Assembly (NCBI RefSeq): GCF_900182705.1
Contig: NZ_FXTP01000009.1
Coordinates: forward strand, 124,001 to 188,000
Length of the DNA: 64,000 nucleotides
Direction of reading: 5' to 3'
Source of the DNA: Gracilimonas mengyeensis
Lineage (GTDB): Bacteria; Bacteroidota; Rhodothermia; Balneolales; Balneolaceae
A program made the position numbers and the translations under genes. Below, piece after piece: positions 1 to 64,000 of the stretch. Each line of letters begins with the position of its first letter. Within the stretch, counting starts at the first letter, position 1. The notes under the pieces were generated by a model. The model was not told the DNA's origin and ran no database searches. It was given only the letters and a program-made list of their open reading frames with translations.

Positions 1-3
1 AGA

Positions 4-213
4 TTAAGCTAAACGGGAAACGTTAGTGGCACTCAGTCCTTTAGGGGTTTCTTCCACGTCAAACTCAACTTCTTCGCCATCAGCTAAGCCTTCTTCGAAG
101 CCAAGATTTTCAATGTTGTTGCGGTGCACAAAGATATCTTTTCCACCGTTTTCAGGTTCGATGAATCCAAAACCTTTTTGTGCATCAAACCATTTTATTT
201 TACCGTATTCCAT
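4..213 (-). CDS. Cold-shock domain protein, first copy
   Basis: This 69-residue protein is a single cold-shock OB-fold domain that binds single-stranded RNA or DNA in the cytoplasm and typically melts mRNA structure. RNP1 is visible as KGFGFIE (residues 13-19) and RNP2 as DIFVH (26-30), and the length is normal for the family. It is a close paralogue of the protein at 3593-3802: both start MEYGK and share LSAT near the C-terminus. Both genes are preceded, about 80-95 nt upstream of the ATG, by the same element, which suggests common regulation and a long 5' leader as in known csp genes. The family assignment is secure; whether it responds to cold is not shown. Confidence 0.95.
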
Positions 214-589
214 AATTTTATTGTTGTATTGGTGCTATTACCTCAGGTTATCCGTTGTGTATAAGCCTGCTGCAACAGCGGTATTAAATGTTAGTTGTAC
301 AAACTATAGAGGGGAAACAAATACTAAACTCGGAAGGCTAATACTGATTCTTACCATACATTTGCGATTCGTAATATCTGCTTTATTACAATTAATACCA
401 AATAGATATGTCTACCTATGGCTTTTAGCTGCAATTTTTTCGACAACAGGCTTGTACCATTGGAATAATCTTGGTAGATAGGCTGTTATAAGACACGGTA
501 TTGGATTTTAAAAATCCAACTTTAATGCGGAATAGAAACTTAGTTTGGAAGATCACGTTATCAAGACGGAATAAATCACTAGCATCTTA
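214..589. other. Intergenic region with a csp leader and no gene
   Basis: This 376-base gap separates the minus-strand cold-shock gene from the plus-strand protease gene. The first ~115 bases are the presumed cold-shock leader and promoter. The rest is AT-rich, shows no convincing coding frame, hairpin or repeat, and probably carries the protease promoter. The 151-codon plus-strand frame running through it largely mirrors the cold-shock gene and is not taken as a gene. Confidence 0.6.
290..330 (-). promoter_or_regulatory. Upstream element shared by the two cold-shock genes, copy 1
   Basis: Read on the minus strand, this stretch holds a run like TTTCCCCTCT followed by GTTTGTACAACTAAC. Almost the same string lies upstream of the second cold-shock gene at 3896-3940. 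It sits about 77 nt before the start codon at 213. It is probably a promoter plus the start of a long leader; which part is promoter cannot be told from sequence alone. Confidence 0.5.
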
Positions 590-1897
590 TTGACTATATC
601 GAAGCATACATATCGGTTTCTTGGGAGTTTACTCTGTCTTTTGGGGTTGTTGAGCGGGTCAGCTTTTGCACAAACTCAGCAAGCCGATAGCAGCTATTTT
701 GAAATAAATGGCAGAGAAGACCGACGCGTTACCATTCCTTTTGAGCTTATCAACAACCTGGTGGTTATAGAAGCACAAATTAATGGTTCAACGCCCCTTA
801 AGTTCATTGTAGATACCGGGGTTAGATATACGCTCATTACCTCGTTGTATAACAGGGAAGTGTATCTGAACAGTACACGTATCATTAACCTTGCCGGATT
901 GGGAGAGGGGGAGGTGCTACAGGCTTATTTCTCAGAAGGTAACATCCTGGATATAGATCGTGTTAGCGGCCGGAATATGGAGGTAGTGATATTACAGGAA
1001 GATATTTTTAAGCTGGCCTCCTTTATGGGAACCGAAGTTCATGGACTTATAGGCTACGATCTGTTTAAAAATTTTGTGGTAGAGATCAACTATAAAAGAA
1101 AGCACATCTACTTATATAAACCGGAGGAGTTCGAAGAAAAATTTGAAAAATTACCCCGACATCGTAAATGGCATGAAGTTTCCCTGTTTCTCGATGAGCG
1201 TAAGTCATACGTAAATGTTGATTATCATAGTCCGGTTACTGACTCTACCGTACCCTTGCGGTTACTGGTAGATACCGGTTCCAGCAATGCCTTTTCTTTG
1301 TACGAACTGGCACATCCCGCCATCAAGGTTCCTGAGAATACCATCGATACCTTTTTAGGAACGGGGTTAAGCGGAGACGTAACGGGAGAGCTTGGCCGAA
1401 TCCCATCCATACAATTAGATGAGTTCACTTTTGAAGAACCCGTGGTAGCTTATCCGGACAGTATTTCAATCCGGCGCGCATTTAAAATTGGCAAACGGCA
1501 GGGAAGTATTGGGGGAGAAGCATTCCGGCGGTTCAAAGTGATATTTCACTATCAAAATGAGGCTATGTATATGAGGAAGAACAGTGATTTTGGGGATGAG
1601 TTCCATTACAACGCCAGTGGTATTGAAGTGCATACGCCCATTGCAAATCTGCCGTACTACGTGATTTCGGATGTCAGAAAAGGGTCTCCGGCAGAAGAAG
1701 CTGGCGTAAAGGTTGGAGATGTAATTCAATATTTAAACAGACGGCCGGTTGAATCCTATACGTTGAATGAAGTTCACAATCGGTTTTACAACAAAGAAGG
1801 AAGCAGAATTCGCATGACGGTATTAAGGGATGATACTGCCAGACTGGAGTTTAATTTCAGAATGAAAGATGAATTGCAGCTGCAAATGGATAATTAA
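590..1897 (+). CDS. Secreted two-lobed aspartyl protease with C-terminal PDZ domain
   Basis: The 435-residue product begins with a signal peptide ending near AFAQ (residue 28), so it should act in the periplasm or outside. Two catalytic motifs are visible, VDTG with Asp75 and VDTG with Asp228, as in retropepsin-type domains arranged in tandem (aspartyl_protease/gag-asp families). Residues ~355-425 form a PDZ domain (GSPAEEAGVKVGDVI), which usually binds peptide C-termini or holds the protease in an assembly. The start is a TTG directly before the signal peptide; no in-frame ATG gives a better one. The next gene, also a secreted peptidase, lies 92 bp downstream in the same direction. The substrate is unknown. 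Confidence 0.85.
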   Translation: MTISKHTYRFLGSLLCLLGLLSGSAFAQTQQADSSYFEINGREDRRVTIPFELINNLVVIEAQINGSTPLKFIVDTGVRYTLITSLYNREVYLNSTRIINLAGLGEGEVLQAYFSEGNILDIDRVSGRNMEVVILQEDIFKLASFMGTEVHGLIGYDLFKNFVVEINYKRKHIYLYKPEEFEEKFEKLPRHRKWHEVSLFLDERKSYVNVDYHSPVTDSTVPLRLLVDTGSSNAFSLYELAHPAIKVPENTIDTFLGTGLSGDVTGELGRIPSIQLDEFTFEEPVVAYPDSISIRRAFKIGKRQGSIGGEAFRRFKVIFHYQNEAMYMRKNSDFGDEFHYNASGIEVHTPIANLPYYVISDVRKGSPAEEAGVKVGDVIQYLNRRPVESYTLNEVHNRFYNKEGSRIRMTVLRDDTARLEFNFRMKDELQLQMDN

Positions 1898-1989
1898 AAT
1901 CAGGTTTTACTGATTTTGACAGGTAATTATTGATCAAAATTGCTAATTACTGCACTCACAATTTCTAATACTCGAAAAACTATCGCGGT

Positions 1990-3510
1990 ATGAATGCAGT
2001 AAAAGCTCTTATTACAGGAATTATACTCGGGATGATGTTGATGGGACATCCCAGCCAGTTGCTGGCTCAACAAGAAACAGAAGAACCGATAAGCCTGCGC
2101 TCATCCAAAGTCGATTGGTCAAAAACTACGGAGCATGAGACCCGCATTAAAGGTCAGCGTGTTCCATATACTACTACCGTAGGTAACCAGCCGGTTTGGA
2201 ATGAAGACGGCAAGCCCATAGCGAGTTTGTTTTACACGTATTACGAGCGGTCGGATGTGGATGACCATAGCCGGCGCCCGTTGGTAATTTCGTTTAATGG
2301 CGGACCTGGTTCTGCTTCGGTTTGGATGCACATTGGCTACACTGGCCCCAAAATGCTGAATATTGATGAAGAAGGGTTCCCTTTGCAGCCCTATGGCGTC
2401 AAAGACAATCCGCATTCTATCCTGGATGTAGCCGACATCGTATTCGTTAATCCTGTGAATGTTGCTTTTTCCCGAATACTGGATGAAGAAACAAAACGGG
2501 AGACTTTTTTTGGAGTGAATGCAGATGTGGAATACCTGGCCGATTGGATTGATACTTTTGTATCCCGCCAGAATCGATGGCCTTCACCTAAATATTTGAT
2601 TGGCGAGAGTTATGGAACTACCCGGGTATCAGGGCTGGCTAACAGGCTGCAATCTTCCCATTGGATGTACCTGAACGGGGTGATTTTGGTATCTCCAACC
2701 GGATTGGGTATTGACCGCGAAGGTCCCGTAGAAGATGCTTTGCCGCTACCTTATTTTACAGCTACGGCATGGTATCACGAGGCCTTGGACAACAGCTTCC
2801 AACAGCAGGATTTAGATGACATTTTGCCGGAAGTAGAAGCATTTACCATTAACGAGTACATCCCGGCGCTGGCAAAAGGTGGATTCATTGAAGAAGCTGA
2901 GAAGCAGCGGATTGCAGAGCAGGTATCGGAGTATTCAGGTATTGATAAGCAGGCAATTCTGGACCGAAATCTTCGCATATCAACATCCTTTTTCTGGAAG
3001 GAATTGCTTCGGGATGAAGGATTGACAGTAGGCCGACTAGATTCCCGCTACCGTGGGGTTGATCGAGAGAACGGGGGAGAGCGTTATGATTTTGATCCCG
3101 CTTTAAGTGCCTGGAACCATGCGTTTACACCCGCTATCAACCATTATTTAAGAAGTGAGTTGGGTTATGAAACAGATTTACAGTACTGGACCTTTGGCCC
3201 GGTGCATCCCTGGGATCGCACGCGAAATAACACCGGTGAAGAGCTTCGGGAAGCCATGGCTCAGAATCCCTTTCTGCAGGTGATGATTCAATCTGGTTAT
3301 TATGATGGGGGAACCAATTATTTCGATGCCAAATATACCATGTGGAATCTCGATCCATCCGGAAAGTTAACCGATAGGTTATCATTTAAAGGATACCGAA
3401 GCGGGCACATGATGTACCTCCGTGCAGAAGACCTGGAAAGCTCAAATGAAGACATCCGGACATTTATTGAGGCATCCATCCCCGAAGAAGACCTTCCTGC
3501 AAAGTATTAG
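1990..3510 (+). CDS. Secreted serine carboxypeptidase, peptidase family S10
   Basis: The 506-residue protein has a signal peptide (cleavage after LLAQ, about residue 27) and belongs to the S10 family, which removes C-terminal residues from peptides. Visible landmarks are the oxyanion-hole segment NGGPGSASVW, the nucleophile motif GESYG, and the C-terminal YRSGHMMY holding the catalytic His. The catalytic Asp probably lies in the GYYDGGT segment. Its neighbour upstream is an aspartyl protease, suggesting peptide scavenging in the periplasm. A strong hairpin terminator follows the stop codon. Confidence 0.9.
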   Translation: MNAVKALITGIILGMMLMGHPSQLLAQQETEEPISLRSSKVDWSKTTEHETRIKGQRVPYTTTVGNQPVWNEDGKPIASLFYTYYERSDVDDHSRRPLVISFNGGPGSASVWMHIGYTGPKMLNIDEEGFPLQPYGVKDNPHSILDVADIVFVNPVNVAFSRILDEETKRETFFGVNADVEYLADWIDTFVSRQNRWPSPKYLIGESYGTTRVSGLANRLQSSHWMYLNGVILVSPTGLGIDREGPVEDALPLPYFTATAWYHEALDNSFQQQDLDDILPEVEAFTINEYIPALAKGGFIEEAEKQRIAEQVSEYSGIDKQAILDRNLRISTSFFWKELLRDEGLTVGRLDSRYRGVDRENGGERYDFDPALSAWNHAFTPAINHYLRSELGYETDLQYWTFGPVHPWDRTRNNTGEELREAMAQNPFLQVMIQSGYYDGGTNYFDAKYTMWNLDPSGKLTDRLSFKGYRSGHMMYLRAEDLESSNEDIRTFIEASIPEEDLPAKY

Positions 3511-3536
3511 AGTGGATCAACAGAAATTGCTTCCAT

Positions 3537-3575
3537 AAAAAAAGCCCGACTTCTTCCGAAGCCGGGCTTAATAAT
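3537..3575. terminator. Bidirectional terminator between the carboxypeptidase and csp genes
   Basis: AAGCCCG (3542-3548) pairs with CGGGCTT (3563-3569), with an inner CTTC/GAAG stem around a TTCC loop. An A-run precedes it and a T-rich tail follows, so it can serve both converging genes. Confidence 0.85.
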
Positions 3576-3592
3576 TTCAAACAGTGGAGAAA

Positions 3593-3802
3593 TTATTCGA
3601 GGATGTAAACTTCTGTAGCGCTAAGGCCTTTAGGAGTTTCTTCCACGGAATATTCTACTTCTTCACCGTCTTCAATACCTTCGTTAAAACCAAGGTTTTC
3701 AACATTGTTGCGGTGCAGAAAGATATCATTTCCGCCATTGTCAGGCTTGATAAACCCAAATCCTTTTTGAGCATCAAACCATTTTACTTTACCGTATTCC
3801 AT
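3593..3802 (-). CDS. Cold-shock domain protein, second copy
   Basis: This 69-residue protein is a stand-alone cold-shock domain with RNP1 KGFGFIK and RNP2 DIFLH, and is a paralogue of the protein at 4-213. The frame is open further upstream to 3868, but the MEYGK start at 3802 matches the paralogue and the family length, so the longer version is rejected. The upstream region (3896-3940) carries the same element as the first copy. Like other cold-shock proteins it should act as an RNA chaperone in the cytoplasm. Confidence 0.95.
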   Translation of the reverse strand: MEYGKVKWFDAQKGFGFIKPDNGGNDIFLHRNNVENLGFNEGIEDGEEVEYSVEETPKGLSATEVYILE

Positions 3803-4175
3803 AATATAAATAAGTGTTATTGTTTCGCAGGCACAGTGTCTTGTATGCCCAATACGGACATACTTCATTTCTAAAATCGGCTGCGAGAATTAAGTGTTAG
3901 TTATACAAACCAGAGAAGGGAAATAAAACTGTACTAAAAATTACCGATGTCGCCTTTAATTAATTTGCACTTCAAAGGTCTCGGTTATTTCGACCAATAC
4001 CAAATCTGATTTATGAGTGATTTGGTGAACCGGTGATTTAGTGATTGAGTGATATAGTAATTTAGTGGGGTTGAGAAGATTACAAAAATCCTTTAACACT
4101 CGTTGTTGATTTGATGGCAACATTCCCACGAAAGTCCCCACCACTATATCACTCTATCACCATATCACTACATCA
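3803..4175. other. Intergenic region with csp leader and octamer repeats
   Basis: No gene is supported in this 373-base gap. It contains the second cold-shock leader with its shared upstream element, then two oppositely oriented octamer arrays (4014-4069 and 4142-4179). The small frame at 3956-4144 consists mostly of repeat sequence and is not considered real. Confidence 0.6.
3896..3940 (-). promoter_or_regulatory. Upstream element shared by the two cold-shock genes, copy 2
   Basis: On the minus strand this reads TTTCCCTTCT, a short variable part, then GTTTGTATAACTAAC, matching the element at 290-330 in all but a few bases. It lies about 94 nt before the ATG at 3802. The conservation between two otherwise diverged intergenic regions argues for function. 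Confidence 0.5.
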
Positions 4176-4179
4176 TTAC
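4014..4179. repeat. Pair of inverted octamer tandem arrays
   Basis: Seven 8-bp units with consensus TTAGTGAT run from 4014 to 4069 (for example TTAGTGAT, TGAGTGAT, ATAGTAAT). About five units of the reverse complement (ATCACTAC, ATCACCAT, ATCACTCT) run from 4142 to 4179 and overlap the stop codon of the nuclease gene. The arms could fold into an imperfect hairpin around a ~70-nt loop, possibly serving as a nuclease terminator. Confidence 0.7.
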
Positions 4180-4955
4180 CCATAAATTTCATTAATCAGT
4201 CCCGCAAGACGCACACCGGCTTTCAATAACCTTTGTTGAACCGTATCCCAGTTTTTGTAGGAATATTCGTAGCTGAGTTCTTTGTCTTCCGGGATATCAT
4301 ACACCTGGGGAAGCAGTGCCTGAGATTCGTATGCCCAGTCCAGCACCGAAGTGCTTTGCCATTGCTCAATTTCTTTTTCAGTGGGGTGATTGATGAACTG
4401 GGCGAGTTCGGTAAAACTGAGCTGCTTGTCGTCAATCATTTCGCTGTCCCAAACACGGTGCAGGTTTGAATTTTCCCAGAACCATTGCAGCCGTACATCG
4501 TTTCCGCCCCGATCAGGCTGACTGCCCACGTGAAGCGGCTGATGCAGATCTCCCACCAAATGTACCAGTATCTTCAAGTTTTCGGCTTCTTGTTTAGGGG
4601 ATAACCCGCCTTCCTTGAGTTCACCCACTACTTTATTTATAGCCCAGAGAATATCACCGTCGGGATTCTTTTCTGCAGTCTCATAAGTCTCACCTTCGGG
4701 GATAGTTACATAGTGCCAGGGAGCCATAAAATCGTACGCATCATCTGAGCGCACTTCATCCATCCACGTAGAAACTTGTGCCAGCGATTCAGGTCCTAAT
4801 ACGCGTTTCACTTCTTCGGCGGCGGTTTCGGTTAGATAATGTTCAGCCACCAGGCCGGTAGTACGGTGCCCAATCTGTCCCCAACGCATGGATTCGTTAG
4901 TGGTTGAGGTAAATCCAATAAGGAAGATGGAAAGGAGAGTAAGGAGTTTAGTCAC
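4176..4955 (-). CDS. S1/P1-type zinc-dependent nuclease
   Basis: The 259-residue protein has an N-terminal signal peptide and the pattern of S1/P1 nucleases, which degrade single-stranded DNA and RNA using three zinc ions in the periplasm or outside the cell. Expected metal ligands are seen in order: Trp just after the signal region with GHRTTG, DFMAPWHY, HLVGDLHQPLH, GGNDV and NLHRVWD. The length is normal. It probably works in phosphate or nucleotide scavenging. It is flanked by repeats on both sides and appears to be transcribed alone. Confidence 0.93.
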   Translation of the reverse strand: MTKLLTLLSIFLIGFTSTTNESMRWGQIGHRTTGLVAEHYLTETAAEEVKRVLGPESLAQVSTWMDEVRSDDAYDFMAPWHYVTIPEGETYETAEKNPDGDILWAINKVVGELKEGGLSPKQEAENLKILVHLVGDLHQPLHVGSQPDRGGNDVRLQWFWENSNLHRVWDSEMIDDKQLSFTELAQFINHPTEKEIEQWQSTSVLDWAYESQALLPQVYDIPEDKELSYEYSYKNWDTVQQRLLKAGVRLAGLINEIYG

Positions 4956-5099
4956 GACAGTAAGAGAGTTATTGAAATTGAATTTTGGTTGGAAAAGATA
5001 ACAGTGCGGATGTTAGGAATTAGTAAATTTTTTTGAAAAGGTGGGGGTGAACCGTGATTTATGGGATTAGAGGCGATGCAGACCAGTTTCTTTTTCAAA

Positions 5100-5781
5100 C
5101 CCATAGCCCACGGTTTTAACCGTGGGTTGAGAGGGGGTACACCACGTAGAACCATTTCAATGGTTTGAGTATATTCCACGAATTAAATCAATAACTATCG
5201 GGGAATATTATGCCACATTCATTCCACACAATTTGGGTACATGCCATTTGGTCTACAAAAAACAGGAAGTCCTTCATCCAATCTAATGTAGAAGAGAAAA
5301 TTTATCACTACATGAAAAATCAATTTAAAGATTCAGGATGTCCCGTTAGGATTATCAACGGTATGCCGGATCACGTGCATTGTCTTTTTTTGCTAAATCC
5401 TCAAAAAGCACTTACCGACGTAATCAAACAAGTGAAGGGTAGTACCTCGCATTGGATTAATCAGCAAGATATGATACCGCAGAAATTTAGTTGGCAGGTT
5501 GGAGGAGCATCGTATTCAGTCAGTGAATCAGTAAAAGAAAAGGTGTATAAATATATTGCCAATCAGAAGAAGCACCATGAACACAAATCATTTCAGGAAG
5601 AATACGAAGAATTTATCAAGTTACACCAGTTTTCAAACGGTTAAAACCGTTTACTCGTAATACAGAATCATTCACCCACGGTTGAAACCGTGGGCTATGG
5701 GGTTTGAGGTCATGCCAATATCTTTGAACCATGCCGGGGAATAATTAAAAATGGACGCAAAACCATTTCAATGGTTTAACG
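5100..5781 (+). mobile_element. IS200-like element: single transposase framed by palindromic hairpins
   Basis: The transposase gene is bracketed by hairpins. On the left are CCCACGGTT/AACCGTGGG (5107-5126) and AACCATT/AATGGTT (5150-5165). On the right are AAACGGTT/AACCGTTT at the stop codon (5635-5652), CCCACGGTT/AACCGTGGG (5675-5694) and AACCATT/AATGGTT (5761-5776). The CCCACGG hairpin with its CATAG flank occurs in opposite orientation on the two sides, while the AACCATT hairpin is repeated directly. This is like IS200/IS605 ends or REP pairs around a RAYT gene. The exact boundaries are uncertain. Confidence 0.65.
5210..5644 (+). CDS. tnpA: IS200/IS605-family Y1 (HUH) transposase
   Basis: This 144-residue protein is a single-domain HUH transposase that cuts and rejoins single-stranded DNA at hairpin ends. 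The HUH motif is His55-Val-His57 (PDHVHCLF), and the catalytic tyrosine is most likely Tyr115 in YIANQ, with the characteristic Gln119. The length is close to IS200 TnpA (about 150) and both motifs are intact, so it may be active. Hairpins flank it on both sides, and one spans its stop codon. No accessory tnpB gene is present. Confidence 0.9.
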   Translation: MPHSFHTIWVHAIWSTKNRKSFIQSNVEEKIYHYMKNQFKDSGCPVRIINGMPDHVHCLFLLNPQKALTDVIKQVKGSTSHWINQQDMIPQKFSWQVGGASYSVSESVKEKVYKYIANQKKHHEHKSFQEEYEEFIKLHQFSNG

Positions 5782-5832
5782 AGATTGTCTTATCTTTAGG
5801 ATTCCAGAAATTTAGAATCCAAAAAATTATCA

Positions 5833-8364
5833 ATGCACTCCTACAATCCGGATCAAATCGAGACCAAATGGCAAAAGTACTGGCTCGAGAATAAAACCTT
5901 TGAAACGCCCACCGACACCGACAAGCCGAAATATTACGTACTGGATATGTTTCCATACCCAAGCGGTGCCGGGCTACATGTGGGGCACCCGGAAGGATAC
6001 ACGGCTACGGATATCATTTCCCGTTACAAGCGAATGAACGGTTTCAACGTGTTGCATCCGATTGGTTGGGATGCTTTTGGCTTGCCTGCCGAGCAGTATG
6101 CAGTTCGGACGGGAACACATCCCCGGGAAACCACCGAGAAGAATATCAACAAATTCCGTGAGCAGCTGCAGGCTATTGGCTTTAGTTATGACTGGGATCG
6201 CGAAGTGAATACCACCGATCCGGATTATTACAAATGGACCCAGTGGATTTTCTTGCAGCTCTATAAAAAAGGGCTGGCTTATGAAGATGAAGTGGCGGTA
6301 AACTGGTGCCCCGAGCTGGGAACCGTGCTGGCCAATGAGGAAGTCATTGATGGCAAAAGTGAAGTAGGCGGCCACCCGGTAGTTCGCAAGCCTATGCGGC
6401 AGTGGGTGCTTAAAATCACCGAATATGCGGAAGAATTACTGCAGGATCTGGAAGATCTGGACTGGCCCGAATCCCTGAAAGAAATGCAGCGCAACTGGAT
6501 TGGCAAATCCATTGGGGCTGAAATTGATTTTGAAATCGATGAGTATGATGAAAAACTGCGTGTGTTCACCACTCGACCGGATACGATTTTTGGTGCTACC
6601 TACATGGTGCTGGCTCCTGAACACCATCTGGTAGATAAAATTACTACGGATGAGCAAAAAGAAGCCATAGAAAACTATCAGGAAGAGGCTGCCAAAAAAT
6701 CAGATCTGGAGCGACAGGAGCTCAGTAAAGAGAAGACCGGAGCCTTTACAGGCGCCTATGCCATCAACCCGGCGAATGGAAAGAAAATACCCATCTGGAT
6801 TGCCGATTATGTGCTGGCAAGCTACGGAACCGGCGCTATTATGGCCGTACCCGGACAGGATGAGCGTGACTGGGAATTTGCTGAGAAGTTTGACCTGGAA
6901 ATCATCCGCACGGTAGAACCACCTGAAGATTTTGATGGCAAAGCTTATACAGGAGAAGGTCCGGCCATTAACAGCGAGTTTTTGAACGGACTGGATATTG
7001 AAGAGGCCAAGAAGAAAATTATTCTTTGGCTGGAAGGCAAAGGAGCCGGTAAGAAATCCGTGAATTATAAATTGCGCGACTGGCTGTTCTCACGTCAACG
7101 CTACTGGGGAGAGCCGTTTCCAATTATTCATGTGGATGGCGAACATAAAGCTTTACCTGAGTCCGAATTGCCATTAACACTGCCTGAAGTAGATAAATAT
7201 CAACCCACCGGAGACGGTGAACCTCCACTGGCTAATGCCGAAGATTGGGTGAACACCACCGATCCCGAAACCGGCAAGTCGGCAAAGCGTGAAACCAATA
7301 CTATGCCACAGTGGGCCGGTTCATGCTGGTATTACCTGCGATACATCAGTCCCGAGTTTGACGGCGGTCCCGTTGACCCCGATTACGAAAAATACTGGAT
7401 GCCGGTAGACTTGTATGTAGGCGGAGCCGAGCATGCGGTATTGCACTTGTTGTATGCCCGCTTCTGGCACAAGGTGTTGTATGATATTGGGGTGGTTTCT
7501 ACCAAAGAGCCTTTCCAAAAGCTGGTAAATCAGGGGATGATTTTGGGTGAAATGGAATTCACCGGACCGGAAGGCGAGAAGCTTTCGGAGAACGAAGTTG
7601 AGAAAAAAGGGGAGGGTTTTGTGCTGAAGGGCACGGATACCAAGATTGAAGCCCGGGCGCATAAAATGTCCAAAAGCCGAGGCAACGTCATCAACCCAGA
7701 CCATATTATTGATGAATATGGGGCCGATTCGCTGCGATTGTATGAAATGTTTATGGGGCCGCTGGAACAAGTGAAGCCGTGGAGCACCAAAGGGGTGGAG
7801 GGAGTAAATCGCTTCCTGAACCGTGTTTGGCGCCTGCTGGTGGATGAAGATTCCGGAGAAGTTTCCGACAAGGTCAAAGATATTGAGCCTCAAAAAGAGC
7901 ATTTGAAGCCATTGCATGAAGCCATCAAGAAGGTTTCAGAGGATATTGAAAGCCTACGGTTCAATACAGCCATTTCGGCGCTGATGATTTTTGTGAATGA
8001 GGCCAACGGCTGGGATGAAATTCCGCGGTCGGTAGCTAAGGAGTTTATTCAAATATTGAATCCTTTTGCCCCGCACATCACCGAAGAATTATGGCGTATG
8101 CTGGGTAATGAGCAGACTTTGGCTTATGAAGACTGGCCGGAATTCAAAGAAGAATACCTGAAAGATGACCAAATAACCTACCCGGTTCAGGTAAATGGCA
8201 AAGTACGCGCCAACATCGAAGTAGACGCAGAGAAAGCTAAAGACAAAGATTTTGTTCTGGGACTGGCTAAATCAGAAGAAAATGTAGCCAAATACCTGGA
8301 AGAAGGTAATCTGGTGAAAGAAATCTTTGTTCCGGGCAAAATCATTAACCTGGTTGTAAAGTAA
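5833..8364 (+). CDS. leuS: Leucyl-tRNA synthetase
   Basis: The 843-residue cytoplasmic class I synthetase charges tRNA-Leu with leucine using ATP. The HIGH-type motif is HVGH in [15 protein letters not shown] (near residue 50). The CP1 editing domain follows, with [15 protein letters not shown], then the [13 protein letters not shown] loop, an anticodon-binding helix bundle and the C-terminal domain ([13 protein letters not shown]). The length and domain order are normal for bacterial LeuRS. It stands alone, with an IS200-like element upstream and a hairpin terminator downstream. Confidence 0.98.
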
Positions 8365-8372
8365 ATATACGA

Positions 8373-8414
8373 ATTGGATCTCACTGACTAATATTTGGTG
8401 AGATCCAATATTTT
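8373..8414 (+). terminator. Terminator after leuS
   Basis: ATTGGATCTCAC (8373-8384) pairs perfectly with GTGAGATCCAAT (8398-8409), with a 13-nt loop. The following bases are ATTTTG, so the U-tract is short. Confidence 0.7.
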
Positions 8415-8504
8415 GTATCTGTGACATTTAAGATTTGTATGGTATCAAATTAGAAATGTTGGCAGCATATTCTAATCCGGCACTGCATTTGTTATATTGA
8501 TGAT

Positions 8505-8888
8505 ATGAAGAACTTGCGTTCCATCTTAACTGTTTGGTTGATTTTGTTTTCTGCCGGACAGAGTTTGCATGCAGCCAGCATCAGCTTTGCTTCCTTAGCA
8601 GAAGTACAGGCTACCATACAGCCAACGGATGCAGCGGATGATTCCGATTCTTACCCACCCACAGCTATTATTCTGAATGGCTCCTCTTCGGCGGAGGTCA
8701 TTTTTGCCCACTCAAACCAAATGCCGCGGTCTGTTTCTGAAACTACATCGGAGCAGGATGAGGAAACAGCTCTCAAAGCCGACTCTTGTTTTCGCAAACA
8801 GCTGAATCAACAGCTCGGTTATACCCAGCTGATAGAAAGGCATTTCACTTCAAAAGAGTTACTCTATCCTTTCCATCACTTTTTGTAA
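8505..8888 (+). CDS. Small secreted protein of unknown function
   Basis: The 127-residue product starts with a clear signal peptide (cleavage after LHAA, about residue 24). The mature part is polar, rich in Ser, Thr, Asp and Glu, has one Cys and ends in aromatic residues and His. I recognise no domain. It follows leuS but is separated from it by a terminator, and it precedes another small gene. It is probably a lineage-specific exported protein. Confidence 0.6.
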   Translation: MKNLRSILTVWLILFSAGQSLHAASISFASLAEVQATIQPTDAADDSDSYPPTAIILNGSSSAEVIFAHSNQMPRSVSETTSEQDEETALKADSCFRKQLNQQLGYTQLIERHFTSKELLYPFHHFL

Positions 8889-8987
8889 TCCATCAAAAAG
8901 CAGCTTAGAACTGCTTTAAAACCAAATATGCAAAAACATATTCCTGTATAAGCAGGAATATTCTTGTCAACATTAAATATTATTACG

Positions 8988-9101
8988 ATGGAAATTGATT
9001 TTGCAACCATCGTCATATCCTTGATTGCGATCGCTTTTTTTGTAGTACCAATCACGTACGATCAAATGAAGAAAAAGAAGGATCATGACGAACAGAACTA
9101 A
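8988..9101 (+). CDS. 37-residue single-span membrane protein
   Basis: An ATG at 8988 opens a 37-codon frame ending TAA. The product has a short acidic start (MEID), one hydrophobic segment of about 18 residues containing two Phe and a Pro, then a strongly basic KKKK stretch and a polar tail. This charge layout predicts a single transmembrane helix with the C-terminus in the cytoplasm. A strong terminator begins 10 bp after the stop, which supports a real short transcript. The function is unknown; I recall similar tiny membrane proteins in Bacteroidota-type genomes. Confidence 0.65.
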   Translation: MEIDFATIVISLIAIAFFVVPITYDQMKKKKDHDEQN

Positions 9102-9111
9102 CTGACGAACC

Positions 9112-9142
9112 AAAGGGACAATGCTTCATTGTCCCTTTTTTT
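9112..9142 (+). terminator. Strong intrinsic terminator after the 37-residue gene
   Basis: AAAGGGACAATG (9112-9123), a CTT loop and CATTGTCCCTTT (9127-9138) form a perfect 12-bp stem followed by a run of T. Confidence 0.9.
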
Positions 9143-9324
9143 ATAATTGAAAGGCTGGTGCCGATAAATAAAAGGCACCCAAGAGAAAGACGATGAGAGA
9201 TCTTCAAGTCGAAGAATAAATGGGAATTTGATAGAATTTTTATCCTCACCTAAAACTTAAGAAAATTCTAATATTTCCGATAACAGGGCATAGAAGTGAA
9301 GTGTAACTCAATTCAGCTTTCACC

Positions 9325-11592
9325 ATGCACCGTATTTTATATGCCCTTTTTATCGTCTTACCCCTTTTGGGGGTCTCCGAAATCCAGGCCCAAACGCAAT
9401 GGGCTCATTCCCCGGGAGTAGAAGACACAGCATCGGTGGATGGAGTGGTACGAGATGCGCTAACCGGAGAAACCCTTATAGGCGCGCATATTAAAATAAA
9501 CCGGGGATATCGTGGAACGGCAACCGATCCATCCGGCTCTTTTTCAATAAGTCAGCTTGAGCCTGGTACGTACACCTTTATCTGTTCCTATGTAGGATAT
9601 AAGGAAGAGCAGTTAGAGGTAACGCTTTATCCTGATCAAACCCAACGAATATATATCGAATTACAGCCTTCATCATCCATGATGGAGGAAGTGGTGATAC
9701 GGTCTCAGGCCCAAAAAACTATTGCGGATATTGGCATGGCCCGCATGGATGCCGAAATGATTAACCGTTTGCCGTCAGCTTTTGAGGCTGATTTATTCCG
9801 CTCATTACAGCATCTTCCGGGTGTAAAAGCAGCATCCGATTTTTCAAGTGGATTGCACATCAGGGGAGGAAGCCCGGATCAAACACTTATTCTGCTGGAT
9901 GAGACCCCGGTTTATAGTCCCTCACACTTTTTTGGATTCTATTCAACTTTTAACCCGGACGTTGTGGGGGGAGTGCAATTATACAAAGGAAATTATCCTA
10001 CTAAATATGGAGGCAGGCTTGGTTCTGTTTTAGCCGTAGAGAATAAGAGAGGGGCTCGGGATGAGTTTGGTGGCAAGCTTTCTATAGGAATGTTGGCTAC
10101 CAGATTATCGGTAAGTAGCCCTTATAGTAAGGGTAGTTGGATGCTGGCCATACGTCGCTCAACTCTTGAACCTATGCTTGCTGCAATGCGAGAGAATGTT
10201 GAACAAATTCCGGATGCATTCTATTTCTACGATGTTAATGGAAAGCTTACTCATGATATATCTCCAGAGGACAAATTAACTTTTTCCATTTATTCCGGTA
10301 AAGACCAGGTTCGTTTTCCGTTAGCTACTGAGGCTTCCTTAGAATTAGATTATGGAAATCAAACAGCATCAGGAAAGTGGACACATCTTTTCAATAACAA
10401 AACGTTTTCTGAATTACATATGTCCTTTTCCCGCTATTATAATCGCCCGGTTAATAGTGTGGCGGGAACAAATCAGGGGCTTCAAAATTACATCCGTGAC
10501 TATTCGGTAAGCCAGAAAGTATACTATATATCCGGTACTCATCAATTGGAGACCGGTATCAAAGGTGGGGTATTGGAAGTTGGATTTGGCAATAAGCTAA
10601 ATGATGAGATTCTTTTCGAAAGAAATACCAATAGGCTCTATGGCGCGTGGTATTTGCAGCATAAATGGGAAGCGACCGAACATTGGACATTCACTTCAGG
10701 AGTTAGACTTAACGGATTTTCTCATGCAAACTATCTCAAGTTAAACCCCAGAATTAAGGTCAATTATCATGTAAACACAAAGCTTCAATTTGAATTGGCC
10801 TATGGCAAGTATGATCAATTCTTGTCACAGACTTCAAACCAGATTTCGGGATTTAATATTTGGCTTTCGTCTGGAGAAAGTGTTCAACCGGCATCGGGTA
10901 CACAGTATTTATTTGGGGTGAAAACCAATCCATTCACGAGCATTGGCTTTAATGTTGAGGCCTATTACCGAACCATGGAAAACCTATTTGAATTGGATCC
11001 CTTTATACCCGATATGGCCGGTTTGGAATATCATGAATTATTTAAGGTTGGTGATGGACGTGCCTATGGAATAGAAGTAATGTTAGAAAAACAGGCCGGG
11101 CGTTTGAATGGATACATTGGTTATAACTGGAGTAAATCGAACCGCAGGTATCCTGACATTAATGGAGGAAGGTTCTACCCAACCTCTTATAACAGAGATC
11201 ATGAAATAAATATAGTGCTAAACTATAAATTGAGTGATAGCTGGACCGTTACCAGTACTTTCAATTATGCAACCGGACAGCCGTACACTGAACCTGCCGG
11301 GCACAGACGTCGCAGTGGCAGTATTCCTGCATATGGCAATACCGTAGTTCTTATTGTAAATGAAATTAATGGAGCTCGCCTGCCCGACTATCACAGAATG
11401 GACGTAGGTATTACGAAATATGGAAGTTTCATGGGAGCAGATTCGAAGCTCTCTTTCCAGGTAGTTAATGCTTACTCACGAAGAAATGTTTGGCACCAGC
11501 AGTACGGCACTGAAAGAGGAGGAAGAATTGTTACTAGCCAGACAAAGATGCTCCCTGTACTTCCGGCTATAAGTTACACTATCAGTTTTTAA
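9325..11592 (+). CDS. TonB-dependent receptor with carboxypeptidase-like N-terminal domain
   Basis: The 755-residue outer-membrane protein has a signal peptide (through IQAQ) and a carboxypeptidase-regulatory-like domain (about residues 36-112, with GYRGTATDPSGSFSI). A TonB plug follows (PSAFEADLFRSLQHLPGVK, then SGLHIRGGSPDQTLILLDETPVY), then a 22-strand-type barrel ending in an aromatic terminus (YTISF). Such receptors import large or scarce substrates using the proton motive force. The next gene, 11 bp downstream, is a DUF4249 lipoprotein, a common partner of this receptor type. The substrate is unknown. Confidence 0.92.
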   Translation: MHRILYALFIVLPLLGVSEIQAQTQWAHSPGVEDTASVDGVVRDALTGETLIGAHIKINRGYRGTATDPSGSFSISQLEPGTYTFICSYVGYKEEQLEVTLYPDQTQRIYIELQPSSSMMEEVVIRSQAQKTIADIGMARMDAEMINRLPSAFEADLFRSLQHLPGVKAASDFSSGLHIRGGSPDQTLILLDETPVYSPSHFFGFYSTFNPDVVGGVQLYKGNYPTKYGGRLGSVLAVENKRGARDEFGGKLSIGMLATRLSVSSPYSKGSWMLAIRRSTLEPMLAAMRENVEQIPDAFYFYDVNGKLTHDISPEDKLTFSIYSGKDQVRFPLATEASLELDYGNQTASGKWTHLFNNKTFSELHMSFSRYYNRPVNSVAGTNQGLQNYIRDYSVSQKVYYISGTHQLETGIKGGVLEVGFGNKLNDEILFERNTNRLYGAWYLQHKWEATEHWTFTSGVRLNGFSHANYLKLNPRIKVNYHVNTKLQFELAYGKYDQFLSQTSNQISGFNIWLSSGESVQPASGTQYLFGVKTNPFTSIGFNVEAYYRTMENLFELDPFIPDMAGLEYHELFKVGDGRAYGIEVMLEKQAGRLNGYIGYNWSKSNRRYPDINGGRFYPTSYNRDHEINIVLNYKLSDSWTVTSTFNYATGQPYTEPAGHRRRSGSIPAYGNTVVLIVNEINGARLPDYHRMDVGITKYGSFMGADSKLSFQVVNAYSRRNVWHQQYGTERGGRIVTSQTKMLPVLPAISYTISF

Positions 11593-11603
11593 ATCGCGGA
11601 ACT

Positions 11604-12503
11604 ATGAAACGCTCTATAAAACTATTATTGGTTCTTTTCCTAATACTTTTCCTGTCTGCTTGTGAAGACCTGGAACCTGAGCCGTATCAACCTGAGTATG
11701 TGGTGGAGTCCGTTTTAGTGGCCAATGCTCCTTTACCTGAAATACATCTTTTTAAATCTTCAAAAGAAGACGAAGATTTTAATTGGGGTGATGCGATGGT
11801 AGATGATGCTATTATTGAAATTCATCTCATAGATAGTAATGGTAATATTGAGAAAAAGTACTCTTACCAAAGCAGAAGTAAAGGAAAATACATAGCTGAA
11901 ACGATTGATTTAGTCAAAGCTTCAAGAGTATATGACATTTTGGTCATCATACCAGATGATAATAATCATCAGATAAGGGGAAGAACAGAAATTCCTGGAG
12001 AAATAAGTATTGTATCAACTCCCAAAGACACTATCTACTATCAATCCGAATCTTTGTTGGAAGTAGATATAATGGACTACAATGACGAAGATCAAAATTC
12101 AATTTTTATGAATACGTATAAAGCTGGTAAGCCTTATCTCAAAAACCTAACTCCGTATTATGCCAGCCAGGCGGAAGAAGATACAATGAGTACCTATTAT
12201 AACAATTTTAATCATACACAGGATTTGGTTAGCGAAATAAGCTTCCCCAAAAATTCAGATCAAAGTATAACTATTCATTTTCCCTGGAAGGAGTTCCCTT
12301 ATTTTGGCCCATACTCCATATTCATTCAAAGTATAGACGAAAACCTCTATGATCACCTTCGTACCGCCAATGCCCAGTTCAGCGGCAGCACGCCAACGCC
12401 AGGTCAAATTTACAATGCCATTGATCATATTGATGGCGGAATAGGCTTATTTGGGAGTATGTCGGTGGGCAGGGTTCAAACGTACGTACAAAAGCCGGAA
12501 TAA
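11604..12503 (+). CDS. DUF4249-type lipoprotein, partner of the TonB receptor
   Basis: The 299-residue protein begins with a lipoprotein signal peptide whose lipobox is LSAC (Cys20), so it is membrane-anchored. The following EPYQPEYVVESVLVAN segment and the later GRTEIPG segment resemble DUF4249, a family found next to CarboxypepD_reg-type TonB receptors in Bacteroidota-like genomes. The gap to the receptor is 11 bp, so they form an operon. The molecular role is not established; it may be a surface or periplasmic accessory to the receptor. Confidence 0.8.
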   Translation: MKRSIKLLLVLFLILFLSACEDLEPEPYQPEYVVESVLVANAPLPEIHLFKSSKEDEDFNWGDAMVDDAIIEIHLIDSNGNIEKKYSYQSRSKGKYIAETIDLVKASRVYDILVIIPDDNNHQIRGRTEIPGEISIVSTPKDTIYYQSESLLEVDIMDYNDEDQNSIFMNTYKAGKPYLKNLTPYYASQAEEDTMSTYYNNFNHTQDLVSEISFPKNSDQSITIHFPWKEFPYFGPYSIFIQSIDENLYDHLRTANAQFSGSTPTPGQIYNAIDHIDGGIGLFGSMSVGRVQTYVQKPE

Positions 12504-12521
12504 TACTGCAGGCTGTATTTT

Positions 12522-12795
12522 AAATTAACGTGAGTTCGAGATAAGAACGGCACGAAAATAGGCCTGTCAGCCCCGGTCAAGATGTAGCGCAGCGGAATCG
12601 CAGAACCGGGATCCCCCCGGCACATGGCGTAGTATTCACCATTATCTCGTTATTGCCTATCGTTACCGGTGGTAAGGAGATCGCGGGGATGACTACCCAT
12701 CACAGATTCTGTCATCTCTTCAATGATATTGCTCCGGCTTTGGGCAAAATTAACGGCTTAAGATGACGGGTTTTATATTGAACTCACGTTAAATT
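12522..12795. mobile_element. MITE-like element with terminal inverted repeats and AAATT target duplication
   Basis: The element itself is 12527-12790 (264 bp). Its left end AACGTGAGTTC is matched exactly in inverse at the right end (12780-12790), and similarity continues for ~10 more bases. It is bordered on both sides by AAATT (12522-12526 and 12791-12795), a plausible 5-bp target-site duplication. The interior is more G+C-rich than the flanks and has no coding frame. A diverged second copy with the same termini lies at 32860-33035. It was probably mobilised in trans by a transposase not in this window. Confidence 0.75.
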
Positions 12796-12803
12796 AAGTT
12801 CAT

Positions 12804-12841
12804 AAAAAAAGCTCCGATGCAATGCATCGGAGCTTTTTTAA
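12804..12841. terminator. Bidirectional terminator after gltA
   Basis: AGCTCCGATGC (12810-12820) and GCATCGGAGCT (12824-12834) form an 11-bp stem with an AAT loop, flanked by an A-run on one side and a T-run on the other. Confidence 0.9.
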
Positions 12842-12868
12842 TAATATCCCTGTAAAATTCAGGAGTGA

Positions 12869-14038
12869 TTAGCGTTCTTCAACAGGAACCCAATCAAGGT
12901 GTTTTTCACCAACATATAGAGCACGGGGACGAACAAGGCGGTTATTAGCGGCTTGCTCGATGAAATGCCCGGTCCAGCCTGAAACACGGCTCATGGTGAA
13001 AATACAAGTAAATAAATCGGGCTGAATACCGATGGAGTAATACACAGTGGCAGAAAAGAAATCCACATTGGGATCGATGTCTTTTTCACTTTTCATGGTT
13101 TCCAGCATATCCATCGACCATTCATAAAGCTTTTGATGTCCGGTTTCCTCAGACAAATCTTTGGACATATTTTGTAACAGTCGAGCACGTGGATCAAAGG
13201 TTTTATACACGCGGTGACCAAAGCCAGAAATCTTTTCTTTATTAGCCAGTCGCTTTTTAGTGAATTCCACCGCATCAGCGTCGTCACCTTGCTCTTGAAG
13301 TTTAAGCAGGGTATTCATGACGGCTGTATTAGCTCCTCCGTGCAATGGTCCTTTCAGGGCGCCAATAGCACCGGTGATAGCAGAATACATATCAGACTGG
13401 GTAGCACAAATTGTACGTGCAGTAAAGGTGGAAGCATTCATGCCGTGCTCAGCATGCAAGATCAGGCAGAGGTCCATTGTTTTTTCGGCTTGCTTCCCGG
13501 GCTTCTCGCCGTTTAACATATACAGGAAGTTAAATGCAGTGCTGCCTTCTTTTAGAGGAGCTACAATGTCTTCACCTTTGCGGGCCCGGTCGAATGCAGC
13601 AATAATGCTCGGAATTTTAGCTGTAATAGCAATGGCCTGACCTTCAAACAAAGCATCATCAAACTTGCCTTTGGTATCGTCAGAATCAGCCAGCATAGAT
13701 ACGGCCGTACGCAATACTGCCATAGGCTCAGCATCTTTATCGGCACTTTGAATGTAATTGAGCACCGTTTGAGGTAATTCCCGCTGTTCTATTAATAATT
13801 TCTTTAGGTCTTCAAGTTCTTCGGCGTTGGGAAGACGATCATTCCAGAGCAGAAAACAAACTTCTTCAAAAGTCGCATTTTCAGCTAAAGTATCAATCAG
13901 GTAACCTGAATAAATAAGTTCGCCTTTCTGTCCGTCAATAAAACTCTTGGTTGTAGAAAAAGCTACAATACCTTCAAGCCCTCTGTTGATGTAGGGATAT
14001 TTTTGCTCGTCAAAGCCTGTATGAATGCCTTCTGACAT
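12869..14038 (-). CDS. gltA: Citrate synthase
   Basis: The 389-residue cytoplasmic enzyme condenses acetyl-CoA with oxaloacetate to citrate, the entry step of the TCA cycle. Visible family signatures include LILHAEHGMNASTFTAR, with an active-site His, and GFGHRVYKTFDPRA. The length fits the short, dimeric type found in many bacteria and also in 2-methylcitrate synthases. No prpB/prpD genes are nearby, so a TCA-cycle role is preferred. The upstream 299-bp gap contains a 16-bp palindrome. Confidence 0.95.
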   Translation of the reverse strand: MSEGIHTGFDEQKYPYINRGLEGIVAFSTTKSFIDGQKGELIYSGYLIDTLAENATFEEVCFLLWNDRLPNAEELEDLKKLLIEQRELPQTVLNYIQSADKDAEPMAVLRTAVSMLADSDDTKGKFDDALFEGQAIAITAKIPSIIAAFDRARKGEDIVAPLKEGSTAFNFLYMLNGEKPGKQAEKTMDLCLILHAEHGMNASTFTARTICATQSDMYSAITGAIGALKGPLHGGANTAVMNTLLKLQEQGDDADAVEFTKKRLANKEKISGFGHRVYKTFDPRARLLQNMSKDLSEETGHQKLYEWSMDMLETMKSEKDIDPNVDFFSATVYYSIGIQPDLFTCIFTMSRVSGWTGHFIEQAANNRLVRPRALYVGEKHLDWVPVEER

Positions 14039-14221
14039 CTAGTACTCCAAATTTTTAGTTAATGATAAAAAACCTCGAAAGGATTGCACTGCGCAATGGA
14101 TAACTAAATTCGCATGATCTCCGTTTACAGTGGCTCAAGTTTTTATTCTCCTGCGAGAAGGGCATCGAATATAGTAAAACGCTGACAAAAATTTAAGTCA
14201 AAAAGTTTAAAATGACTCCAC

Positions 14222-14237
14222 ACGTTTTACAAAACGT
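14222..14237. promoter_or_regulatory. 16-bp palindrome upstream of gltA
   Basis: ACGTTTT and AAAACGT are separated by AC, a perfect palindrome. It lies between gltA (starting at 14038, minus strand) and the end of the methyltransferase gene. It could be an operator for gltA or an accidental palindrome; no second copy was noticed. Confidence 0.3.
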
Positions 14238-14337
14238 ACCGACATTTGTCATAGTGTTGGGAACCTAAATGCTAAAAATGAAGAATGTGTGAAGCTGAGC
14301 AGGATTCCGGGTTTTCCCGAGATATCAGAAGAGTGGC

Positions 14338-14970
14338 TTATAGAAAAAGACTAATGTGCCGATCATCCATATCTAATTTGGAGAAGCAAAATTCCTCTTT
14401 AATCCATTGCATCGTAACGGGATGATAGAAGATGACGTGCGTCTCATCGCTCTTATAATACCAGGCATGGAAATCTTTATCATCGGTGTAAGGATCTGTT
14501 TTCAAGAATAAAGCACCTTCGGGTTTCAGCATTTTCTTGAGTTGTTCAAACTCTTGGTAGGGCTCATGAAAATGCTCCATTACTTCGCAGCTCACAATGT
14601 AATCGTATTTAAGTTCCAGCACTTCGGGGGTGTTATCAAAAAAGGGATCAAAAGTATTGACAGAATAGCCCTGATCGGTGAGTAACTTTGTGATGACCGG
14701 GCCGGTGCCAGAACCGTAATCCAGGCCCAAACTGTCAGGTTCAAAATGCTGAGTGATACGTTCAACCAGTGGCGAAACAAAAGCCTGGTAACGTGGATCT
14801 TCCACATCATTGTCGTGGCTTTCATATCGTTCTACTTCTTCATTGGGGGTAGGATAATCTTCGGGATCCATAAGTACCGCACGGCAATTGGTACAGCGGT
14901 GATAGTGCCGGTCCTCTTTCTCATAAAAATAAAAGGGTTCAGTGGATGAGGAACAGAGGGTACATTTCAT
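14338..14970 (-). CDS. Class I SAM-dependent methyltransferase with N-terminal zinc ribbon
   Basis: The 210-residue protein has two CxxC pairs at its N-terminus (CTLC at residues 3-6 and CTNC near 28-31), probably binding zinc. A Rossmann methyltransferase core follows, with motif I LDYGSGTGP (~residues 82-90), and SCEVMEHFHEP marks the later strand. The layout resembles small-molecule or sugar methyltransferases of the Methyltransf_23 kind. The target cannot be read from sequence. It lies 86 bp after the metallo-hydrolase gene on the same strand. Confidence 0.8.
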   Translation of the reverse strand: MKCTLCSSSTEPFYFYEKEDRHYHRCTNCRAVLMDPEDYPTPNEEVERYESHDNDVEDPRYQAFVSPLVERITQHFEPDSLGLDYGSGTGPVITKLLTDQGYSVNTFDPFFDNTPEVLELKYDYIVSCEVMEHFHEPYQEFEQLKKMLKPEGALFLKTDPYTDDKDFHAWYYKSDETHVIFYHPVTMQWIKEEFCFSKLDMDDRHISLFL

Positions 14971-15056
14971 AAAAAGATGTTGATGTATGAATGGTCAATT
15001 AGCAATGATGCGGATGGTAGGGGATCAAAAGCTCATCCGCAAATAATTACAATACA

Positions 15057-15815
15057 TCAGGGGTCAGCATACCAGTTTTTAAGCTGTACTTCGATGTCTT
15101 TTTGTCCGGCATCAACCAAACCTTTGAATTCCTGAATATCTTGTCCCCGATGGTGATAGGGATACACCGTGGTTGGTTCAAAATCCAAAACGGCGCTGGC
15201 GGCTTGTTTCACATCCATGGTGTAGGGTAGGTTCATGCATATAAAAGCAATGTCAATTCCAGTTAGAGCACGCATTTCCGGGATTCCTTCGGTATCGCCA
15301 GAGAGATACACCGTTGTACCTCCCATGGTAAGCACATATCCGTTACCCCAGCCTTTGGCATGTCGGGCTCCTTCCTCAGGCAGGTTATACATAGGAAAAG
15401 CCAGCACATTAATCCCGAGTTCTTCAGTAGAGTCTCCATTATCGAGAATGATAAGCTGCTCCTGATATTTGTCATCCATTTGTTCTGCAACAGACTGAGG
15501 AACTATAAATGTGGCATTATTTGTGTCCAGGGCACTTAGTGTTTCTGGATTCAAGTGATCGCCATGAGCGTGAGTGATTAAAATGAGATCGGGGCTGTCA
15601 AACTGTTCAAAGCGAGTGGCCCCTCCATAAGGGTCAACAAAAATGGTTTGATTGTTCCATTCAAAGGCCACTGTTCCATGTACAATTGGGTGGATGACCA
15701 GTTCACCTTCAGAAGTAGCTACGGTATCCGGGGTGTTGGTGAGGTTGGATTGTGCTAGAACGGGCGATATGCTAAAGCATATAAAAAAGAGAACAGACAG
15801 TAGAAAACGATACAT
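15057..15815 (-). CDS. Exported metallo-beta-lactamase-fold hydrolase
   Basis: The 252-residue protein has a signal peptide (cleavage near VLAQ) and a metallo-beta-lactamase fold. The metal-binding motif HAHGDH follows DLILIT, another ligand set is seen at LSGDTEG, and the C-terminal half has the YPYHHRG motif of the UPF0173/UlaG-like subgroup. These enzymes cleave esters, lactones or phosphodiesters; the substrate is not evident here. It lies between a patatin and a methyltransferase on the same strand, with 60-90 bp gaps. Confidence 0.85.
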   Translation of the reverse strand: MYRFLLSVLFFICFSISPVLAQSNLTNTPDTVATSEGELVIHPIVHGTVAFEWNNQTIFVDPYGGATRFEQFDSPDLILITHAHGDHLNPETLSALDTNNATFIVPQSVAEQMDDKYQEQLIILDNGDSTEELGINVLAFPMYNLPEEGARHAKGWGNGYVLTMGGTTVYLSGDTEGIPEMRALTGIDIAFICMNLPYTMDVKQAASAVLDFEPTTVYPYHHRGQDIQEFKGLVDAGQKDIEVQLKNWYADP

Positions 15816-15883
15816 AGGGCATAAATTTCGTTAGGATTGAAGTCAGAGGTATAACCGGCGGAGTGTCCGAATCATTCGGCTTC

Positions 15884-16774
15884 TTAGTGGGACTGGTGCG
15901 CAGTAAGTTGCTGCTCATACGCCAATTCAAATTGCTTACGCCCCAATTCAACAAGTTCACTGGTGCGATGGAAATCAAAAGTAGCAGCCGAATTTCTGGG
16001 AATTTCAACAACCAGATCCGGTTGGTGCAAGTTTATAATCATTTGTGTTAAACGGTCTTGGGTATAATTGTAGGAGGTATCCATAAGTTCAAATAAGGAG
16101 AGACGGGCTTGTTTTTGACTTGACCCGATACCTGAAAGATGAAAGGCTTTTTCCAACCAGCTTTCTGATCCCTTGTCTTCAGGCTTGGCATTATCCCGGG
16201 TCAGGACCGGTAAGGTAATTCCATTTACATTAACAGCCACTACCAATGCGTCAGGATCTTCCTTTTTGACAAGATCGAGAGGCAAGGGATTTAGTACTCC
16301 ACCGTCTACCAGTATGTCGTTATTCTCATAAATGGGTACAAAAATACCGGGAATAGAGATAGAGGCCCTCAGTGCTTTAAACAAGTTGCCGGAGGTATAG
16401 TGAACCTCTTCCATATTTTGCAGGTCGGTAGCCACGGCAGTAAACGGAAGATCGAAGTCCTCTATATTTTGTTCGCCGGTCATCTCCAATATCCTGCTAA
16501 AGATTTTCTCTCCCTTCAAAAAACCATGACTGGTTAATGTGAAATCCATCAAATCAAATACTGCAGAACGGTTCAGGCCAAGCAGCCACTCTTTGTATTC
16601 TTTTAAGTGACCGGCGCAGTAGATACCACCAACTACGGCGCCCATTGAGCATCCAATGACTTCAACGATTTCATAGCCTTCCTCTTCCAGCTTTTCAATA
16701 ACACCAATATGGGCAAGCCCACGGGCTCCACCACTGCCCAACACCAAATGTACTTTTTGTTTTGTTGATGACAT
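15884..16774 (-). CDS. Patatin-like phospholipase (RssA/NTE type)
   Basis: The protein is a cytoplasmic patatin-family serine hydrolase expected to cleave fatty acyl esters of lipids. The oxyanion motif GSGGARGLAHIGV, the nucleophile elbow GCSMGAVVGG and the DGG motif (VDGGVLNPLPLDL) with the catalytic Asp are all visible, as in the Ser-Asp dyad of this family. I chose the ATG at 16774 (296 residues) because the extra 14 residues of the longer frame are not conserved-looking and the domain starts right after. No membrane segment is apparent. Confidence 0.92.
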   Translation of the reverse strand: MSSTKQKVHLVLGSGGARGLAHIGVIEKLEEEGYEIVEVIGCSMGAVVGGIYCAGHLKEYKEWLLGLNRSAVFDLMDFTLTSHGFLKGEKIFSRILEMTGEQNIEDFDLPFTAVATDLQNMEEVHYTSGNLFKALRASISIPGIFVPIYENNDILVDGGVLNPLPLDLVKKEDPDALVVAVNVNGITLPVLTRDNAKPEDKGSESWLEKAFHLSGIGSSQKQARLSLFELMDTSYNYTQDRLTQMIINLHQPDLVVEIPRNSAATFDFHRTSELVELGRKQFELAYEQQLTAHQSH

Positions 16775-16987
16775 TTGCCTGATTTTTGAATAAAAATATC
16801 TGCTTAATATAACCAAAAAAGAGAGCCTTAACTTCTCTGATAGAAGGCAGTTAGAAGAACATTATGGACTGAAAAACTGTTGTTGTTATAAAATGATGTA
16901 CTATGGGTAAAACCTTTACTTTTTACCTTATTTGTATATTTTTACTGAAGAGTTTTTTGATACTAATTTGAATATAAATTCAAGATC

Positions 16988-17881
16988 ATGGGTATTAGAA
17001 ACAGAATAGGTGTTGGGGTTTTAATTGGAATGATAATGGTACTGTTTGCTGGATTTACAGCTTGTCAAAAAGGAGATCAGCAAAAGGAGGATAGCACAGT
17101 ACGTTTGGTGTATGCCAATTGGTCGGAAGGGGTGGCCATGACTAACCTGGCTTCAGTTATTTTGGATGAAAAGATGGGCTATAATGTGGTTACCAAAATG
17201 ACCGATATTGAACAGGTTTTTGAGTTACTAAATACCAGCGAATACGATGTTTTTGTGGATGCATGGCTGCCGGAAACCCATGGAAATTACATGCAACAAT
17301 ATGGCAGTTCACTGGAAGATTTAAGCGTAGTGATTGAAGAAGTTAGAACCGGACTGGTAGTGCCTGCCTATATGGATGTAGAAAGCATAAGTGACTTGAA
17401 TGGTCAGGTGGATGTAATCAAAGGCATTGGCAGCGGTGCCGGTGTTATGCAAGCCACTCACGACGCCCTGCAAAGTTATGAGCTCTCCCTCACCTTAGAA
17501 GATGGCTCGGAAGAAGCGATGACTGAGGCACTGGATGATGCTATCAAACGCAGAGCCCCCATCGTGATTACTGGCTGGATTCCTCATTGGTTGTTCAATC
17601 GGTATGATCTCAAATTTCTGGAAGACCCTAAAAATGTATACGGGGCTTCTGAAAAAATACATACCATAGCCCGCTCAGGTTTTACTTCTGATCATCCCCA
17701 GGTTTCCTTGTTCTTTGAGCGGTTTAAGCTTACAGAAACCCAATTGGAGACCCTGATGGACGAAATGGAGTCTATGTCTGGAAATGAAAAACAGGCTGTT
17801 AAAAATTGGATGGATGATCACGAACGTCTTGTAAATAAGTGGGTGCGAGGTCTGCAGCCCCAACGCATTACTGTGATGTAA
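16988..17881 (+). CDS. Glycine betaine-type ABC transporter substrate-binding lipoprotein, orphan
   Basis: The 297-residue protein has a lipoprotein signal peptide (Cys26 in FTAC) and a periplasmic binding domain of the OpuAC/ProX family. Typical segments are YANWSEGVAMTNLAS, EYDVFVDAWLPETHG and PIVITGWIPHWLF, whose aromatic residues usually cage quaternary amines such as betaine or choline. No permease or ATPase gene is adjacent, so its transporter must be elsewhere. It ends 14 bp before the convergent CBS gene. The exact ligand is not shown. Confidence 0.88.
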   Translation: MGIRNRIGVGVLIGMIMVLFAGFTACQKGDQQKEDSTVRLVYANWSEGVAMTNLASVILDEKMGYNVVTKMTDIEQVFELLNTSEYDVFVDAWLPETHGNYMQQYGSSLEDLSVVIEEVRTGLVVPAYMDVESISDLNGQVDVIKGIGSGAGVMQATHDALQSYELSLTLEDGSEEAMTEALDDAIKRRAPIVITGWIPHWLFNRYDLKFLEDPKNVYGASEKIHTIARSGFTSDHPQVSLFFERFKLTETQLETLMDEMESMSGNEKQAVKNWMDDHERLVNKWVRGLQPQRITVM

Positions 17882-17895
17882 AGTGATTACTCAAT

Positions 17896-18333
17896 CTAAG
17901 CAGGATATCCTCCGCCAATGTAATCTCGGAGGGTGTCGATCTCACTTTTTTGACGGGCGATGATAGTTTTAACTACATCACCAATTGAAATAACGCCCAC
18001 AACTTTTCCCTGGTTTACCACAGGCAAGTGACGGATTTTTTTCTCGGTCATCAGCTGCATGCAGAGGTTCAGGGTGTCAGTAGGCTCAACGCGAATCACT
18101 TCATCCGTCATGATTTCATGAACCTCGGTTTCTTTAGAAGTCCGTCCTTTCAGAATTACTTTATTGCGGTAATCTCTCTCAGATACAATGCCCAACAAAT
18201 TTCCGTGTTCCATCACCAGCAATGCACCGATGTTTAATTCGGCCATCTTAGAAATGGCAATAAAAACAGTTTCGTTAGGCGCCACAGAATAGACATCGCT
18301 GCCTTTTTGGTTTAAAAGCTCTTTCACTTGCAT
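17896..18333 (-). CDS. Tandem CBS-domain protein
   Basis: The 145-residue cytoplasmic protein is made of two CBS domains (about residues 8-60 and 70-130) with the repeated pattern LLVMEHGNLLGIVSERDY / HLPVVNQGKVVGVISIGD. Paired CBS domains bind adenine nucleotides and act as energy sensors or regulators. With no attached catalytic domain, it probably regulates a partner protein. It lies 95 bp downstream of a Crp/Fnr regulator on the same strand. Confidence 0.92.
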   Translation of the reverse strand: MQVKELLNQKGSDVYSVAPNETVFIAISKMAELNIGALLVMEHGNLLGIVSERDYRNKVILKGRTSKETEVHEIMTDEVIRVEPTDTLNLCMQLMTEKKIRHLPVVNQGKVVGVISIGDVVKTIIARQKSEIDTLRDYIGGGYPA

Positions 18334-18427
18334 ATTTTCCCCTGTTTGCTTTTAGTTGGTTCCTATTAATAAAAGCATTTTTTTGGAATTTGCAAGAATC
18401 TGGGTGTAAATAATGCCTCAGAGAGCA

Positions 18428-19024
18428 CTAAAGCAGGGTGATTCGGTTTCGACCCAGCTGAACTATTTCTTCACTTTCCAATTGTTTAAGCAAACGGGAG
18501 ACGACTTCCCGGGCGGTACCAAGTTCCTGTCCAAGCTGGCTGTGGGTGATATTAATTTGGTTTGATCCGGATACTTCAGCCTTTTTTCTTAGAAACTGCA
18601 ACAGACGTTCATCCATTTTTTTAAACGCAATAGCATTGACTACGCCCAGTAATTCTTCAAACCGTTTGTGGTAAATGCGGAATACATAATTCAGCCATTC
18701 AGGATCATTCCCCATTAATTCACGAATCTTATTGATGGGGACAAAGACTACTTCAGTCTCTTCTTCAGCAATGGCTTTTACTTTGCTGGTGTCATTATAG
18801 AGCGCAGCAAGAAAAGACATCACACAGGTTTCTCCCGGCTGCAGATAATACATTACCATCTCGCGGTAATCATCATCTGATTGCATCACTTTAAGGCTGC
18901 CTCTTATCACAAAAGGAATAGACTGAACCGGGGCGTCTTCATTTACAATCACATCACCGGTTTCAAAAATTTTGATGATGCCGTTTTTCTTAAGTACTTC
19001 CGTTGAGGGAATGTTGGGCTTCAT
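18428..19024 (-). CDS. Crp/Fnr-family transcription regulator
   Basis: The protein (198 residues from the ATG at 19024; a TTG two codons upstream is less likely) has an N-terminal cyclic-nucleotide-binding-type beta-roll (residues ~15-120). The C-terminal winged helix contains ITHSQLGQELGTAREVVSRLLKQLE, a typical recognition helix. A cytochrome- or FNR-type cysteine cluster is absent, so the effector is unknown. It lies 36 bp after the OprC-like receptor in the same direction, so it may belong to that operon and control metal or redox genes. Confidence 0.9.
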   Translation of the reverse strand: MKPNIPSTEVLKKNGIIKIFETGDVIVNEDAPVQSIPFVIRGSLKVMQSDDDYREMVMYYLQPGETCVMSFLAALYNDTSKVKAIAEEETEVVFVPINKIRELMGNDPEWLNYVFRIYHKRFEELLGVVNAIAFKKMDERLLQFLRKKAEVSGSNQINITHSQLGQELGTAREVVSRLLKQLESEEIVQLGRNRITLL

Positions 19025-19060
19025 AAGCAAGCTAAGTATGGAGTATTTTTCCCCAAGATA

Positions 19061-21277
19061 TTAAAAATTATACCGTAAGGAGAGCATAAGATTACGTCCG
19101 GCCTCGGGGATATTTCCTATACTGGTATGCGTATGATAGTAATGGTCAAGCAGGTTGTTGACTTCCAAGATGGAAGACAGGGAACTGCCCATCCATTTAC
19201 GTTCAAAGGACAGGTTTATGACAGCAAAAGCCTCAGTTTGATCTTCAATGGAGGTTGTTTCAGCTACCCGATTTTGAGCAGCGGCCCATTCCACTTCGCC
19301 CATGAGCATATTTTTTCCATGATGAAGATGGATCAAGCTGTTTCCTTTGAGCGGAGGGATGAGCGGCAGTGGTTCATTCAGACTTTGGTTTTGAGCATAC
19401 AGGTAAGAAATTCGATTTTCCAGGCTAATCACATGGTTGATGTTATTCAGGCTACGGAATTCGCCGCCCATGATCACCGCATCACCAACATTGGCATATT
19501 GCTTGAATTTGAAGTCGTTGCTGCTCACATCCTCAGCCAAAATGCCGTCTATATAAGTGAAGTATTGTTTGTGAAACAGGGAAATAGAAAAGGAATTCCG
19601 GTCGGTCTCCCAAGTCACATTCACATCGGTATTGAACGTGCGCTCCGTTTTTAGCCAGGGATTGCCATCATAAAAGAAACCATCGGTGTAGTTATAGATG
19701 TAATGACCGAAAAGCTCCATATGGTTACCCATGCGTTCGGAGTACACCAAGTTTCCGGTAAGGCTCCAACGGTCATTTAGCATCCATAAAGCACTACCCG
19801 ATGCAGATAGCAAGATCTTTTGCCGGGTATCCAATTCCCGGTCGTATAATCCTTCAAAGAACGAAGCAAAACTCTCATTTCCGGTATCAAGGCTTTTGTA
19901 CCGGATATTTTCTTCCAGTTTAAGTAAGATTTTATCTGATGCCCTGAACTGATGTTTTAATCCCAGGCCCACATTCCGGGTTTGCACATCTCTGAGGTTG
20001 TAGATGAACATGTCTTCAATCTCGGGATCCAGGCTATTCATTTCCATATCGCCGTAAGCATGGGAAGCATAACCATCCAGAAACCAGTTAAAGGAATGTC
20101 CCAATAATGCTGCTTTTCCATTCATGCGGGTTCCGTAGGTGACGGTTTCCCCATACATGGGCATATACATCCCTCTCATTACCGCACGGTTGGCAACATC
20201 ACGGTCGTAATCGTCCATCCAGTGGCGGATGGTGTTGGCATAAAGCTGCACCTTATCCAGTTGAAAATTGGCATCTGAAGAAGCAAAGTTAAATTGTACT
20301 TGACCGATATCAGCCAGGGCTTTGGTTGCATCCATGAGGAGGGCGGGGTAGCCTACATCATAGGCTTTGTCGGTAATATAATTTCCCTCAATGGAATGCC
20401 CGGACCTAAAGGTATGCTTGTAGCTTGCATTCAGGTTTAGCTTCTCATATTGCGTGTTGTTGATGGTTCGGTCGTTTCCAGCGGTAAAATCATTGGCTTT
20501 TTTATAGCTACCGGAAAACCGAACCGCATTACGCCCGGAAGGATCAGAGATATTGGTAGTAAGGTTTAAATGCCGGTAATTATCGGGCACTCTGTAGGCT
20601 GATTGAATCTGCAGGCTGAAGGGATGGTGTTCAGCGCGTTGCGTCACCAGATCCAGCGTACTGTTTCCGCTGCCGTTTTCAGCTACGCCTGATCCGCTTT
20701 TATCAATATGCAGCTTGGAGAGGTTGCTGGTTTCCACATAAGAGGTGATGGGGTCCATCTTATCCACGCAGGCTTTAAACACCTGCATGCCATCAATGGT
20801 CAGGTTCATCCGTTGGTCAGCCTGTCCACGAATCACCGGTTCCCAGGCAAATGCGCCACGCTTGTTGGTGGATAAGCCGTCTATATTATCCAGAAACTGA
20901 TCCATGTTTTGTGTATTTGCCCGCTGATGATAGGCATGTACATTGTTTTGATCTTCTCCGGTGGCAACCACAAGCAATTCAGTATCATCCCGAAAAACCT
21001 GTGGCTTTAGATAAATGGATTTCAGCCCCGGGTGCAAGTGTACTTCTTTGGATGCATAGCCAACAGCCGAAACAACAATATGCGGGTACTTTTTAGGATT
21101 AATGGAAAAAAAGCCATTCACATCAGAAACCGTAATCACCGTGCCGGTATCATCTTTAATGTGAGCCTGAATGACAGGTTGCTGATTATTGCGGTCCAGC
21201 AGTTGGATGCTCAAATCCTGGGCCAGGGCGGGTTCAACCCAAAAAAGGGTTAGAATAAAAAAGGTTAGATATCTCAT
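19061..21277 (-). CDS. OprC/NosA-like TonB-dependent receptor, probable copper importer
   Basis: The 738-residue outer-membrane protein has a signal peptide (through ALAQ), a carboxypeptidase-like domain (~21-95), a plug (~105-215) and a barrel ending LSLRYNF. The plug carries Cys170-x3-Met174 in KACVDKMDPITSY and the barrel carries His352-Trp-Met354. From memory, Pseudomonas OprC binds Cu(I) with a CxxxM and an HxM motif about 180 residues apart; here the spacing is 182. The barrel also has a Met-rich stretch (MRGMYMPMYGE). Two upstream genes encode His/Cys-rich and Met-rich exported proteins. Copper uptake is therefore a strong inference but is not proven. Confidence 0.88.
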   Translation of the reverse strand: MRYLTFFILTLFWVEPALAQDLSIQLLDRNNQQPVIQAHIKDDTGTVITVSDVNGFFSINPKKYPHIVVSAVGYASKEVHLHPGLKSIYLKPQVFRDDTELLVVATGEDQNNVHAYHQRANTQNMDQFLDNIDGLSTNKRGAFAWEPVIRGQADQRMNLTIDGMQVFKACVDKMDPITSYVETSNLSKLHIDKSGSGVAENGSGNSTLDLVTQRAEHHPFSLQIQSAYRVPDNYRHLNLTTNISDPSGRNAVRFSGSYKKANDFTAGNDRTINNTQYEKLNLNASYKHTFRSGHSIEGNYITDKAYDVGYPALLMDATKALADIGQVQFNFASSDANFQLDKVQLYANTIRHWMDDYDRDVANRAVMRGMYMPMYGETVTYGTRMNGKAALLGHSFNWFLDGYASHAYGDMEMNSLDPEIEDMFIYNLRDVQTRNVGLGLKHQFRASDKILLKLEENIRYKSLDTGNESFASFFEGLYDRELDTRQKILLSASGSALWMLNDRWSLTGNLVYSERMGNHMELFGHYIYNYTDGFFYDGNPWLKTERTFNTDVNVTWETDRNSFSISLFHKQYFTYIDGILAEDVSSNDFKFKQYANVGDAVIMGGEFRSLNNINHVISLENRISYLYAQNQSLNEPLPLIPPLKGNSLIHLHHGKNMLMGEVEWAAAQNRVAETTSIEDQTEAFAVINLSFERKWMGSSLSSILEVNNLLDHYYHTHTSIGNIPEAGRNLMLSLRYNF

Positions 21278-21345
21278 GTCCGTAAAATTTTGAGTATATG
21301 GCCGGACTATAGGTGCCCGGCCAAATACAACTCTCTTATTAGGGA

Positions 21346-22152
21346 TTACTGCGCTTGCACGCTGTATTCAAACACCACTTCAGGCAGGGTGTCGTTAGCT
21401 GCCACAAGTACTACCGAAGTAGTCCATGTGCCGCTCATGCTATAGTTGATATCGCCTTCGTAAAAGCCATCACCAGTCGCAACGGGGTTCGTAAAGTCGG
21501 TGGAGTGTCCGCTTCCGCCGCCCATATCCATGTACGGATATACATCCAGGACGAGATCCTCCACCGCAGGAAAGTTCATCATGGATTCGCGGGTGTGGAT
21601 CAGAAAAGTGAGATCATTTTGTCCCGTTACCGGCTTTTGAGGTGCATACCAGGTAATGAAATACACCTTATCGTTATCATCGCGCACGCTGGTGAGTTTC
21701 CAGGAGGAAGCGACTTCAACAGGTATTTCTCCGGAAATCATCTCATCGGTAGGTGTCGTGATTTCAAAGTTAATAGTCCAGCTGCCCATACTACCACTTG
21801 GCATGATAAAAACGGCCATGTTTTTGAAATATCGATCGTCTTCTTCTGCGGTTTTGGGTTGATTGTAGGGAGCGGAATGCATCATATCACCCATATCCAT
21901 CATGGGTTGGATGGAGATAGATTGGGGAGTGATGATGTTGCCGTTTTGTTCTAATTTCCAATAGAGGGTATTGGCACCGGTTTCAGGCTCTTTTTCTGCT
22001 TCGAGAGAAATAGTGTAACCATCAACGGTTACCTGATTAACGGGTATGAGTTCTAATTCCGGTTTATTGTTATCGGTGGTGTCACAGGAGGTGGCAGCTA
22101 TAGCCAAAATGGCAAGCAAAGCGGCATAGCCCCATAGTTTTAGCATGTTCAT
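21346..22152 (-). CDS. Met-rich lipoprotein, YtkA-like, in the putative copper operon
   Basis: From the ATG at 22152 the product is 268 residues with a lipobox ATSC (Cys23). Two beta-rich halves each resemble YtkA-like domains. Short clusters such as PMMDMGDMMHSAP and YPYMDMGGGSGHS are rich in Met and His, as expected for binding of copper or another soft metal in the periplasm. It lies 68 bp upstream of the OprC-like receptor on the same strand, which suggests it takes metal from, or hands it to, the receptor. The longer frame to 22206 is rejected because the signal peptide starts at the chosen ATG. Confidence 0.75.
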   Translation of the reverse strand: MNMLKLWGYAALLAILAIAATSCDTTDNNKPELELIPVNQVTVDGYTISLEAEKEPETGANTLYWKLEQNGNIITPQSISIQPMMDMGDMMHSAPYNQPKTAEEDDRYFKNMAVFIMPSGSMGSWTINFEITTPTDEMISGEIPVEVASSWKLTSVRDDNDKVYFITWYAPQKPVTGQNDLTFLIHTRESMMNFPAVEDLVLDVYPYMDMGGGSGHSTDFTNPVATGDGFYEGDINYSMSGTWTTSVVLVAANDTLPEVVFEYSVQAQ

Positions 22153-22240
22153 GATAAAATGGTTCTTAGTTAGTTTTGTATAAAAAGGGTGATTTCCGGA
22201 TATCAAACCGGAGATCTGTTAGTAAGAAGGGAGTACAAAA

Positions 22241-22723
22241 CTAACCGCGGGGCGGGCGCAGCAAATCAGCGGCAAAACCGTCAAGTATTGCATAACTAAG
22301 ATGAGAAGGGGATTCAATATCCCGGGGAGTAGTTATAAATCTAAAGTCTTGTTTGCAGGTGGCATCAAACTTGGCATAGATCAACCCCATGTCGTTGCTG
22401 TTACTTGAATTGGGGGGATGAGGAGCTGAGTAAAAGCAGTAGTCGTGTTCAACGGTTTTATCATCCAAATGATCACTGCCATGAGTTTTAGCTACAGAAT
22501 CAGAAGTATTTTGTGGTTGCAGTTCAGGATGGTGGCAAGTACATATTTTACGGCCGTCTTCTATTTCACAATAGCAAAATGATACAGCACAATGATCTTC
22601 CTTGTCATGGGCGTGGAAGGCTTTTATTACAAGCCCTGTGCCCAACCAACCGAAGATATTCCATAGCATTGTAACAAGTACAATACTGCTGATTAATTGG
22701 TGATATGTACTTTTAAGACTCAC
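22241..22723 (-). CDS. His/Cys-rich exported or membrane-anchored protein in the putative copper operon
   Basis: The 160-residue protein begins with a hydrophobic segment (residues ~10-34), then a polar part full of metal-ligand residues: FHAHDKEDHC, SFCYCEIEDG, CTCHHPEL, HGSDHLDD and HDYCFYSAPH. It ends in RPPRG. I recognise no named domain. It is the first gene of the leftward group with the Met-rich lipoprotein (88-bp gap) and the OprC-like receptor, so a role in binding or sensing copper or a similar metal is inferred. It could instead be a cation-efflux accessory. Confidence 0.65.
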   Translation of the reverse strand: MSLKSTYHQLISSIVLVTMLWNIFGWLGTGLVIKAFHAHDKEDHCAVSFCYCEIEDGRKICTCHHPELQPQNTSDSVAKTHGSDHLDDKTVEHDYCFYSAPHPPNSSNSNDMGLIYAKFDATCKQDFRFITTPRDIESPSHLSYAILDGFAADLLRPPRG

Positions 22724-22874
22724 AGGTCTTCAAACCTACTAAAACCCTTAAATAAAAGGTAGCTGATTTTTGTTAAATGCCGATAATTTTAGCCTTTTAA
22801 ACAGGTGGCTTCACAAACTATTCACGATAAATGTATAGGCTTCCCATTGGTTAACTAATCAAAATTGGGGTTTA

Positions 22875-23150
22875 ATGAATACCGTTAGAAAACACACGCA
22901 AAATAAAATCATTGACTTAGTATCTTTTATAAGTATGATTCTTTTGATAGGGACCGGAGTTATTATGTATTGGGTATTACCTCCGGGAAGTCATGGCGAA
23001 AACTTTCTTTCACTTTCCCGTCACGATTGGGGAGATATTCACTTCTGGATAGCAGTAGTTTTTACTGTGCTTGTAGCATATCACCTTTTGCTACATTTAC
23101 CGTGGATTAAAGGCAGTTATTTTAGTTTCGGGAATAAGAGCCATAAATAA
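22875..23150 (+). CDS. DUF4405-like two-helix membrane protein
   Basis: The 91-residue protein has two transmembrane helices (about residues 13-35 and 54-76). Conserved His residues appear in RHDWGDIHFW and YHLLLHLPW, the pattern of DUF4405, a family related to di-haem cytochrome b561-like subunits. It may bind haem through these histidines. It is divergent from the putative copper operon, with a 151-bp shared upstream region, and ends in a strong terminator. Its partner is unknown. Confidence 0.75.
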   Translation: MNTVRKHTQNKIIDLVSFISMILLIGTGVIMYWVLPPGSHGENFLSLSRHDWGDIHFWIAVVFTVLVAYHLLLHLPWIKGSYFSFGNKSHK

Positions 23151-23184
23151 AAAAAGGCTCTAACTATCAGTTAGAGCCTTTTTT
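23151..23184. terminator. Bidirectional terminator after the DUF4405 gene
   Basis: GGCTCTAACT (23156-23165), an ATC loop and AGTTAGAGCC (23169-23178) form a 10-bp stem flanked by A- and T-runs. It serves the convergent genes on both sides. Confidence 0.9.
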
Positions 23185-23214
23185 CAGGTGTTTGCTTTTA
23201 GGAAGGAAAAGGGA

Positions 23215-23598
23215 TTATTGAGTTGGTTTCAGAGCAATGGTAATTTCCATCGCAGCTGCCTCTTCTATAGAAACGGCTTCGAAGGAACGTTCATAAGGCT
23301 GATATCCCTCATGATCTACACTTATCGTATAAGTTTCACCTTCGGCGATGTCTTCTACAACGAACTCACCTTCTTTATCAGTAATCACGGGCTCTTCCAG
23401 CCGTTCAAGATTTACAGCAACTTTATTAAGGGGTGTACCGTCGGTACTGTCAACTACGGTACCATTCAGGTCAAGCTCAAGTTGTACAACCTCGTTGGGT
23501 TGATTGTTATCTACAGCTGTCGAGTTGGTCATGGCAACTACCATAAAACCAAATGCTACTAAGAATAATCCAGGAATGATGCTTTTGAGTGTTTTCAT
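23215..23598 (-). CDS. Small exported carboxypeptidase-regulatory-like (Ig-fold) protein
   Basis: From the ATG at 23598 the product is 127 residues with an N-terminal hydrophobic signal or anchor (residues ~4-24). One carboxypeptidase-regulatory-like domain follows (LNGTVVDSTDGTPLNKVAVNLERL ... GEFVVEDIAEGETYTISVDHEGYQPY). This is the module found at the N-terminus of TonB receptors, here on its own. A GAGG Shine-Dalgarno sequence in the leader lies ~9 nt before the chosen ATG, favouring it over the ATG at 23613. The function is unknown; it is perhaps surface or periplasmic binding. Confidence 0.75.
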   Translation of the reverse strand: MKTLKSIIPGLFLVAFGFMVVAMTNSTAVDNNQPNEVVQLELDLNGTVVDSTDGTPLNKVAVNLERLEEPVITDKEGEFVVEDIAEGETYTISVDHEGYQPYERSFEAVSIEEAAAMEITIALKPTQ

Positions 23599-23844
23599 CG
23601 TTGTTAACCTCATTTTGTTAGTTTTATATCTCTCTGTAAGTACTAAGCATTGTGCTTTGTTACAGATGTACACTCAAGCCTCTGGATTTTGTTCTATTTT
23701 CTAACCTTTGTAAACTGTTCGATATTAAATACTTACGTATTAAAAAAATAAATTTTAAACAAAAGTACCTTGGTTTGCCTGAATCAAAGGTTAGAAGCTT
23801 TTCCGGGTATTCAGTTATATAAAATGACGAAGGTTGAGTACGTC

Positions 23845-24636
23845 TTAATCTTTTAAGATCGAAGAATCCAGCACGTCATTATCAAAAAACACAAAGCGGT
23901 TGCTGAGCTTGATTCCCAGGTATACCGAGAGCACCGTGCCCGAGAAGATGGCCAGCATAATCATGATCTGATATTTGATGGCAATGAGAGGCGAGCTGCC
24001 GCTTAAAATTTGTCCCGTCATCATCCCGGGGAGAGAAACCAACCCAATGGTTGCCATGGAGGCAAGGGTGGGGTTAGCTGATTTTTTTAGCGCATCCCTG
24101 AAGAACGGAAAGACGGCTTCGCTACGAGTGGCGCCACAGGTTAGGTAGAACCGGTATCGTTCCTGATGTTCATTCAGACTGTAGTAAAAGGCATTAATGC
24201 CAATTACGTTACTGCGCAGGCAATTTCCCAGTACCATGCCGGTGATGGGAATCGTGTACTGGGCAGCCAGAAAGGTGGGCAGTTGAATGACCAGCTCCAG
24301 GAAGAAGATGTCAATCACAATAATCCCGAAAAAAGTGGCAGCAAAAATAGGGATGAGGAGAGATTTTTTACGTCTGAGCTCACTGCGATCGATGGTGGCA
24401 AAATCAGCAACCAGTACCATAACCATTATCCAGGCAGCGTTTAGCCACGCATTGTCCAGTTCAAACAAGTACTCCAGGTAGTAGCCTACGAAGAGTAGCT
24501 GCAAGGTCATCCGAACGGTGGCTATGCCAAGCTTTTTATTAAGCCCGGTTTTGTAGCGCCATAATATCCAGGCGGGGATGATGAGAATTAAAAACCCGAT
24601 ACTCAATTGCCACCAGCTAAGATCAATAATGTCCAT
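23845..24636 (-). CDS. fetB: FetB-like ABC transporter permease
   Basis: The 263-residue integral membrane protein has about seven helices and the UPF0014/FetB pattern: LGIATVRMTLQLLFVGYYLE, VLGNCLRSNVIGINAFYYSL and LVSLPGMMTGQILSGSSPL. FetAB is described as an iron exporter in E. coli that helps against oxidative stress. The gene follows fetA by 12 bp on the same strand, giving the two-gene operon expected. The substrate here is inferred from the family. Confidence 0.9.
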   Translation of the reverse strand: MDIIDLSWWQLSIGFLILIIPAWILWRYKTGLNKKLGIATVRMTLQLLFVGYYLEYLFELDNAWLNAAWIMVMVLVADFATIDRSELRRKKSLLIPIFAATFFGIIVIDIFFLELVIQLPTFLAAQYTIPITGMVLGNCLRSNVIGINAFYYSLNEHQERYRFYLTCGATRSEAVFPFFRDALKKSANPTLASMATIGLVSLPGMMTGQILSGSSPLIAIKYQIMIMLAIFSGTVLSVYLGIKLSNRFVFFDNDVLDSSILKD

Positions 24637-24648
24637 AAAAGTACTTTT

Positions 24649-25293
24649 TTATTGTTCGGGTTGAAGATCAATGATACGATCGCAGCGTTCCAGCCACCAT
24701 TCATCATGCGAGGTAGAGATAATAGTTCGGCCGTCTTGGAGCAACAAATCGGCCACTTTTTGTTTGGATTGTGCATCCAGGGCAGAGGTGGGTTCATCCA
24801 GCAGCAGGATGTCACGATTCATGAGGTAGCAACAAGCAAGCCCAATCCGTTGGCGCTGACCAGTTGATAGTTCGGCATATTTTTGATTGAGCATACTTTT
24901 TTCGAGCCCCAATTTAGTCAAGGTTTCGCCCAGCCTCTTTGATGAAGGTTTTTGACTTTTGTTGGCCTCAAATCCAAACAAAAAATCAGATAACTCTTGC
25001 ACGGTGCCTTCCCCAAGATTCAAATCCTGGGGCAACCAAGCCAGCTCCCTGCGCATTTGTTGGATAAGTTGGGTAGTGTAAGGCTCCTCTTTATAGCGCA
25101 TATCTCCTTCATCAGGATATTCAAAACCCAGCAACAAACGAAATAATGTTGTTTTGCCTGAACCGGATTCTCCTTTGATAGCTACTTTTTCTCCTTGATT
25201 GATTTGCAGAGAAAAATCACTAAAGACCTTTTCATTTTCATATGAAAAATGAATACCGCTGGCTGTAAAAATGGCCGGTGAATCTGAGTTCAT
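24649..25293 (-). CDS. fetA: FetA-like ABC transporter ATP-binding protein
   Basis: From the ATG at 25293 the product is 214 residues. It shows Walker A GESGSGKTT, a Q-loop (LPQDLNLGEG), signature LSTGQRQRIG, Walker B ILLLDEPTSALD and the H-loop STSHDEWW. It couples ATP hydrolysis to FetB transport on the cytoplasmic side. The 39 codons upstream in the same frame look non-coding, so the later ATG was chosen. It is shorter than many ATPases but normal for FetA. Confidence 0.9.
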   Translation of the reverse strand: MNSDSPAIFTASGIHFSYENEKVFSDFSLQINQGEKVAIKGESGSGKTTLFRLLLGFEYPDEGDMRYKEEPYTTQLIQQMRRELAWLPQDLNLGEGTVQELSDFLFGFEANKSQKPSSKRLGETLTKLGLEKSMLNQKYAELSTGQRQRIGLACCYLMNRDILLLDEPTSALDAQSKQKVADLLLQDGRTIISTSHDEWWLERCDRIIDLQPEQ

Positions 25294-25703
25294 GATCAAA
25301 GTTTGAATAAAAATCGCCTGAAATACAGCCCGAGTATAGGAATTTTTAAGTGGTCTTGCTGTGGGAATGCTTCTCGTTGAGTAGGGCACTGAATAACTAC
25401 TGTATCCCAATGAATACTTAGCCTAAAATTTTAAGAAAGTCCTCCCTTAAGGGAGGTGCCTGATTTTGGCTTGCTCCCGAGAATTCGGGCCGGAGGGTGT
25501 TATTTGTAAAGAATCTGATGCGCTATAATGGCACCAATCTGTTTAAAGTTCTTGCTGTTCTTATCTTGGAAGAAATCTAAGCTAAGGCAGCATACCGGAC
25601 AGATGAAAGCAGTAAAAAATCCTTCCTCCAATTCCATATTGAATATTGCCCCGTGCTCGTTATCTTCGGGTAAAAATTAGCACGTATCCTATCACACCCA
25701 AAC
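25294..25703. other. Intergenic region with REP-like hairpins between fetA and dcd
   Basis: This 410-base divergent gap has no supported gene. At 25441-25456 there is a perfect 16-bp palindrome, CCTCCCTTAAGGGAGG. At 25476-25489 CCCGA/TCGGG forms a second small hairpin, followed by CGGAGGGTG. The arrangement resembles REP-type units elsewhere in the window. The remainder should hold the promoters of fetAB and dcd. Confidence 0.55.
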
Positions 25704-26918
25704 ATGTCGGATTTACTGAAAGAAGTTCAATTGCGTACCAAAGGAATTCTACCGGTCCAAAAACTTAAATTACTTAAAGACTTAGGGCTGATCTACTCTC
25801 ATGCGGATTACCCCATGCAGGACGATCAGTTTCAACCTAATTCCATTGACCTTCGCCTTGGAGAGGTGGCCTATCGCGTACGCTGCAGCTTTTTGCCTGA
25901 GAATGAGACCGTTGAGCAGAAACTGAAACGGCTGAAAATGTATGAAATTCCCATCACAGACGGCGCCGTGCTGGAGCAAAATTGTGTGTACATCATCCCA
26001 TTGCTGGAAAAGCTGAATCTTCCCGAATCAAATAATACCGTACAGAAAGCTTTGTTTAACGGGGAAGAAGAAACGGGCGATGTGAAACTAAATAGCGTTG
26101 AAAACCTCTCCGCCAAGGCTAATCCCAAGAGTTCTACCGGCCGTTTGGATGTGTTTACCCGTGTGATTACCGATTACTCGCACCGGTTTGAGGAAATTAA
26201 TCCCGGTTACAAAGGCAATTTGTACCTGGAAGTGGTACCCAAATCATTTTCTGTAAAAGTGCGCACCGGTGACCGGCTCAACCAGCTCCGTATCCGGCAT
26301 GGACTGGAAGTGATGTCGGACCAAGACATTTTACGCGTACATGCTGCAGAACCGCTCTTGTTTGATGAGAAGAGTAAGCCGGTTTCTATGGAAAAAATCA
26401 AAGTGAATCAGGGGCTGTTCATGAGTGTGCAGCTGGAGGGCAAAAAGGGCGAAGTGATTGGCTACAAAGCCAAGAAACACAATGATTATATCGACCTTAA
26501 TAATATTGGTCATTACAATGTAGATGACTTTTGGGAGCCCATTTATGCCAGTCAGGATAAGCAAATGATCCTGGAGCCCGAGGCTTTTTATATTTTTGCT
26601 TCCAAAGAACGAATCCGCGTACCGGCGCATCTGGCCTGTGAGATGATGGCCTACGATACCGGCTCCGGAGAACTTCGCACCCATTATGCGGGCTTTTTTG
26701 ATAGCGGTTTTGGCGGATCGGTGGAAGATAAAGGAGCCCGGGCCGTACTGGAAGTCCGCTCCCATGATGTCCCGTTTATGATTGAAGACGGACAGACGCT
26801 GTTCAGTATGCAGTTTGAGCCCAATGCCGAGCGTCCTGATTTTGTGTATGGGGATGAAATCGAAAGCAACTACCAGGGGCAGGGGCTCCGACTTGGAAAG
26901 CATTTTAAGCAGGCATGA
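25704..26918 (+). CDS. dcd: Long-form 2'-deoxycytidine 5'-triphosphate deaminase
   Basis: The 404-residue protein matches the long DCD family (PF06559-type) known mainly from alphaproteobacteria, about twice the length of ordinary Dcd. The N-terminal half contains FQPNSIDLRLGEVAYRVR and the C-terminal half repeats the dUTPase/Dcd fold, with GFFDSGFGGS and ARAVLEVRSHDVPFMIEDGQ. It deaminates dCTP to dUTP for dTTP synthesis. The stop overlaps the next ATG by 4 nt (ATGA), so the small ferredoxin-like gene is translationally coupled. Confidence 0.88.
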   Translation: MSDLLKEVQLRTKGILPVQKLKLLKDLGLIYSHADYPMQDDQFQPNSIDLRLGEVAYRVRCSFLPENETVEQKLKRLKMYEIPITDGAVLEQNCVYIIPLLEKLNLPESNNTVQKALFNGEEETGDVKLNSVENLSAKANPKSSTGRLDVFTRVITDYSHRFEEINPGYKGNLYLEVVPKSFSVKVRTGDRLNQLRIRHGLEVMSDQDILRVHAAEPLLFDEKSKPVSMEKIKVNQGLFMSVQLEGKKGEVIGYKAKKHNDYIDLNNIGHYNVDDFWEPIYASQDKQMILEPEAFYIFASKERIRVPAHLACEMMAYDTGSGELRTHYAGFFDSGFGGSVEDKGARAVLEVRSHDVPFMIEDGQTLFSMQFEPNAERPDFVYGDEIESNYQGQGLRLGKHFKQA

Positions 26919-27136
26919 GTTCTTATTCGGTAACCCGCTGTATTTGCCACAAACGTAATTTTGAAGAGATCAAAGAATTTGCGGAGCAACAAAGTTTTTC
27001 ATCAGTGGAAGAACTACAAGCTGAACAGTTTTGCAGTTGTGGCTGCGGCCTTTGCATTCCCTATATAGAAATGATGTTCGAAACCGGTCGGACGGAGTTT
27101 GAACCGGGAGAGTATTATAAAGCCAGTACGGAGTGA
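26915..27136 (+). CDS. Small Cys-rich BFD-like [2Fe-2S] protein
   Basis: The 73-residue protein has a Cys9-x-Cys11 pair and a dense cluster Cys40/42/44/47 (FCSCGCGLC). The distance between pairs and the overall size recall the bacterioferritin-associated ferredoxin (BFD/Fer2_BFD) fold, which binds a 2Fe-2S cluster. Two extra Cys make the cluster type uncertain; zinc is an alternative. The start overlaps the dcd stop by 4 nt. A redox or iron-sulfur role next to a nucleotide enzyme is unexplained. Confidence 0.7.
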   Translation: MSSYSVTRCICHKRNFEEIKEFAEQQSFSSVEELQAEQFCSCGCGLCIPYIEMMFETGRTEFEPGEYYKASTE

Positions 27137-27443
27137 TGAAAGTGGGAAATTGCAGAGTACAGATTTCAAATTGAAGATTGAAAATTAAAAGATTAAAGGT
27201 TTAGGGTTAATTTTAAATTTTGAATGTTGAGTTTTGAATTACCTATAACCTTCTTTATCAAGGAGCTTCTCCCGACAAGCGTGTCGGGGGATTGAAGGGT
27301 GGGTAGATGCCACCAAGGACCAAAAGGTTTATAAACCCCAACAAATTCCAAAACCCCTCGTCCCCACGCTCTGCGTGGGATCGACCATATGAAGCTCCTG
27401 CTTCAGTACTGGAGTAAGTAAAAGCACAAAAATAAGCTAAACC
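27137..27443. other. Intergenic region of heptamer repeats and REP-like hairpins before rsmE
   Basis: No gene is supported in these 307 bases. From 27169 to 27240 there is a degenerate 7-bp tandem array (AATTGAA, GATTGAA, AATTAAA, and others). Hairpins then follow: CCCGACA/TGTCGGG (27271-27288), CCCACGC-TCT-GCGTGGG (27363-27379) and GAAGC-TCCT-GCTTC (27391-27404). The last two match in layout the hairpin pair near the REP-type transposase at 63478-63520. Confidence 0.65.
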
Positions 27444-28142
27444 ATGAACGTATTTTATGTTGAACCGAAACGGGTAGCAGGTCCCCAGTTCGAGCTGTCG
27501 GGGCAGGAAGCCCGCCATGCAATCAAGGTGCTCAGGCTTCGGGAAGGTGATGAAATATTTGCTACTGACGGACAAGGCACCCGCTATACCGGCACGGTGC
27601 AATCAACGGGAAAAGATTCGGTAGTGGCGCACATCACCCAAAAAGAAGAAAAGCCGGCGCCTGATCCTGAGCTGGTGTTGGCCATGGGCATCATCAAAAA
27701 AAGAGACCGCTTGGAGTTTGCTGTGGAAAAAGCCGTGGAGCTGGGGGCGAGCAAAATTGTGCTATTCAATTCCGATCATACCGTAAAAACCAATGTGCGC
27801 ATGGACCGCGTGGAGAACATCATACAAAGCGCTATGAAGCAAAGCATGAGATATTGGTTGCCTGAGGTGCAATTGCTGGACTCTGTAGATGAAGTGCTGG
27901 ATGAATTTGAGAATTACACTGTTTTAATGGCCCATGAAAAAGTGGATGCTGAGCATCAAACATTCGACACCGAACAAGACATTTTGAAGGGGCAGAAGTT
28001 TTTACTACTTGTAGGACCAGAAGGGGGCTTCTCGGACCGGGAAGTTGAGCTGGCAGAGAATAAAGGGGCTGAGTTGGTTTCACTTGGGGAATATCGCCTG
28101 CGGGCAGAAACGGCAGCGGTTGCGTTTTTGGCGAGGTTTTAG
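27444..28142 (+). CDS. rsmE: 16S rRNA (uracil1498-N3)-methyltransferase
   Basis: The 232-residue protein has an N-terminal PUA-like domain (residues ~1-70, SGQEARHAIKVLRLREGDEI) and a C-terminal SPOUT methyltransferase domain. Its knot motifs are LLVGPEGGFSDREVE and SLGEYRLRAETAAVAFL, characteristic of RsmE. It methylates U1498 of 16S rRNA in the mature 30S subunit. The length is normal. The gene is bordered on both sides by degenerate heptamer arrays in opposite orientation. Confidence 0.96.
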   Translation: MNVFYVEPKRVAGPQFELSGQEARHAIKVLRLREGDEIFATDGQGTRYTGTVQSTGKDSVVAHITQKEEKPAPDPELVLAMGIIKKRDRLEFAVEKAVELGASKIVLFNSDHTVKTNVRMDRVENIIQSAMKQSMRYWLPEVQLLDSVDEVLDEFENYTVLMAHEKVDAEHQTFDTEQDILKGQKFLLLVGPEGGFSDREVELAENKGAELVSLGEYRLRAETAAVAFLARF

Positions 28143-28153
28143 TTTTTAGTGGC

Positions 28154-28253
28154 AAGGTGCAAGGTGCAAGGTGCGAGGTTTTAGGTTTTAGTGGTGATTT
28201 TTTGGAAATCTGGAATCTGGAATCTTCCATCTTTCAATTTTCAATCTTTAATT
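28154..28253. repeat. Heptamer tandem arrays downstream of rsmE
   Basis: Three exact AAGGTGC units (28154-28174) lead into degenerate units GAGGTTT and TAGGTTT. A second 7-bp array follows from 28205: GAAATCT, GGAATCT (twice), TCCATCT, TTCAATT, TTCAATC, TTTAATT. The last three are the reverse complement of units in the array at 27169-27240. Confidence 0.75.
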
Positions 28254-28294
28254 CCCAGCCAAAACTTTTTCCTGTTGGAAACTGTTGGACGGGT

Positions 28295-29783
28295 ATGAAA
28301 ATTCATCAAAACTACGACGCTATTATTGTGGGCTCGGGCATGGGAGGAATGAGTGCCGGAGCGATGCTCGCCAAGAACGGTTATAAAGTATTGATTCTTG
28401 AAGCGGCTCATGCTCCGGGTGGCTGTTCCTCCTCTTATTATCGAAAGGGCTTTGTATTTGAATCCGGGGCAACTACGCTGATGGGCTTTGATGAAAATCA
28501 GCCTTTGCGCAGGCTGGAAGAGGAAACGGGTATTGAAATTCCCAAAGAAGAAATCACCCCGCCGATGTCGGTTTGGTTGAACGGAAAGCAAATTACCCGC
28601 TATAAAAATCGGGAGCGCTGGATTGCCGAAGCCGGACGAGTGTTTGGCAATGAAACGGCACAAAGAGCTTTTTGGGAAGAGGCCCTGAAAGTCTCGGATT
28701 TGATCTGGAAGCTGTCGTTGAAGAATAACCTCTTTCCTCCCCAAAAACCTTCGGAGTGGCTTCGTCTTATCACTCAAAATTCCCCTTTGGATGTTTGGGT
28801 GCTGAAATATGCTTTTCAGTCGGTACGGCAGGTGATGCAACAATTTGATGTAGATACGCCCGAATTTCGCCGATTTGTGGATGAGCAGCTGATGATTACG
28901 GCCCAGGCCCAATCGGAAGAAACTCCTTTTTTATTTGGTGCTGCCGGACTCACCTACACTAATTATTCCAATTATTATGTGCCGGGCGGGTTGCTGGAAA
29001 TGGTGAATGCCATTCGTCTCTACATTCAAAACAGGGGCGGGGCGTTGCACACCAAAGAAGCCGTGCAGCTTATTTCAGGGAAAGAAGGGGAGTTTATCAT
29101 TCACACAAAAAAAAAATGAACAGTACCGTGCCCCAATTGTAATATCAAACCTGCCGGTTTGGAATATGCAGGACATCACCGCGGGAAATATGAAACAGTA
29201 TTTCCGGGAAAAGGCTTTGGGATTTGAAGAGGTCTGGGGCGCTATCACGATGGGCATTGGAATAAAGGACGAGTTCCCGGATGAAATGCCTCTGCATCAC
29301 CAGATTCACTTGCCGGAAGGAGAGATGATACCCCATGCTTCTTCAGGGTCTGTTTTTGTATCGATGTCGAAACGTGGAGATACTGAGCGGGCCAAAGAAG
29401 GAAAGCGAACGCTTAATATTTCTACCCATGCGTTACCGGAATACTGGTTTTCTTTGCACGAAAAGTATGATGCGGCGAAGCAAGAAGTAGAAAATTTTAT
29501 TGTGAACTTGCTGGAACAAAAACTGCCAGGCTTTAGTCGCAACAATATAGAAGTGCTCCACACAGCCACGCCGGTAAGCTGGCAAAACTGGGTGTACCGC
29601 AAAAAAGGCAGAGTGGGTGGAATCCCCCAAAGCATGGCACGAAGCTTGCTGAATTGGATACCCCACGAAACTCCGTTCAAAGGTTTGTATCTTGTCGGAG
29701 ACACTACTTATCCCGGGCAAGGCATTCCGGGCGTAACTTTGAGTGGAATAAACGTATATTCACGCGTCATTAAGAATCATTAA
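28295..29783 (+). pseudogene. Phytoene desaturase/CrtISO-like FAD oxidoreductase, frameshifted in a poly-A run
   Basis: Two overlapping frames together encode one protein of about 495 residues. The first frame (ATG at 28295) has the FAD-binding GSGMGGMSAGAMLAKNG motif and reads IIHTKKK then stop at 29119. The second continues after NEQYRAPIV and ends with the family C-terminal signature LVGDTTYPGQGIPGVTLSGI. The switch falls in ten A residues (29107-29116); nine would keep the frame intact. The protein resembles carotenoid isomerases/desaturases, or retinol-saturase-like oxidoreductases. The break may be a sequencing error, a true mutation, or slippage-mediated expression. Confidence 0.85.
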
Positions 29784-29794
29784 ATCAGAATTTT

Positions 29795-30430
29795 TTGGAT
29801 AATTATTCTCCCAATACCCAATTTTCCGTATTCCCTCCTGTAATAAAAAACCTGCTGATAATTAACGGTTTAGTCTTTTTGGCTACCGTCAGTATTTTTG
29901 GTGGCGGCTTCACTGGTTTTGGCGAAATGGTATTTCCCTATCTCGCATTGTTTCCAATTGGCAGCGGCAACTTTTTTCCCTGGCAGCTGGTTACCTACAT
30001 GTTTTTACATGCCGGCATTGGTCATATATTCTTTAACCTGTTTGCGTTATGGATCTTTGGCCAGGCCATTGAACAGCTTTGGGGATCTAAACGATTTTTG
30101 ATTTATTACCTGTTAACGGGTATTGGGGCAGCGCTCATTCACATGTGGATAGGCGGCGGAGGCGCCCCTACCATTGGAGCATCCGGTGCGGTATTTGGAA
30201 TTCTTTTGGCATTTGGTATGATGTTTCCTGACAAATACATCATGCTGCTGATTCCCCCGATTCCCATCAAAGCTAAATATTTTGTAGCCATTTACGGAGC
30301 ATTTGAGTTATTTGCAGGTATCTCCAATCCATTTGGAGGCATCGCTCACTTTGCCCACTTAGGCGGTATTATTGTTGGATTTATTTTGATTAAGTACTGG
30401 GGATTGAAAAAACCAACCAATTATATTTGA
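29795..30430 (+). CDS. Rhomboid-family intramembrane serine protease, first of a pair
   Basis: The 211-residue protein has about six transmembrane helices and the rhomboid core: HAGIGHIFFNLFALWIFG (loop and second helix), the nucleophile motif GASGAVFG, and the catalytic His in HFAHLGGIIVG. Rhomboids cleave transmembrane substrates in the lipid bilayer of the inner membrane. No in-frame ATG precedes the first helix, so a TTG start at 29795 is taken. It overlaps the next rhomboid gene by one base. Confidence 0.92.
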   Translation: MDNYSPNTQFSVFPPVIKNLLIINGLVFLATVSIFGGGFTGFGEMVFPYLALFPIGSGNFFPWQLVTYMFLHAGIGHIFFNLFALWIFGQAIEQLWGSKRFLIYYLLTGIGAALIHMWIGGGGAPTIGASGAVFGILLAFGMMFPDKYIMLLIPPIPIKAKYFVAIYGAFELFAGISNPFGGIAHFAHLGGIIVGFILIKYWGLKKPTNYI

Positions 30431-31341
30431 TGAACAATTCCTATTTTCAAGGCGGTGGACGTATGAGAGATAATATGCCATATGACTCTTTTGGCGGGGC
30501 CCTGAAAAGAGGCTTCATGGGGATGCCTGTAGCCATTCGGACCATTATTCTGATCAATGCGGTTGTTTTTGTGATCCAGATGCTGGGCGGACAAACGCTT
30601 AATGGCTGGCTGGTTCCCACGCTTGGTTTTGATCCATCTTTTCCCACTTTTTTAACTCAGCCTTGGCGCCTGGTTACCTACATGTTTTTGCATGGAGGTT
30701 TTCTCCACTTTCTATTTAATATGCTGTGGCTCTGGTGGATGGGGCGTTCCGTGGAAGAAACGCTAGGTCCCCGGACCTTCACAGTAATTTATTTTGGTGC
30801 AGGTATTTTAGGAGCCGTCCTTGATGCAGCTATTGCTATGGTATTTGGCTCAGCCCTGGTGATTGGAGCTTCCGGTGCGGTAACCGGTATTTTGGTAGCC
30901 TTTGCCATGCTGTTTCCCACGGCACCCATCATGCTGTTTCTGTTTCCGCCCATCCAAGCCCGCTTTTTTGTAGCCGGCTGGATTGCTATTGATATCTTGT
31001 TCCTGGGAAGTGGAGACGGAGTAGCCCGATTGGTTCACCTTGGCGGAGCTTTAGGAGGCTATTTATTGATTAAAGCCCATCAGGATGGCAAGGATTTAAG
31101 TTTACCGGTGCGCTATCTGGAATATTTATTTGGCCGGATGAAGTCCTCAACTTCTTCCAAATCTTCATCCAAAAAACGTCCCCGCAATAAAAACATGAGC
31201 ATTGTACAAGATGCTGAAATTGTGGAGGAGATTGACCAGGATGAACTGGATGCTATTCTCGAAAAGATCTCAAAGAAAGGCTATGATTCTTTGACAAAAG
31301 AAGAAAAACGCAAATTGTTTGAATTGAGTAAGAAACAATAG
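30430..31341 (+). CDS. Rhomboid-family intramembrane serine protease, second of a pair, with C-terminal tail
   Basis: From the ATG at 30430 the product is 303 residues. The membrane core repeats the family motifs HGGFLHFLFNMLWLWWMG, GASGAVTG (Ser nucleophile) and RLVHLGGALGG (catalytic His). After the last helix comes a ~90-residue cytoplasmic tail, first basic, then acidic, ending with a short helical segment (DELDAILEKISKKGYDSLT) seen in many Bacteroidota-type rhomboids. Its ATG overlaps the TGA of the first rhomboid, so the two are translationally coupled and may form a heteromer or act in sequence. Confidence 0.92.
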   Translation: MNNSYFQGGGRMRDNMPYDSFGGALKRGFMGMPVAIRTIILINAVVFVIQMLGGQTLNGWLVPTLGFDPSFPTFLTQPWRLVTYMFLHGGFLHFLFNMLWLWWMGRSVEETLGPRTFTVIYFGAGILGAVLDAAIAMVFGSALVIGASGAVTGILVAFAMLFPTAPIMLFLFPPIQARFFVAGWIAIDILFLGSGDGVARLVHLGGALGGYLLIKAHQDGKDLSLPVRYLEYLFGRMKSSTSSKSSSKKRPRNKNMSIVQDAEIVEEIDQDELDAILEKISKKGYDSLTKEEKRKLFELSKKQ

Positions 31342-31396
31342 TGTTAGGACCTCTACCTAAACCGGTAAAAAATTTTATAAGAAAGATTTAAGTAAT

Positions 31397-32632
31397 ATGG
31401 CAGCTATTAAGAGACGCAACTCAATACAGGTAATGGTGGGCAATGTGCCCGTAGGCGGCGGTGCCCCCATTGTAGTACAATCCATGACGAATACGGATAC
31501 AGCCGATATTGACGAGACGGCCGATCAGATTGAACACTTGTACCGGTCTGGCTCTGAACTCGTACGGATCACCGTAAATAATGATGAAGCTGCTAAAGCC
31601 GTACCTCATATCAAAGAGAAGCTATTAAACCGGGGCGTGCCGGTGCCGGTGATTGGTGACTTCCATTACAACGGACATAAATTACTTACCAAATATCCCG
31701 AGATGGCGAAGGCGCTGGCTAAGTTCCGCATCAACCCGGGTAATACAGGTACCAAAGCCCGCGACGAGAATTTTACCACTATCGTAGAGCAAGCCATTAA
31801 ATACGACAAACCCGTGCGTATCGGGGTGAATTGGGGATCGCTGGATCAGCAATTGCTGGCTGACAAAATGGATGCCAACAATAAGCTTGAGAAACCCAAA
31901 ACCGCCAAAGAAGTGATGCTGGACACCATGGTGGAAAGCGCCAAGCGGTCTTCCAAACTGGCTGAAGATGTAGGACTCCCTTCCAACAAAATTATTATCA
32001 GCGGCAAAATGTCGGGTGTTCAGGATGTGGTGAAAGTATATGAACGTCTCGCTGATGAATTGGACTATCCGCTCCATGTGGGGCTTACTGAAGCCGGTAT
32101 GGGTATGAAAGGAATGGTGGCGAGCGCTTCTGCGCTTTCCGTTATTTTGCAACAGGGCATCGGCGATACCATTCGTGTATCTCTAACCCCACAACCCGGC
32201 GCCGACCGTGCCCTGGAGGTACAGGTAGCCCAGCAGATTTTGCAGTCATTGAATATCCGCAGTTTTATTCCACAGGTTACTTCCTGCCCTGGTTGTGGAC
32301 GTACCAAGAGTACCTATTTCCAAGAATTGGCGGAAGAAATCCAAGAATACATTGTAGAGTCTATGCCGGTTTGGCGTAAAGTCTATCCAGGAGTGGAAGA
32401 GATGGATGTTGCGGTGATGGGTTGTGTGGTAAACGGTCCTGGTGAATCACGTAATGCCAACATTGGTATTTCTCTGCCAGGAACTTTTGAAGAACCCAAA
32501 GCCCCCGTATATGTTGATGGCGAACACTCTACCACACTGCGAGGTGATAACATCGGGGAAGAATTCCGCAGTATTCTGGATAATTACGTGCAGAAGAACT
32601 ACGGGAAGAAGAAGGAATCGGTGGAAGCCTGA
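31397..32632 (+). CDS. ispG: 4-hydroxy-3-methylbut-2-enyl-diphosphate synthase
   Basis: The 411-residue enzyme acts in the MEP pathway of isoprenoid synthesis, converting MEcPP to HMBPP with a 4Fe-4S cluster. The N-terminal TIM barrel begins [12 protein letters not shown]. The cluster ligands are seen as CPGC in [11 protein letters not shown] and the third Cys in [12 protein letters not shown]. The length matches the direct (bacterial) type without the extra central domain. It stands 55 bp after the rhomboid pair in the same direction. Its products feed quinones, carotenoids and undecaprenyl phosphate. Confidence 0.97.
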
Positions 32633-32859
32633 TTTGGTAAATGGCTAACTGTTTTTGGTTATTTGAGAGAACTCACCGATTTGTCGTAATGGTGCGCCAA
32701 TTATTAGATAAAGGGCAGTTGATGACAATGTAAAGTACAGCTTTGCAGGGCTTGTACTTTTGGGGTAGAATCTCAAAAGATCAGAAGCTTGTTAAGGAAG
32801 GGTAGAATATATTTATCAAGACAGGTAAAAGACCAGCTATTCTAATATTAATGCTACTT

Positions 32860-33035
32860 AACGTGAGTTTGATATAAGAATGACCTAAAAATGGCTATTC
32901 ATCGCTGTAGTGGTCAGGTAATTTGGTAACAAAATTGGATAGAAAGACCTTGAAAGGGTCTTCATAATGACTAAAACTGTCTGCAAATTATTCAACATCT
33001 ACAGCAATGAGGAGTTTTTGTATCGAACTGACGTT
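32860..33035. mobile_element. MITE-like element, second and diverged copy
   Basis: The left end AACGTGAGTTTGATATAAG (32860-32878) matches the left end of the element at 12527 in most positions. The right end (33025-33035), read in reverse, is AACGTCAGTTC, again similar. ACTT occurs on both outer sides (32856-32859 and 33036-33039), a possible short target duplication. It is 176 bp long and has no coding frame. Its interior differs from the first copy, so only the termini define the family. Confidence 0.6.
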
Positions 33036-33164
33036 ACTTGACAAACCTTACTGGCAGCAGTAAACCTTCTTTTCAGTCTCGCAGGGACCTTTTCTTACGC
33101 TATTACAATCTGCGCGAACATTTCATATGCTTTTTTGGCGAATGTAAGGGCCAGAGGAAACACT

Positions 33165-33201
33165 GTAAGTGTATAACAAACACTTACTGTAAGCACTTAC
33201 A
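33165..33201. promoter_or_regulatory. LacI/cre-like operators, upstream pair
   Basis: GTAAGTG (33165-33171) and CACTTAC (33181-33187) form an inverted repeat with a 9-nt spacer. Directly after it, TGTAAGCACTTACA (33188-33201) is a 14-bp near-palindrome that fits the LacI-family/cre pattern TGNAANCGNTTNCA except for one central base. It lies about 260 bp before the start of the first gene of the locus and could cooperate with the perfect site at 33405-33420. Confidence 0.6.
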
Positions 33202-33404
33202 TGAATTCTCAGGAATTTCATGAAAATGAAAAAAATTAAATTCATGAAAAATTCATCCATTTTTTAGGGTAATTATTTAGTGCAATAAATTATCTGCGTA
33301 AGATTATTTATTACAGTGTTTTATATAAGTGGATAAGTGTAAGCCTTCAGAGTCAGTTAAACTTCTTACCTGAACAAAAAAAAGAGCAAATTTTAGTTGA
33401 AAAT

Positions 33405-33420
33405 ATGTAAGCGCTTACAT
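33405..33420. promoter_or_regulatory. Perfect 16-bp LacI-family operator before the alpha-glucan locus
   Basis: ATGTAAGCGCTTACAT is a perfect palindrome with the central CG typical of LacI/GalR-family operators and matches the cre consensus. A possible -35 sequence TTGAAA lies just upstream, so a bound repressor would overlap the promoter. The first gene starts 42 bp downstream. The LacI-family protein encoded at 45844-46857 is the obvious candidate ligand. Confidence 0.75.
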
Positions 33421-33461
33421 TAACTTACAGGAAATCGCAGTTCCAAAAACGTAAGATTCGA

Positions 33462-35168
33462 GTGGATACCGGATATAAATCTTACTTTCTATTTCTAATT
33501 GTTCTTCCTGTGGTGTTGCTGTTTGCGTCATGTGATACTCAGCCCAAAGAAGACGATGAAGAAGTACTGGCCAGGATCGAAAATCTGGAGGTAACAAAAG
33601 ACCATTTTGTATCGGCCTTTAAGAAATATTACTACAAAACCGGTCAGGCCATTCAGCCCTCCCAAAATGTTAAAACCTCCGTACTGGATGCTGAATTTAA
33701 CCCTTACGTACTGGCCACCTACGCGAAAGAACTTGGTTTAGACAGTGACCGGGAGGGACTTCGGCAGTACGGCATCATTCAGCGTAAAGTATTTGCTGAA
33801 GAGTACCTGGAGCGGGAAGTATTACAAAAGGTAGAAGTGACCGAAGAAGACATTCGGGAGCTATACCTCCGGTTTAATACCAAGATCAAAGCTTCACATC
33901 TGTATGCGCCCGATGAAGCAGGTGCAAACGAACTGTATCAGCGCCTTCAAAATGGCGAGTCTTTTGACAAGCTGGCTGCTGAAACTTTCCAAAATCCCTA
34001 TCTGGCCCGAAATGGGGGAGATCTTGGCGAATTTACCATTGATGAAATGGATCTCGCTTTTGAAAATGCAGCCTTTGGGCTTGAAGAGGGCGAGATTTCT
34101 GAGCCGGTGAAAACCAAGCAAGGCTACAGCATTATTAAGGTAACAGACCGTTTTACCACTCCTATTGTTACCGAGTTTCAATATGCTTCCCGAAAAGATC
34201 AGTTTGCCATTTTTGCCGAACGCCGCAAAAAAGAAATGGCTACCAGAAACCACCTGGAAGAAGTGCTTGCCGAACTCAATGTAAACGAAACACTGATTAA
34301 TGATCTCTGGAAAGATATTCAGCAAAACCAGGGTGGAGTAGTGGAACTGAGTCCGGAGCAAAACCAACTGCGCTTACAAACCAATGAGGCTGAGGATGCT
34401 ATCATTGCCAAAGTTGATGATTATCAATTTACAGTGGCTGATCTGAAGAAAGAAGGATTCTATTCACCCCAGGAAAATCTAAACCGGCTGGATCGCGATT
34501 ACCGATTCAGAAACTATGTAAAAGGGCTCATCTACCGGGATTTTGTAACCAAGCAGTTTGGGCAGATGGCCGCTTCAGAATCAAATGCCGTGCAGTCATC
34601 CATCCAGCAAACTTTTCTGAATTACCTAAGCAACCGGATTGATGAAGTATTAAGAGAAGAAATTGAGCTTAGCGATACGGAATTGCGGGAAGAGTTTCAG
34701 CAAAACAAACCGATGTATGATTTTCCCCTCCGTATGAATTTAGCCCGCATCGTAGTAGAATCAGAGAAGCGTGGCGAAGAAGCCATGCAAGCTCTTGAAA
34801 ACGGACAGTCTTGGGAGGAAGTACTACGTAGCTATTCTATTGATACCCGGGATATTATGGTGGATGGAGAAATGGGCATGCAACCGATTCAGGAATTAGG
34901 AACTCATGCTTTACATGTAAAGGATTTAGAAGAAGGAGAAGTTGCCGGCCCATTTGCCTATCAAACCGGTAAACTCATGATTTATAAAGTACTTGAAGTG
35001 AAAGAGCCACGCGAAGCTGCGTTTGAAGAAGTATCAGATTTGGTGGGCAGAGTATTGCTTCAGAAAAAAGTGAAGCAACGAAAAGAAGAACTTATTGAAG
35101 AAGTGAAGGACCGATACAATGCGGTGCTGAACTACGACAAACTAAGGGCATTAAATATTAAACTGTAA
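33462..35168 (+). CDS. SurA/PpiC-like periplasmic peptidyl-prolyl isomerase lipoprotein
   Basis: The 568-residue protein has a lipoprotein signal (Cys24 in LFASC), a SurA_N-like helical region (~35-135) and a parvulin-type PPIase domain (~141-230, IKASHLYAP ... NGGDLGEF ... GYSIIKVTD). A second, more diverged parvulin-like domain lies near residues 415-525. Such proteins help outer-membrane proteins fold. It is the first gene after the operator sites and precedes a TonB receptor by 11 bp, so it may be a dedicated chaperone for the large surface proteins of this locus. The start codon is GTG. Confidence 0.85.
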   Translation: MDTGYKSYFLFLIVLPVVLLFASCDTQPKEDDEEVLARIENLEVTKDHFVSAFKKYYYKTGQAIQPSQNVKTSVLDAEFNPYVLATYAKELGLDSDREGLRQYGIIQRKVFAEEYLEREVLQKVEVTEEDIRELYLRFNTKIKASHLYAPDEAGANELYQRLQNGESFDKLAAETFQNPYLARNGGDLGEFTIDEMDLAFENAAFGLEEGEISEPVKTKQGYSIIKVTDRFTTPIVTEFQYASRKDQFAIFAERRKKEMATRNHLEEVLAELNVNETLINDLWKDIQQNQGGVVELSPEQNQLRLQTNEAEDAIIAKVDDYQFTVADLKKEGFYSPQENLNRLDRDYRFRNYVKGLIYRDFVTKQFGQMAASESNAVQSSIQQTFLNYLSNRIDEVLREEIELSDTELREEFQQNKPMYDFPLRMNLARIVVESEKRGEEAMQALENGQSWEEVLRSYSIDTRDIMVDGEMGMQPIQELGTHALHVKDLEEGEVAGPFAYQTGKLMIYKVLEVKEPREAAFEEVSDLVGRVLLQKKVKQRKEELIEEVKDRYNAVLNYDKLRALNIKL

Positions 35169-35179
35169 GATTATTGCAC

Positions 35180-38071
35180 ATGAAAAGCAGAGTTACATCC
35201 GCTGTATTATTGTTGGTCATCGTTATGCTACCGATGTTGGCGCATGCACAGTCGGGTACCATACGTGGAAAAGTAATGGAAAGCGGTTCGGGTGAACCCC
35301 TCACAGGAGCGACAGTAGTTATTCAGGGAACCACGAAAGGGGCCCTGGTAGATATTGACGGTGAATATCGTATTTTGAACGTTGCTCCGGGAACCTACAC
35401 CCTGGAGGCACGTTTCCTGGGATATGCCAGTGTAGTGATTGAAGATGTAGTGGTACGAACCGACTTGACCACCGTTCAGGATTTTGAATTGCGGGAACAG
35501 GTTTTTGAAGGAGAAGAGGTGACGGTTCAGGCCGAGCGCCAGGTGATTATCCGGGACATGACCAGCTCGGAATCTCGGGTGAGCAGTGACGAAATTGAAG
35601 CATTGCCGGTGCAGGAAGTAACCGATGTGGTGCAGTTGCAGGCCGGTGTAAACGTAGGTAACGACGGACAGATTCATATCCGTGGCGGTCGTGCTTCGGA
35701 AGTGGCTTATGTGGTGAATGGTATTCGTGCAACCGATGATTATGACCGCAGCCAGGGGCTTCGTATTGAAAACGAATCGATACAGGAGCTGCAGGTGATA
35801 TCCGGTACCTTTAACGCTGAGTATGGCCAAGCCATGTCTGGGATTGTAAATGTGGTAACCAAGGCAGGAGACAATAATTACGAGGCCAGTTTCAGAGCCT
35901 GGAGCGGCAGTTACCTGGTGTCCAGCTCCGACTTGTATGACGGTCTTTCCTCCAATGTGATGGAGCTGGATCCATCCAACATGTATAATGTGAGCGGAAG
36001 TGTTTCCGGTCCAATCATAAAAGATAAACTAACCTTTTTTGTAACCGGCCGACATTTTAGAAATAAAGGATGGCTTACTGGCCGAAATGCTTATTCTGCC
36101 CAAGGTGCCTACGAGGAATTGATTAGTGATTTGGGAACCGATTTGGGCAACTATCGAACCCAATACGGTGAGTATCCCGATATGAATAAGCCCTGGTTCT
36201 CTTCAGATACCGTAACTATTCAAGGTCGTGATTATCTGAGGTTATTTGATAATGGTGAGCGGGACAGTTCACTGGTGTACATGAATGACTTTGAGACCTA
36301 CAGTTTTCAGGGAAATCTGCAGTTCCGCCCTCAATCCTATCTCAAGTTTAACCTGATTGGTAGTTATGGGAATGAAGACGGCAGAAACTACAATCATCAG
36401 CGTAAACTCGTTCCTGAGGGGTTGAGCAGCTTTAAGCGGGAGAACTTTTCTGTTAACCTGAAGACGACTATCACTCCAACCTCTAATACGTTCATCACGA
36501 TTAACAATGCCGTGACTCAAAACGCATATGAGAGCTATCTCTATGAAAACCCCTATGATCCAAGGTATTTCAATTATGACAGGCTTGCCCAGTTAGAACA
36601 GTATGATATCGACAATCCCGGTCAGCCTTATCAGTTTGATGAAGTGGGAACCGATAATAACTTATTTGAGCGTTCTACAACGTCATTCATAAATAAAATT
36701 GAGCTCTCCAACCAGGTTAACGACCAGCATTTTGTGAAAGCCGGTGTAAGCGTACAGGCAGATGTGGTTGATCTTGAGAATATCAGCTTGCAGCCTTTGG
36801 GTAACGGTGGAACAGAGTTACCAGACGACTTTCCTGAAGATCAACGACCATATGTAGAACTGGGTGTTCCCCCGCTGGATACTCCAAATCACAGTAAATA
36901 CACCCGCAAGCCGGTAACCATTGCCGCTTACCTGCAGGATAAAATCGAATATGAAAAATTGATAGTGAACGTGGGATTGCGCTTTGATTACTTCAAGCCC
37001 AATGCTCAGGTTCCTGCCGATCCCATGGACCCGGATATCAGTAATCCCATTTTGGACTCAAACAGGGAAATGACCCGTGCTGAGCGTGAGAAAGTTTGGT
37101 GGGAAGAAGTAGATGCTAAATACCAGGTGAGCCCGCGTATCGGGGTTTCCTACCCGGTGTCTGACCGCGGTGTTATCTATTTCTCTTATGGATATTTCTT
37201 CCAGATGCCCTCTTATGAATACCTGTTCACAAACAGTCAGATTCTTCTTTCCGAGAGTTCAGGAGTATTTGGAATCTTTGGCAATCCCGACCTGAAACCG
37301 GAGCGATCGACACAGTATGAGCTGGGTGCCAAGTTTGAAATTTTAGACGGTACCGGGCTGGAAGTGACCGGATTCTATAAAGATACCCGAGATTACGTTT
37401 CTTCCGGTGTGGTTGAGCCTACTTACCTGAGTAACGTGCGTTATGCCACCTGGATTAACCGTGACTATTCAATCTCGCGTGGATTAACGGTGGCCCTAAA
37501 CCAAACCATCAGCCGAAGATTTAATTTCGGACTGGATTATACCTACAACCTGGTAGAAGGAAGTAATTCTGATCCTGCTGCCGAATTTAACCAGGCTGTA
37601 GCAGCCAATAACCTGACGGGGCAGTCACTTACCAAGATCATCCAGCCTTTAGACTGGGACCGTTCGCACGTTATCAACGGAACCCTCTTTTTTTCTGAAA
37701 GCAACTTTGGCGCTAACGTAGTAGGCCGCTTTCTCACAGGAACTCCCTACACACCATCAGCGCCTTTTCGTATCCGTACCGGCCCCAATGCTTCCGTACA
37801 AGATTTGCGCAACACCGCACGGTATCCAAGCCGCTTTACCATCGACCTTAACACCTACTATAACTTTGATATAGCAGGGGAGCAGCTAAGGGTATTCCTC
37901 AATATTTACAACCTATTGGATAATGAGGTTGTGAATAGCTTGTACACCGATTCCGGCTCTCCGGACCGGCCGCTGCTGATGCCTACTACTTACGACCAAA
38001 CCTATTTCGAAGATCCGTCTCGTTACGACGAACCACGACGTATCCAACTTGGTATTCAATTCTCATTTTGA
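35180..38071 (+). CDS. TonB-dependent receptor of the alpha-glucan locus
   Basis: The 963-residue outer-membrane protein has a signal peptide (through AHAQ) and a carboxypeptidase-like domain (~25-110, GTIRGKVMESGSGEPLTGAT). Its plug contains VQLQAGVNVGNDGQIHIRGGRASEVAYVVNG, followed by a large barrel ending RIQLGIQFSF. Its place directly after LacI-type operators and among amylase genes suggests that it imports maltodextrins, like SusC. It lacks a SusD partner, and the SusC-type TonB box region is not obvious. The ATG at 35180 was preferred over a TTG two codons earlier. Confidence 0.9.
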   Translation: MKSRVTSAVLLLVIVMLPMLAHAQSGTIRGKVMESGSGEPLTGATVVIQGTTKGALVDIDGEYRILNVAPGTYTLEARFLGYASVVIEDVVVRTDLTTVQDFELREQVFEGEEVTVQAERQVIIRDMTSSESRVSSDEIEALPVQEVTDVVQLQAGVNVGNDGQIHIRGGRASEVAYVVNGIRATDDYDRSQGLRIENESIQELQVISGTFNAEYGQAMSGIVNVVTKAGDNNYEASFRAWSGSYLVSSSDLYDGLSSNVMELDPSNMYNVSGSVSGPIIKDKLTFFVTGRHFRNKGWLTGRNAYSAQGAYEELISDLGTDLGNYRTQYGEYPDMNKPWFSSDTVTIQGRDYLRLFDNGERDSSLVYMNDFETYSFQGNLQFRPQSYLKFNLIGSYGNEDGRNYNHQRKLVPEGLSSFKRENFSVNLKTTITPTSNTFITINNAVTQNAYESYLYENPYDPRYFNYDRLAQLEQYDIDNPGQPYQFDEVGTDNNLFERSTTSFINKIELSNQVNDQHFVKAGVSVQADVVDLENISLQPLGNGGTELPDDFPEDQRPYVELGVPPLDTPNHSKYTRKPVTIAAYLQDKIEYEKLIVNVGLRFDYFKPNAQVPADPMDPDISNPILDSNREMTRAEREKVWWEEVDAKYQVSPRIGVSYPVSDRGVIYFSYGYFFQMPSYEYLFTNSQILLSESSGVFGIFGNPDLKPERSTQYELGAKFEILDGTGLEVTGFYKDTRDYVSSGVVEPTYLSNVRYATWINRDYSISRGLTVALNQTISRRFNFGLDYTYNLVEGSNSDPAAEFNQAVAANNLTGQSLTKIIQPLDWDRSHVINGTLFFSESNFGANVVGRFLTGTPYTPSAPFRIRTGPNASVQDLRNTARYPSRFTIDLNTYYNFDIAGEQLRVFLNIYNLLDNEVVNSLYTDSGSPDRPLLMPTTYDQTYFEDPSRYDEPRRIQLGIQFSF

Positions 38072-38077
38072 TCAGTT

Positions 38078-41000
38078 ATGACCATCATTAAACACCTAAT
38101 ATCAGTTTTAGTATTTCTTTCTCTGTTAAGTCCGGCGATGGCGCAGAACGGAGATTATGAGCCTAGTGAAGAACGCTCATCTTTCCAGCAGCGCAAAAAG
38201 TCGATTATGGACGGTAACCGCCTGCGGGCCACCTATCACAATAGTGGGCATGCCGGGCGTTATGACGGACAGAACACCGATGAAATTCTTTTCGAATTTC
38301 CCATCAACACTGACCGGACGTACATTTACTTTGTGTCAGCCGTTGTGGGAGCCGAAGTAGAAAATCAAAACGATGGCGGACCTGACCGTTTCCCAATTAT
38401 CAACGTTGCGGAAGGTCGCACTTCGGGTTCCGGACAATCCTGGACGATGAACCCCATCACCGGCTATTCACGACCGGTAGAGGAATCCTCTGAAATCGCG
38501 CGTAGTGATCGCGGTCCCGGTTCACCCCTTGGAAATACCTGGCCTGATTACTGGCCGGATAAGCTGGAAGAGGGAGGAGACGGCTGGGCCGGTTCCTGGA
38601 ATGGTTATTTTGGACGTGACCAGTTTAATGCCGACCTGGAATTCTATTATAAAGCCGGGGATGATTTGTATACCCGCTTTGTGGAAGGAACTTCTCGGGG
38701 CGAGCAATTCCAGCCTGACAAAACCGATCCTACCCGAGGTGGTTTGGGCATTCTGTTGGATACCCGGATTTTGGCCTGGTCTCAGACACTTATCAACTCT
38801 ACCCATTTCAACATCTTTGAAATCACCAACGATGGCTCTTATGACTACAGCAAAGTAGCCTTTGGCTTGTGGATTGCCGATCTGATCGTAGGCGAAACAG
38901 ATACGCCTGAATTTGATGATTTGCGTTCTATCGCTTTCCTCTCAACCGAAATTCGCTCTCCGGCGCCTGAAGAATTTAACGGCCCCATTGGGGAGATGGG
39001 CATTCAGTTCCTTGAAACGCCGGGTAACTCCATTGACGGTATTGATAACGATGGGGACAGCGATTCCTATAATCCCGGAAATGGCCTGTTATATGATCCG
39101 GATAATGATGACCTGTTTGCCCCCTTGACAGAAACCGGCGGAGGTTTCTATTCCCGTGATTCTCTGGTAAGCAGTGTGCTACCGAATTTCACCATTCTGG
39201 ACTTCAACGAAAAAACGATTTGTCCCGGTGACAAGATTGTGCTCATTCAGGACAATGGCGATCGTATTATTTCTACCTATCCTGAAGCCGGTGAAAGTGT
39301 ATATAGCCGCGGCCAAACCATTACTTCTGACGGAAGCTGTGTTACAGTTGTGGAAGATTTGCTGCCAGAGGAAGATGAAAACTTCGGCGCTCATGTTGAT
39401 CAGATAGATAATGACTTTGACGGGTTGATTGATGAGAATAAGCCCAACCATTTGAATAAGGCAACCTTCATCAACAATCAGGAAACGGTTATTGCCGTGC
39501 GGTACATCAACTACCTCAATTTTGAAGTAGGTGATACCCTTAAGCGCGGAATGGCCGTACCAAACCGTGCTATTCGTGAGAAATTAAATAGTGACGATAG
39601 CTTCCGCCAACTTGTGGAAGATTACCAAGCGCAGATACGAAATGTGCATGGCAATTCACTGAGCAACGAGTTCATTAGTAACTACTTTTATACTCCGCAT
39701 ACGGCAGCTCCAATGATTGACGAAAGTCGTTCAGATTATTTTGATAATGATCAAGACTGGCTGATTGGGCAGGATGATGTTGGGATTGAAGGAGACCGTG
39801 ATAACCCAAGCCGTGGACAAGGCGATGGCTACCCGACCTCCGGTGCCAACACCGCCTTTCCTGGTGAGCCAAATATTGATGTAACCGATGTATCCGAAAG
39901 TGATCAGCTGGGGGTATCCCGGGCCCGTATTTTTGCGGCCGGTTCTTTCCCGATGAACCAGGATGTATCCGTTTGGAACAACTTCTTGGTACCCGGCGAC
40001 TTTGAGCGTCAGGGTGAGGCCGGAAGAGATGATGACATCTTTGTTTCATCCTCATTATTCCCGCTGGAACGAGGACAAACCGAGCGATTTGCAGTAGCAA
40101 TCACCGGTGTACAGACCTTTAGCCAGAACCGCCAGGATGACCGGGATCAAACCAACGCCAACCTGCGCCAGGCCTTCAACGCTTATGATAATGATTACCA
40201 GTTTGCCGTAGCTCCGGATCCACCGGTAGTAACAGCTGTGGCCAGTGACGGTAAAGTGACGTTGTATTGGGATGACAGTGCCGAGGAGTCGTTTGACCGC
40301 TACGTTGAGCGGATTACCGGCAATGGTTATGACTTTGAAGGATACCGAGTGTACCGTGCCACCGATGAGGCTTTTGAAGATGCCCTCACCATCACGGATG
40401 CTTACGGAAACCGCCAGTTTAACAATCCCATTGTTATTTACGACCGGGAAAATGGAATCAGTGGCTTGCACCCGGTACCTGTAAATGGTGTTCAATACAA
40501 TATGGGTAGTGATTCCGGGCTGCGATACAGCTTTGTAGACAGCACGGTAACTAATGGTCGCCGCTATTTCTATGCCATTACTTCTTTTGATTATGGCGCC
40601 GAAGTCGCCGGTATTGCTCCTTCCGAATCACGCATTCAAATCAGTCGTAATCCCGATGGCAGCATCGTGTTGGGACAGAATGTTGTGGAAGTACGTCCGG
40701 CTGCAGAACAAGCCGGCTTTATCTCTCCGGAAAACCCATCCGCTACTTTGGTAAATGGTTCGCCGGCAGGTTCGGTAACCGTAGAGGTGGTAGATCCCAT
40801 CAAAGTGAAAAAAGACAATGTGTATAGCGTCACTTTTGAAGACACTTTGGTAGCTGGTAAAGAAAATCAGCCCGACACGGTAAAAACCAAGAACTTTACG
40901 CTTCGGGATGTAACCGATGGTCGCAGCGATACGCTGCTTGCAAGGTCTACCTATTTCAATGGCGAAGATATTCCTGTCATTGACGGCTTTGGTCTTGAAA

Positions 41001-41962
41001 TAACCAATGAAACGGATTTTGGTATCAACCGGAATTTGTCAGACTGGTACACCACACGGGACGTACTCATTAATAATTTTGAGTTTGTTCCAGCCAACAC
41101 CCGCCAGAATGTGGCTGATTATATGATCGTATTCAGCGATACGGTTGGCTTCGGGCAATCCAGTAATCGCCAGATCGAACGTGCCCCTGGCGATTTCCAG
41201 AGTTATCCTTCGGTTCCCACTAACTTTAAGGTGTATAACCTGAGTGATGACGAGGAAATTGAATTTGCTTATGCACCGGTCACACGAACTACAGGCTTAT
41301 GTAATTTTGAGCCTGAAGCTGGTCCTGTGGGAGCCTTCTCTGCATTCCGACGAACCGGAGGATTTACCTGTGCTGGTGCCTTATCCGACAATATTTACTT
41401 CATTGAGGACTTCAGGGGCGAACAGGATGTAGCCACCTACCGGGTACGCATGAGCGTGATCACCGGTAATGAAGACGGTTCAACCGTAACCCTTTCTGAG
41501 AATCCTGCAGGCGGAGATACCCTCAAGATCTTCCTGAACAAACCCTTCATTGAAGGCGATGAGTATCGTTTCCGCATTGGAGAAGACAATACCGCACGTG
41601 TTGACGAGGAAGAAGCCAAGCAGGATATGAAAGAAATCAAAGTAGTGCCTAACCCCTATATCGTAACCAACCCGTACGAACGCAGGGCTACCAGCACTAA
41701 CCGCCAACAGCAGCGTGAATTACACTTTACGCATCTGCCGGTACCATCCACCTTAAGGATATTTACCGTGGCAGGCACGTTGGTTCGTGAGATCGATATC
41801 ACCGGTTCGAATGTGCGCCGTGTAGGCGGTGAATTCAGCGGAACCTATGTGTGGGATATGCTGACAAAAGACAATCTCGAAATTTCATACGGGGTGTACC
41901 TGTATCACGTAAAAGCACCGGGTGTAGGTGAGAGAACCGGAAAATTTGCAGTTATTAAATAG
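38078..41962 (+). CDS. Very large secreted protein with Ca-binding-like loops, FN3-like domain and Por-type C-terminus
   Basis: This 1294-residue protein has a signal peptide (cleavage near AMAQ). Asp-rich loops such as GIDNDGDSDSYNPGNG, DPDNDD and QIDNDFDGLIDEN look like calcium-binding thrombospondin-3/dockerin-type repeats. A fibronectin III-like region begins about residue 710 (PPVVTAVASDGKVTLYWDD ... YEGYRVYRA-like). The last ~95 residues (VVPNPYIVTNPYE ... GVYLYHVKAPG ... GKFAVIK) form a type IX (Por) secretion sorting domain of diverged type. It lies 6 bp after the receptor gene and 8 bp before the PorV-like gene, so it is part of the same operon and may be a surface partner of the receptor. 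I recognise no enzyme motif. Confidence 0.75.
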   Translation: MTIIKHLISVLVFLSLLSPAMAQNGDYEPSEERSSFQQRKKSIMDGNRLRATYHNSGHAGRYDGQNTDEILFEFPINTDRTYIYFVSAVVGAEVENQNDGGPDRFPIINVAEGRTSGSGQSWTMNPITGYSRPVEESSEIARSDRGPGSPLGNTWPDYWPDKLEEGGDGWAGSWNGYFGRDQFNADLEFYYKAGDDLYTRFVEGTSRGEQFQPDKTDPTRGGLGILLDTRILAWSQTLINSTHFNIFEITNDGSYDYSKVAFGLWIADLIVGETDTPEFDDLRSIAFLSTEIRSPAPEEFNGPIGEMGIQFLETPGNSIDGIDNDGDSDSYNPGNGLLYDPDNDDLFAPLTETGGGFYSRDSLVSSVLPNFTILDFNEKTICPGDKIVLIQDNGDRIISTYPEAGESVYSRGQTITSDGSCVTVVEDLLPEEDENFGAHVDQIDNDFDGLIDENKPNHLNKATFINNQETVIAVRYINYLNFEVGDTLKRGMAVPNRAIREKLNSDDSFRQLVEDYQAQIRNVHGNSLSNEFISNYFYTPHTAAPMIDESRSDYFDNDQDWLIGQDDVGIEGDRDNPSRGQGDGYPTSGANTAFPGEPNIDVTDVSESDQLGVSRARIFAAGSFPMNQDVSVWNNFLVPGDFERQGEAGRDDDIFVSSSLFPLERGQTERFAVAITGVQTFSQNRQDDRDQTNANLRQAFNAYDNDYQFAVAPDPPVVTAVASDGKVTLYWDDSAEESFDRYVERITGNGYDFEGYRVYRATDEAFEDALTITDAYGNRQFNNPIVIYDRENGISGLHPVPVNGVQYNMGSDSGLRYSFVDSTVTNGRRYFYAITSFDYGAEVAGIAPSESRIQISRNPDGSIVLGQNVVEVRPAAEQAGFISPENPSATLVNGSPAGSVTVEVVDPIKVKKDNVYSVTFEDTLVAGKENQPDTVKTKNFTLRDVTDGRSDTLLARSTYFNGEDIPVIDGFGLEITNETDFGINRNLSDWYTTRDVLINNFEFVPANTRQNVADYMIVFSDTVGFGQSSNRQIERAPGDFQSYPSVPTNFKVYNLSDDEEIEFAYAPVTRTTGLCNFEPEAGPVGAFSAFRRTGGFTCAGALSDNIYFIEDFRGEQDVATYRVRMSVITGNEDGSTVTLSENPAGGDTLKIFLNKPFIEGDEYRFRIGEDNTARVDEEEAKQDMKEIKVVPNPYIVTNPYERRATSTNRQQQRELHFTHLPVPSTLRIFTVAGTLVREIDITGSNVRRVGGEFSGTYVWDMLTKDNLEISYGVYLYHVKAPGVGERTGKFAVIK

Positions 41963-41970
41963 GAATTTTC

Positions 41971-43002
41971 ATGAATAACAAAAAAGTAATACTCCTCATT
42001 TTTACGCTCATCGTCAGTATGGGCATATCGGAAACGATAGTGGCCCAATCGGTAAGTAAAACCGGTACTACCGCAGGCCAGTTTTTACGCATACCGGTAG
42101 GAGCCAGGGCTTCGGGCATGGGCGGTGCTGTAACCGCTGATGTAGGCGATGTATCGGCTATGTTCTGGAATCCAGCCGGATTGGCTGACCTCGAACAAAA
42201 CGAATTGATGGTAGAATATGCCGATTGGTTTGTGGATATCAATCACAATTATTTTGGCCTGGCCATCCCTTCCAAAAAAGGTGTTTTTGGGGTAAATGTA
42301 ACCGCCCTTACCATGGGGGAGTTTGAAGAAACCACTTTCGATTTCCCTGAAGGAACCGGCCGTACTTTTGAAGCTTATATGCTTTCCGGTGGGGTAACCT
42401 ATGCCACCTACCTGTTTGACAAATTCAGAATAGGGGGGAACCTGAAGTTTGTACATGAGAAGATTTTTCAGACATCCTCTACAGCTATGGCCCTGGATAT
42501 CGGGACGCTGTATGAGCTGCCTTTTTATGGAATCCGTTTTGGCGTAAGTGTAACCAACATTGGTACCAAGATGCAGCTGGATGGCGACGGTCTCATCACT
42601 CCGGTAGATATCGACGATCAAAATGAAGGAAACTACATCGCCGACTCCAAACTGGCGACCGGGCGTTTCGATTTACCCCTGATGCTAAAAGTAGGATTTG
42701 CCTACGATGCGGTGGACACCGAAGACCTCCGTGCAACCATTTCAGTAGATGGCGCTAACCCGTCTGACAACGTTCAAAGTGTAAGTTTTGGCGCCGAAGT
42801 TGGGTTGTTGGACGACTTATTCCTGGTGCGTGGAGGAGTGCCATACTTAGGGCAGCGCGATCGTACTCAGGAATACAATTTTGGTATTGGGATTAACCGA
42901 GGATTCAATAACAACAGTTTAGGGCTGAAGTTTGACTACGCCTATGAATCCTACAAATATCTTGGTTCTGTAAATCGCATTTCATTGCAGATCATGTTTT
43001 AA
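41971..43002 (+). CDS. PorV/PorQ-family outer-membrane protein
   Basis: The 343-residue protein has a signal peptide (ending near VAQS) and the start of PorV/UPF0164-family barrels: TAGQFLRIPVGARASGMGGA followed by FWNPAGLADLEQNELMVEY. It ends in an aromatic terminus (RISLQIMF). PorV proteins carry type IX secretion cargo from the translocon to the surface attachment complex. Its position between two proteins with Por sorting domains suggests a cargo-specific shuttle for this locus. It could instead be a FadL-like porin, to which the family is related. Confidence 0.85.
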   Translation: MNNKKVILLIFTLIVSMGISETIVAQSVSKTGTTAGQFLRIPVGARASGMGGAVTADVGDVSAMFWNPAGLADLEQNELMVEYADWFVDINHNYFGLAIPSKKGVFGVNVTALTMGEFEETTFDFPEGTGRTFEAYMLSGGVTYATYLFDKFRIGGNLKFVHEKIFQTSSTAMALDIGTLYELPFYGIRFGVSVTNIGTKMQLDGDGLITPVDIDDQNEGNYIADSKLATGRFDLPLMLKVGFAYDAVDTEDLRATISVDGANPSDNVQSVSFGAEVGLLDDLFLVRGGVPYLGQRDRTQEYNFGIGINRGFNNNSLGLKFDYAYESYKYLGSVNRISLQIMF

Positions 43003-43061
43003 AAGAATTGAAATGATTTTTTCACTAAACAATAACACTAACAACTAAAATGAGGGTAACT

Positions 43062-45770
43062 ATGAACAAAGTTACAACGATGCTTACCGTCTTGTTGGCC
43101 ATCTTAATTGGCTCAACAAGTGTATGGGCACAGGACGTTACGAAAATCCGTGACGCCCGACAGCTTGAAGAAGGCACTGAAGTTACTATAGAAGGGATTT
43201 TAACAACCCCGGATTATGGTTTCGATAATAATCAGTTCTTCATGCAAGACAGTACTGCCGGTATTGCTATTATTATTTTTAACAGTGATACAGAAGGCAA
43301 TAACGCAGATGGAAATTCTCCTTTTGCAGCTGGCGACAGTATCACTATTACTGGTACCACTGGCAGCTACAACGGACTGGTTCAGCTTGAATCAGCCGCT
43401 GGCAATTACACCATTATCAGCAGTGATAATGAATTGCCTGCTCCTGTTGCTATTTCTCCTGCCGACATTAAAACTGAAAGCGAATACCAGGGCATGCGTG
43501 TTAGCATTGCACCGGTATCTTTGGCTGAAGGTGAAGAATGGCCGGAAGATGCACAATCAGGTTCAGGCGTAAACGTAGATGTAGTAGCTGGTGATTCTAC
43601 TTTCACCCTGCGCATTGACCGTGACGAATCTTACTTTGACGGTGCAGAAGCCCCGGGCGAAAAATTCCAGCTGATTGGAAACCTTGGTGCATTCTATTCA
43701 CCGCAGGTATTTCCTTTCTATGAAACAGACATCAAAAACATTTACGATGTTTCTTTCACTATTAACACCTCCACCATTCCTGACACACTCAGCGAAGAAG
43801 ACTTTATTCAGCTTCGTGGTGCCGTTAATGGAGCCGGTGGCGATTATCTTGGTCAAATGATTGACTGGAACGACCAGTCTGACCTGGTTGCTGAAAATCA
43901 AGGCGGTGACTACTGGACCATAGATTTCATAATGGCCGAAGGCGATGAGTTTGTATTTAAAGTATGGTCTGGTTTTGATGCCACTTCCGGAACCGAGAAC
44001 GGTGACGGCGGATGGGAAATCATTGACGAAAACAGAAGCACTCGTACCTTCAGCGCTATGTCTGATACGTCTGTAACTTTGTATGCTGACAGCCAGACTG
44101 CTCCATACGAAAGCGTGGAAGACAGTGTAACTATGTTCTTCCGTGTAAACGTTGGTGCCTTTGTTCAGGATGAGTCTTTCAACCCTGAAACGGACAGTGT
44201 GGGCCTCCGTGGTAATCCGGATGTATTCCAAAACCCATCTGACTGGAGCTCTACTGCTATCTATCTTGAAAGAGAAGAAAAAGGCGTTGAAACTTCTGAC
44301 AACCTGTTCTATTCGGGTTCAGTTCGTGTAGACCAGGCAGCTGCTGATACTCTGGGATCTCTACCATACAAGTTTGTATTGGAAACCGAGACCGGAACCC
44401 TTTGGGATAATGTAGACGGTAATACCGATGGTAACCGCTTCATTGATGTTCCATCTGCCGACTCTACCATCCACTGGGTATACTTCCAGGAAAAAGCACC
44501 TACTTCTGCTGAGATTGTAACCACCGATATCACTTTTGAAGTGAACGTGGCAATTCTTGAGGTACTCGGATACTTTGATTCAGGTGTAGGCGACCAGGTT
44601 GTAGTACGCGGTGAACCACCATTGGATTGGGGAACCAGCGACTTTAACACCGCCAGCTTTGATGACCAGGATATCGTATGGCGCTTGACCAACACCTTCA
44701 CAAAAGCTGTGGGTAGCGAATTCGCATACAAATATTACATTGAATATGACGATTCCCGTACCGACGAGACGTCCGATAACTACATTGAAGCTATTGCTGA
44801 AAATGTGGACTTTGGATACGAAGAGCCGGTAACTACCGGTGGTGCCGACCGCATGTTTGAAGTACAAGATATGGAATCACAAGGCACTGGCGTTCAGTAC
44901 TACAACGGTGTAAACATTGGTGGTTTGATTGATCCAGCTAATACTCCTGACGGTACGGTTGCAGTAACCTTCCGCATTGATATGTCGGCTGCACTAGAGC
45001 ATGAAGTGCCTTTCCGTCCTGAAGAAGATTCACTGTACTTCCAGTTTGAATCAAAATATACCGCACTAACCCAAGGTGTACGCTCTGGTAACGGTTATTT
45101 TGAGGATGTTGTGAATAACGGAACTCCTGAAGACTTGGAGCCCCTGCGCTTTACTCCGGTTGAAGGTGAAGCCAATATCTATGAACTGACGATGGAACTA
45201 CAACTGCCTACTCTCAATGACTTTGGCTTTGTTGTGAAGTACGGTCAGCCTTTCACTGAGTTTGAAAGCATGGTTACCAACGGTTCTGGCTTTGATGCCG
45301 GACGTCGTTATTACCAGTTCATTGAGCCTACTTCGGTAGATTACAACGGCGAAGATCCATTCCTTGGAGAGCTGTATGTATCTCAATGGCCTACAACATA
45401 CACTATGCCTACCGTAACATGGGCAGCTGAAGATCTTGAGTTTGATGTTCAGCCGGATTACGCTGCACTGGCCACCAGTACAGAAGAGCCTTCTCAGGAA
45501 ATTACAGGTTATGAGTTGTCTCAGAACTATCCGAACCCATTCAACCCAACTACCAAGATAAACTTTGTGCTTCCTTCAGTTTCTGAAGTGAACCTCACCG
45601 TTTACAACCTGTTGGGACAAAAAGTGACCAGCCTGGTTTCTGGTCAGAGAATGAACGCTGGTTCTCATACCGTAGCGTTTGATGCGTCTGCACTTTCATC
45701 CGGAATTTATTTCTACGAACTGAAAGCCGGAAACTTCGTACAGCAGCGCAAAATGACTTTGATTAAGTAA
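43062..45770 (+). CDS. Secreted protein with OB-fold-like domain, starch-binding-like repeats and type IX sorting domain
   Basis: The product (902 residues from the ATG at 43062) has a signal peptide and an OB-fold-like region (EGTEVTIEGILTTPDYGFDNN ... FFMQDSTAGIAI). About four repeats follow, each starting like VTFRIDMSAAL / ITFEVNVAILE / MFFRVNVGAFV / VSFTINTSTI and leading to an LRG-type strand, as in CBM20-like or SusE/F-type modules. The end is a canonical Por sorting domain (NYPNPFNPTTKINF ... LKAGNFVQQRKMTLIK). It should sit on the cell surface and hold starch. A GAGG ribosome site 6 nt before the second ATG supports that start; an ATG at 43050 is possible. Confidence 0.82.
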   Translation: MNKVTTMLTVLLAILIGSTSVWAQDVTKIRDARQLEEGTEVTIEGILTTPDYGFDNNQFFMQDSTAGIAIIIFNSDTEGNNADGNSPFAAGDSITITGTTGSYNGLVQLESAAGNYTIISSDNELPAPVAISPADIKTESEYQGMRVSIAPVSLAEGEEWPEDAQSGSGVNVDVVAGDSTFTLRIDRDESYFDGAEAPGEKFQLIGNLGAFYSPQVFPFYETDIKNIYDVSFTINTSTIPDTLSEEDFIQLRGAVNGAGGDYLGQMIDWNDQSDLVAENQGGDYWTIDFIMAEGDEFVFKVWSGFDATSGTENGDGGWEIIDENRSTRTFSAMSDTSVTLYADSQTAPYESVEDSVTMFFRVNVGAFVQDESFNPETDSVGLRGNPDVFQNPSDWSSTAIYLEREEKGVETSDNLFYSGSVRVDQAAADTLGSLPYKFVLETETGTLWDNVDGNTDGNRFIDVPSADSTIHWVYFQEKAPTSAEIVTTDITFEVNVAILEVLGYFDSGVGDQVVVRGEPPLDWGTSDFNTASFDDQDIVWRLTNTFTKAVGSEFAYKYYIEYDDSRTDETSDNYIEAIAENVDFGYEEPVTTGGADRMFEVQDMESQGTGVQYYNGVNIGGLIDPANTPDGTVAVTFRIDMSAALEHEVPFRPEEDSLYFQFESKYTALTQGVRSGNGYFEDVVNNGTPEDLEPLRFTPVEGEANIYELTMELQLPTLNDFGFVVKYGQPFTEFESMVTNGSGFDAGRRYYQFIEPTSVDYNGEDPFLGELYVSQWPTTYTMPTVTWAAEDLEFDVQPDYAALATSTEEPSQEITGYELSQNYPNPFNPTTKINFVLPSVSEVNLTVYNLLGQKVTSLVSGQRMNAGSHTVAFDASALSSGIYFYELKAGNFVQQRKMTLIK

Positions 45771-45794
45771 TAGATACCCTTTAATAAGTCTTTT

Positions 45795-45824
45795 CGCAGG
45801 CACTTTGACCGGTGCCTGCGTTTT
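45795..45824 (+). terminator. Terminator between the starch-binding-like gene and lacI-type gene
   Basis: CGCAGGCAC (45795-45803) pairs with GTGCCTGCG (45812-45820) around an 8-nt loop, followed by TTTT. It probably reduces read-through into the regulator gene 20 bp further on. Confidence 0.75.
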
Positions 45825-45843
45825 CACTTAACTCACTCATATT

Positions 45844-46857
45844 TTGCCAGCAACTATATACGATATCGCCAAAAAAGCCGGTGTAAGCATCGCCACTGTA
45901 TCGCGTGTGTTTAACAACAGCGCCAAAGTATCCGACAAAGCCCGCACCAAAGTCATGAAGGTGGCGGACGAGATGGGATATCATCCCCAGGCTTATGCCC
46001 AGGGATTGGCCAGCCGTAAAAACAACACGGTAATGATTGTGGTGCCTGTTATCTCCAACTATTTCTTTATGGAAGTGTTGAGTGGCGTACAGGATAAATT
46101 AAGCCAGCTGAATTACGAACTAAGTATCTTCAATATCTCCCCAAACAAGGATATAGAAGAACAGGTGGAGCATGTGCTAAAACGCCGCTGGGCGGAAGGC
46201 TATCTGTTCATTTCCATTCATCTGGAAGACAGTCAGTGGGAGAACCTGAAACGCTACAACGTGCCCATCACACTTATTGACGAGCACTACGAAGGCTTCG
46301 ACTCGGTGAGTGTGGATAACGCCCAGGGAGCATACCGGGCAGCAAAAAGCTTTTTTGAACAAGGCTATAAACGAGTGGCAATGCTATCTGCCCTGGAAAC
46401 TTCGAAGCCTATACGCGACCGGATGAAAGGTTATAAGAAGGCTCTCAATGAATTTAACTTGAGCTTTGATGAAAAGCTGGTTGTGAAAGGTGATAGCATG
46501 CAGCGCGACGGTTTTACCGAGCGGGCAGGCTATGAAGCCATGACGAAAATCCTGGACATGAAGCCCATGCCGGAGGCCTGTTTTTGTGCTTCCGATATTC
46601 AGGCCGTGGGCGCTCTGAAAGCTATGCAAGATACGGGCAAACGTATCCCCATTATTGGCTATGATGATATCGAATTGGCCGAATATATGGGACTCTCCAC
46701 CATCCGTCAGCCCATGCGGGATATGGGCTTTTTTGCTACCCAAAATCTTATCGACCGGATGAACAATCCCGAGAAAGCCATCTCCCAAACCATCTATTCG
46801 CCCGAGCTGGTTGCCCGCTCATCTACCGAGGTTAAAAACAAAAAGACCGGTTCCTAA
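45844..46857 (+). CDS. LacI-family transcription regulator of the alpha-glucan locus
   Basis: The 337-residue protein has an N-terminal LacI helix-turn-helix (residues ~4-24, IYDIAKKAGVSIATVSRVFN) with the hinge YHPQAYAQGLASRK. A periplasmic-binding-like effector domain follows, with ASDIQAVGALKAM and IIGYDDIELAEYMGLSTIRQP. It probably senses maltose or maltodextrin and binds the palindromes at 33165-33201 and 33405-33420. The start is a TTG (PATIYDI follows). The gene lies between surface proteins and the first GH13 enzyme, 15 bp before the latter. Confidence 0.93.
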   Translation: MPATIYDIAKKAGVSIATVSRVFNNSAKVSDKARTKVMKVADEMGYHPQAYAQGLASRKNNTVMIVVPVISNYFFMEVLSGVQDKLSQLNYELSIFNISPNKDIEEQVEHVLKRRWAEGYLFISIHLEDSQWENLKRYNVPITLIDEHYEGFDSVSVDNAQGAYRAAKSFFEQGYKRVAMLSALETSKPIRDRMKGYKKALNEFNLSFDEKLVVKGDSMQRDGFTERAGYEAMTKILDMKPMPEACFCASDIQAVGALKAMQDTGKRIPIIGYDDIELAEYMGLSTIRQPMRDMGFFATQNLIDRMNNPEKAISQTIYSPELVARSSTEVKNKKTGS

Positions 46858-46872
46858 TTACAGATATTTCCT

Positions 46873-49749
46873 ATGAAGTTTTTGTCGTCCATATTTTTTT
46901 TATCTCTTGTATTCTTTTCTGTTGATGCGTTAGCTCAAAACAGCATCGATGTTACCTTTCGTTATCACGCCAATGAAAATGCCGTGCGTGCTTTTGTGCC
47001 TGGCGGTTTTAACGAGTGGGGCAGCAATGAAAGCGGCCGTATTGCCGTGGATAATGTTTCCCTGATGCAGGAAGACGAAAAAAATGGTTTTTGGTATAAA
47101 ACCATCTCGCTAACGGTAGGAGGCGGTGGCTCCTCCAATAACGGCACATCAGGCTATGCGTACAAATTTCACGAACAATACAATAGCAGTGGCAGCGACT
47201 GGAATTGGTTCACCGATCCGCTGAATCCCATCGCGATTGGGCAGAACAACGATTCTTTTATTGAAGTAACCCACCCGCTCATTTTCCAGGTGCAGCCATC
47301 CACAGGGGATATCCTTGATGAAACTGCAGAAATCTGGGCCACGGTAGCGGCTTTAGCCTCCGATTCTATTGATGTGAATGCTTCTGAGATTTATATGAAC
47401 GGGGAAGCGGTAGCTACTTTTGAAGGACATTATGAGAAAGAGCGTCAACTGTTTTTTGTGAAAGATATCACCAGTCTAAACCCCGTAGTGGGAGAGAATG
47501 AGATGGAGCTGATTGCCATAACGGAATCTGGTGAAACTACATCATACACGGTGGAATTTTTGTACCTGCCAGAAGTGGAACCGGAGTTAGTAGCCAGACC
47601 GGCAGGTTTGGAAGATGGCATCACTTACGGAGAAAGTGTAACCGATCCGGTTCGTCTCTCGCTGTTTGCACCCGCTAAAGATTATGTGTTTGTGATTGGA
47701 GATTTTAACAACTGGACGCCCGGTGAGAACTACCTCATGAAGAAAGACTCTCTTAAAGCCGACAGCGTTTGGCATTGGATCGAAATTGAGGGGTTGAGCC
47801 CCGGGCAGGAATATGCTTTTCAATATTTAGTGGAAGGCGAGCAACGCATAGCTGATCCGTATTCAGCGTTGGTACTGGATCCAAATAATGATCAGTATAT
47901 TTCCAACCAAACTTTTCCGGATTTAAAAGCCTATCCCGAAGGTAAAACCACGGGATATGCAACCTTACTTCAGCCTGGCAAAGAAGCCTACGAATGGGAA
48001 ATCACTGATTTCGCAAAGCCGGCTAAAGAAGAGATGGTGATTTACGAGTTACTGCTTCGTGATTTCCTGGAAACCAGCAATTTCCAAACCCTCACCGATA
48101 GTCTCGATTACCTTGAACATTTAGGGGTGAACGCCATTGAGCTGATGCCGGTGAGCGAGTTTGACGGCAATCTTTCCTGGGGATATAATCCGAGCTTCCA
48201 TCTGGCCCTGGATAAATATTACGGCACCCCTGAAGCCTTCAAGCGTTTTGTGGATGAAGCCCATAAGCGAGGAATGGCCGTAATTTTGGATGTGGTGATG
48301 AATCACGCCACCGATGCCAACCCGTTCTACCAAATGTACGGCAATGACGACAGTTACTATTTCAATTCCTCCGCCCGACACAGCTACAGTGTGTTTAATG
48401 ATTTCGATCATTCCTACTCCGGTACCCAATACTACACCAAACGAATGATTGAGCACTGGGTTGAGGAATACAAGGTGGATGGTTTTCGCTGGGATTTAAC
48501 CAAAGGCTTTACCCAAAGCTGCTCCGCTAATGATGGAGGCTGTACCAATTCATACCAACAGGACCGCGTTGATTTACTGAAGAAATACGCCGACTGGCAG
48601 TGGGCCGCAGATTCCACTTTTATTGTGATTTTTGAACATCTGGGTGGCGAAAATGAGGAAAAAGAGTGGGCCAATTACCGCATCGATGAAGGAAAAGGGG
48701 TAATGCTGTGGGGCAATGAAAATCACCAATACAGTGAGGCTGCCATGGGATACAGCTCGAATTTGACGGGCGTGCTGTCTGAATCCCGAAGCAGTTTTGA
48801 GAGGCGCCATCGTGTGGGATATATGGAAAGCCACGATGAGCAATGGCTGATGTTTAAGAACCTGATGTTTGGGAATTCCAACGATGAACTGGATTACGAT
48901 ATTACCAAGTTGGGGACGGCACTGAACAGGCAAAAACTGGCCGGGGCGTTTTTCTTCACACTGCCTGGACCAAAAATGATATGGCAGTTTGGCGAGCTCG
49001 GTTACGGTTACGGCGAAAACGGCGAACAATGTTTACGGGAAGATCCCGATTGTCCATCTTCAGCTCCTGGAAGGACATCCGCTAAACCCATCCGATGGGA
49101 TTATTACGAAGATGCAGGCCGGTACAAGCTGTATCAAAGCTGGAGCGCGTTGATCAATCTGCGGAACAGCAGCCCTGCTTTTACCGATCCCCAATCGTTT
49201 GAATACGATCTGGAAGGCACCATTAAAAGCATCACCCTGCAACACGAAGATACCGACGTGGTGATTATCGGTAACTTCAGTGTAAACAATTTCGATTTCC
49301 CTGCAGAATTTACGACAACCGGTACCTGGTACGACTTTTTTGAAGGAACATCGATAGATGTGACAGAAACTGAACAGGATGTGTTTCTGGGACCAGGAGA
49401 ATTCAAGATCTACACCACTAAAGAATTTGAAAGTCCTGAGCAAGACTTGCTGACTTCGAAGGATGAAAACGGCCAACAGCTACCGGAAGCATTCCGGCTC
49501 AACCAAAATTATCCAAATCCCTTCAACCCGAGTACGGTAATCAGTTATCAGTTGGCAGGGAACAGCGAGGTAAGCCTGAAAGTGTATGATATGCTAGGTC
49601 GCGAAGTAGCAGAGTTGGTGAATGGACGAAAAACAGCAGGTTCATACGAAGTCAGTTTTGATGCATCACAGCTTAGCAGCGGTATGTACATCTATCGCCT
49701 GAAAGCAGGAAGCAAAGTGTTCACCCAAAAGATGATGCTCATTAAGTAA
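46873..49749 (+). CDS. Secreted GH13 alpha-amylase with type IX sorting domain
   Basis: The 958-residue protein has a signal peptide, beta-sandwich modules (~22-360, with a CBM48-like segment VFVIGDFNNWTP) and a GH13 TIM barrel. Conserved regions are DVVMNH, GFRWD with nucleophile Asp541, IFEHLGG with acid/base Glu589, and ESHD with His654-Asp655. The C-terminal ~80 residues form a Por sorting domain (NYPNPFNPSTVISY ... KAGSKVFTQKMMLIK), so it is exported by type IX secretion and probably attached to the surface. It should cut starch outside the cell. Confidence 0.93.
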   Translation: MKFLSSIFFLSLVFFSVDALAQNSIDVTFRYHANENAVRAFVPGGFNEWGSNESGRIAVDNVSLMQEDEKNGFWYKTISLTVGGGGSSNNGTSGYAYKFHEQYNSSGSDWNWFTDPLNPIAIGQNNDSFIEVTHPLIFQVQPSTGDILDETAEIWATVAALASDSIDVNASEIYMNGEAVATFEGHYEKERQLFFVKDITSLNPVVGENEMELIAITESGETTSYTVEFLYLPEVEPELVARPAGLEDGITYGESVTDPVRLSLFAPAKDYVFVIGDFNNWTPGENYLMKKDSLKADSVWHWIEIEGLSPGQEYAFQYLVEGEQRIADPYSALVLDPNNDQYISNQTFPDLKAYPEGKTTGYATLLQPGKEAYEWEITDFAKPAKEEMVIYELLLRDFLETSNFQTLTDSLDYLEHLGVNAIELMPVSEFDGNLSWGYNPSFHLALDKYYGTPEAFKRFVDEAHKRGMAVILDVVMNHATDANPFYQMYGNDDSYYFNSSARHSYSVFNDFDHSYSGTQYYTKRMIEHWVEEYKVDGFRWDLTKGFTQSCSANDGGCTNSYQQDRVDLLKKYADWQWAADSTFIVIFEHLGGENEEKEWANYRIDEGKGVMLWGNENHQYSEAAMGYSSNLTGVLSESRSSFERRHRVGYMESHDEQWLMFKNLMFGNSNDELDYDITKLGTALNRQKLAGAFFFTLPGPKMIWQFGELGYGYGENGEQCLREDPDCPSSAPGRTSAKPIRWDYYEDAGRYKLYQSWSALINLRNSSPAFTDPQSFEYDLEGTIKSITLQHEDTDVVIIGNFSVNNFDFPAEFTTTGTWYDFFEGTSIDVTETEQDVFLGPGEFKIYTTKEFESPEQDLLTSKDENGQQLPEAFRLNQNYPNPFNPSTVISYQLAGNSEVSLKVYDMLGREVAELVNGRKTAGSYEVSFDASQLSSGMYIYRLKAGSKVFTQKMMLIK

Positions 49750-49754
49750 TTGAC

Positions 49755-49800
49755 GATTGATGAATAGTGATTTATGATTTTAAATCATCCATCATCAATC
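49755..49800. repeat. Imperfect inverted repeat between two GH13 genes
   Basis: GATTGATGA (49755-49763) is repeated inversely at 49792-49800, and ATGATTT/AAATCAT (49774-49788) forms the tip. The words GATTGATG, TAGTGATT and TGATTTAT recall the octamer arrays near 4.1 kb. It could act as a weak terminator or mRNA-stabilising hairpin. Confidence 0.6.
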
Positions 49801-49819
49801 ATAAATAATAAATCAAAAG

Positions 49820-52183
49820 ATGAATAAGGTTCTAAAGTTTACGGCCACTTTATTAGTACTTTTGTCAATTGGATGTTCTTCACCAATTAAGGCTCCGCAG
49901 GAATCGCAGGTTTTTGGGCTAGCTACGCCGGTGCAGCTGGAGTTTGGTGAGACTGAACTGGTAACCGCCGATTATTTCATTGATCCCGTTTTGATTGATT
50001 CTGTAGCTGCTCCTGAGGAATTAAAGGTGAATTTGTCGGAGGATAAACTTGCGATCACCATTTCCGGTTCCCTGGAAAAACCATTGGATGTTCTGGAGAT
50101 TTGGGCCGATGGTTTTGCCTATGACTTTCTGCTGAAACAATCCAACAAAGAAGAAATTACGATTACTTACGAGCCAGAGCAGAGTGTTTCTTCAGTTAAG
50201 CTGAAAGGGGAAATGAATAACTGGAATCCCAATGCGGCAGTTTTTGAGAAAAAAGGCGAAACTTGGGAAACTACCATGCTGGTGAATAAGGGTGTGTATC
50301 AATACGTGTTGGTGGTAGATGGACAGGAAATGACCGACCCTGCCAATCCAAACACCGTGTCCAACGGAATGGGCGGTACAAATTCTGTACTTACCGTGGG
50401 CAATATGGAAGCCAAAAAACCCGCTCTGCAAACCTACGATCATTCCGGTCCGTCCCTGTATCTGAAAACAGCATTTCCCGAGAATACCATTGTCTTTTGG
50501 GAAAATTATCAGCTCAGTACGCGTCATCAGGATCAAATTGTAAGTGTAGAAATTCCGGCCAATGCCGATGATTTTGAACGATCAGAAATACGAGCCTGGA
50601 CTTTTGCGGAAAACGGACAGCTTTCCAATGACGTATTGATTCCCCTGCAAAACGGACAAGTTATAACCGATACCGGTCAGCTAACGCGACACGATTACCA
50701 GGGCTGGAACATGTATTTTGTGCTGATTGACCGTTTCAAGGATGGCAATTCGGCTAATACGCGAAAAGTCGACGATCCCAACATTCATCCCAAAGCCAAT
50801 TACTACGGTGGTGATTTTGCCGGCATCACCCAAAAAATACAAGACGGTTACTTCGAAGAAATTGGCGTGAATACACTGTGGCTTTCACCCATCACCCAAA
50901 ACCCGGAAGGCGCTTATGGCCTGTGGGACAAAGGTGGAGTGACCACCACTTTTTCAGGCTATCACGGCTACTGGCCAGTATCTTCTTCTAAGCTGGATGA
51001 TCGATTTGGTACCGAAGAGGAATTCCGCGAGTTGCTGGATGTGGCGCACCAAAACAACATGAGCGTGATTCTCGATTATGTGGCGAACCACGTGCATGAA
51101 GAGCACCCTGTGTATCAGCGAAATCCAGAATGGGCCACGGATTTGTACCTGCCGGATGGCACCCTAAATACCGAAAAATGGGATGAACACCGTCTCACCA
51201 CCTGGTTCGATACCTTCATGCCTACACTGGATTTTTCCAAACAGGAAGTGATAGAGACTATGACGGACTCCGCTTTGTTCTGGGTGAAAGAATTTGAACT
51301 TGACGGTTTCCGTCACGATGCCACCAAACATATTCAGCTGGAATTCTGGCGAACGCTCACCCGAAAAATCAAAGATTCTGTGACCATTCCCACGGGCAAG
51401 CGTGTATTTCAGATTGGGGAGACCTATGGCAGCCGGGAGCTTATTGCCAGTTACATCAATTCCGGTATGCTGGATTCACAGTTTGATTTCAATATCTACG
51501 ATGCCGGGCTGAACACTTTTGGGCAGGGGAATTCTTTTGAAAATCTCCGAACACAGTTGCAGGAAAGCTTCAATTACTACGGCTACCACAATTTGATGGG
51601 CTATATCTCTGGCAATCATGATAAAACAAGATTTATTACCCTCACCAGCGGGGAAGTGCGCTGGGATGAAGACGGCAAGCTGGCCGGCTGGACCCGTGAA
51701 ATCGAAGACCCAGAGGCTTTTGCCTACGATCGCCTGAGCATGTTTCATGCTTTCAATCAAACCATCCCAGGCATTCCGGTCACTTATCAGGGTGATGAAT
51801 ACGGGCAACCTGGAGCGAATGATCCCGACAACCGCCGCTGGATGGAATTTGAGAAAGATGAACTGAGTGAACATGAGCTTCGAAATCGAAATATATACAC
51901 GAAGCTGACCGAATTGCGGACCTCAGAAATGCCACTTTTGTATGGTGATTTCCAGTTCCACACCACTACCGAAAATACCCTGGCATATTCTCGTGCTTAT
52001 TTTGAGAATCAGGTGATTGTGGTGTTTAATAAAGGCGGTCAAAGCGAAGAGATTGAAGTAGAACTCCGCGAAGAATTTGATTACAGCCAGCTGCAAGCGC
52101 AGTTTGGGCATGACTTCAGGGTAGATGAGGGACGGTTGTTTGTCACCCTTCAACCCAACCAATTTGAAATATTGACGTTGTGA
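49820..52183 (+). CDS. GH13 glucan hydrolase lipoprotein with CBM48-like N-terminus
   Basis: The 787-residue protein is a lipoprotein (Cys19 in SIGC). A CBM48/E-set module follows (~120-195, KLKGEMNNWNPNAAVFEKKG), then a second beta module and a catalytic barrel. Key residues are DYVANH, Asp500 in DGFRHD, Glu534 in QIGETYG and His600-Asp601 in SGNHDKTRF. Overall it resembles SusA/neopullulanase-type enzymes that cut oligosaccharides in the periplasm or at the outer membrane. It is a plausible partner of the secreted amylase upstream; product specificity cannot be told. Confidence 0.9.
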   Translation: MNKVLKFTATLLVLLSIGCSSPIKAPQESQVFGLATPVQLEFGETELVTADYFIDPVLIDSVAAPEELKVNLSEDKLAITISGSLEKPLDVLEIWADGFAYDFLLKQSNKEEITITYEPEQSVSSVKLKGEMNNWNPNAAVFEKKGETWETTMLVNKGVYQYVLVVDGQEMTDPANPNTVSNGMGGTNSVLTVGNMEAKKPALQTYDHSGPSLYLKTAFPENTIVFWENYQLSTRHQDQIVSVEIPANADDFERSEIRAWTFAENGQLSNDVLIPLQNGQVITDTGQLTRHDYQGWNMYFVLIDRFKDGNSANTRKVDDPNIHPKANYYGGDFAGITQKIQDGYFEEIGVNTLWLSPITQNPEGAYGLWDKGGVTTTFSGYHGYWPVSSSKLDDRFGTEEEFRELLDVAHQNNMSVILDYVANHVHEEHPVYQRNPEWATDLYLPDGTLNTEKWDEHRLTTWFDTFMPTLDFSKQEVIETMTDSALFWVKEFELDGFRHDATKHIQLEFWRTLTRKIKDSVTIPTGKRVFQIGETYGSRELIASYINSGMLDSQFDFNIYDAGLNTFGQGNSFENLRTQLQESFNYYGYHNLMGYISGNHDKTRFITLTSGEVRWDEDGKLAGWTREIEDPEAFAYDRLSMFHAFNQTIPGIPVTYQGDEYGQPGANDPDNRRWMEFEKDELSEHELRNRNIYTKLTELRTSEMPLLYGDFQFHTTTENTLAYSRAYFENQVIVVFNKGGQSEEIEVELREEFDYSQLQAQFGHDFRVDEGRLFVTLQPNQFEILTL

Positions 52184-52505
52184 GATGGGATGCTGGAAAG
52201 AGTTGTCACTCGAATCCAACATCGTACATCCCTCTCGTTCAGAGCTGAAGCTCTAAACGGGTCTCCCTTCCAAGGGAGAATTATCCAAAATGAAATCAAG
52301 AATAGTTTAAGACTCAGAATTTGAAACTATATCTGAATATGGATAAGGGTGATTCCCTCTTTGAAGAGGGACAGCAAATGATCTGTGATCATTTGCAGGG
52401 AGATGTGAGATGCTGGGATAAGCACAGTCACTCGAATTCAACATCCTTAATCCCAAGACTTTCAACAAAACGAAATTTATAAACACAAACATCACCAAAA
52501 AATCC
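52184..52505. other. Intergenic cluster of REP-like hairpins
   Basis: No gene is supported in these 322 bases, but at least four hairpins are present: CGTT-AGAGC-TGAA-GCTCT-AACG (52236-52259), CTCCCTT-CC-AAGGGAG (52263-52278), CCCTCTT-TG-AAGAGGG (52355-52370) and GCAAATGAT-CTGTG-ATCATTTGC (52374-52396). Similar flanking text (GATGGGATGCTGG / GAGATGCTGGGAT) appears at both ends, suggesting a duplicated unit. They resemble the REP-like hairpins at 27.3 and 63.5 kb. Confidence 0.65.
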
Positions 52506-53876
52506 ATGCAACGAATTAAACATCTGTTATTAGCTTTAGTCACCGTATCGGCGGTGCTGCTGTCCTCATGTGCAGCTCCCGAGGTGGATAATGCCACGAC
52601 CCAGGCACCCGAAAGTAAGGTGGAGCAGCTGGAGTGGAGTAAAAATGCCAGCATTTACGAGATCAATGTCCGTCAATATTCGGAAGAGGGAACCTTTGAT
52701 GCCGTACGCGAAGATTTACCGAGACTTCGTGAAATGGGCGTGCGAATTTTATGGCTGATGCCCATCCATCCCATTGGAGAAAAAAACCGGAAAGGTCCTT
52801 TAGGGAGCTATTATTCGGTGAAAGATTATAAAGGTATCAACCCTGAGTTTGGTGATAAAGCCGATTTTGCCCGTTTTGTGGATGAAGCGCATCAGCTGGG
52901 TTTTAAGGTGATCATTGATTGGGTGGCTAATCACACCGCCTGGGGCCATCCATGGACAGAAAATCCCGAATGGTACGCCCTGGATGAGGACGGCAATTTC
53001 ACCCCGCCTACCGGTACCGACTGGACCGATGTGATTCAGCTCAATTATGAAAATGAAGAGATGCGCGCCGCGATGATTGATGCCCTGGAATACTGGGTGC
53101 GCGATTTCAATATCGACGGCTACCGGTGTGATGTGGCCGGAATGGTGCCTACTGATTTTTGGGTGGAAGCCATTGACAGTTTAAATCAAATTAAGCCGGT
53201 ATTTATGCTGGCTGAAGATGGGGAGCCTGAATTGCTGATTGAGGCTTTTCAGATGAATTATGCCTGGCAATATGCGCATACAATTCGTGAAATAGCAAAA
53301 GAAGAGCAATCTCTGGATGACCTTACCGCCCTGATGGAAGAAACCGAGGCCAATTTCCCGTCTTCTTCATATCGCATGTATTTCACTTCTAACCACGATG
53401 AGAATTCCTGGACCGGCTCTGATACGGCCATGTACGCTGATAATTTTGAAAACTTTGCAGTGCTCTCAGCCACCATCGATGGGATGCCATTGATCTATAA
53501 CGGACAAGAGTCCGGACTGGATAAGCAGCTCGAGTTTTTTGAGAAGGACACCATCAATTGGGGCAATTACAAATATCAGGATTTTTATACCACTTTGATT
53601 GGGCTTAAAAGAGATACACCCGCTCTTTGGAACGGAGATTTTGGCGGTGATTTAGAGATCCTGGATATGCCGGAAGAAATCTACGCATACAAACGGGAGA
53701 AAGGAGATAGCGAAGTAGTAGTGGTTCTTAATTTCAGTTCGGAGCCCAAACGCATTCCTCTAGCCGATGTAGGAGTTGATGATTCTTATGTTACCTACAA
53801 TTCAAACAGCCTGATGGTAACAAACAGCGAAATCAGTTTTGGCCCTAATCAATGGGTAATTTTTGTAAACAAATAA
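52506..53876 (+). CDS. Compact GH13 alpha-amylase lipoprotein
   Basis: The 456-residue protein is a lipoprotein (lipobox LSSC, Cys22) and a short GH13 enzyme with few accessory domains. It shows IIDWVANHTAWGHPW, nucleophile Asp209 in GYRCD, acid/base Glu237 in MLAEDGE and His297-Asp298 in SNHDENSW. Its YEINVRQYSEEGTFDA start is typical of periplasmic maltodextrin-degrading amylases. It is followed 85 bp later by the sugar transporter gene, and the pair fits release of small sugars before uptake. Confidence 0.92.
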   Translation: MQRIKHLLLALVTVSAVLLSSCAAPEVDNATTQAPESKVEQLEWSKNASIYEINVRQYSEEGTFDAVREDLPRLREMGVRILWLMPIHPIGEKNRKGPLGSYYSVKDYKGINPEFGDKADFARFVDEAHQLGFKVIIDWVANHTAWGHPWTENPEWYALDEDGNFTPPTGTDWTDVIQLNYENEEMRAAMIDALEYWVRDFNIDGYRCDVAGMVPTDFWVEAIDSLNQIKPVFMLAEDGEPELLIEAFQMNYAWQYAHTIREIAKEEQSLDDLTALMEETEANFPSSSYRMYFTSNHDENSWTGSDTAMYADNFENFAVLSATIDGMPLIYNGQESGLDKQLEFFEKDTINWGNYKYQDFYTTLIGLKRDTPALWNGDFGGDLEILDMPEEIYAYKREKGDSEVVVVLNFSSEPKRIPLADVGVDDSYVTYNSNSLMVTNSEISFGPNQWVIFVNK

Positions 53877-53892
53877 TTAATTAACCGACAAG

Positions 53893-53947
53893 AGGCAAAG
53901 AGCGCCAAGAATAAAATCACCCTTTGCGCCCTTCGCGTCCTTTGCGG
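53893..53947. repeat. Nonamer repeats between amylase and transporter genes
   Basis: Three 9-bp units, CCTTTGCGC, CCTTCGCGT and CCTTTGCGG, run from 53921 to 53947. A partial copy of the reverse complement (GGCAAAGAGCGCCAAG) lies at 53893-53908, so an imperfect hairpin is possible. Confidence 0.6.
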
Positions 53948-53961
53948 TTCAGAATAAAGAC

Positions 53962-55494
53962 ATGGAAAAATTGACAAAACGTCCCCGCCTTAGCTTTTGG
54001 GAAATCTGGAACATGAGTTTCGGATTCCTGGGCATACAGTTTGGCTTTGCGCTGCAAAATGCCAACGTGAGCCGGATTTTTGAAACCCTCGGCGCCAATG
54101 TGGACGACATCCCCATACTCTGGATTGCCGCTCCACTCACCGGACTGGTGGTGCAGCCCATCATCGGCTATTTCAGTGACCGCACGTGGACCCGTTTGGG
54201 AAGAAGGCGTCCGTATTTCTTGTTTGGGGCGATAGCAGCCTCTATTGCGCTGGTCATCATGCCAAACTCGCCGGTACTCTGGATTGCAGCGGGCATGCTG
54301 TGGATTATGGATGCCTCCATTAATATTTCCATGGAGCCTTTCCGCGCCTTTGTGGGGGACATGTTGCCCTCCGAACAACGCACCAAAGGTTTTGCCATGC
54401 AGAGCTTTTTTATTGGCACCGGGGCCGTGGTGGCCTCTGCTTTGCCGTGGATAATGACCAACTGGTTTGGCGTGGCAAATACGGCACCTGAGGGCATTAT
54501 TCCGCCTTCCGTGCGATGGTCGTTTTACCTGGGGGCCGTGGCTTTTATCGGGGCGGTAGCGTGGACTGTTTTCAAGTCTAAAGAATATTCTCCCGAACAG
54601 CTTAAAGCTTTTGAGGAAGCCGAAAAGGAAGAAATTGAGGATAAAAATGCCCTTCGGGAAGTGCCTATTGAAGCCGGGGATGGGCAGAAAAAAATCACCC
54701 TTGGGATCGTATTTGCGCTGATTGGAGCTTTCACCACCTGGATGACTTATGAGTATGCGCTCGATAAGGAAGTGTATGTGGCAACCGGTGGTTTAACAGT
54801 GGTTGGTTTGGTGATGATGATAGCCGGTATACTGCAAAAAAGCGGTAAAACCGAGCATGGTTTGGTAGTGGTGATGCACGATTTTATCCACATGCCCAAG
54901 ACCATGAAGCAGCTGGCGATTGTACAGTTTTTCTCCTGGTTTGCCTTGTTTGCCATGTGGATTTACACCACGGCCGGCGTAACTGCTCATATCTATGGAA
55001 CCAGTGATACCACCTCAGCCCTCTACAACCAGGGAGCGGATTGGGTAGGCGTAATGTTTGGCGTATACAACGGGGTGGCAGCTATTGTGGCCTTCGGATT
55101 AGCGCCTATGGCTAAGCTGTTGAGCCGAAAATGGGTGCATGCCTTGTCCCTGATCCTGGGTGGACTTGGACTGATTTCCATTTACTTTTTCTCCAATCCA
55201 TACATGCTTATTATTTCCATGATCGGGGTTGGTATTGCCTGGGCCTCTATTTTAGCGATGCCCTATGCCATTCTGGCCGGTTCTATTCCTTCCCAGAAAA
55301 TGGGCTTGTACATGGGCATATTCAATTTCTTTATCGTGCTTCCCCAGTTGATTGCAGCTACTGTGTTGGGTTATGTAACCCGGACCTTTTTTGAAGGTCA
55401 TGCGGTATACGCCCTAATGTTAGGAGGCGCGGTACTCATTATTGCCGCTGCTACCATGTATTTTGTAGATGATGTAGACGAAACTTCGGACTAA
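53962..55494 (+). CDS. MFS/GPH-type sugar transporter, probably for maltose or maltodextrin
   Basis: The 510-residue inner-membrane protein has about twelve helices and the SLC45/GPH-type pattern FGFLGIQFGFALQNANVSRIF, with the loop GYFSDRTWTRLGRRRPYF between helices 2 and 3. Family members move sucrose, maltose or other glucosides with H+ or Na+. The place directly after a GH13 gene and within the LacI-controlled locus supports maltose/maltodextrin uptake, as proposed for MalT-like proteins of Bacteroidota. The long loop around residue 210 is highly charged (EEAEKEEIEDKN). Confidence 0.9.
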   Translation: MEKLTKRPRLSFWEIWNMSFGFLGIQFGFALQNANVSRIFETLGANVDDIPILWIAAPLTGLVVQPIIGYFSDRTWTRLGRRRPYFLFGAIAASIALVIMPNSPVLWIAAGMLWIMDASINISMEPFRAFVGDMLPSEQRTKGFAMQSFFIGTGAVVASALPWIMTNWFGVANTAPEGIIPPSVRWSFYLGAVAFIGAVAWTVFKSKEYSPEQLKAFEEAEKEEIEDKNALREVPIEAGDGQKKITLGIVFALIGAFTTWMTYEYALDKEVYVATGGLTVVGLVMMIAGILQKSGKTEHGLVVVMHDFIHMPKTMKQLAIVQFFSWFALFAMWIYTTAGVTAHIYGTSDTTSALYNQGADWVGVMFGVYNGVAAIVAFGLAPMAKLLSRKWVHALSLILGGLGLISIYFFSNPYMLIISMIGVGIAWASILAMPYAILAGSIPSQKMGLYMGIFNFFIVLPQLIAATVLGYVTRTFFEGHAVYALMLGGAVLIIAAATMYFVDDVDETSD

Positions 55495-55536
55495 TATGAA
55501 TTGGCCTCCTGAGCATTACCAGGCCAGCTATTGACC

Positions 55537-55570
55537 GGGTTGCAACAAATGCGTAAATTTGTTGCAACCC
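55537..55570. promoter_or_regulatory. Perfect 14-bp inverted repeat before the antitoxin-like gene
   Basis: GGGTTGCAACAAAT (55537-55550) and ATTTGTTGCAACCC (55557-55570) are separated by GCGTAA. It ends 20 bp before the antitoxin start. A symmetric site like this suits a dimeric antitoxin that represses its own operon; it could also be a transcript hairpin. Confidence 0.6.
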
Positions 55571-55590
55571 ATCAAAAAGAAGAGAACATC

Positions 55591-55875
55591 ATGGGTAAAA
55601 AAGACAAAAATAAAAAAGACATTGTCTGGTTTGGGATGAAGCTGACGCCCGAAGAGAAAGCCAAGATCAAGCTGCTGGCTGAGCGGAAAGGAGTATCTCA
55701 AAAAGAAGCCATCATGAACCTGGTGAATGAAGAAGTGGTGGAGTATAAAATCGAACCTACGCCTGGTTCTTTGTTGGATAGAGCAAAGCACTTAGTTGGC
55801 TCAGTTGAAGGGCCTGGGGATCTTTCAACAAATCCTAAATATATGGAAGATTTTGGCAAAGACAGTCTTAGTTGA
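55591..55875 (+). CDS. Antitoxin-like small protein preceding a PIN toxin
   Basis: From the ATG at 55591 the product is 94 residues with a Lys-rich start (GKKDKNKKDIVWF). A central segment KLTPEEKAKIKLLAERKGVSQKEAIMNLV resembles a ribbon-helix-helix/CopG-type DNA-binding domain, followed by an acidic tail that usually binds the toxin. The longer frame from 55531 runs through the inverted repeat and is rejected. It overlaps the PIN gene by 23 nt. The sequence upstream holds a perfect inverted repeat, consistent with autorepression. Confidence 0.75.
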   Translation: MGKKDKNKKDIVWFGMKLTPEEKAKIKLLAERKGVSQKEAIMNLVNEEVVEYKIEPTPGSLLDRAKHLVGSVEGPGDLSTNPKYMEDFGKDSLS

Positions 55876-56275
55876 TACGGGTCCACTTGTAGCATTAATT
55901 GATCGGCGCGATTCCAGGCATGCCTGGGCGAGTGCCAAGATGGATACTTTCACATCGCCAATGATTACTTGTACTGCTGTCATTGTAGAGGCCGCTTTTC
56001 TTTTAAAAAGGACTTATAATGGATTGGAAAACCTCCTTTCCTTCATTGATGAAGGAATTGTAGAAGTGCAAAATCCATATCCGAAGAAAAAGGAAACCAT
56101 TCACAGAAGCATTCTGAAATATCAGAATATTTCAGGTTCTATCGCTGACTTGTGTTTAGTTGTGATGGCGGAGGAATTTCCAAGTTGCGAAATCTTCACC
56201 ATCGACTCTGACTTTCTTATCTATAAAGATTCTGATGGTAATCCTCTTCCATTGATTTCCCCTTACAAATCTTAA
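55853..56275 (+). CDS. PIN-domain ribonuclease, VapC-like toxin
   Basis: Starting at TTG 55853 the product is 140 residues. It has the PIN-domain acidic residues: VLVDTGPLVALIDRRD (first Asp), IVEAAFLL (Glu), SIADLCLVVMAEE (Asp) and IFTIDSDFLIY (last Asp). Such proteins are Mg-dependent RNases of type II toxin-antitoxin modules. The overlap with the antitoxin-like gene ensures coupled translation. The pair sits between the sugar transporter and the last GH13 gene, 9 bp before the latter, so it may be co-transcribed with the sugar genes. Confidence 0.85.
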   Translation: MAKTVLVDTGPLVALIDRRDSRHAWASAKMDTFTSPMITCTAVIVEAAFLLKRTYNGLENLLSFIDEGIVEVQNPYPKKKETIHRSILKYQNISGSIADLCLVVMAEEFPSCEIFTIDSDFLIYKDSDGNPLPLISPYKS

Positions 56276-56284
56276 TTAAGGTTT

Positions 56285-58066
56285 ATGAAACGCTTTTTAA
56301 TTCACTCTTTACTCTTACTTATAGTGGGAAGTATGTTTTCCTGCACCACTCAAGAATCTCAAAAGACTGAAGAGGGTTATCATGCACCGGAGTGGGCAAA
56401 AGGGATTGTTTGGTACCAAATATTCCCGGAGCGTTTCAGGGATGGGGATCCCACGAATCAGCCGGACCGGGAACGGGCGCGGGGGCCGGAAGGCTGGCAT
56501 CCCACCGAATGGACGCAGGATTGGTACAAGCGCGATGCATGGGAAACCGATCACACCGATGATTTTTATGCCATCGTTCGGGAGCGCAGGTACGGCGGTG
56601 ATTTGCAGGGAGTGATCGATAAGCTGGATTACCTGGCGGATTTGGGCGTGGGTGCCATTTATTTCAATCCGGTGTTTGATGCGCAATCTATGCATAAATA
56701 TGATGCTTCCTATTATCACCATATTGATCGTAATTTTGGTCCGGATCCCCAGGGCGATGTGATACAGTTTGAGGCTGAAGATCTGGGAAATCCTGAAAGC
56801 TGGGAATGGACCTCGGCAGACTCGCTTTTTCTCGAACTGATTGAAGAAGCTCATGCCCGTAATCTCAAGGTGATAATAGACGGTGTTTGGAATCACACGG
56901 GCACAGAGTTTTGGGCATTTCAGGGTTTGATGGAGAACCAGCAGGAGTCGCCCTACAAAGATTGGTACATCGTTACCGAATTCGATGATCCTGATACGCC
57001 CGAAAACGAATTTGATTATGAAGGCTGGTGGGGCTTCAAAGGCTTGCCGGTTTTTAGGGAAAAAGACAGCACGCTGGTGCAACCAATTCGGGAACACATT
57101 TTTGCGGTTACGCGCCGATGGATGGATCCCAATGGAGACGGCGATCCTTCCGATGGCGTGGACGGCTGGCGGCTTGATGTTGCGGAAGAAGTGGGCAAAG
57201 GCTTTTGGAAGGAGTGGCATGGGTTGGTGCGAGAATTGAATCCCGAAGCCATTACCGTGGCAGAAATCTGGACGGATAAAGCCAAGGAATTCATTAACGA
57301 GGAGATGTTTACATCCGTGATGAACTACCGTTTTGCCTATGCTGCAAAGGATTTTCTGATTGATGACAAAATTGATACGGAAGAGTTTGTACGCCGGCTG
57401 GAACAGGTACAAGAAGATTACCCGGAGGGAGCCGGTCATGTATTGCAAAATCTCATGGACAGCCATGACACGGCACGCCTAGCTTCCTTTACGGTGAATC
57501 AGGGCGTGGAGTACGAAGGCGAAAGTCATCCGCGCGATGGTTTTTTGATACGGAAACCCAATGAAGAAGAACGTCAGTTGCAGAAGCTTGTGGCACTGTT
57601 CCAGTTTAGCTGGCAAGGTGCCCCGATGTTGTACTATGGAACCGAAGCGGGTATGTGGGGGCCCGATGATCCCGACGACCGCAAGCCGATGGTATGGGAA
57701 GACATGAATTACGAGCCGGAAACCCATCACCCCTTTGGAGAAGAGCGACCGGTGGACGACAACAATTTCGACTCCGAACTCTATAGCTACTACCAAAAGC
57801 TGGCCCAAATCCGAAATACCCAGCCGGCCTTGCAAAAAGGAGAGACAGATATTGTGTTCCATGATCCCGAACGTAAAATGGTGATGTTTAGCCGGCAGTA
57901 TAAAGAGCAAACGGTTTGGGTGATTTTAAACCGGTCGGAGCAGGTTCAGGAGCTTGACGTGACCCAATGGACCAATCAGCAAGAAATAAAGGATGTATTT
58001 TCCGGTGCTACTTTGGTAGCTTCACAGGTGCAGGTTCCTGCGATAAACGGACTCATTTTGAAGTAG
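56285..58066 (+). CDS. GH13 cyclomaltodextrinase/neopullulanase-like lipoprotein
   Basis: The 593-residue lipoprotein (Cys20 in MFSC) has a GH13 barrel beginning WYQIFPERFRDGD. Conserved sites are IIDGVWNHTG, Asp298 in GWRLD, Glu327 in VAEIW and His394-Asp395 in DSHDTARL. The loop DPNGDGDPSDGVDGW, just before the nucleophile, is typical of cyclomaltodextrinases and neopullulanases, which hydrolyse cyclodextrins, pullulan and maltodextrins to small sugars. It lies 9 bp after the PIN gene and closes the alpha-glucan locus. Confidence 0.92.
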   Translation: MKRFLIHSLLLLIVGSMFSCTTQESQKTEEGYHAPEWAKGIVWYQIFPERFRDGDPTNQPDRERARGPEGWHPTEWTQDWYKRDAWETDHTDDFYAIVRERRYGGDLQGVIDKLDYLADLGVGAIYFNPVFDAQSMHKYDASYYHHIDRNFGPDPQGDVIQFEAEDLGNPESWEWTSADSLFLELIEEAHARNLKVIIDGVWNHTGTEFWAFQGLMENQQESPYKDWYIVTEFDDPDTPENEFDYEGWWGFKGLPVFREKDSTLVQPIREHIFAVTRRWMDPNGDGDPSDGVDGWRLDVAEEVGKGFWKEWHGLVRELNPEAITVAEIWTDKAKEFINEEMFTSVMNYRFAYAAKDFLIDDKIDTEEFVRRLEQVQEDYPEGAGHVLQNLMDSHDTARLASFTVNQGVEYEGESHPRDGFLIRKPNEEERQLQKLVALFQFSWQGAPMLYYGTEAGMWGPDDPDDRKPMVWEDMNYEPETHHPFGEERPVDDNNFDSELYSYYQKLAQIRNTQPALQKGETDIVFHDPERKMVMFSRQYKEQTVWVILNRSEQVQELDVTQWTNQQEIKDVFSGATLVASQVQVPAINGLILK

Positions 58067-58093
58067 AATCTTCTCTATCTTTAGTCAAAAAAT

Positions 58094-58618
58094 ATGCGCC
58101 TTAAACAAGAGCAGTTTGTGCCTTTTATGGTCGTGGTGGCTATTATCACCATGGCGGTAATTGTTTTTTCTTCCTTCAATTTTAACCGAAAGCAGCATAC
58201 CCGATTTCGGGAGAACATCGCTAAGTCAGATTCGCTGAATATCATGCCGATGGGGATAGTGGGTACTGAGGATTCTACGCGTGTGACAGATTATGCAGGT
58301 CAGCATGTATTACTTGTGTTCTGGGCCAGCTGGTCGGATAAATCAACGGCTATGCTCGACGAAATTGAGTTGCTTCAGGCTGAAAGAGATTCACTTGCCG
58401 TGCTGGCAGCTTTGGTTAAAGATGCGGAAGAATCGCTGGCTAATGGTAGGCGTTATCCCAATTTTATCTATACGGATGGCGCGCATTTATACAATCACCT
58501 TAAAGTACCCGGTTTTCCAAGCTATATTTTATTTGATGAAAACTCGGAGCCTCTGACAAGCAATATCGGCTATGAAAAAGGCGTGGGCTACGATTCATTG
58601 AAGGTGTATTTAGAATGA
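58094..58618 (+). CDS. Membrane-anchored thioredoxin-fold protein lacking the CxxC motif
   Basis: The 174-residue protein has one N-terminal transmembrane helix (~9-27) and a TlpA/AhpC-like thioredoxin fold facing the periplasm. Where redoxins have WCxxC, it reads FWASWSDKSTAM, with Ser81 and Ser84 in place of both cysteines. The cis-Pro region VPGFPSYILFD is kept. It therefore cannot do normal disulfide exchange and may act in binding or as a chaperone. It starts 27 bp after the GH13 gene; its link to glucan use is unclear. Confidence 0.8.
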   Translation: MRLKQEQFVPFMVVVAIITMAVIVFSSFNFNRKQHTRFRENIAKSDSLNIMPMGIVGTEDSTRVTDYAGQHVLLVFWASWSDKSTAMLDEIELLQAERDSLAVLAALVKDAEESLANGRRYPNFIYTDGAHLYNHLKVPGFPSYILFDENSEPLTSNIGYEKGVGYDSLKVYLE

Positions 58619-58629
58619 TTAAGCAAAAA

Positions 58630-58694
58630 CAAACCTCCAAGGTTTTCAACTATTTAATTTATTTCGAATATCCCTGTTTTAAACCTTGGAGGTT
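58630..58694. repeat. Pair of inverted 15-bp palindromic repeats
   Basis: AAACCTCCAAGGTTT (58630-58644) and its exact reverse complement AAACCTTGGAGGTTT (58680-58694) flank a 35-bp AT-rich spacer. Each arm is itself nearly palindromic. The unit ends 7 bp before the TTG start of the aminotransferase gene. Confidence 0.7.
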
Positions 58695-58701
58695 TTAACC
58701 A

Positions 58702-59556
58702 TTGAAAAAATCACCAAAAATAATTCTTAACGGAGAGCTGATAGCCGAATCAGAGGCAAAAGTATCACCCCTTAACCGGGGCATGATGTACGGCGACGGT
58801 TGCTTTGAAACCCTGCGGGCGTATGCCGGTCAATTCTTGCGATGGGAAGCACATTACGCCCGCTTGGAAGCCGGGATGAATTATTTGGGTATGAACCTGC
58901 CGTTTGATTCAGCGGGGCTTAAATCAAAAATATCAGAGCTTTTACGGGAGAACCAACTGTTTGTATCAGATGCCATGGTACGCCTGCAGTGCTGGCGGGA
59001 AGGAGGTCGCGGGTATGCCCCTGATTCTAGACAGTCTTCCTGGATGGTGCAAGTTTCAGAAGCAAATAAAATGTATCCGCCATCGAAACTTATAACCGCC
59101 AAAACCCGGTGCATTCCATCCGAGGCACTGGAGCGTAGATATAAGCTTAGTAATGGTTTGAATTATATAAAAGCGACCCAGGAAGCCCAGCAGGTTGAGG
59201 CGGATGACGCCTTGATGTTGACGATGCAGGATAAAATAAGTGAAACGACCAGCGCCAATATTTTTTGGGTGAAAGACGGGACCTTATTTACGCCGGATGT
59301 GTCTTGCGACTTGCTGCCGGGAGTAACCCGAAAAATGGTACTGGATGTGGCGGAGAAATTAGGGATTCCATTAGAAACCGGTGCTTTCGGGTTGATGTCG
59401 GTACAAAATGCAGAGGCTATGTTTTGTACCAATTCCCTGGTTGAAATAAGAGAGGTAAGCTCGTTGGATGGTATAGAGTTTACTCCCCAGCATATGATGG
59501 TAAAAGAAATTAAGGCCGGCTTTGAACAGCTGAAGGAAGAGGAATTGCAGGCATGA
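58702..59556 (+). CDS. pabC: Aminotransferase class IV, probably aminodeoxychorismate lyase
   Basis: The 284-residue PLP enzyme of fold type IV begins ILNGELIAESEAKVSPLNRGMMYGDGCFETLRAY, typical of PabC and related lyases/transaminases. KLSNGLNYIKATQEAQ contains the PLP lysine, and EATSANIFWV-type text is seen as SETTSANIFWV. It probably makes p-aminobenzoate from aminodeoxychorismate for folate synthesis. The stop overlaps the folC start by 4 nt, which supports this over a branched-chain or D-amino-acid transaminase. The start is TTG. Confidence 0.82.
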   Translation: MKKSPKIILNGELIAESEAKVSPLNRGMMYGDGCFETLRAYAGQFLRWEAHYARLEAGMNYLGMNLPFDSAGLKSKISELLRENQLFVSDAMVRLQCWREGGRGYAPDSRQSSWMVQVSEANKMYPPSKLITAKTRCIPSEALERRYKLSNGLNYIKATQEAQQVEADDALMLTMQDKISETTSANIFWVKDGTLFTPDVSCDLLPGVTRKMVLDVAEKLGIPLETGAFGLMSVQNAEAMFCTNSLVEIREVSSLDGIEFTPQHMMVKEIKAGFEQLKEEELQA

Positions 59557-60815
59557 GTCGGTTTACAACCATTGATGATGTGTGGGCTTTTTTGGATGCC
59601 ATCCCGATGTTTCAGAAGAAGGGAGCGGCTGCGGCTAATTTCTCTCTGGATAACATTCGTGAATTTTGTGCCCGATTGGGAGATCCCCAAAATACATATC
59701 CAACGATTCATGTGGCGGGCACCAATGGGAAAGGAACCACATGCCATCTTTTGGAAAAGATGTATGGGGATGCCGGTTATAAAACGGGCTTGTTTACCTC
59801 TCCGCATTTATTACGCTATAACGAACGGGTGCGGGTGGCCGGCGAAGAAATCAGCGACGGTCAGTTGGTCCGGTTTTTTCAAAGGGCAGAGCCATTATTC
59901 GATGAAATTCGCCTGAGCTACTTTGAGATTAGTACCGCACTGGCTTTCTGGTATTTTGCAGAAGAGAAAGTGGACATTGCCATTATTGAAACAGGTTTGG
60001 GCGGGCGACTGGATTCCACCAATATCATCAAGCCCGAAGTATCGGTGATTACCAGCGTGGGACTGGATCATCAAAGTATTTTGGGGGATACCCTGCCGGA
60101 GATTGCCCGCGAAAAGGCTGGTATTATCAAAAATGGGAAACCGGTGGTCGTGGGAAATGTGGAAGGAGCGGCTCTGAAAGAAATCAAAAAAGTAGCAGAA
60201 CAGCATAAAAGCGAACTTTATTTAGCTACTGAATTACACCCAAGATGGACGGATGGCGTAGTTGAGTTCAGTGCCGGAAGTGAAAATTATAAGGTGCAAA
60301 CCAAGCTATTAGAAAAGGTAAACAGGTGGAATATTGCCGTGGCGTGGTTGGTGGCTGAGGTGCTGGATTCCCACTATCCTTTAGAAAAAAAGCAGCGTCT
60401 GAAAAGCATAGCAGACTTTAGCGGGGCCCCGGGACGTTTCGAGAAATTGCACCCGGATTTCGATTGGTACTTCAGCGGCTCGCACAACGCACAGGCGCTG
60501 GAAGCCTCTTTGGAGGCCATTGAAGGGATTAAACCACGCAAAGAAGCTGTGTTGGTGTTTTCGGTGATGCAGGATAAATGGAACCCTGAAATGGCTGATT
60601 ATTTTAGCGGCTTTAAGGAAAGCTGGTTTGCCGAACAGGAAGGCGATCGGGCCATGAAATGGAAGGAAATTAAGGCACTGATGCCCGTAAAAAGAATGGA
60701 TGAAGCGAATGCTGGAATAATTTTAAAGGAATTGCAGACAGAGTTAGTAATTTTTATGGGAAGTTTTTACTTTTATCCCACAGTTAAGCGGTGGATCACA
60801 AATCATCAACACTAA
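59553..60815 (+). CDS. folC: Bifunctional dihydrofolate/folylpolyglutamate synthase
   Basis: The 420-residue cytoplasmic ligase adds glutamate to dihydropteroate and folates. The ATP-binding P-loop is VAGTNGKGTTCHL, followed by TSPHLLRYNERVRV and IIETGLGGRLDSTNI, which mark the Mur-ligase-like domain. The C-terminal domain carries GAPGRFEKL. The length is usual for bacterial FolC. It overlaps pabC by ATGA, giving a folate operon. Confidence 0.96.
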   Translation: MSRFTTIDDVWAFLDAIPMFQKKGAAAANFSLDNIREFCARLGDPQNTYPTIHVAGTNGKGTTCHLLEKMYGDAGYKTGLFTSPHLLRYNERVRVAGEEISDGQLVRFFQRAEPLFDEIRLSYFEISTALAFWYFAEEKVDIAIIETGLGGRLDSTNIIKPEVSVITSVGLDHQSILGDTLPEIAREKAGIIKNGKPVVVGNVEGAALKEIKKVAEQHKSELYLATELHPRWTDGVVEFSAGSENYKVQTKLLEKVNRWNIAVAWLVAEVLDSHYPLEKKQRLKSIADFSGAPGRFEKLHPDFDWYFSGSHNAQALEASLEAIEGIKPRKEAVLVFSVMQDKWNPEMADYFSGFKESWFAEQEGDRAMKWKEIKALMPVKRMDEANAGIILKELQTELVIFMGSFYFYPTVKRWITNHQH

Positions 60816-60932
60816 GCACCGCACGTTTTTATCCTTACCTGATTGAATATCCTTTTTCGCTGCCAATAAGTTGTAGCATGATGTTCACCCCAAACTTCAG
60901 TAAGAATCATATATTCATAACAGCCATATTTT

Positions 60933-62489
60933 ATGTCAGATAATGAAACCGCCGGACTAACGGCCGGGGAGTTAGAATCCTTAGAGGGGAAAAAGCTTCA
61001 CGAATTACAGAAACTTGCGAAATCGATCGGAATCAGCAGAGTAACCGGTATTCGCAAAGCCCAGCTCATTGAAGAAATTAGAAAAAAAGCTTCAGAGCAG
61101 GATCTTTTTGACCAAGCCGAAGATAAAGATAAAGACGACGAGGCAGACGACCGCCAAAAAAATGATTCGGCCCAGAAAGATGAAGAGCTGAAAAACTATG
61201 GCGGCCAAAGCCATATCGTGTCGTATAATAAGAAGGAAGAAAAGGACGACAAGAAGAAATCTAATAAAAAGCGTCCGCACAGCAACAAACGCAAAGGGCA
61301 TGAGCACAATAAGCTGCCCGAGTCGGATGCACCCACGCTTCAGGAACGTATTGAGGAGCTGGAACCTGATTTAGGACCGTACTTGTTTAATGAGGGTACG
61401 CTGGAAATTCTGCCCGATGGCTATGGTTTTCTCCGTTCGGTGAACTACAATTACAAAGCCAGCCCGGATGATATTTATGTGTCGCCTTCGCAGATTAAGC
61501 GATTCCGTTTAAAACAAGGTGACTGTGTGATTGGTGTGATTCGTCCCCCAAAAGTGGGAGAGCGGTATTTTGCCCTGCTTCGTATTGAAGGCGTAAACGG
61601 TCGTATTCCGCACGACATGGATAATCGCCAGGATTTTGAAGATCTGCTGCCAATCCACCCCGATCAGCGTTACCGCCTGGAGTATGATGCTAAGGAACAC
61701 ACAACGCGTTTAATCGATCTTTTTGCCCCAGTTGGAAAAGGGCAGCGTGGTTTGATTGTAGCTCAGCCCAAGACCGGTAAAACCACCATTCTGCGGAATA
61801 TTGCTAATGCCGTTTCTGCCAACTCTCCTGATACCAAGATTTTGATTGTGTTGATTGACGAGCGTCCGGAAGAAGTGACCGAGATGGAACGTACGGTAGA
61901 AGGCGCCGAAGTTGTGGCTTCTACTTTTGACGAGAAACCTGAAAACCATATTGGTCTGGCTGAGATTGTATTTGAAAAGGCTAAACGCCTGGTAGAAAGT
62001 GGCCATGATGTTCTCCTGCTGATGGATTCCATTACTCGTCTGGCGCGTGCTTATAACGTAGTGGCTTCCAATAAAGGCCGTACCATGACTGGTGGGGTTG
62101 ATTCCGAAGCGTTAAAAGCTCCACGCCAACTGTTTAGTTCAGCCCGAAACATCGAGAACGGCGGCTCGCTTACTATTCTTGCTACCGCCCTGATTGATAC
62201 CGGCTCACGCATGGATGATGTGATTTTTGAGGAATTCAAGGGAACCGGTAACATGGAAATTTACCTGGACCGTCGCATTTCAGAACGTCGTGTATATCCG
62301 GCTATCGACATATTCCGTAGCGGAACCCGTCGCGAAGAACTGCTGGTGGATGAGGCTGAGCGTGAAAAAGTAGTATTGCTTCGACGTTATCTCACCAACA
62401 TGAGTCCCTACGAAGCCATGGACTTCCTGCTTGATAAAATCAAAGGAACCAAGAATAACGAGGATTTCCTTATTTCGATGAACAAGTAG
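60933..62489 (+). CDS. rho: Transcription termination factor Rho
   Basis: The 518-residue hexameric helicase ends Rho-dependent transcripts. It has an N-terminal Rho_N helix domain ([21 protein letters not shown], ~18-45), then a Lys/Asp-rich insert of about 75 residues (~55-130) not found in E. coli Rho. The RNA-binding cold-shock-like domain follows ([16 protein letters not shown]), with Walker [10 protein letters not shown], Walker [15 protein letters not shown] and the Q/R-loop region. The charged insert is common in the Bacteroidota and related phyla, where it is thought to be a disordered extra RNA-binding segment. Confidence 0.98.
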
Positions 62490-62493
62490 GGGT

Positions 62494-62535
62494 GAGGTTT
62501 TAGTTGTTAATTTTGAGGTGTTAGTTTTTAGTTGG
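62494..62535. repeat. Heptamer tandem array after rho
   Basis: Six degenerate 7-bp units follow the rho stop: GAGGTTT, TAGTTGT, TAATTTT, GAGGTGT, TAGTTTT, TAGTTGG. The words resemble those of the array at 28175-28195. Confidence 0.6.
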
Positions 62536-62687
62536 TGCCTTGAGCTTTAACTGTGATACTTGTGATGGAATTGATAGGCTGAGATAGTTCTAATAAAATA
62601 TTCATCACAGTAAATCATGGTAATCATCCCTATCAGGATTAACCGAGGAACGAAATAACCAAGTTTCTGGCTTCTATACCTGTGAAT

Positions 62688-62729
62688 TGATCACTGGTCA
62701 CTGATAACTGCACATCGCTCACTGTACAT
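62688..62729. repeat. Heptamer tandem array ending at a start codon
   Basis: Six 7-bp units, TGATCAC, TGGTCAC, TGATAAC, TGCACAT, CGCTCAC and TGTACAT, run up to and include the AT of the ATG at 62728. An array in this position could affect translation of the following gene. Confidence 0.65.
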
Positions 62730-63449
62730 GAACAAGTTCCTCTTTCAAAGAAGCTGGCTTTGGTTTGTCGTTTTTTTCGGCTTCGCCCTGATCGCTTTTT
62801 GGCCCAGTTATTATGCGGATGTGACGGCATCCATGCCGGCTGGAACGCATCTTCATGGTATCGCCATGACGCTTTGGTGCCTGATGCTCATCGGGCAGGC
62901 GTATCTGATCCGCGCCAAGCGAAGGGACATTCACAAAATCGTGGCAAGGCTTCTTATCTGCTGGTGCCATTTATCATCTTATCTACGTTGAACCTTACTC
63001 ATCTAAGCCTGAAAGACAACGAGCCCTATACTGCTGTTGTCTTTTCTGATTTGGCTTTGATGATTAATGCCACGGTGCTTTTTGGGATTATTTATGGAAT
63101 AGCTATCTATTATCGTAAAGACCCGCTCACCCATGCCCGGTACATGTTTTGTACCATCTTCCCGATGTTTACCCCCATTACCGACCGCCTCATCTATCGA
63201 AATATTCGTCCGTTAGTCGAAGCGGCTCCTACCATTGACGGAAGTCCTATAGTCCCCTTCTGGGGATTTTTGTTGGCTCTAATTTTAGTTGGAGGCTTAG
63301 CTTTCTGGGATTGGAAATCCAATAAACGAACAGATGTATTCCCGGCTATTCTGGGGATGCTGGTGTTGTATCATATTTCCGTATTCACTTTTCACATGAT
63401 CCCAGCCTGGCGAGCTTTTGGTGAGTGGTTTTTGGGTTTGTCTATTTGA
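62728..63449 (+). pseudogene. Polytopic membrane protein, frameshifted
   Basis: Two frames together encode one protein of about 240 residues with several transmembrane helices. The first frame starts at 62728 and reads KRRDIHKIVARLL before stopping at 62991. The second continues KASYLLVPFIILSTLNL ... and ends GEWFLGLSI at 63449. The natural sequence is probably IHKIVGKASYLLVPF, so one G is missing in the GTGG at about 62941-62944. I recognise no named domain. It may be a pseudogene or a sequencing error. Confidence 0.75.
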
Positions 63450-63474
63450 TAACCTGAACTAAAGTGTATTTACC

Positions 63475-63525
63475 TCGTTCCGCTGCTCTGCTGCGGAATG
63501 CGGTATAGAGGCTCTGCCTCATACT
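63475..63525. repeat. REP-like double hairpin beside the RAYT gene
   Basis: TTCCGC-TGC-TCT-GCT-GCGGAA (63478-63498) and GAGGC-TCT-GCCTC (63508-63520) are two short hairpins with GCTCTGC loops. They match in layout and in the flanking CCTCGT the hairpins at 27357-27404 and, in part, 52234-52259. They lie just downstream of the REP-type transposase gene. Confidence 0.65.
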
Positions 63526-63581
63526 ATGCATACCAAAACACTCCTGTACAGAGCAGCCAATGAAAGGCATACTTACACAAA

Positions 63582-64000
63582 TTAACCTTGGAATAAAGTG
63601 ATCGGAATAACTCCCCTATCTCCCTGATAATTAATTGCTGATGAAAGTCGCCAATGAGCCGGATTTTCTACAAAACCAGCATTTACCGGATTCAAGTGGA
63701 TGTATTGCATCTTTTGATTAAACATCTTTGAAGAGAATATTTGTTTGGGATGAAGCCCTTCCTGCCAAACTTGGTGATCACTGTCCCGATGGTTTTTGAG
63801 TTTATTTGAATCGAGTTGCCTCAATATGCTTTTGGAATCCTTTTCCAGAAGATAATCGACAATTGTTCTTCCTGTGAATGATTTGAATGCACGAAGTTTG
63901 CCAGACAACTCTTTATCCTCTGCAATCAAGTGCAAATGATTTGGCATGATGACGTATCCATATAAACTTACCCCATTTTCATTTTGTAGATAGCATAATG
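63582..64000 (-). CDS. REP-associated tyrosine transposase (RAYT), truncated by the window edge
   Basis: The frame runs off the right edge without a start. Upstream of the ATG at 63947 it reads in frame SLYGYVI, then MPNHLHLI, the normal continuous HUH segment of this family, so the gene begins beyond 64000. The catalytic Tyr lies in YIHLNPVNAGF, followed by WRLSSA, both typical of RAYTs. These single-copy transposases mobilise REP hairpins. The nearby hairpins with GCTCTGC loops at 63478-63520 are likely its substrates. The C-terminal part appears complete. Confidence 0.9.
   Translation of the reverse strand, partial: LCYLQNENGVSLYGYVIMPNHLHLIAEDKELSGKLRAFKSFTGRTIVDYLLEKDSKSILRQLDSNKLKNHRDSDHQVWQEGLHPKQIFSSKMFNQKMQYIHLNPVNAGFVENPAHWRLSSAINYQGDRGVIPITLFQG

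Follow-up and report, generated by a model that had tools for sequence, protein, structure and literature searches.

Copper uptake and its control are, to our knowledge, poorly known outside the Pseudomonadota, and a cluster of minus-strand genes in Gracilimonas mengyeensis raises the question of whether a member of the Balneolaceae imports copper through a dedicated outer-membrane receptor and, if so, how that importer would be switched on and off. The cluster lies at positions 18428-22723 of the window (the whole 64,000-nucleotide stretch analysed, from contig NZ_FXTP01000009.1) and comprises genes for a leader, a lipoprotein and a receptor, followed by a Crp/Fnr gene; positions and strand are as the first-pass annotation of this DNA gave them. 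The reading preferred here, with a probability of about three in four, is that of a copper-starvation operon in which OprC-type uptake and a YtkA lipoprotein would be headed by a cis-acting, copper-sensing leader, as judged from sequence comparison and from analogy with known leaders.

The receptor and its genomic setting

The receptor gene (19061..21277, minus strand) encodes a TonB-dependent protein of 738 residues, in which the Cys170-x3-Met174 and His352-x-Met354 motifs were found at exactly the positions first assigned to them. In OprC, according to the accessible text of PMC8610252, the copper ligands are Cys143 and Met147 in the plug and His323 and Met325 in the barrel. When the receptor is aligned with OprC, as had been proposed, phmmer sets ACVDKMD on ACPNRMD and RHWMDD on DHIMDN; CxxxM and HxM fall on OprC's four copper ligands, which by alignment gives C170, M174, H352 and M354. 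Lack of conservation among homologues had been named as evidence against such a site, and the motifs turn out to be invariant: C170/M174 in all 27 sequences with a match over the plug (window included) and H352/M354 in all 28 with a match over that part of the protein (the alignment omits L045, a repeat, and L068, a short match; L062 is without the plug), the four ligands being unchanged in homologues down to 27% identity. OprC also provides the best PDB sequence matches (E 2.9e-13), the best 28 Foldseek matches to the AlphaFold2 model of the receptor (pLDDT 82.1) and the highest VIA-align score (Z 37.4; next family 35.4).

Besides the fold and the two motifs, the receptor shares with OprC/NosA (TIGR01778) a set of Met-rich positions near the site (M367, M370, M372, M374, M411, M413 and M423) and, in some relatives, a nosZ neighbourhood. 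It differs in its identity to OprC of only ~20%, in a TIGR01778 score of 131.8 bits (E 3.4e-38) that is far under the cut-off of 472.45, in an extra N-terminal carboxypeptidase-regulatory-like domain (PF13715) and in its YtkA lipoprotein partner. The low identity and the low family score, together with the fact that other metal and haem receptors have the same fold and Z scores close to OprC's, and with the precedent of CrtA, described as an importer of chelated copper in the accessible part of PMC12914433, could mean that the receptor takes up haem, a copper chelate or some metal other than copper and that its Cys-Met-His-Met set is a leftover. That reading is very improbable, and the prediction of an OprC-type copper importer holds, because all four ligands are invariant, OprC heads both the sequence and the structure rankings, and the neighbours are of copper type (the YtkA lipoprotein, MbnP and MbnH in Rhodothermales, and nosZ nearby).

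As to these neighbours, Rhodothermales relatives carry genes for MbnP, MbnH, a YtkA lipoprotein and an OprC-like receptor in a row, a likeness to MbnP-MbnH copper systems that does not extend to the window operon, where MbnP and MbnH were not seen; an MbnP search of the window's own genome gave no match, and the control genomes gave none either. Several operons adjoin nosZ, and nosZ occurs with the receptor in 25/29 vs 27/67 (p 3.8e-5); for the leader-bearing operon alone the figures are 9/13 vs 43/83, which is not significant (p 0.37), and the genome that contains the window has its nosZ on a different contig. NosA has been proposed to serve NosZ (PMC8610252, accessible text), and in many relatives the imported copper probably serves nitrous oxide reductase, among others.

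The lipoprotein gene (21346..22152, minus strand; likeliest start ATG 22152) encodes 268 residues, 16 of them Met, with a lipobox cysteine at Cys23. YtkA (PF13115) matches it over two stretches at 47.8 bits (cut-off 25.9), and the motifs PMMDM, MMSFP and YPYMDMGGGxGHS are conserved in an alignment of 12; searches of solved structures with the lipoprotein and with the leader returned nothing usable. The protein likely handles copper at the surface or in the periplasm; the Met-rich exported protein of the first-pass annotation is this YtkA-domain lipoprotein, and the copper-handling role is plausible for it. The order leader, lipoprotein, receptor, which that annotation read as an operon, is kept in all 12 distinct operons, window included (in G009 the contig stops inside the receptor), and a conserved three-gene operon with an OprC-like receptor is thus supported by sequence comparison.

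The fourth gene (18428..19024, minus strand; ATG 19024) encodes a Crp/Fnr-type regulator with cNMP_binding and HTH_Crp_2 domains. It does follow the receptor on the same strand at 36 bp, as originally described, and it might on that account be taken for the operon's own regulator, the leader being without a role. However, no homologue of this gene turned up in the stretches fetched from 11 relatives (0/11), 10 of which extend at least 3 kb past the receptor, and the gene is therefore no conserved part of the operon. Local Crp/Fnr control was rejected on this ground as a most unlikely explanation, and the regulator probably stands outside the system. As for promoters, a sigma-70 scan gave 12 matches as against 13.4 in shuffles, and TAnnTTTG, which we take to be the Bacteroidota -7 element, lies directly 5' of the leader in the window and at only one more of the 12 loci.

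The leader protein

The first gene (22241..22723, minus strand) begins with GTG and encodes an exported-looking protein of 160 residues with CxC and CTCHH motifs, an N-terminal hydrophobic stretch (by eye), 11 His and 7 Cys (positions 45, 50, 52, 61, 63, 96 and 123), ending in LLRPPRG. As first noted, it belongs to no named family: there is no significant match in Pfam or NCBIfam, and Pfam DUF2946 matches none of the 12 leader homologues at E up to 10. Twelve leaders were aligned (L009, cut by a contig end, and L016, a repeat of L012 at the opposite end of the same chromosome, were set aside), and W21, N22, G25, C45, C52, C61, C63, C96, P157 and P158 are invariant. The C-terminal half is hypervariable and the middle differs by up to 19 residues, yet all 12 proteins end in [R/K]PP followed by two or three residues, residue 156 being Arg in 11 and Lys in one, and the residue before it Leu, Phe, Ile or Asp. 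The distance from Cys96, the last conserved cysteine, to this Arg is 57-60 residues in 12/12. The ending is rare: among 309 long ORFs 13 have [RK]PP in the last 7 residues, and 12 of these are the leaders, leaving one of 297 non-leader ORFs, itself probably spurious. In the window the Pro157-Pro158 codons, the proposed arrest site, are at 22253..22258 (minus strand), and the Arg156 codon at 22259-22261.

The first-pass annotation took this His/Cys-rich protein for a metal donor or acceptor. An exported protein that is stable and serves as copper chaperone or acceptor, passing metal to or from the receptor, would account for the conserved Cys and His residues, the N-terminal hydrophobic stretch and the co-transcription with a copper receptor. 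It would be hard to reconcile with a C-terminal half that varies freely apart from the terminal RPP and the Cys96-to-RPP spacing, with a gene end that forms part of an RNA hairpin (below), and with the presence, in the same slot of other operons, of an unrelated protein with a similar end; the chaperone is consequently regarded as unlikely, although a double role as regulator and chaperone is possible. The leader is most probably regulatory, of the CutF/CruR kind, because of its constant RPP end, the fixed Cys-RPP distance, the hairpin at its stop codon and its place at the head of all 12 operons. Of the annotation as a whole, then, the OprC-like receptor and the three-gene operon stand, the donor or acceptor role is the weaker reading, and the Crp/Fnr link is not conserved.

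CruR, a DUF2946 uORF of Bordetella pertussis, acts on a copper-receptor operon through Rho-dependent termination (PMC9426467, accessible text), and its arrest has been shown in vitro (PMC12992588, accessible text). Like CruR, the window leader is the first gene of a TonB copper-receptor operon and has an export-type N-terminus, a Cys motif, Pro-Pro within a few residues of its stop codon and a conserved Cys-to-Pro spacing. Unlike CruR, it has no DUF2946 match, carries CxC/CTCHH rather than CXXC and RPP rather than RAPP, has a spacing of ~58 rather than 45, and is followed by a short gap with a stop-codon hairpin rather than by 162 nt with a Rho site. CutF of Rhodobacter capsulatus, as described in the accessible part of PMC9973294, is likewise an exported Cys protein with a Pro-rich C-terminus and is followed by a stem-loop masking the start of the next gene; its poly-Pro end gave no stalling in a LepB fusion test reported there. 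The CutF-like class of that source has a Sec signal peptide, where the window leader shows by eye a hydrophobic N-terminus, PP in the last 15 residues, as in 12/12 leaders here, and a same-strand gene within 1,000 nt (here 50-103 nt, 12/12), with a filter of ≤150 aa that the window leader, at 160 aa, exceeds and below which 6/12 aligned leaders lie (<150 aa). SecM/ApdA-type leaders likewise arrest at a Pro-containing motif in the C-terminus and thereby make a downstream start accessible, arrest being proposed for the window leader; they sense protein export, not metal, and use RAGP/RAPP, and the motifs with proven arrest are RAPP/RGPP as against RPP-x in the present leaders.

The predicted hairpin at the leader stop codon

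In predicted folds all 12 operons have a hairpin whose 5' arm takes in the end of the leader gene with its stop region and pairs with a stretch 5' of the lipoprotein start. In the window the 5' arm, GGTTAGTTTTGTA (22234..22246, minus strand), includes the leader stop TAG (22241-22243), and the 3' arm, TACAAAACTAACT (22168..22180, minus strand), ends 15 nt 5' of the lipoprotein ATG. The arms differ between operons yet match each other: across 11 loci (L006, near-identical to L005, was omitted) own arms pair at a summed -153.5 kcal/mol whereas random pairings average -83.6, and 0/100,000 random pairings are as good. No such matching was found at the control junction between lipoprotein and receptor, where 2,934/20,000 permutations are as good (10 operons; L034 and L038 were excluded for an unclear start and L036 as a repeat, L030 is out of the permutation, and the row of L031 has a mis-set start codon). 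An Rfam search of 17500-24000 at E up to 1 gave no match in the operon gap; its four sub-threshold matches all lie at ~23103-23226. When a ribosome is set on RPP, the region of the next start is computed to become more accessible in 11/12 operons (mean 0.47 to 0.60, vs 0.48 for a ribosome parked 30 nt upstream); in the exception, L011, the start is left unfreed. An intergenic stem-loop that would shield the next start is thus predicted and, backed by the arm matching, supported.

Proposed copper control and its breadth

In the proposed mechanism the receptor would carry copper across the outer membrane and the Met-rich lipoprotein would handle it there, the leader having no structural part and acting in cis as copper sensor. 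During translation the leader would be threaded into the membrane or periplasm with its C-terminus still in the ribosome, which, to judge from conservation and from RAPP and poly-Pro precedents, would stall or slow at the terminal Arg-Pro-Pro. With the stalled ribosome on the 5' arm, the region before the lipoprotein start would be free and the operon translated; here the hairpin comes from comparison and its opening from computation. Copper bound by the Cys and His residues clustered in the nascent chain would release the stall, the ribosome would leave, the hairpin would close, and lipoprotein and receptor would be shut off. Scarce copper would thus keep the operon on and copper would turn it off, a direction suggested by CruR and by the logic of uptake; CutF, likened here by features and not by sequence, induces a copper oxidase at high copper, and the opposite sign is therefore expected of an uptake system.

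The same leader might instead control termination of transcription, Rho-dependent or otherwise, between the leader and lipoprotein genes; CruR, which among the cases with a TonB receptor comes closest, works by Rho-dependent termination (PMC9426467, accessible text). This output is rather unlikely: the CruR gap is GC-rich and 162 nt long, as against 50-103 nt here, the AU-rich stem ends just 5' of the start codon in the manner of CutF-cutO (PMC9973294, accessible text), and the hairpin is followed by no U-run terminator, terminator-like matches in the region numbering 7 vs 6.0 in shuffles. Control of start access remains the preferred output.

In Flavobacteria and in other Balneolaceae, operons that encode receptors of the family studied here start with a leader from a second, unrelated family; of 34 loci read, 28 yielded such a leader by its Cys pattern, and all 28 have PP within the last 8 residues. 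Kinship of the window leader with the flavobacterial one was not borne out, profile comparison giving a probability of 1.6% with only the last 20 columns aligned. Nor is a stop-codon hairpin general in this second family: of its 28 junctions one has no downstream ORF, and 9 of the other 27 reached p<0.05. The leader scan demands a hydrophobic run and overlooked two leaders otherwise known (L044 and L052), and it is therefore no proof of leader absence in Rhodothermales loci. It appears somewhat probable that the Bacteroidota in the broad sense have at least two unrelated families of nascent copper-sensing leaders, with [R/K/H]PP or PPP[K/R] ends, that control OprC-like and MbnP-type uptake, and that in the Balneolaceae family, whose hairpin is anchored on its own stop codon, one ribosome position both reads copper and switches translation.

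The accessible part of the RAPP/RGPP motif survey reports no copper-related leaders in Bacteroidota (PMC12992588); if the present reading is true, leaders with non-RAPP ends were missed by it. The operon would then be a second testable case of translational copper control over an uptake receptor, combining a non-RAPP proline motif with a hairpin at the stop codon that has freely exchangeable arms, and it would tie an OprC-type receptor to N2O-reducing Bacteroidota, in which NosZ needs copper.

Gene order and the OprC-type receptor

ORF reading of the window's minus strand places a 160-aa His/Cys-rich leader (22723-22241) ahead of a lipoprotein (22152-21346; 268 aa if translation begins at the likeliest ATG), which has a lipobox Cys and a YtkA (PF13115) match of 47.8 bits across two stretches, and a 738-aa receptor (21277-19061) that profile matches identify as TonB-dependent with an N-terminal carboxypeptidase-regulatory-like domain. 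The order leader, lipoprotein, receptor is kept in 12/12 distinct operons (11 relatives plus the window), bearing out the three-gene operon proposed in the first-pass annotation. The Crp/Fnr regulator that it placed after the receptor is present in the window (19024-18428, minus strand, ORF reading) but has no homologue in the fetched stretches of the 11 relatives. Among the genomes searched, the leader is found in all that have a window-subfamily receptor (at least 991 bits) and an assembled upstream region; genome G042, whose contig stops at the receptor start, lies outside this count, and in G008 the leader stands at a contig end and a receptor match is absent. Divergent from the leader is a gene for a DUF4405/cytochrome b561-like small membrane protein (22875-23150, plus strand); a strong stem followed by a T-run (near 23147-23190) separates it from the gene for a carboxypeptidase-regulatory-like exported protein (23215-23673, minus strand).

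The assignment of the receptor as an OprC-type copper receptor is well supported because sequence matches, ligand conservation and structure comparison all point to it. OprC provides the top PDB sequence matches (E 2.9e-13), and its four copper ligands, at the positions given in PMC8610252, align in register with those of the receptor. The CxxxM and HxM motifs, initially likened to the copper site of OprC, are kept in 27/27 receptors covering the motif and in 28/28, respectively (alignment n=28, identity down to 27%), flavobacterial receptors included. A Met cluster (367, 370, 372, 374, 411, 413, 423) is invariant in 12 Balneolales receptors; flavobacterial receptors (n=5) have Glu at 367 and Val at 370. 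With an AlphaFold2 model (pLDDT 82.1, pTM 0.78), all 28 best Foldseek matches are OprC, and VIA-align ranks OprC first (Z 37.4) and BtuB second (Z 35.4), a modest margin. The TIGR01778 score (131.8 bits, E 3.4e-38) is well below the curated cut-off of 472.45, by which strict family membership is not supported. The pairing of an OprC-like copper receptor and a lipoprotein of copper type is the ordinary part of the operon.

MbnP/MbnH and nosZ neighbors

In Rhodothermales, MbnP and MbnH genes precede the lipoprotein and receptor. The row MbnP, MbnH-type di-haem protein, YtkA lipoprotein, OprC-like receptor was seen in fetched loci L049-L051, L054-L058, L060 and L061, where MbnP/MbnH naming is by profile in L050 only and otherwise by eye.

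NosZ (PF18764) was matched in 25/29 receptor-bearing relatives vs 27/67 others (p 3.8e-5), and, when only the leader-bearing operon is counted, in 9/13 relatives vs 43/83 (p 0.37), related genomes being non-independent in both comparisons. The receptor or leader lies within about 10.3 kb of nosZ in 7/25 genomes having both (G001, G002 of the window's own genus, G026, G033, G057, G069, G074), for which a simple model gives a chance of about 2.5e-10. The operon and nos cluster of G001 are end to end, about 100 bp apart; in G026 a NosZ-containing cluster begins about 650 bp upstream of the operon, in the opposite direction. In L102 (3190-13315) and L104 (5246-15933) the copper operon directly adjoins a clade II nosZ cluster; the two are convergent in one of these loci and diverge in the other. 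The window's genome has the operon on contig C9 and nosZ on contig C14. Four receptor genomes, three of them nearly complete, have no NosZ match, and NosZ is therefore not the sole client.

The leader and its stop-codon hairpin

The leader, described at first as belonging to no recognized named family, indeed has no significant match in Pfam or NCBIfam. It occurs in 13/96 relatives and in 10/394 phylum genomes, nine of them from the window's family (an eleventh, weak match, interrupted by stops, was left out). Twelve aligned leaders, 25-39% identical to that of the window, share invariant W21, N22, G25, C45, C52, C61, C63, C96 and both Pro residues of the terminal motif, [L/F/I/D/...]-[R/K]-P-P-x2-3. 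Between the last conserved Cys and the Arg/Lys the spacing stays at 57-60 in 12/12, despite a C63-C96 distance that ranges from 14 to 33. Among the long ORFs of the fetched DNA (n=309), 13 have [RK]PP in their last seven residues: the 12 aligned leaders and an antisense-like ORF on a GC-rich contig.

The gap between leader and lipoprotein is 50-103 nt, and in 12/12 predicted folds a stem joins the leader stop region to the stretch just before the next ATG; the stop codon's middle base is bulged out in L012 and L013, and in L011 the 3' arm extends to the ATG. The predicted arms in the window, both on the minus strand, are GGTTAGTTTTGTA (5' arm, 22246-22234, including TAG) and TACAAAACTAACT (3' arm, 22180-22168), and the folding energy computed for this 156-nt region is -36.6 kcal/mol (z -2.65; 3/200 shuffles do as well). 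Arm sequences vary across loci, yet are complementary within each: the summed own-arm energy for 11 loci is -153.5 vs -83.6 for random pairings, with 0/100,000 permutations as good. The own arm ranks first in its row for 9/11 loci (L004 second, L010 third), and its energy is reached by at most 13/500 shuffled 3' arms and 18/500 shuffled 5' arms. The identical test at the lipoprotein-to-receptor junction finds no matched arms (2,934/20,000). By comparison of sequences, the predicted stop-codon hairpin is proven. A ribosome modelled with the second Pro in its P site increases the computed mean free fraction of the next start region (0.60, against 0.47 without it), with a rise in 11/12 loci; a control ribosome parked 30 nt upstream gives 0.48.

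A second leader family and published systems

In Flavobacteria a YtkA lipoprotein precedes the same receptor family, with a 121-134 aa leader upstream in 4/5 loci, the fifth being without upstream DNA. This leader has a CNGKCHL-like motif and ends in [H/R/K]PP plus 2-4 residues; its family occurs in 125/394 phylum genomes. PP falls within the last 8 residues in 28/28 members read, the residue before it being H in 14, R in 5, K in 3, T in 2, I in 2, E in 1 and L in 1. In other Balneolaceae (G017, G020, G036, G044), operons with a receptor of the second subfamily begin with a CNGKCHL-type leader ending PPPK or PPPR. Profile comparison of the window-type and CNGKCHL-type families gave no match beyond the last 20 columns. 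The stop-codon hairpin reaches p<0.05 in 9/27 CNGKCHL-type junctions, G044 and G017 included, and is therefore no rule for this family. PP-ended leaders of this type (L112-L141 and others) often number several per genome, ahead of lipoprotein and receptor genes, some of the lipoproteins appearing MbnP-like by eye. A further short Cys protein, ending FQPPELA, lies upstream of a flavobacterial operon (L064, 1735-2109).

Searches of full-text literature on YtkA-receptor-nosZ, on MbnP/MbnH with TonB receptors and on copper arrest leaders in Bacteroidota found nothing on the operon. CruR heads the B. pertussis copper-receptor operon, and its regulation requires a RAPP end and CXXC, with arrest relieved by copper (PMC9426467); in vitro arrest at RAPP has been demonstrated, and no copper-related RAPP/RGPP leaders were found in Bacteroidota (PMC12992588). 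Leaders of sec genes with Pro ends are reported in Bacteroidota (PMC10987492). CutF uses an intergenic stem-loop, in a study that places many Bacteroidota among CutF-like proteins (PMC9973294); both leader families may be within its lists. The new part of this operon is the hairpin together with a leader that bears every hallmark of an arrest peptide that senses copper. Its conservation, spacing, matched arms and gene order are observed; stalling, copper binding and the sign of control are inferred.
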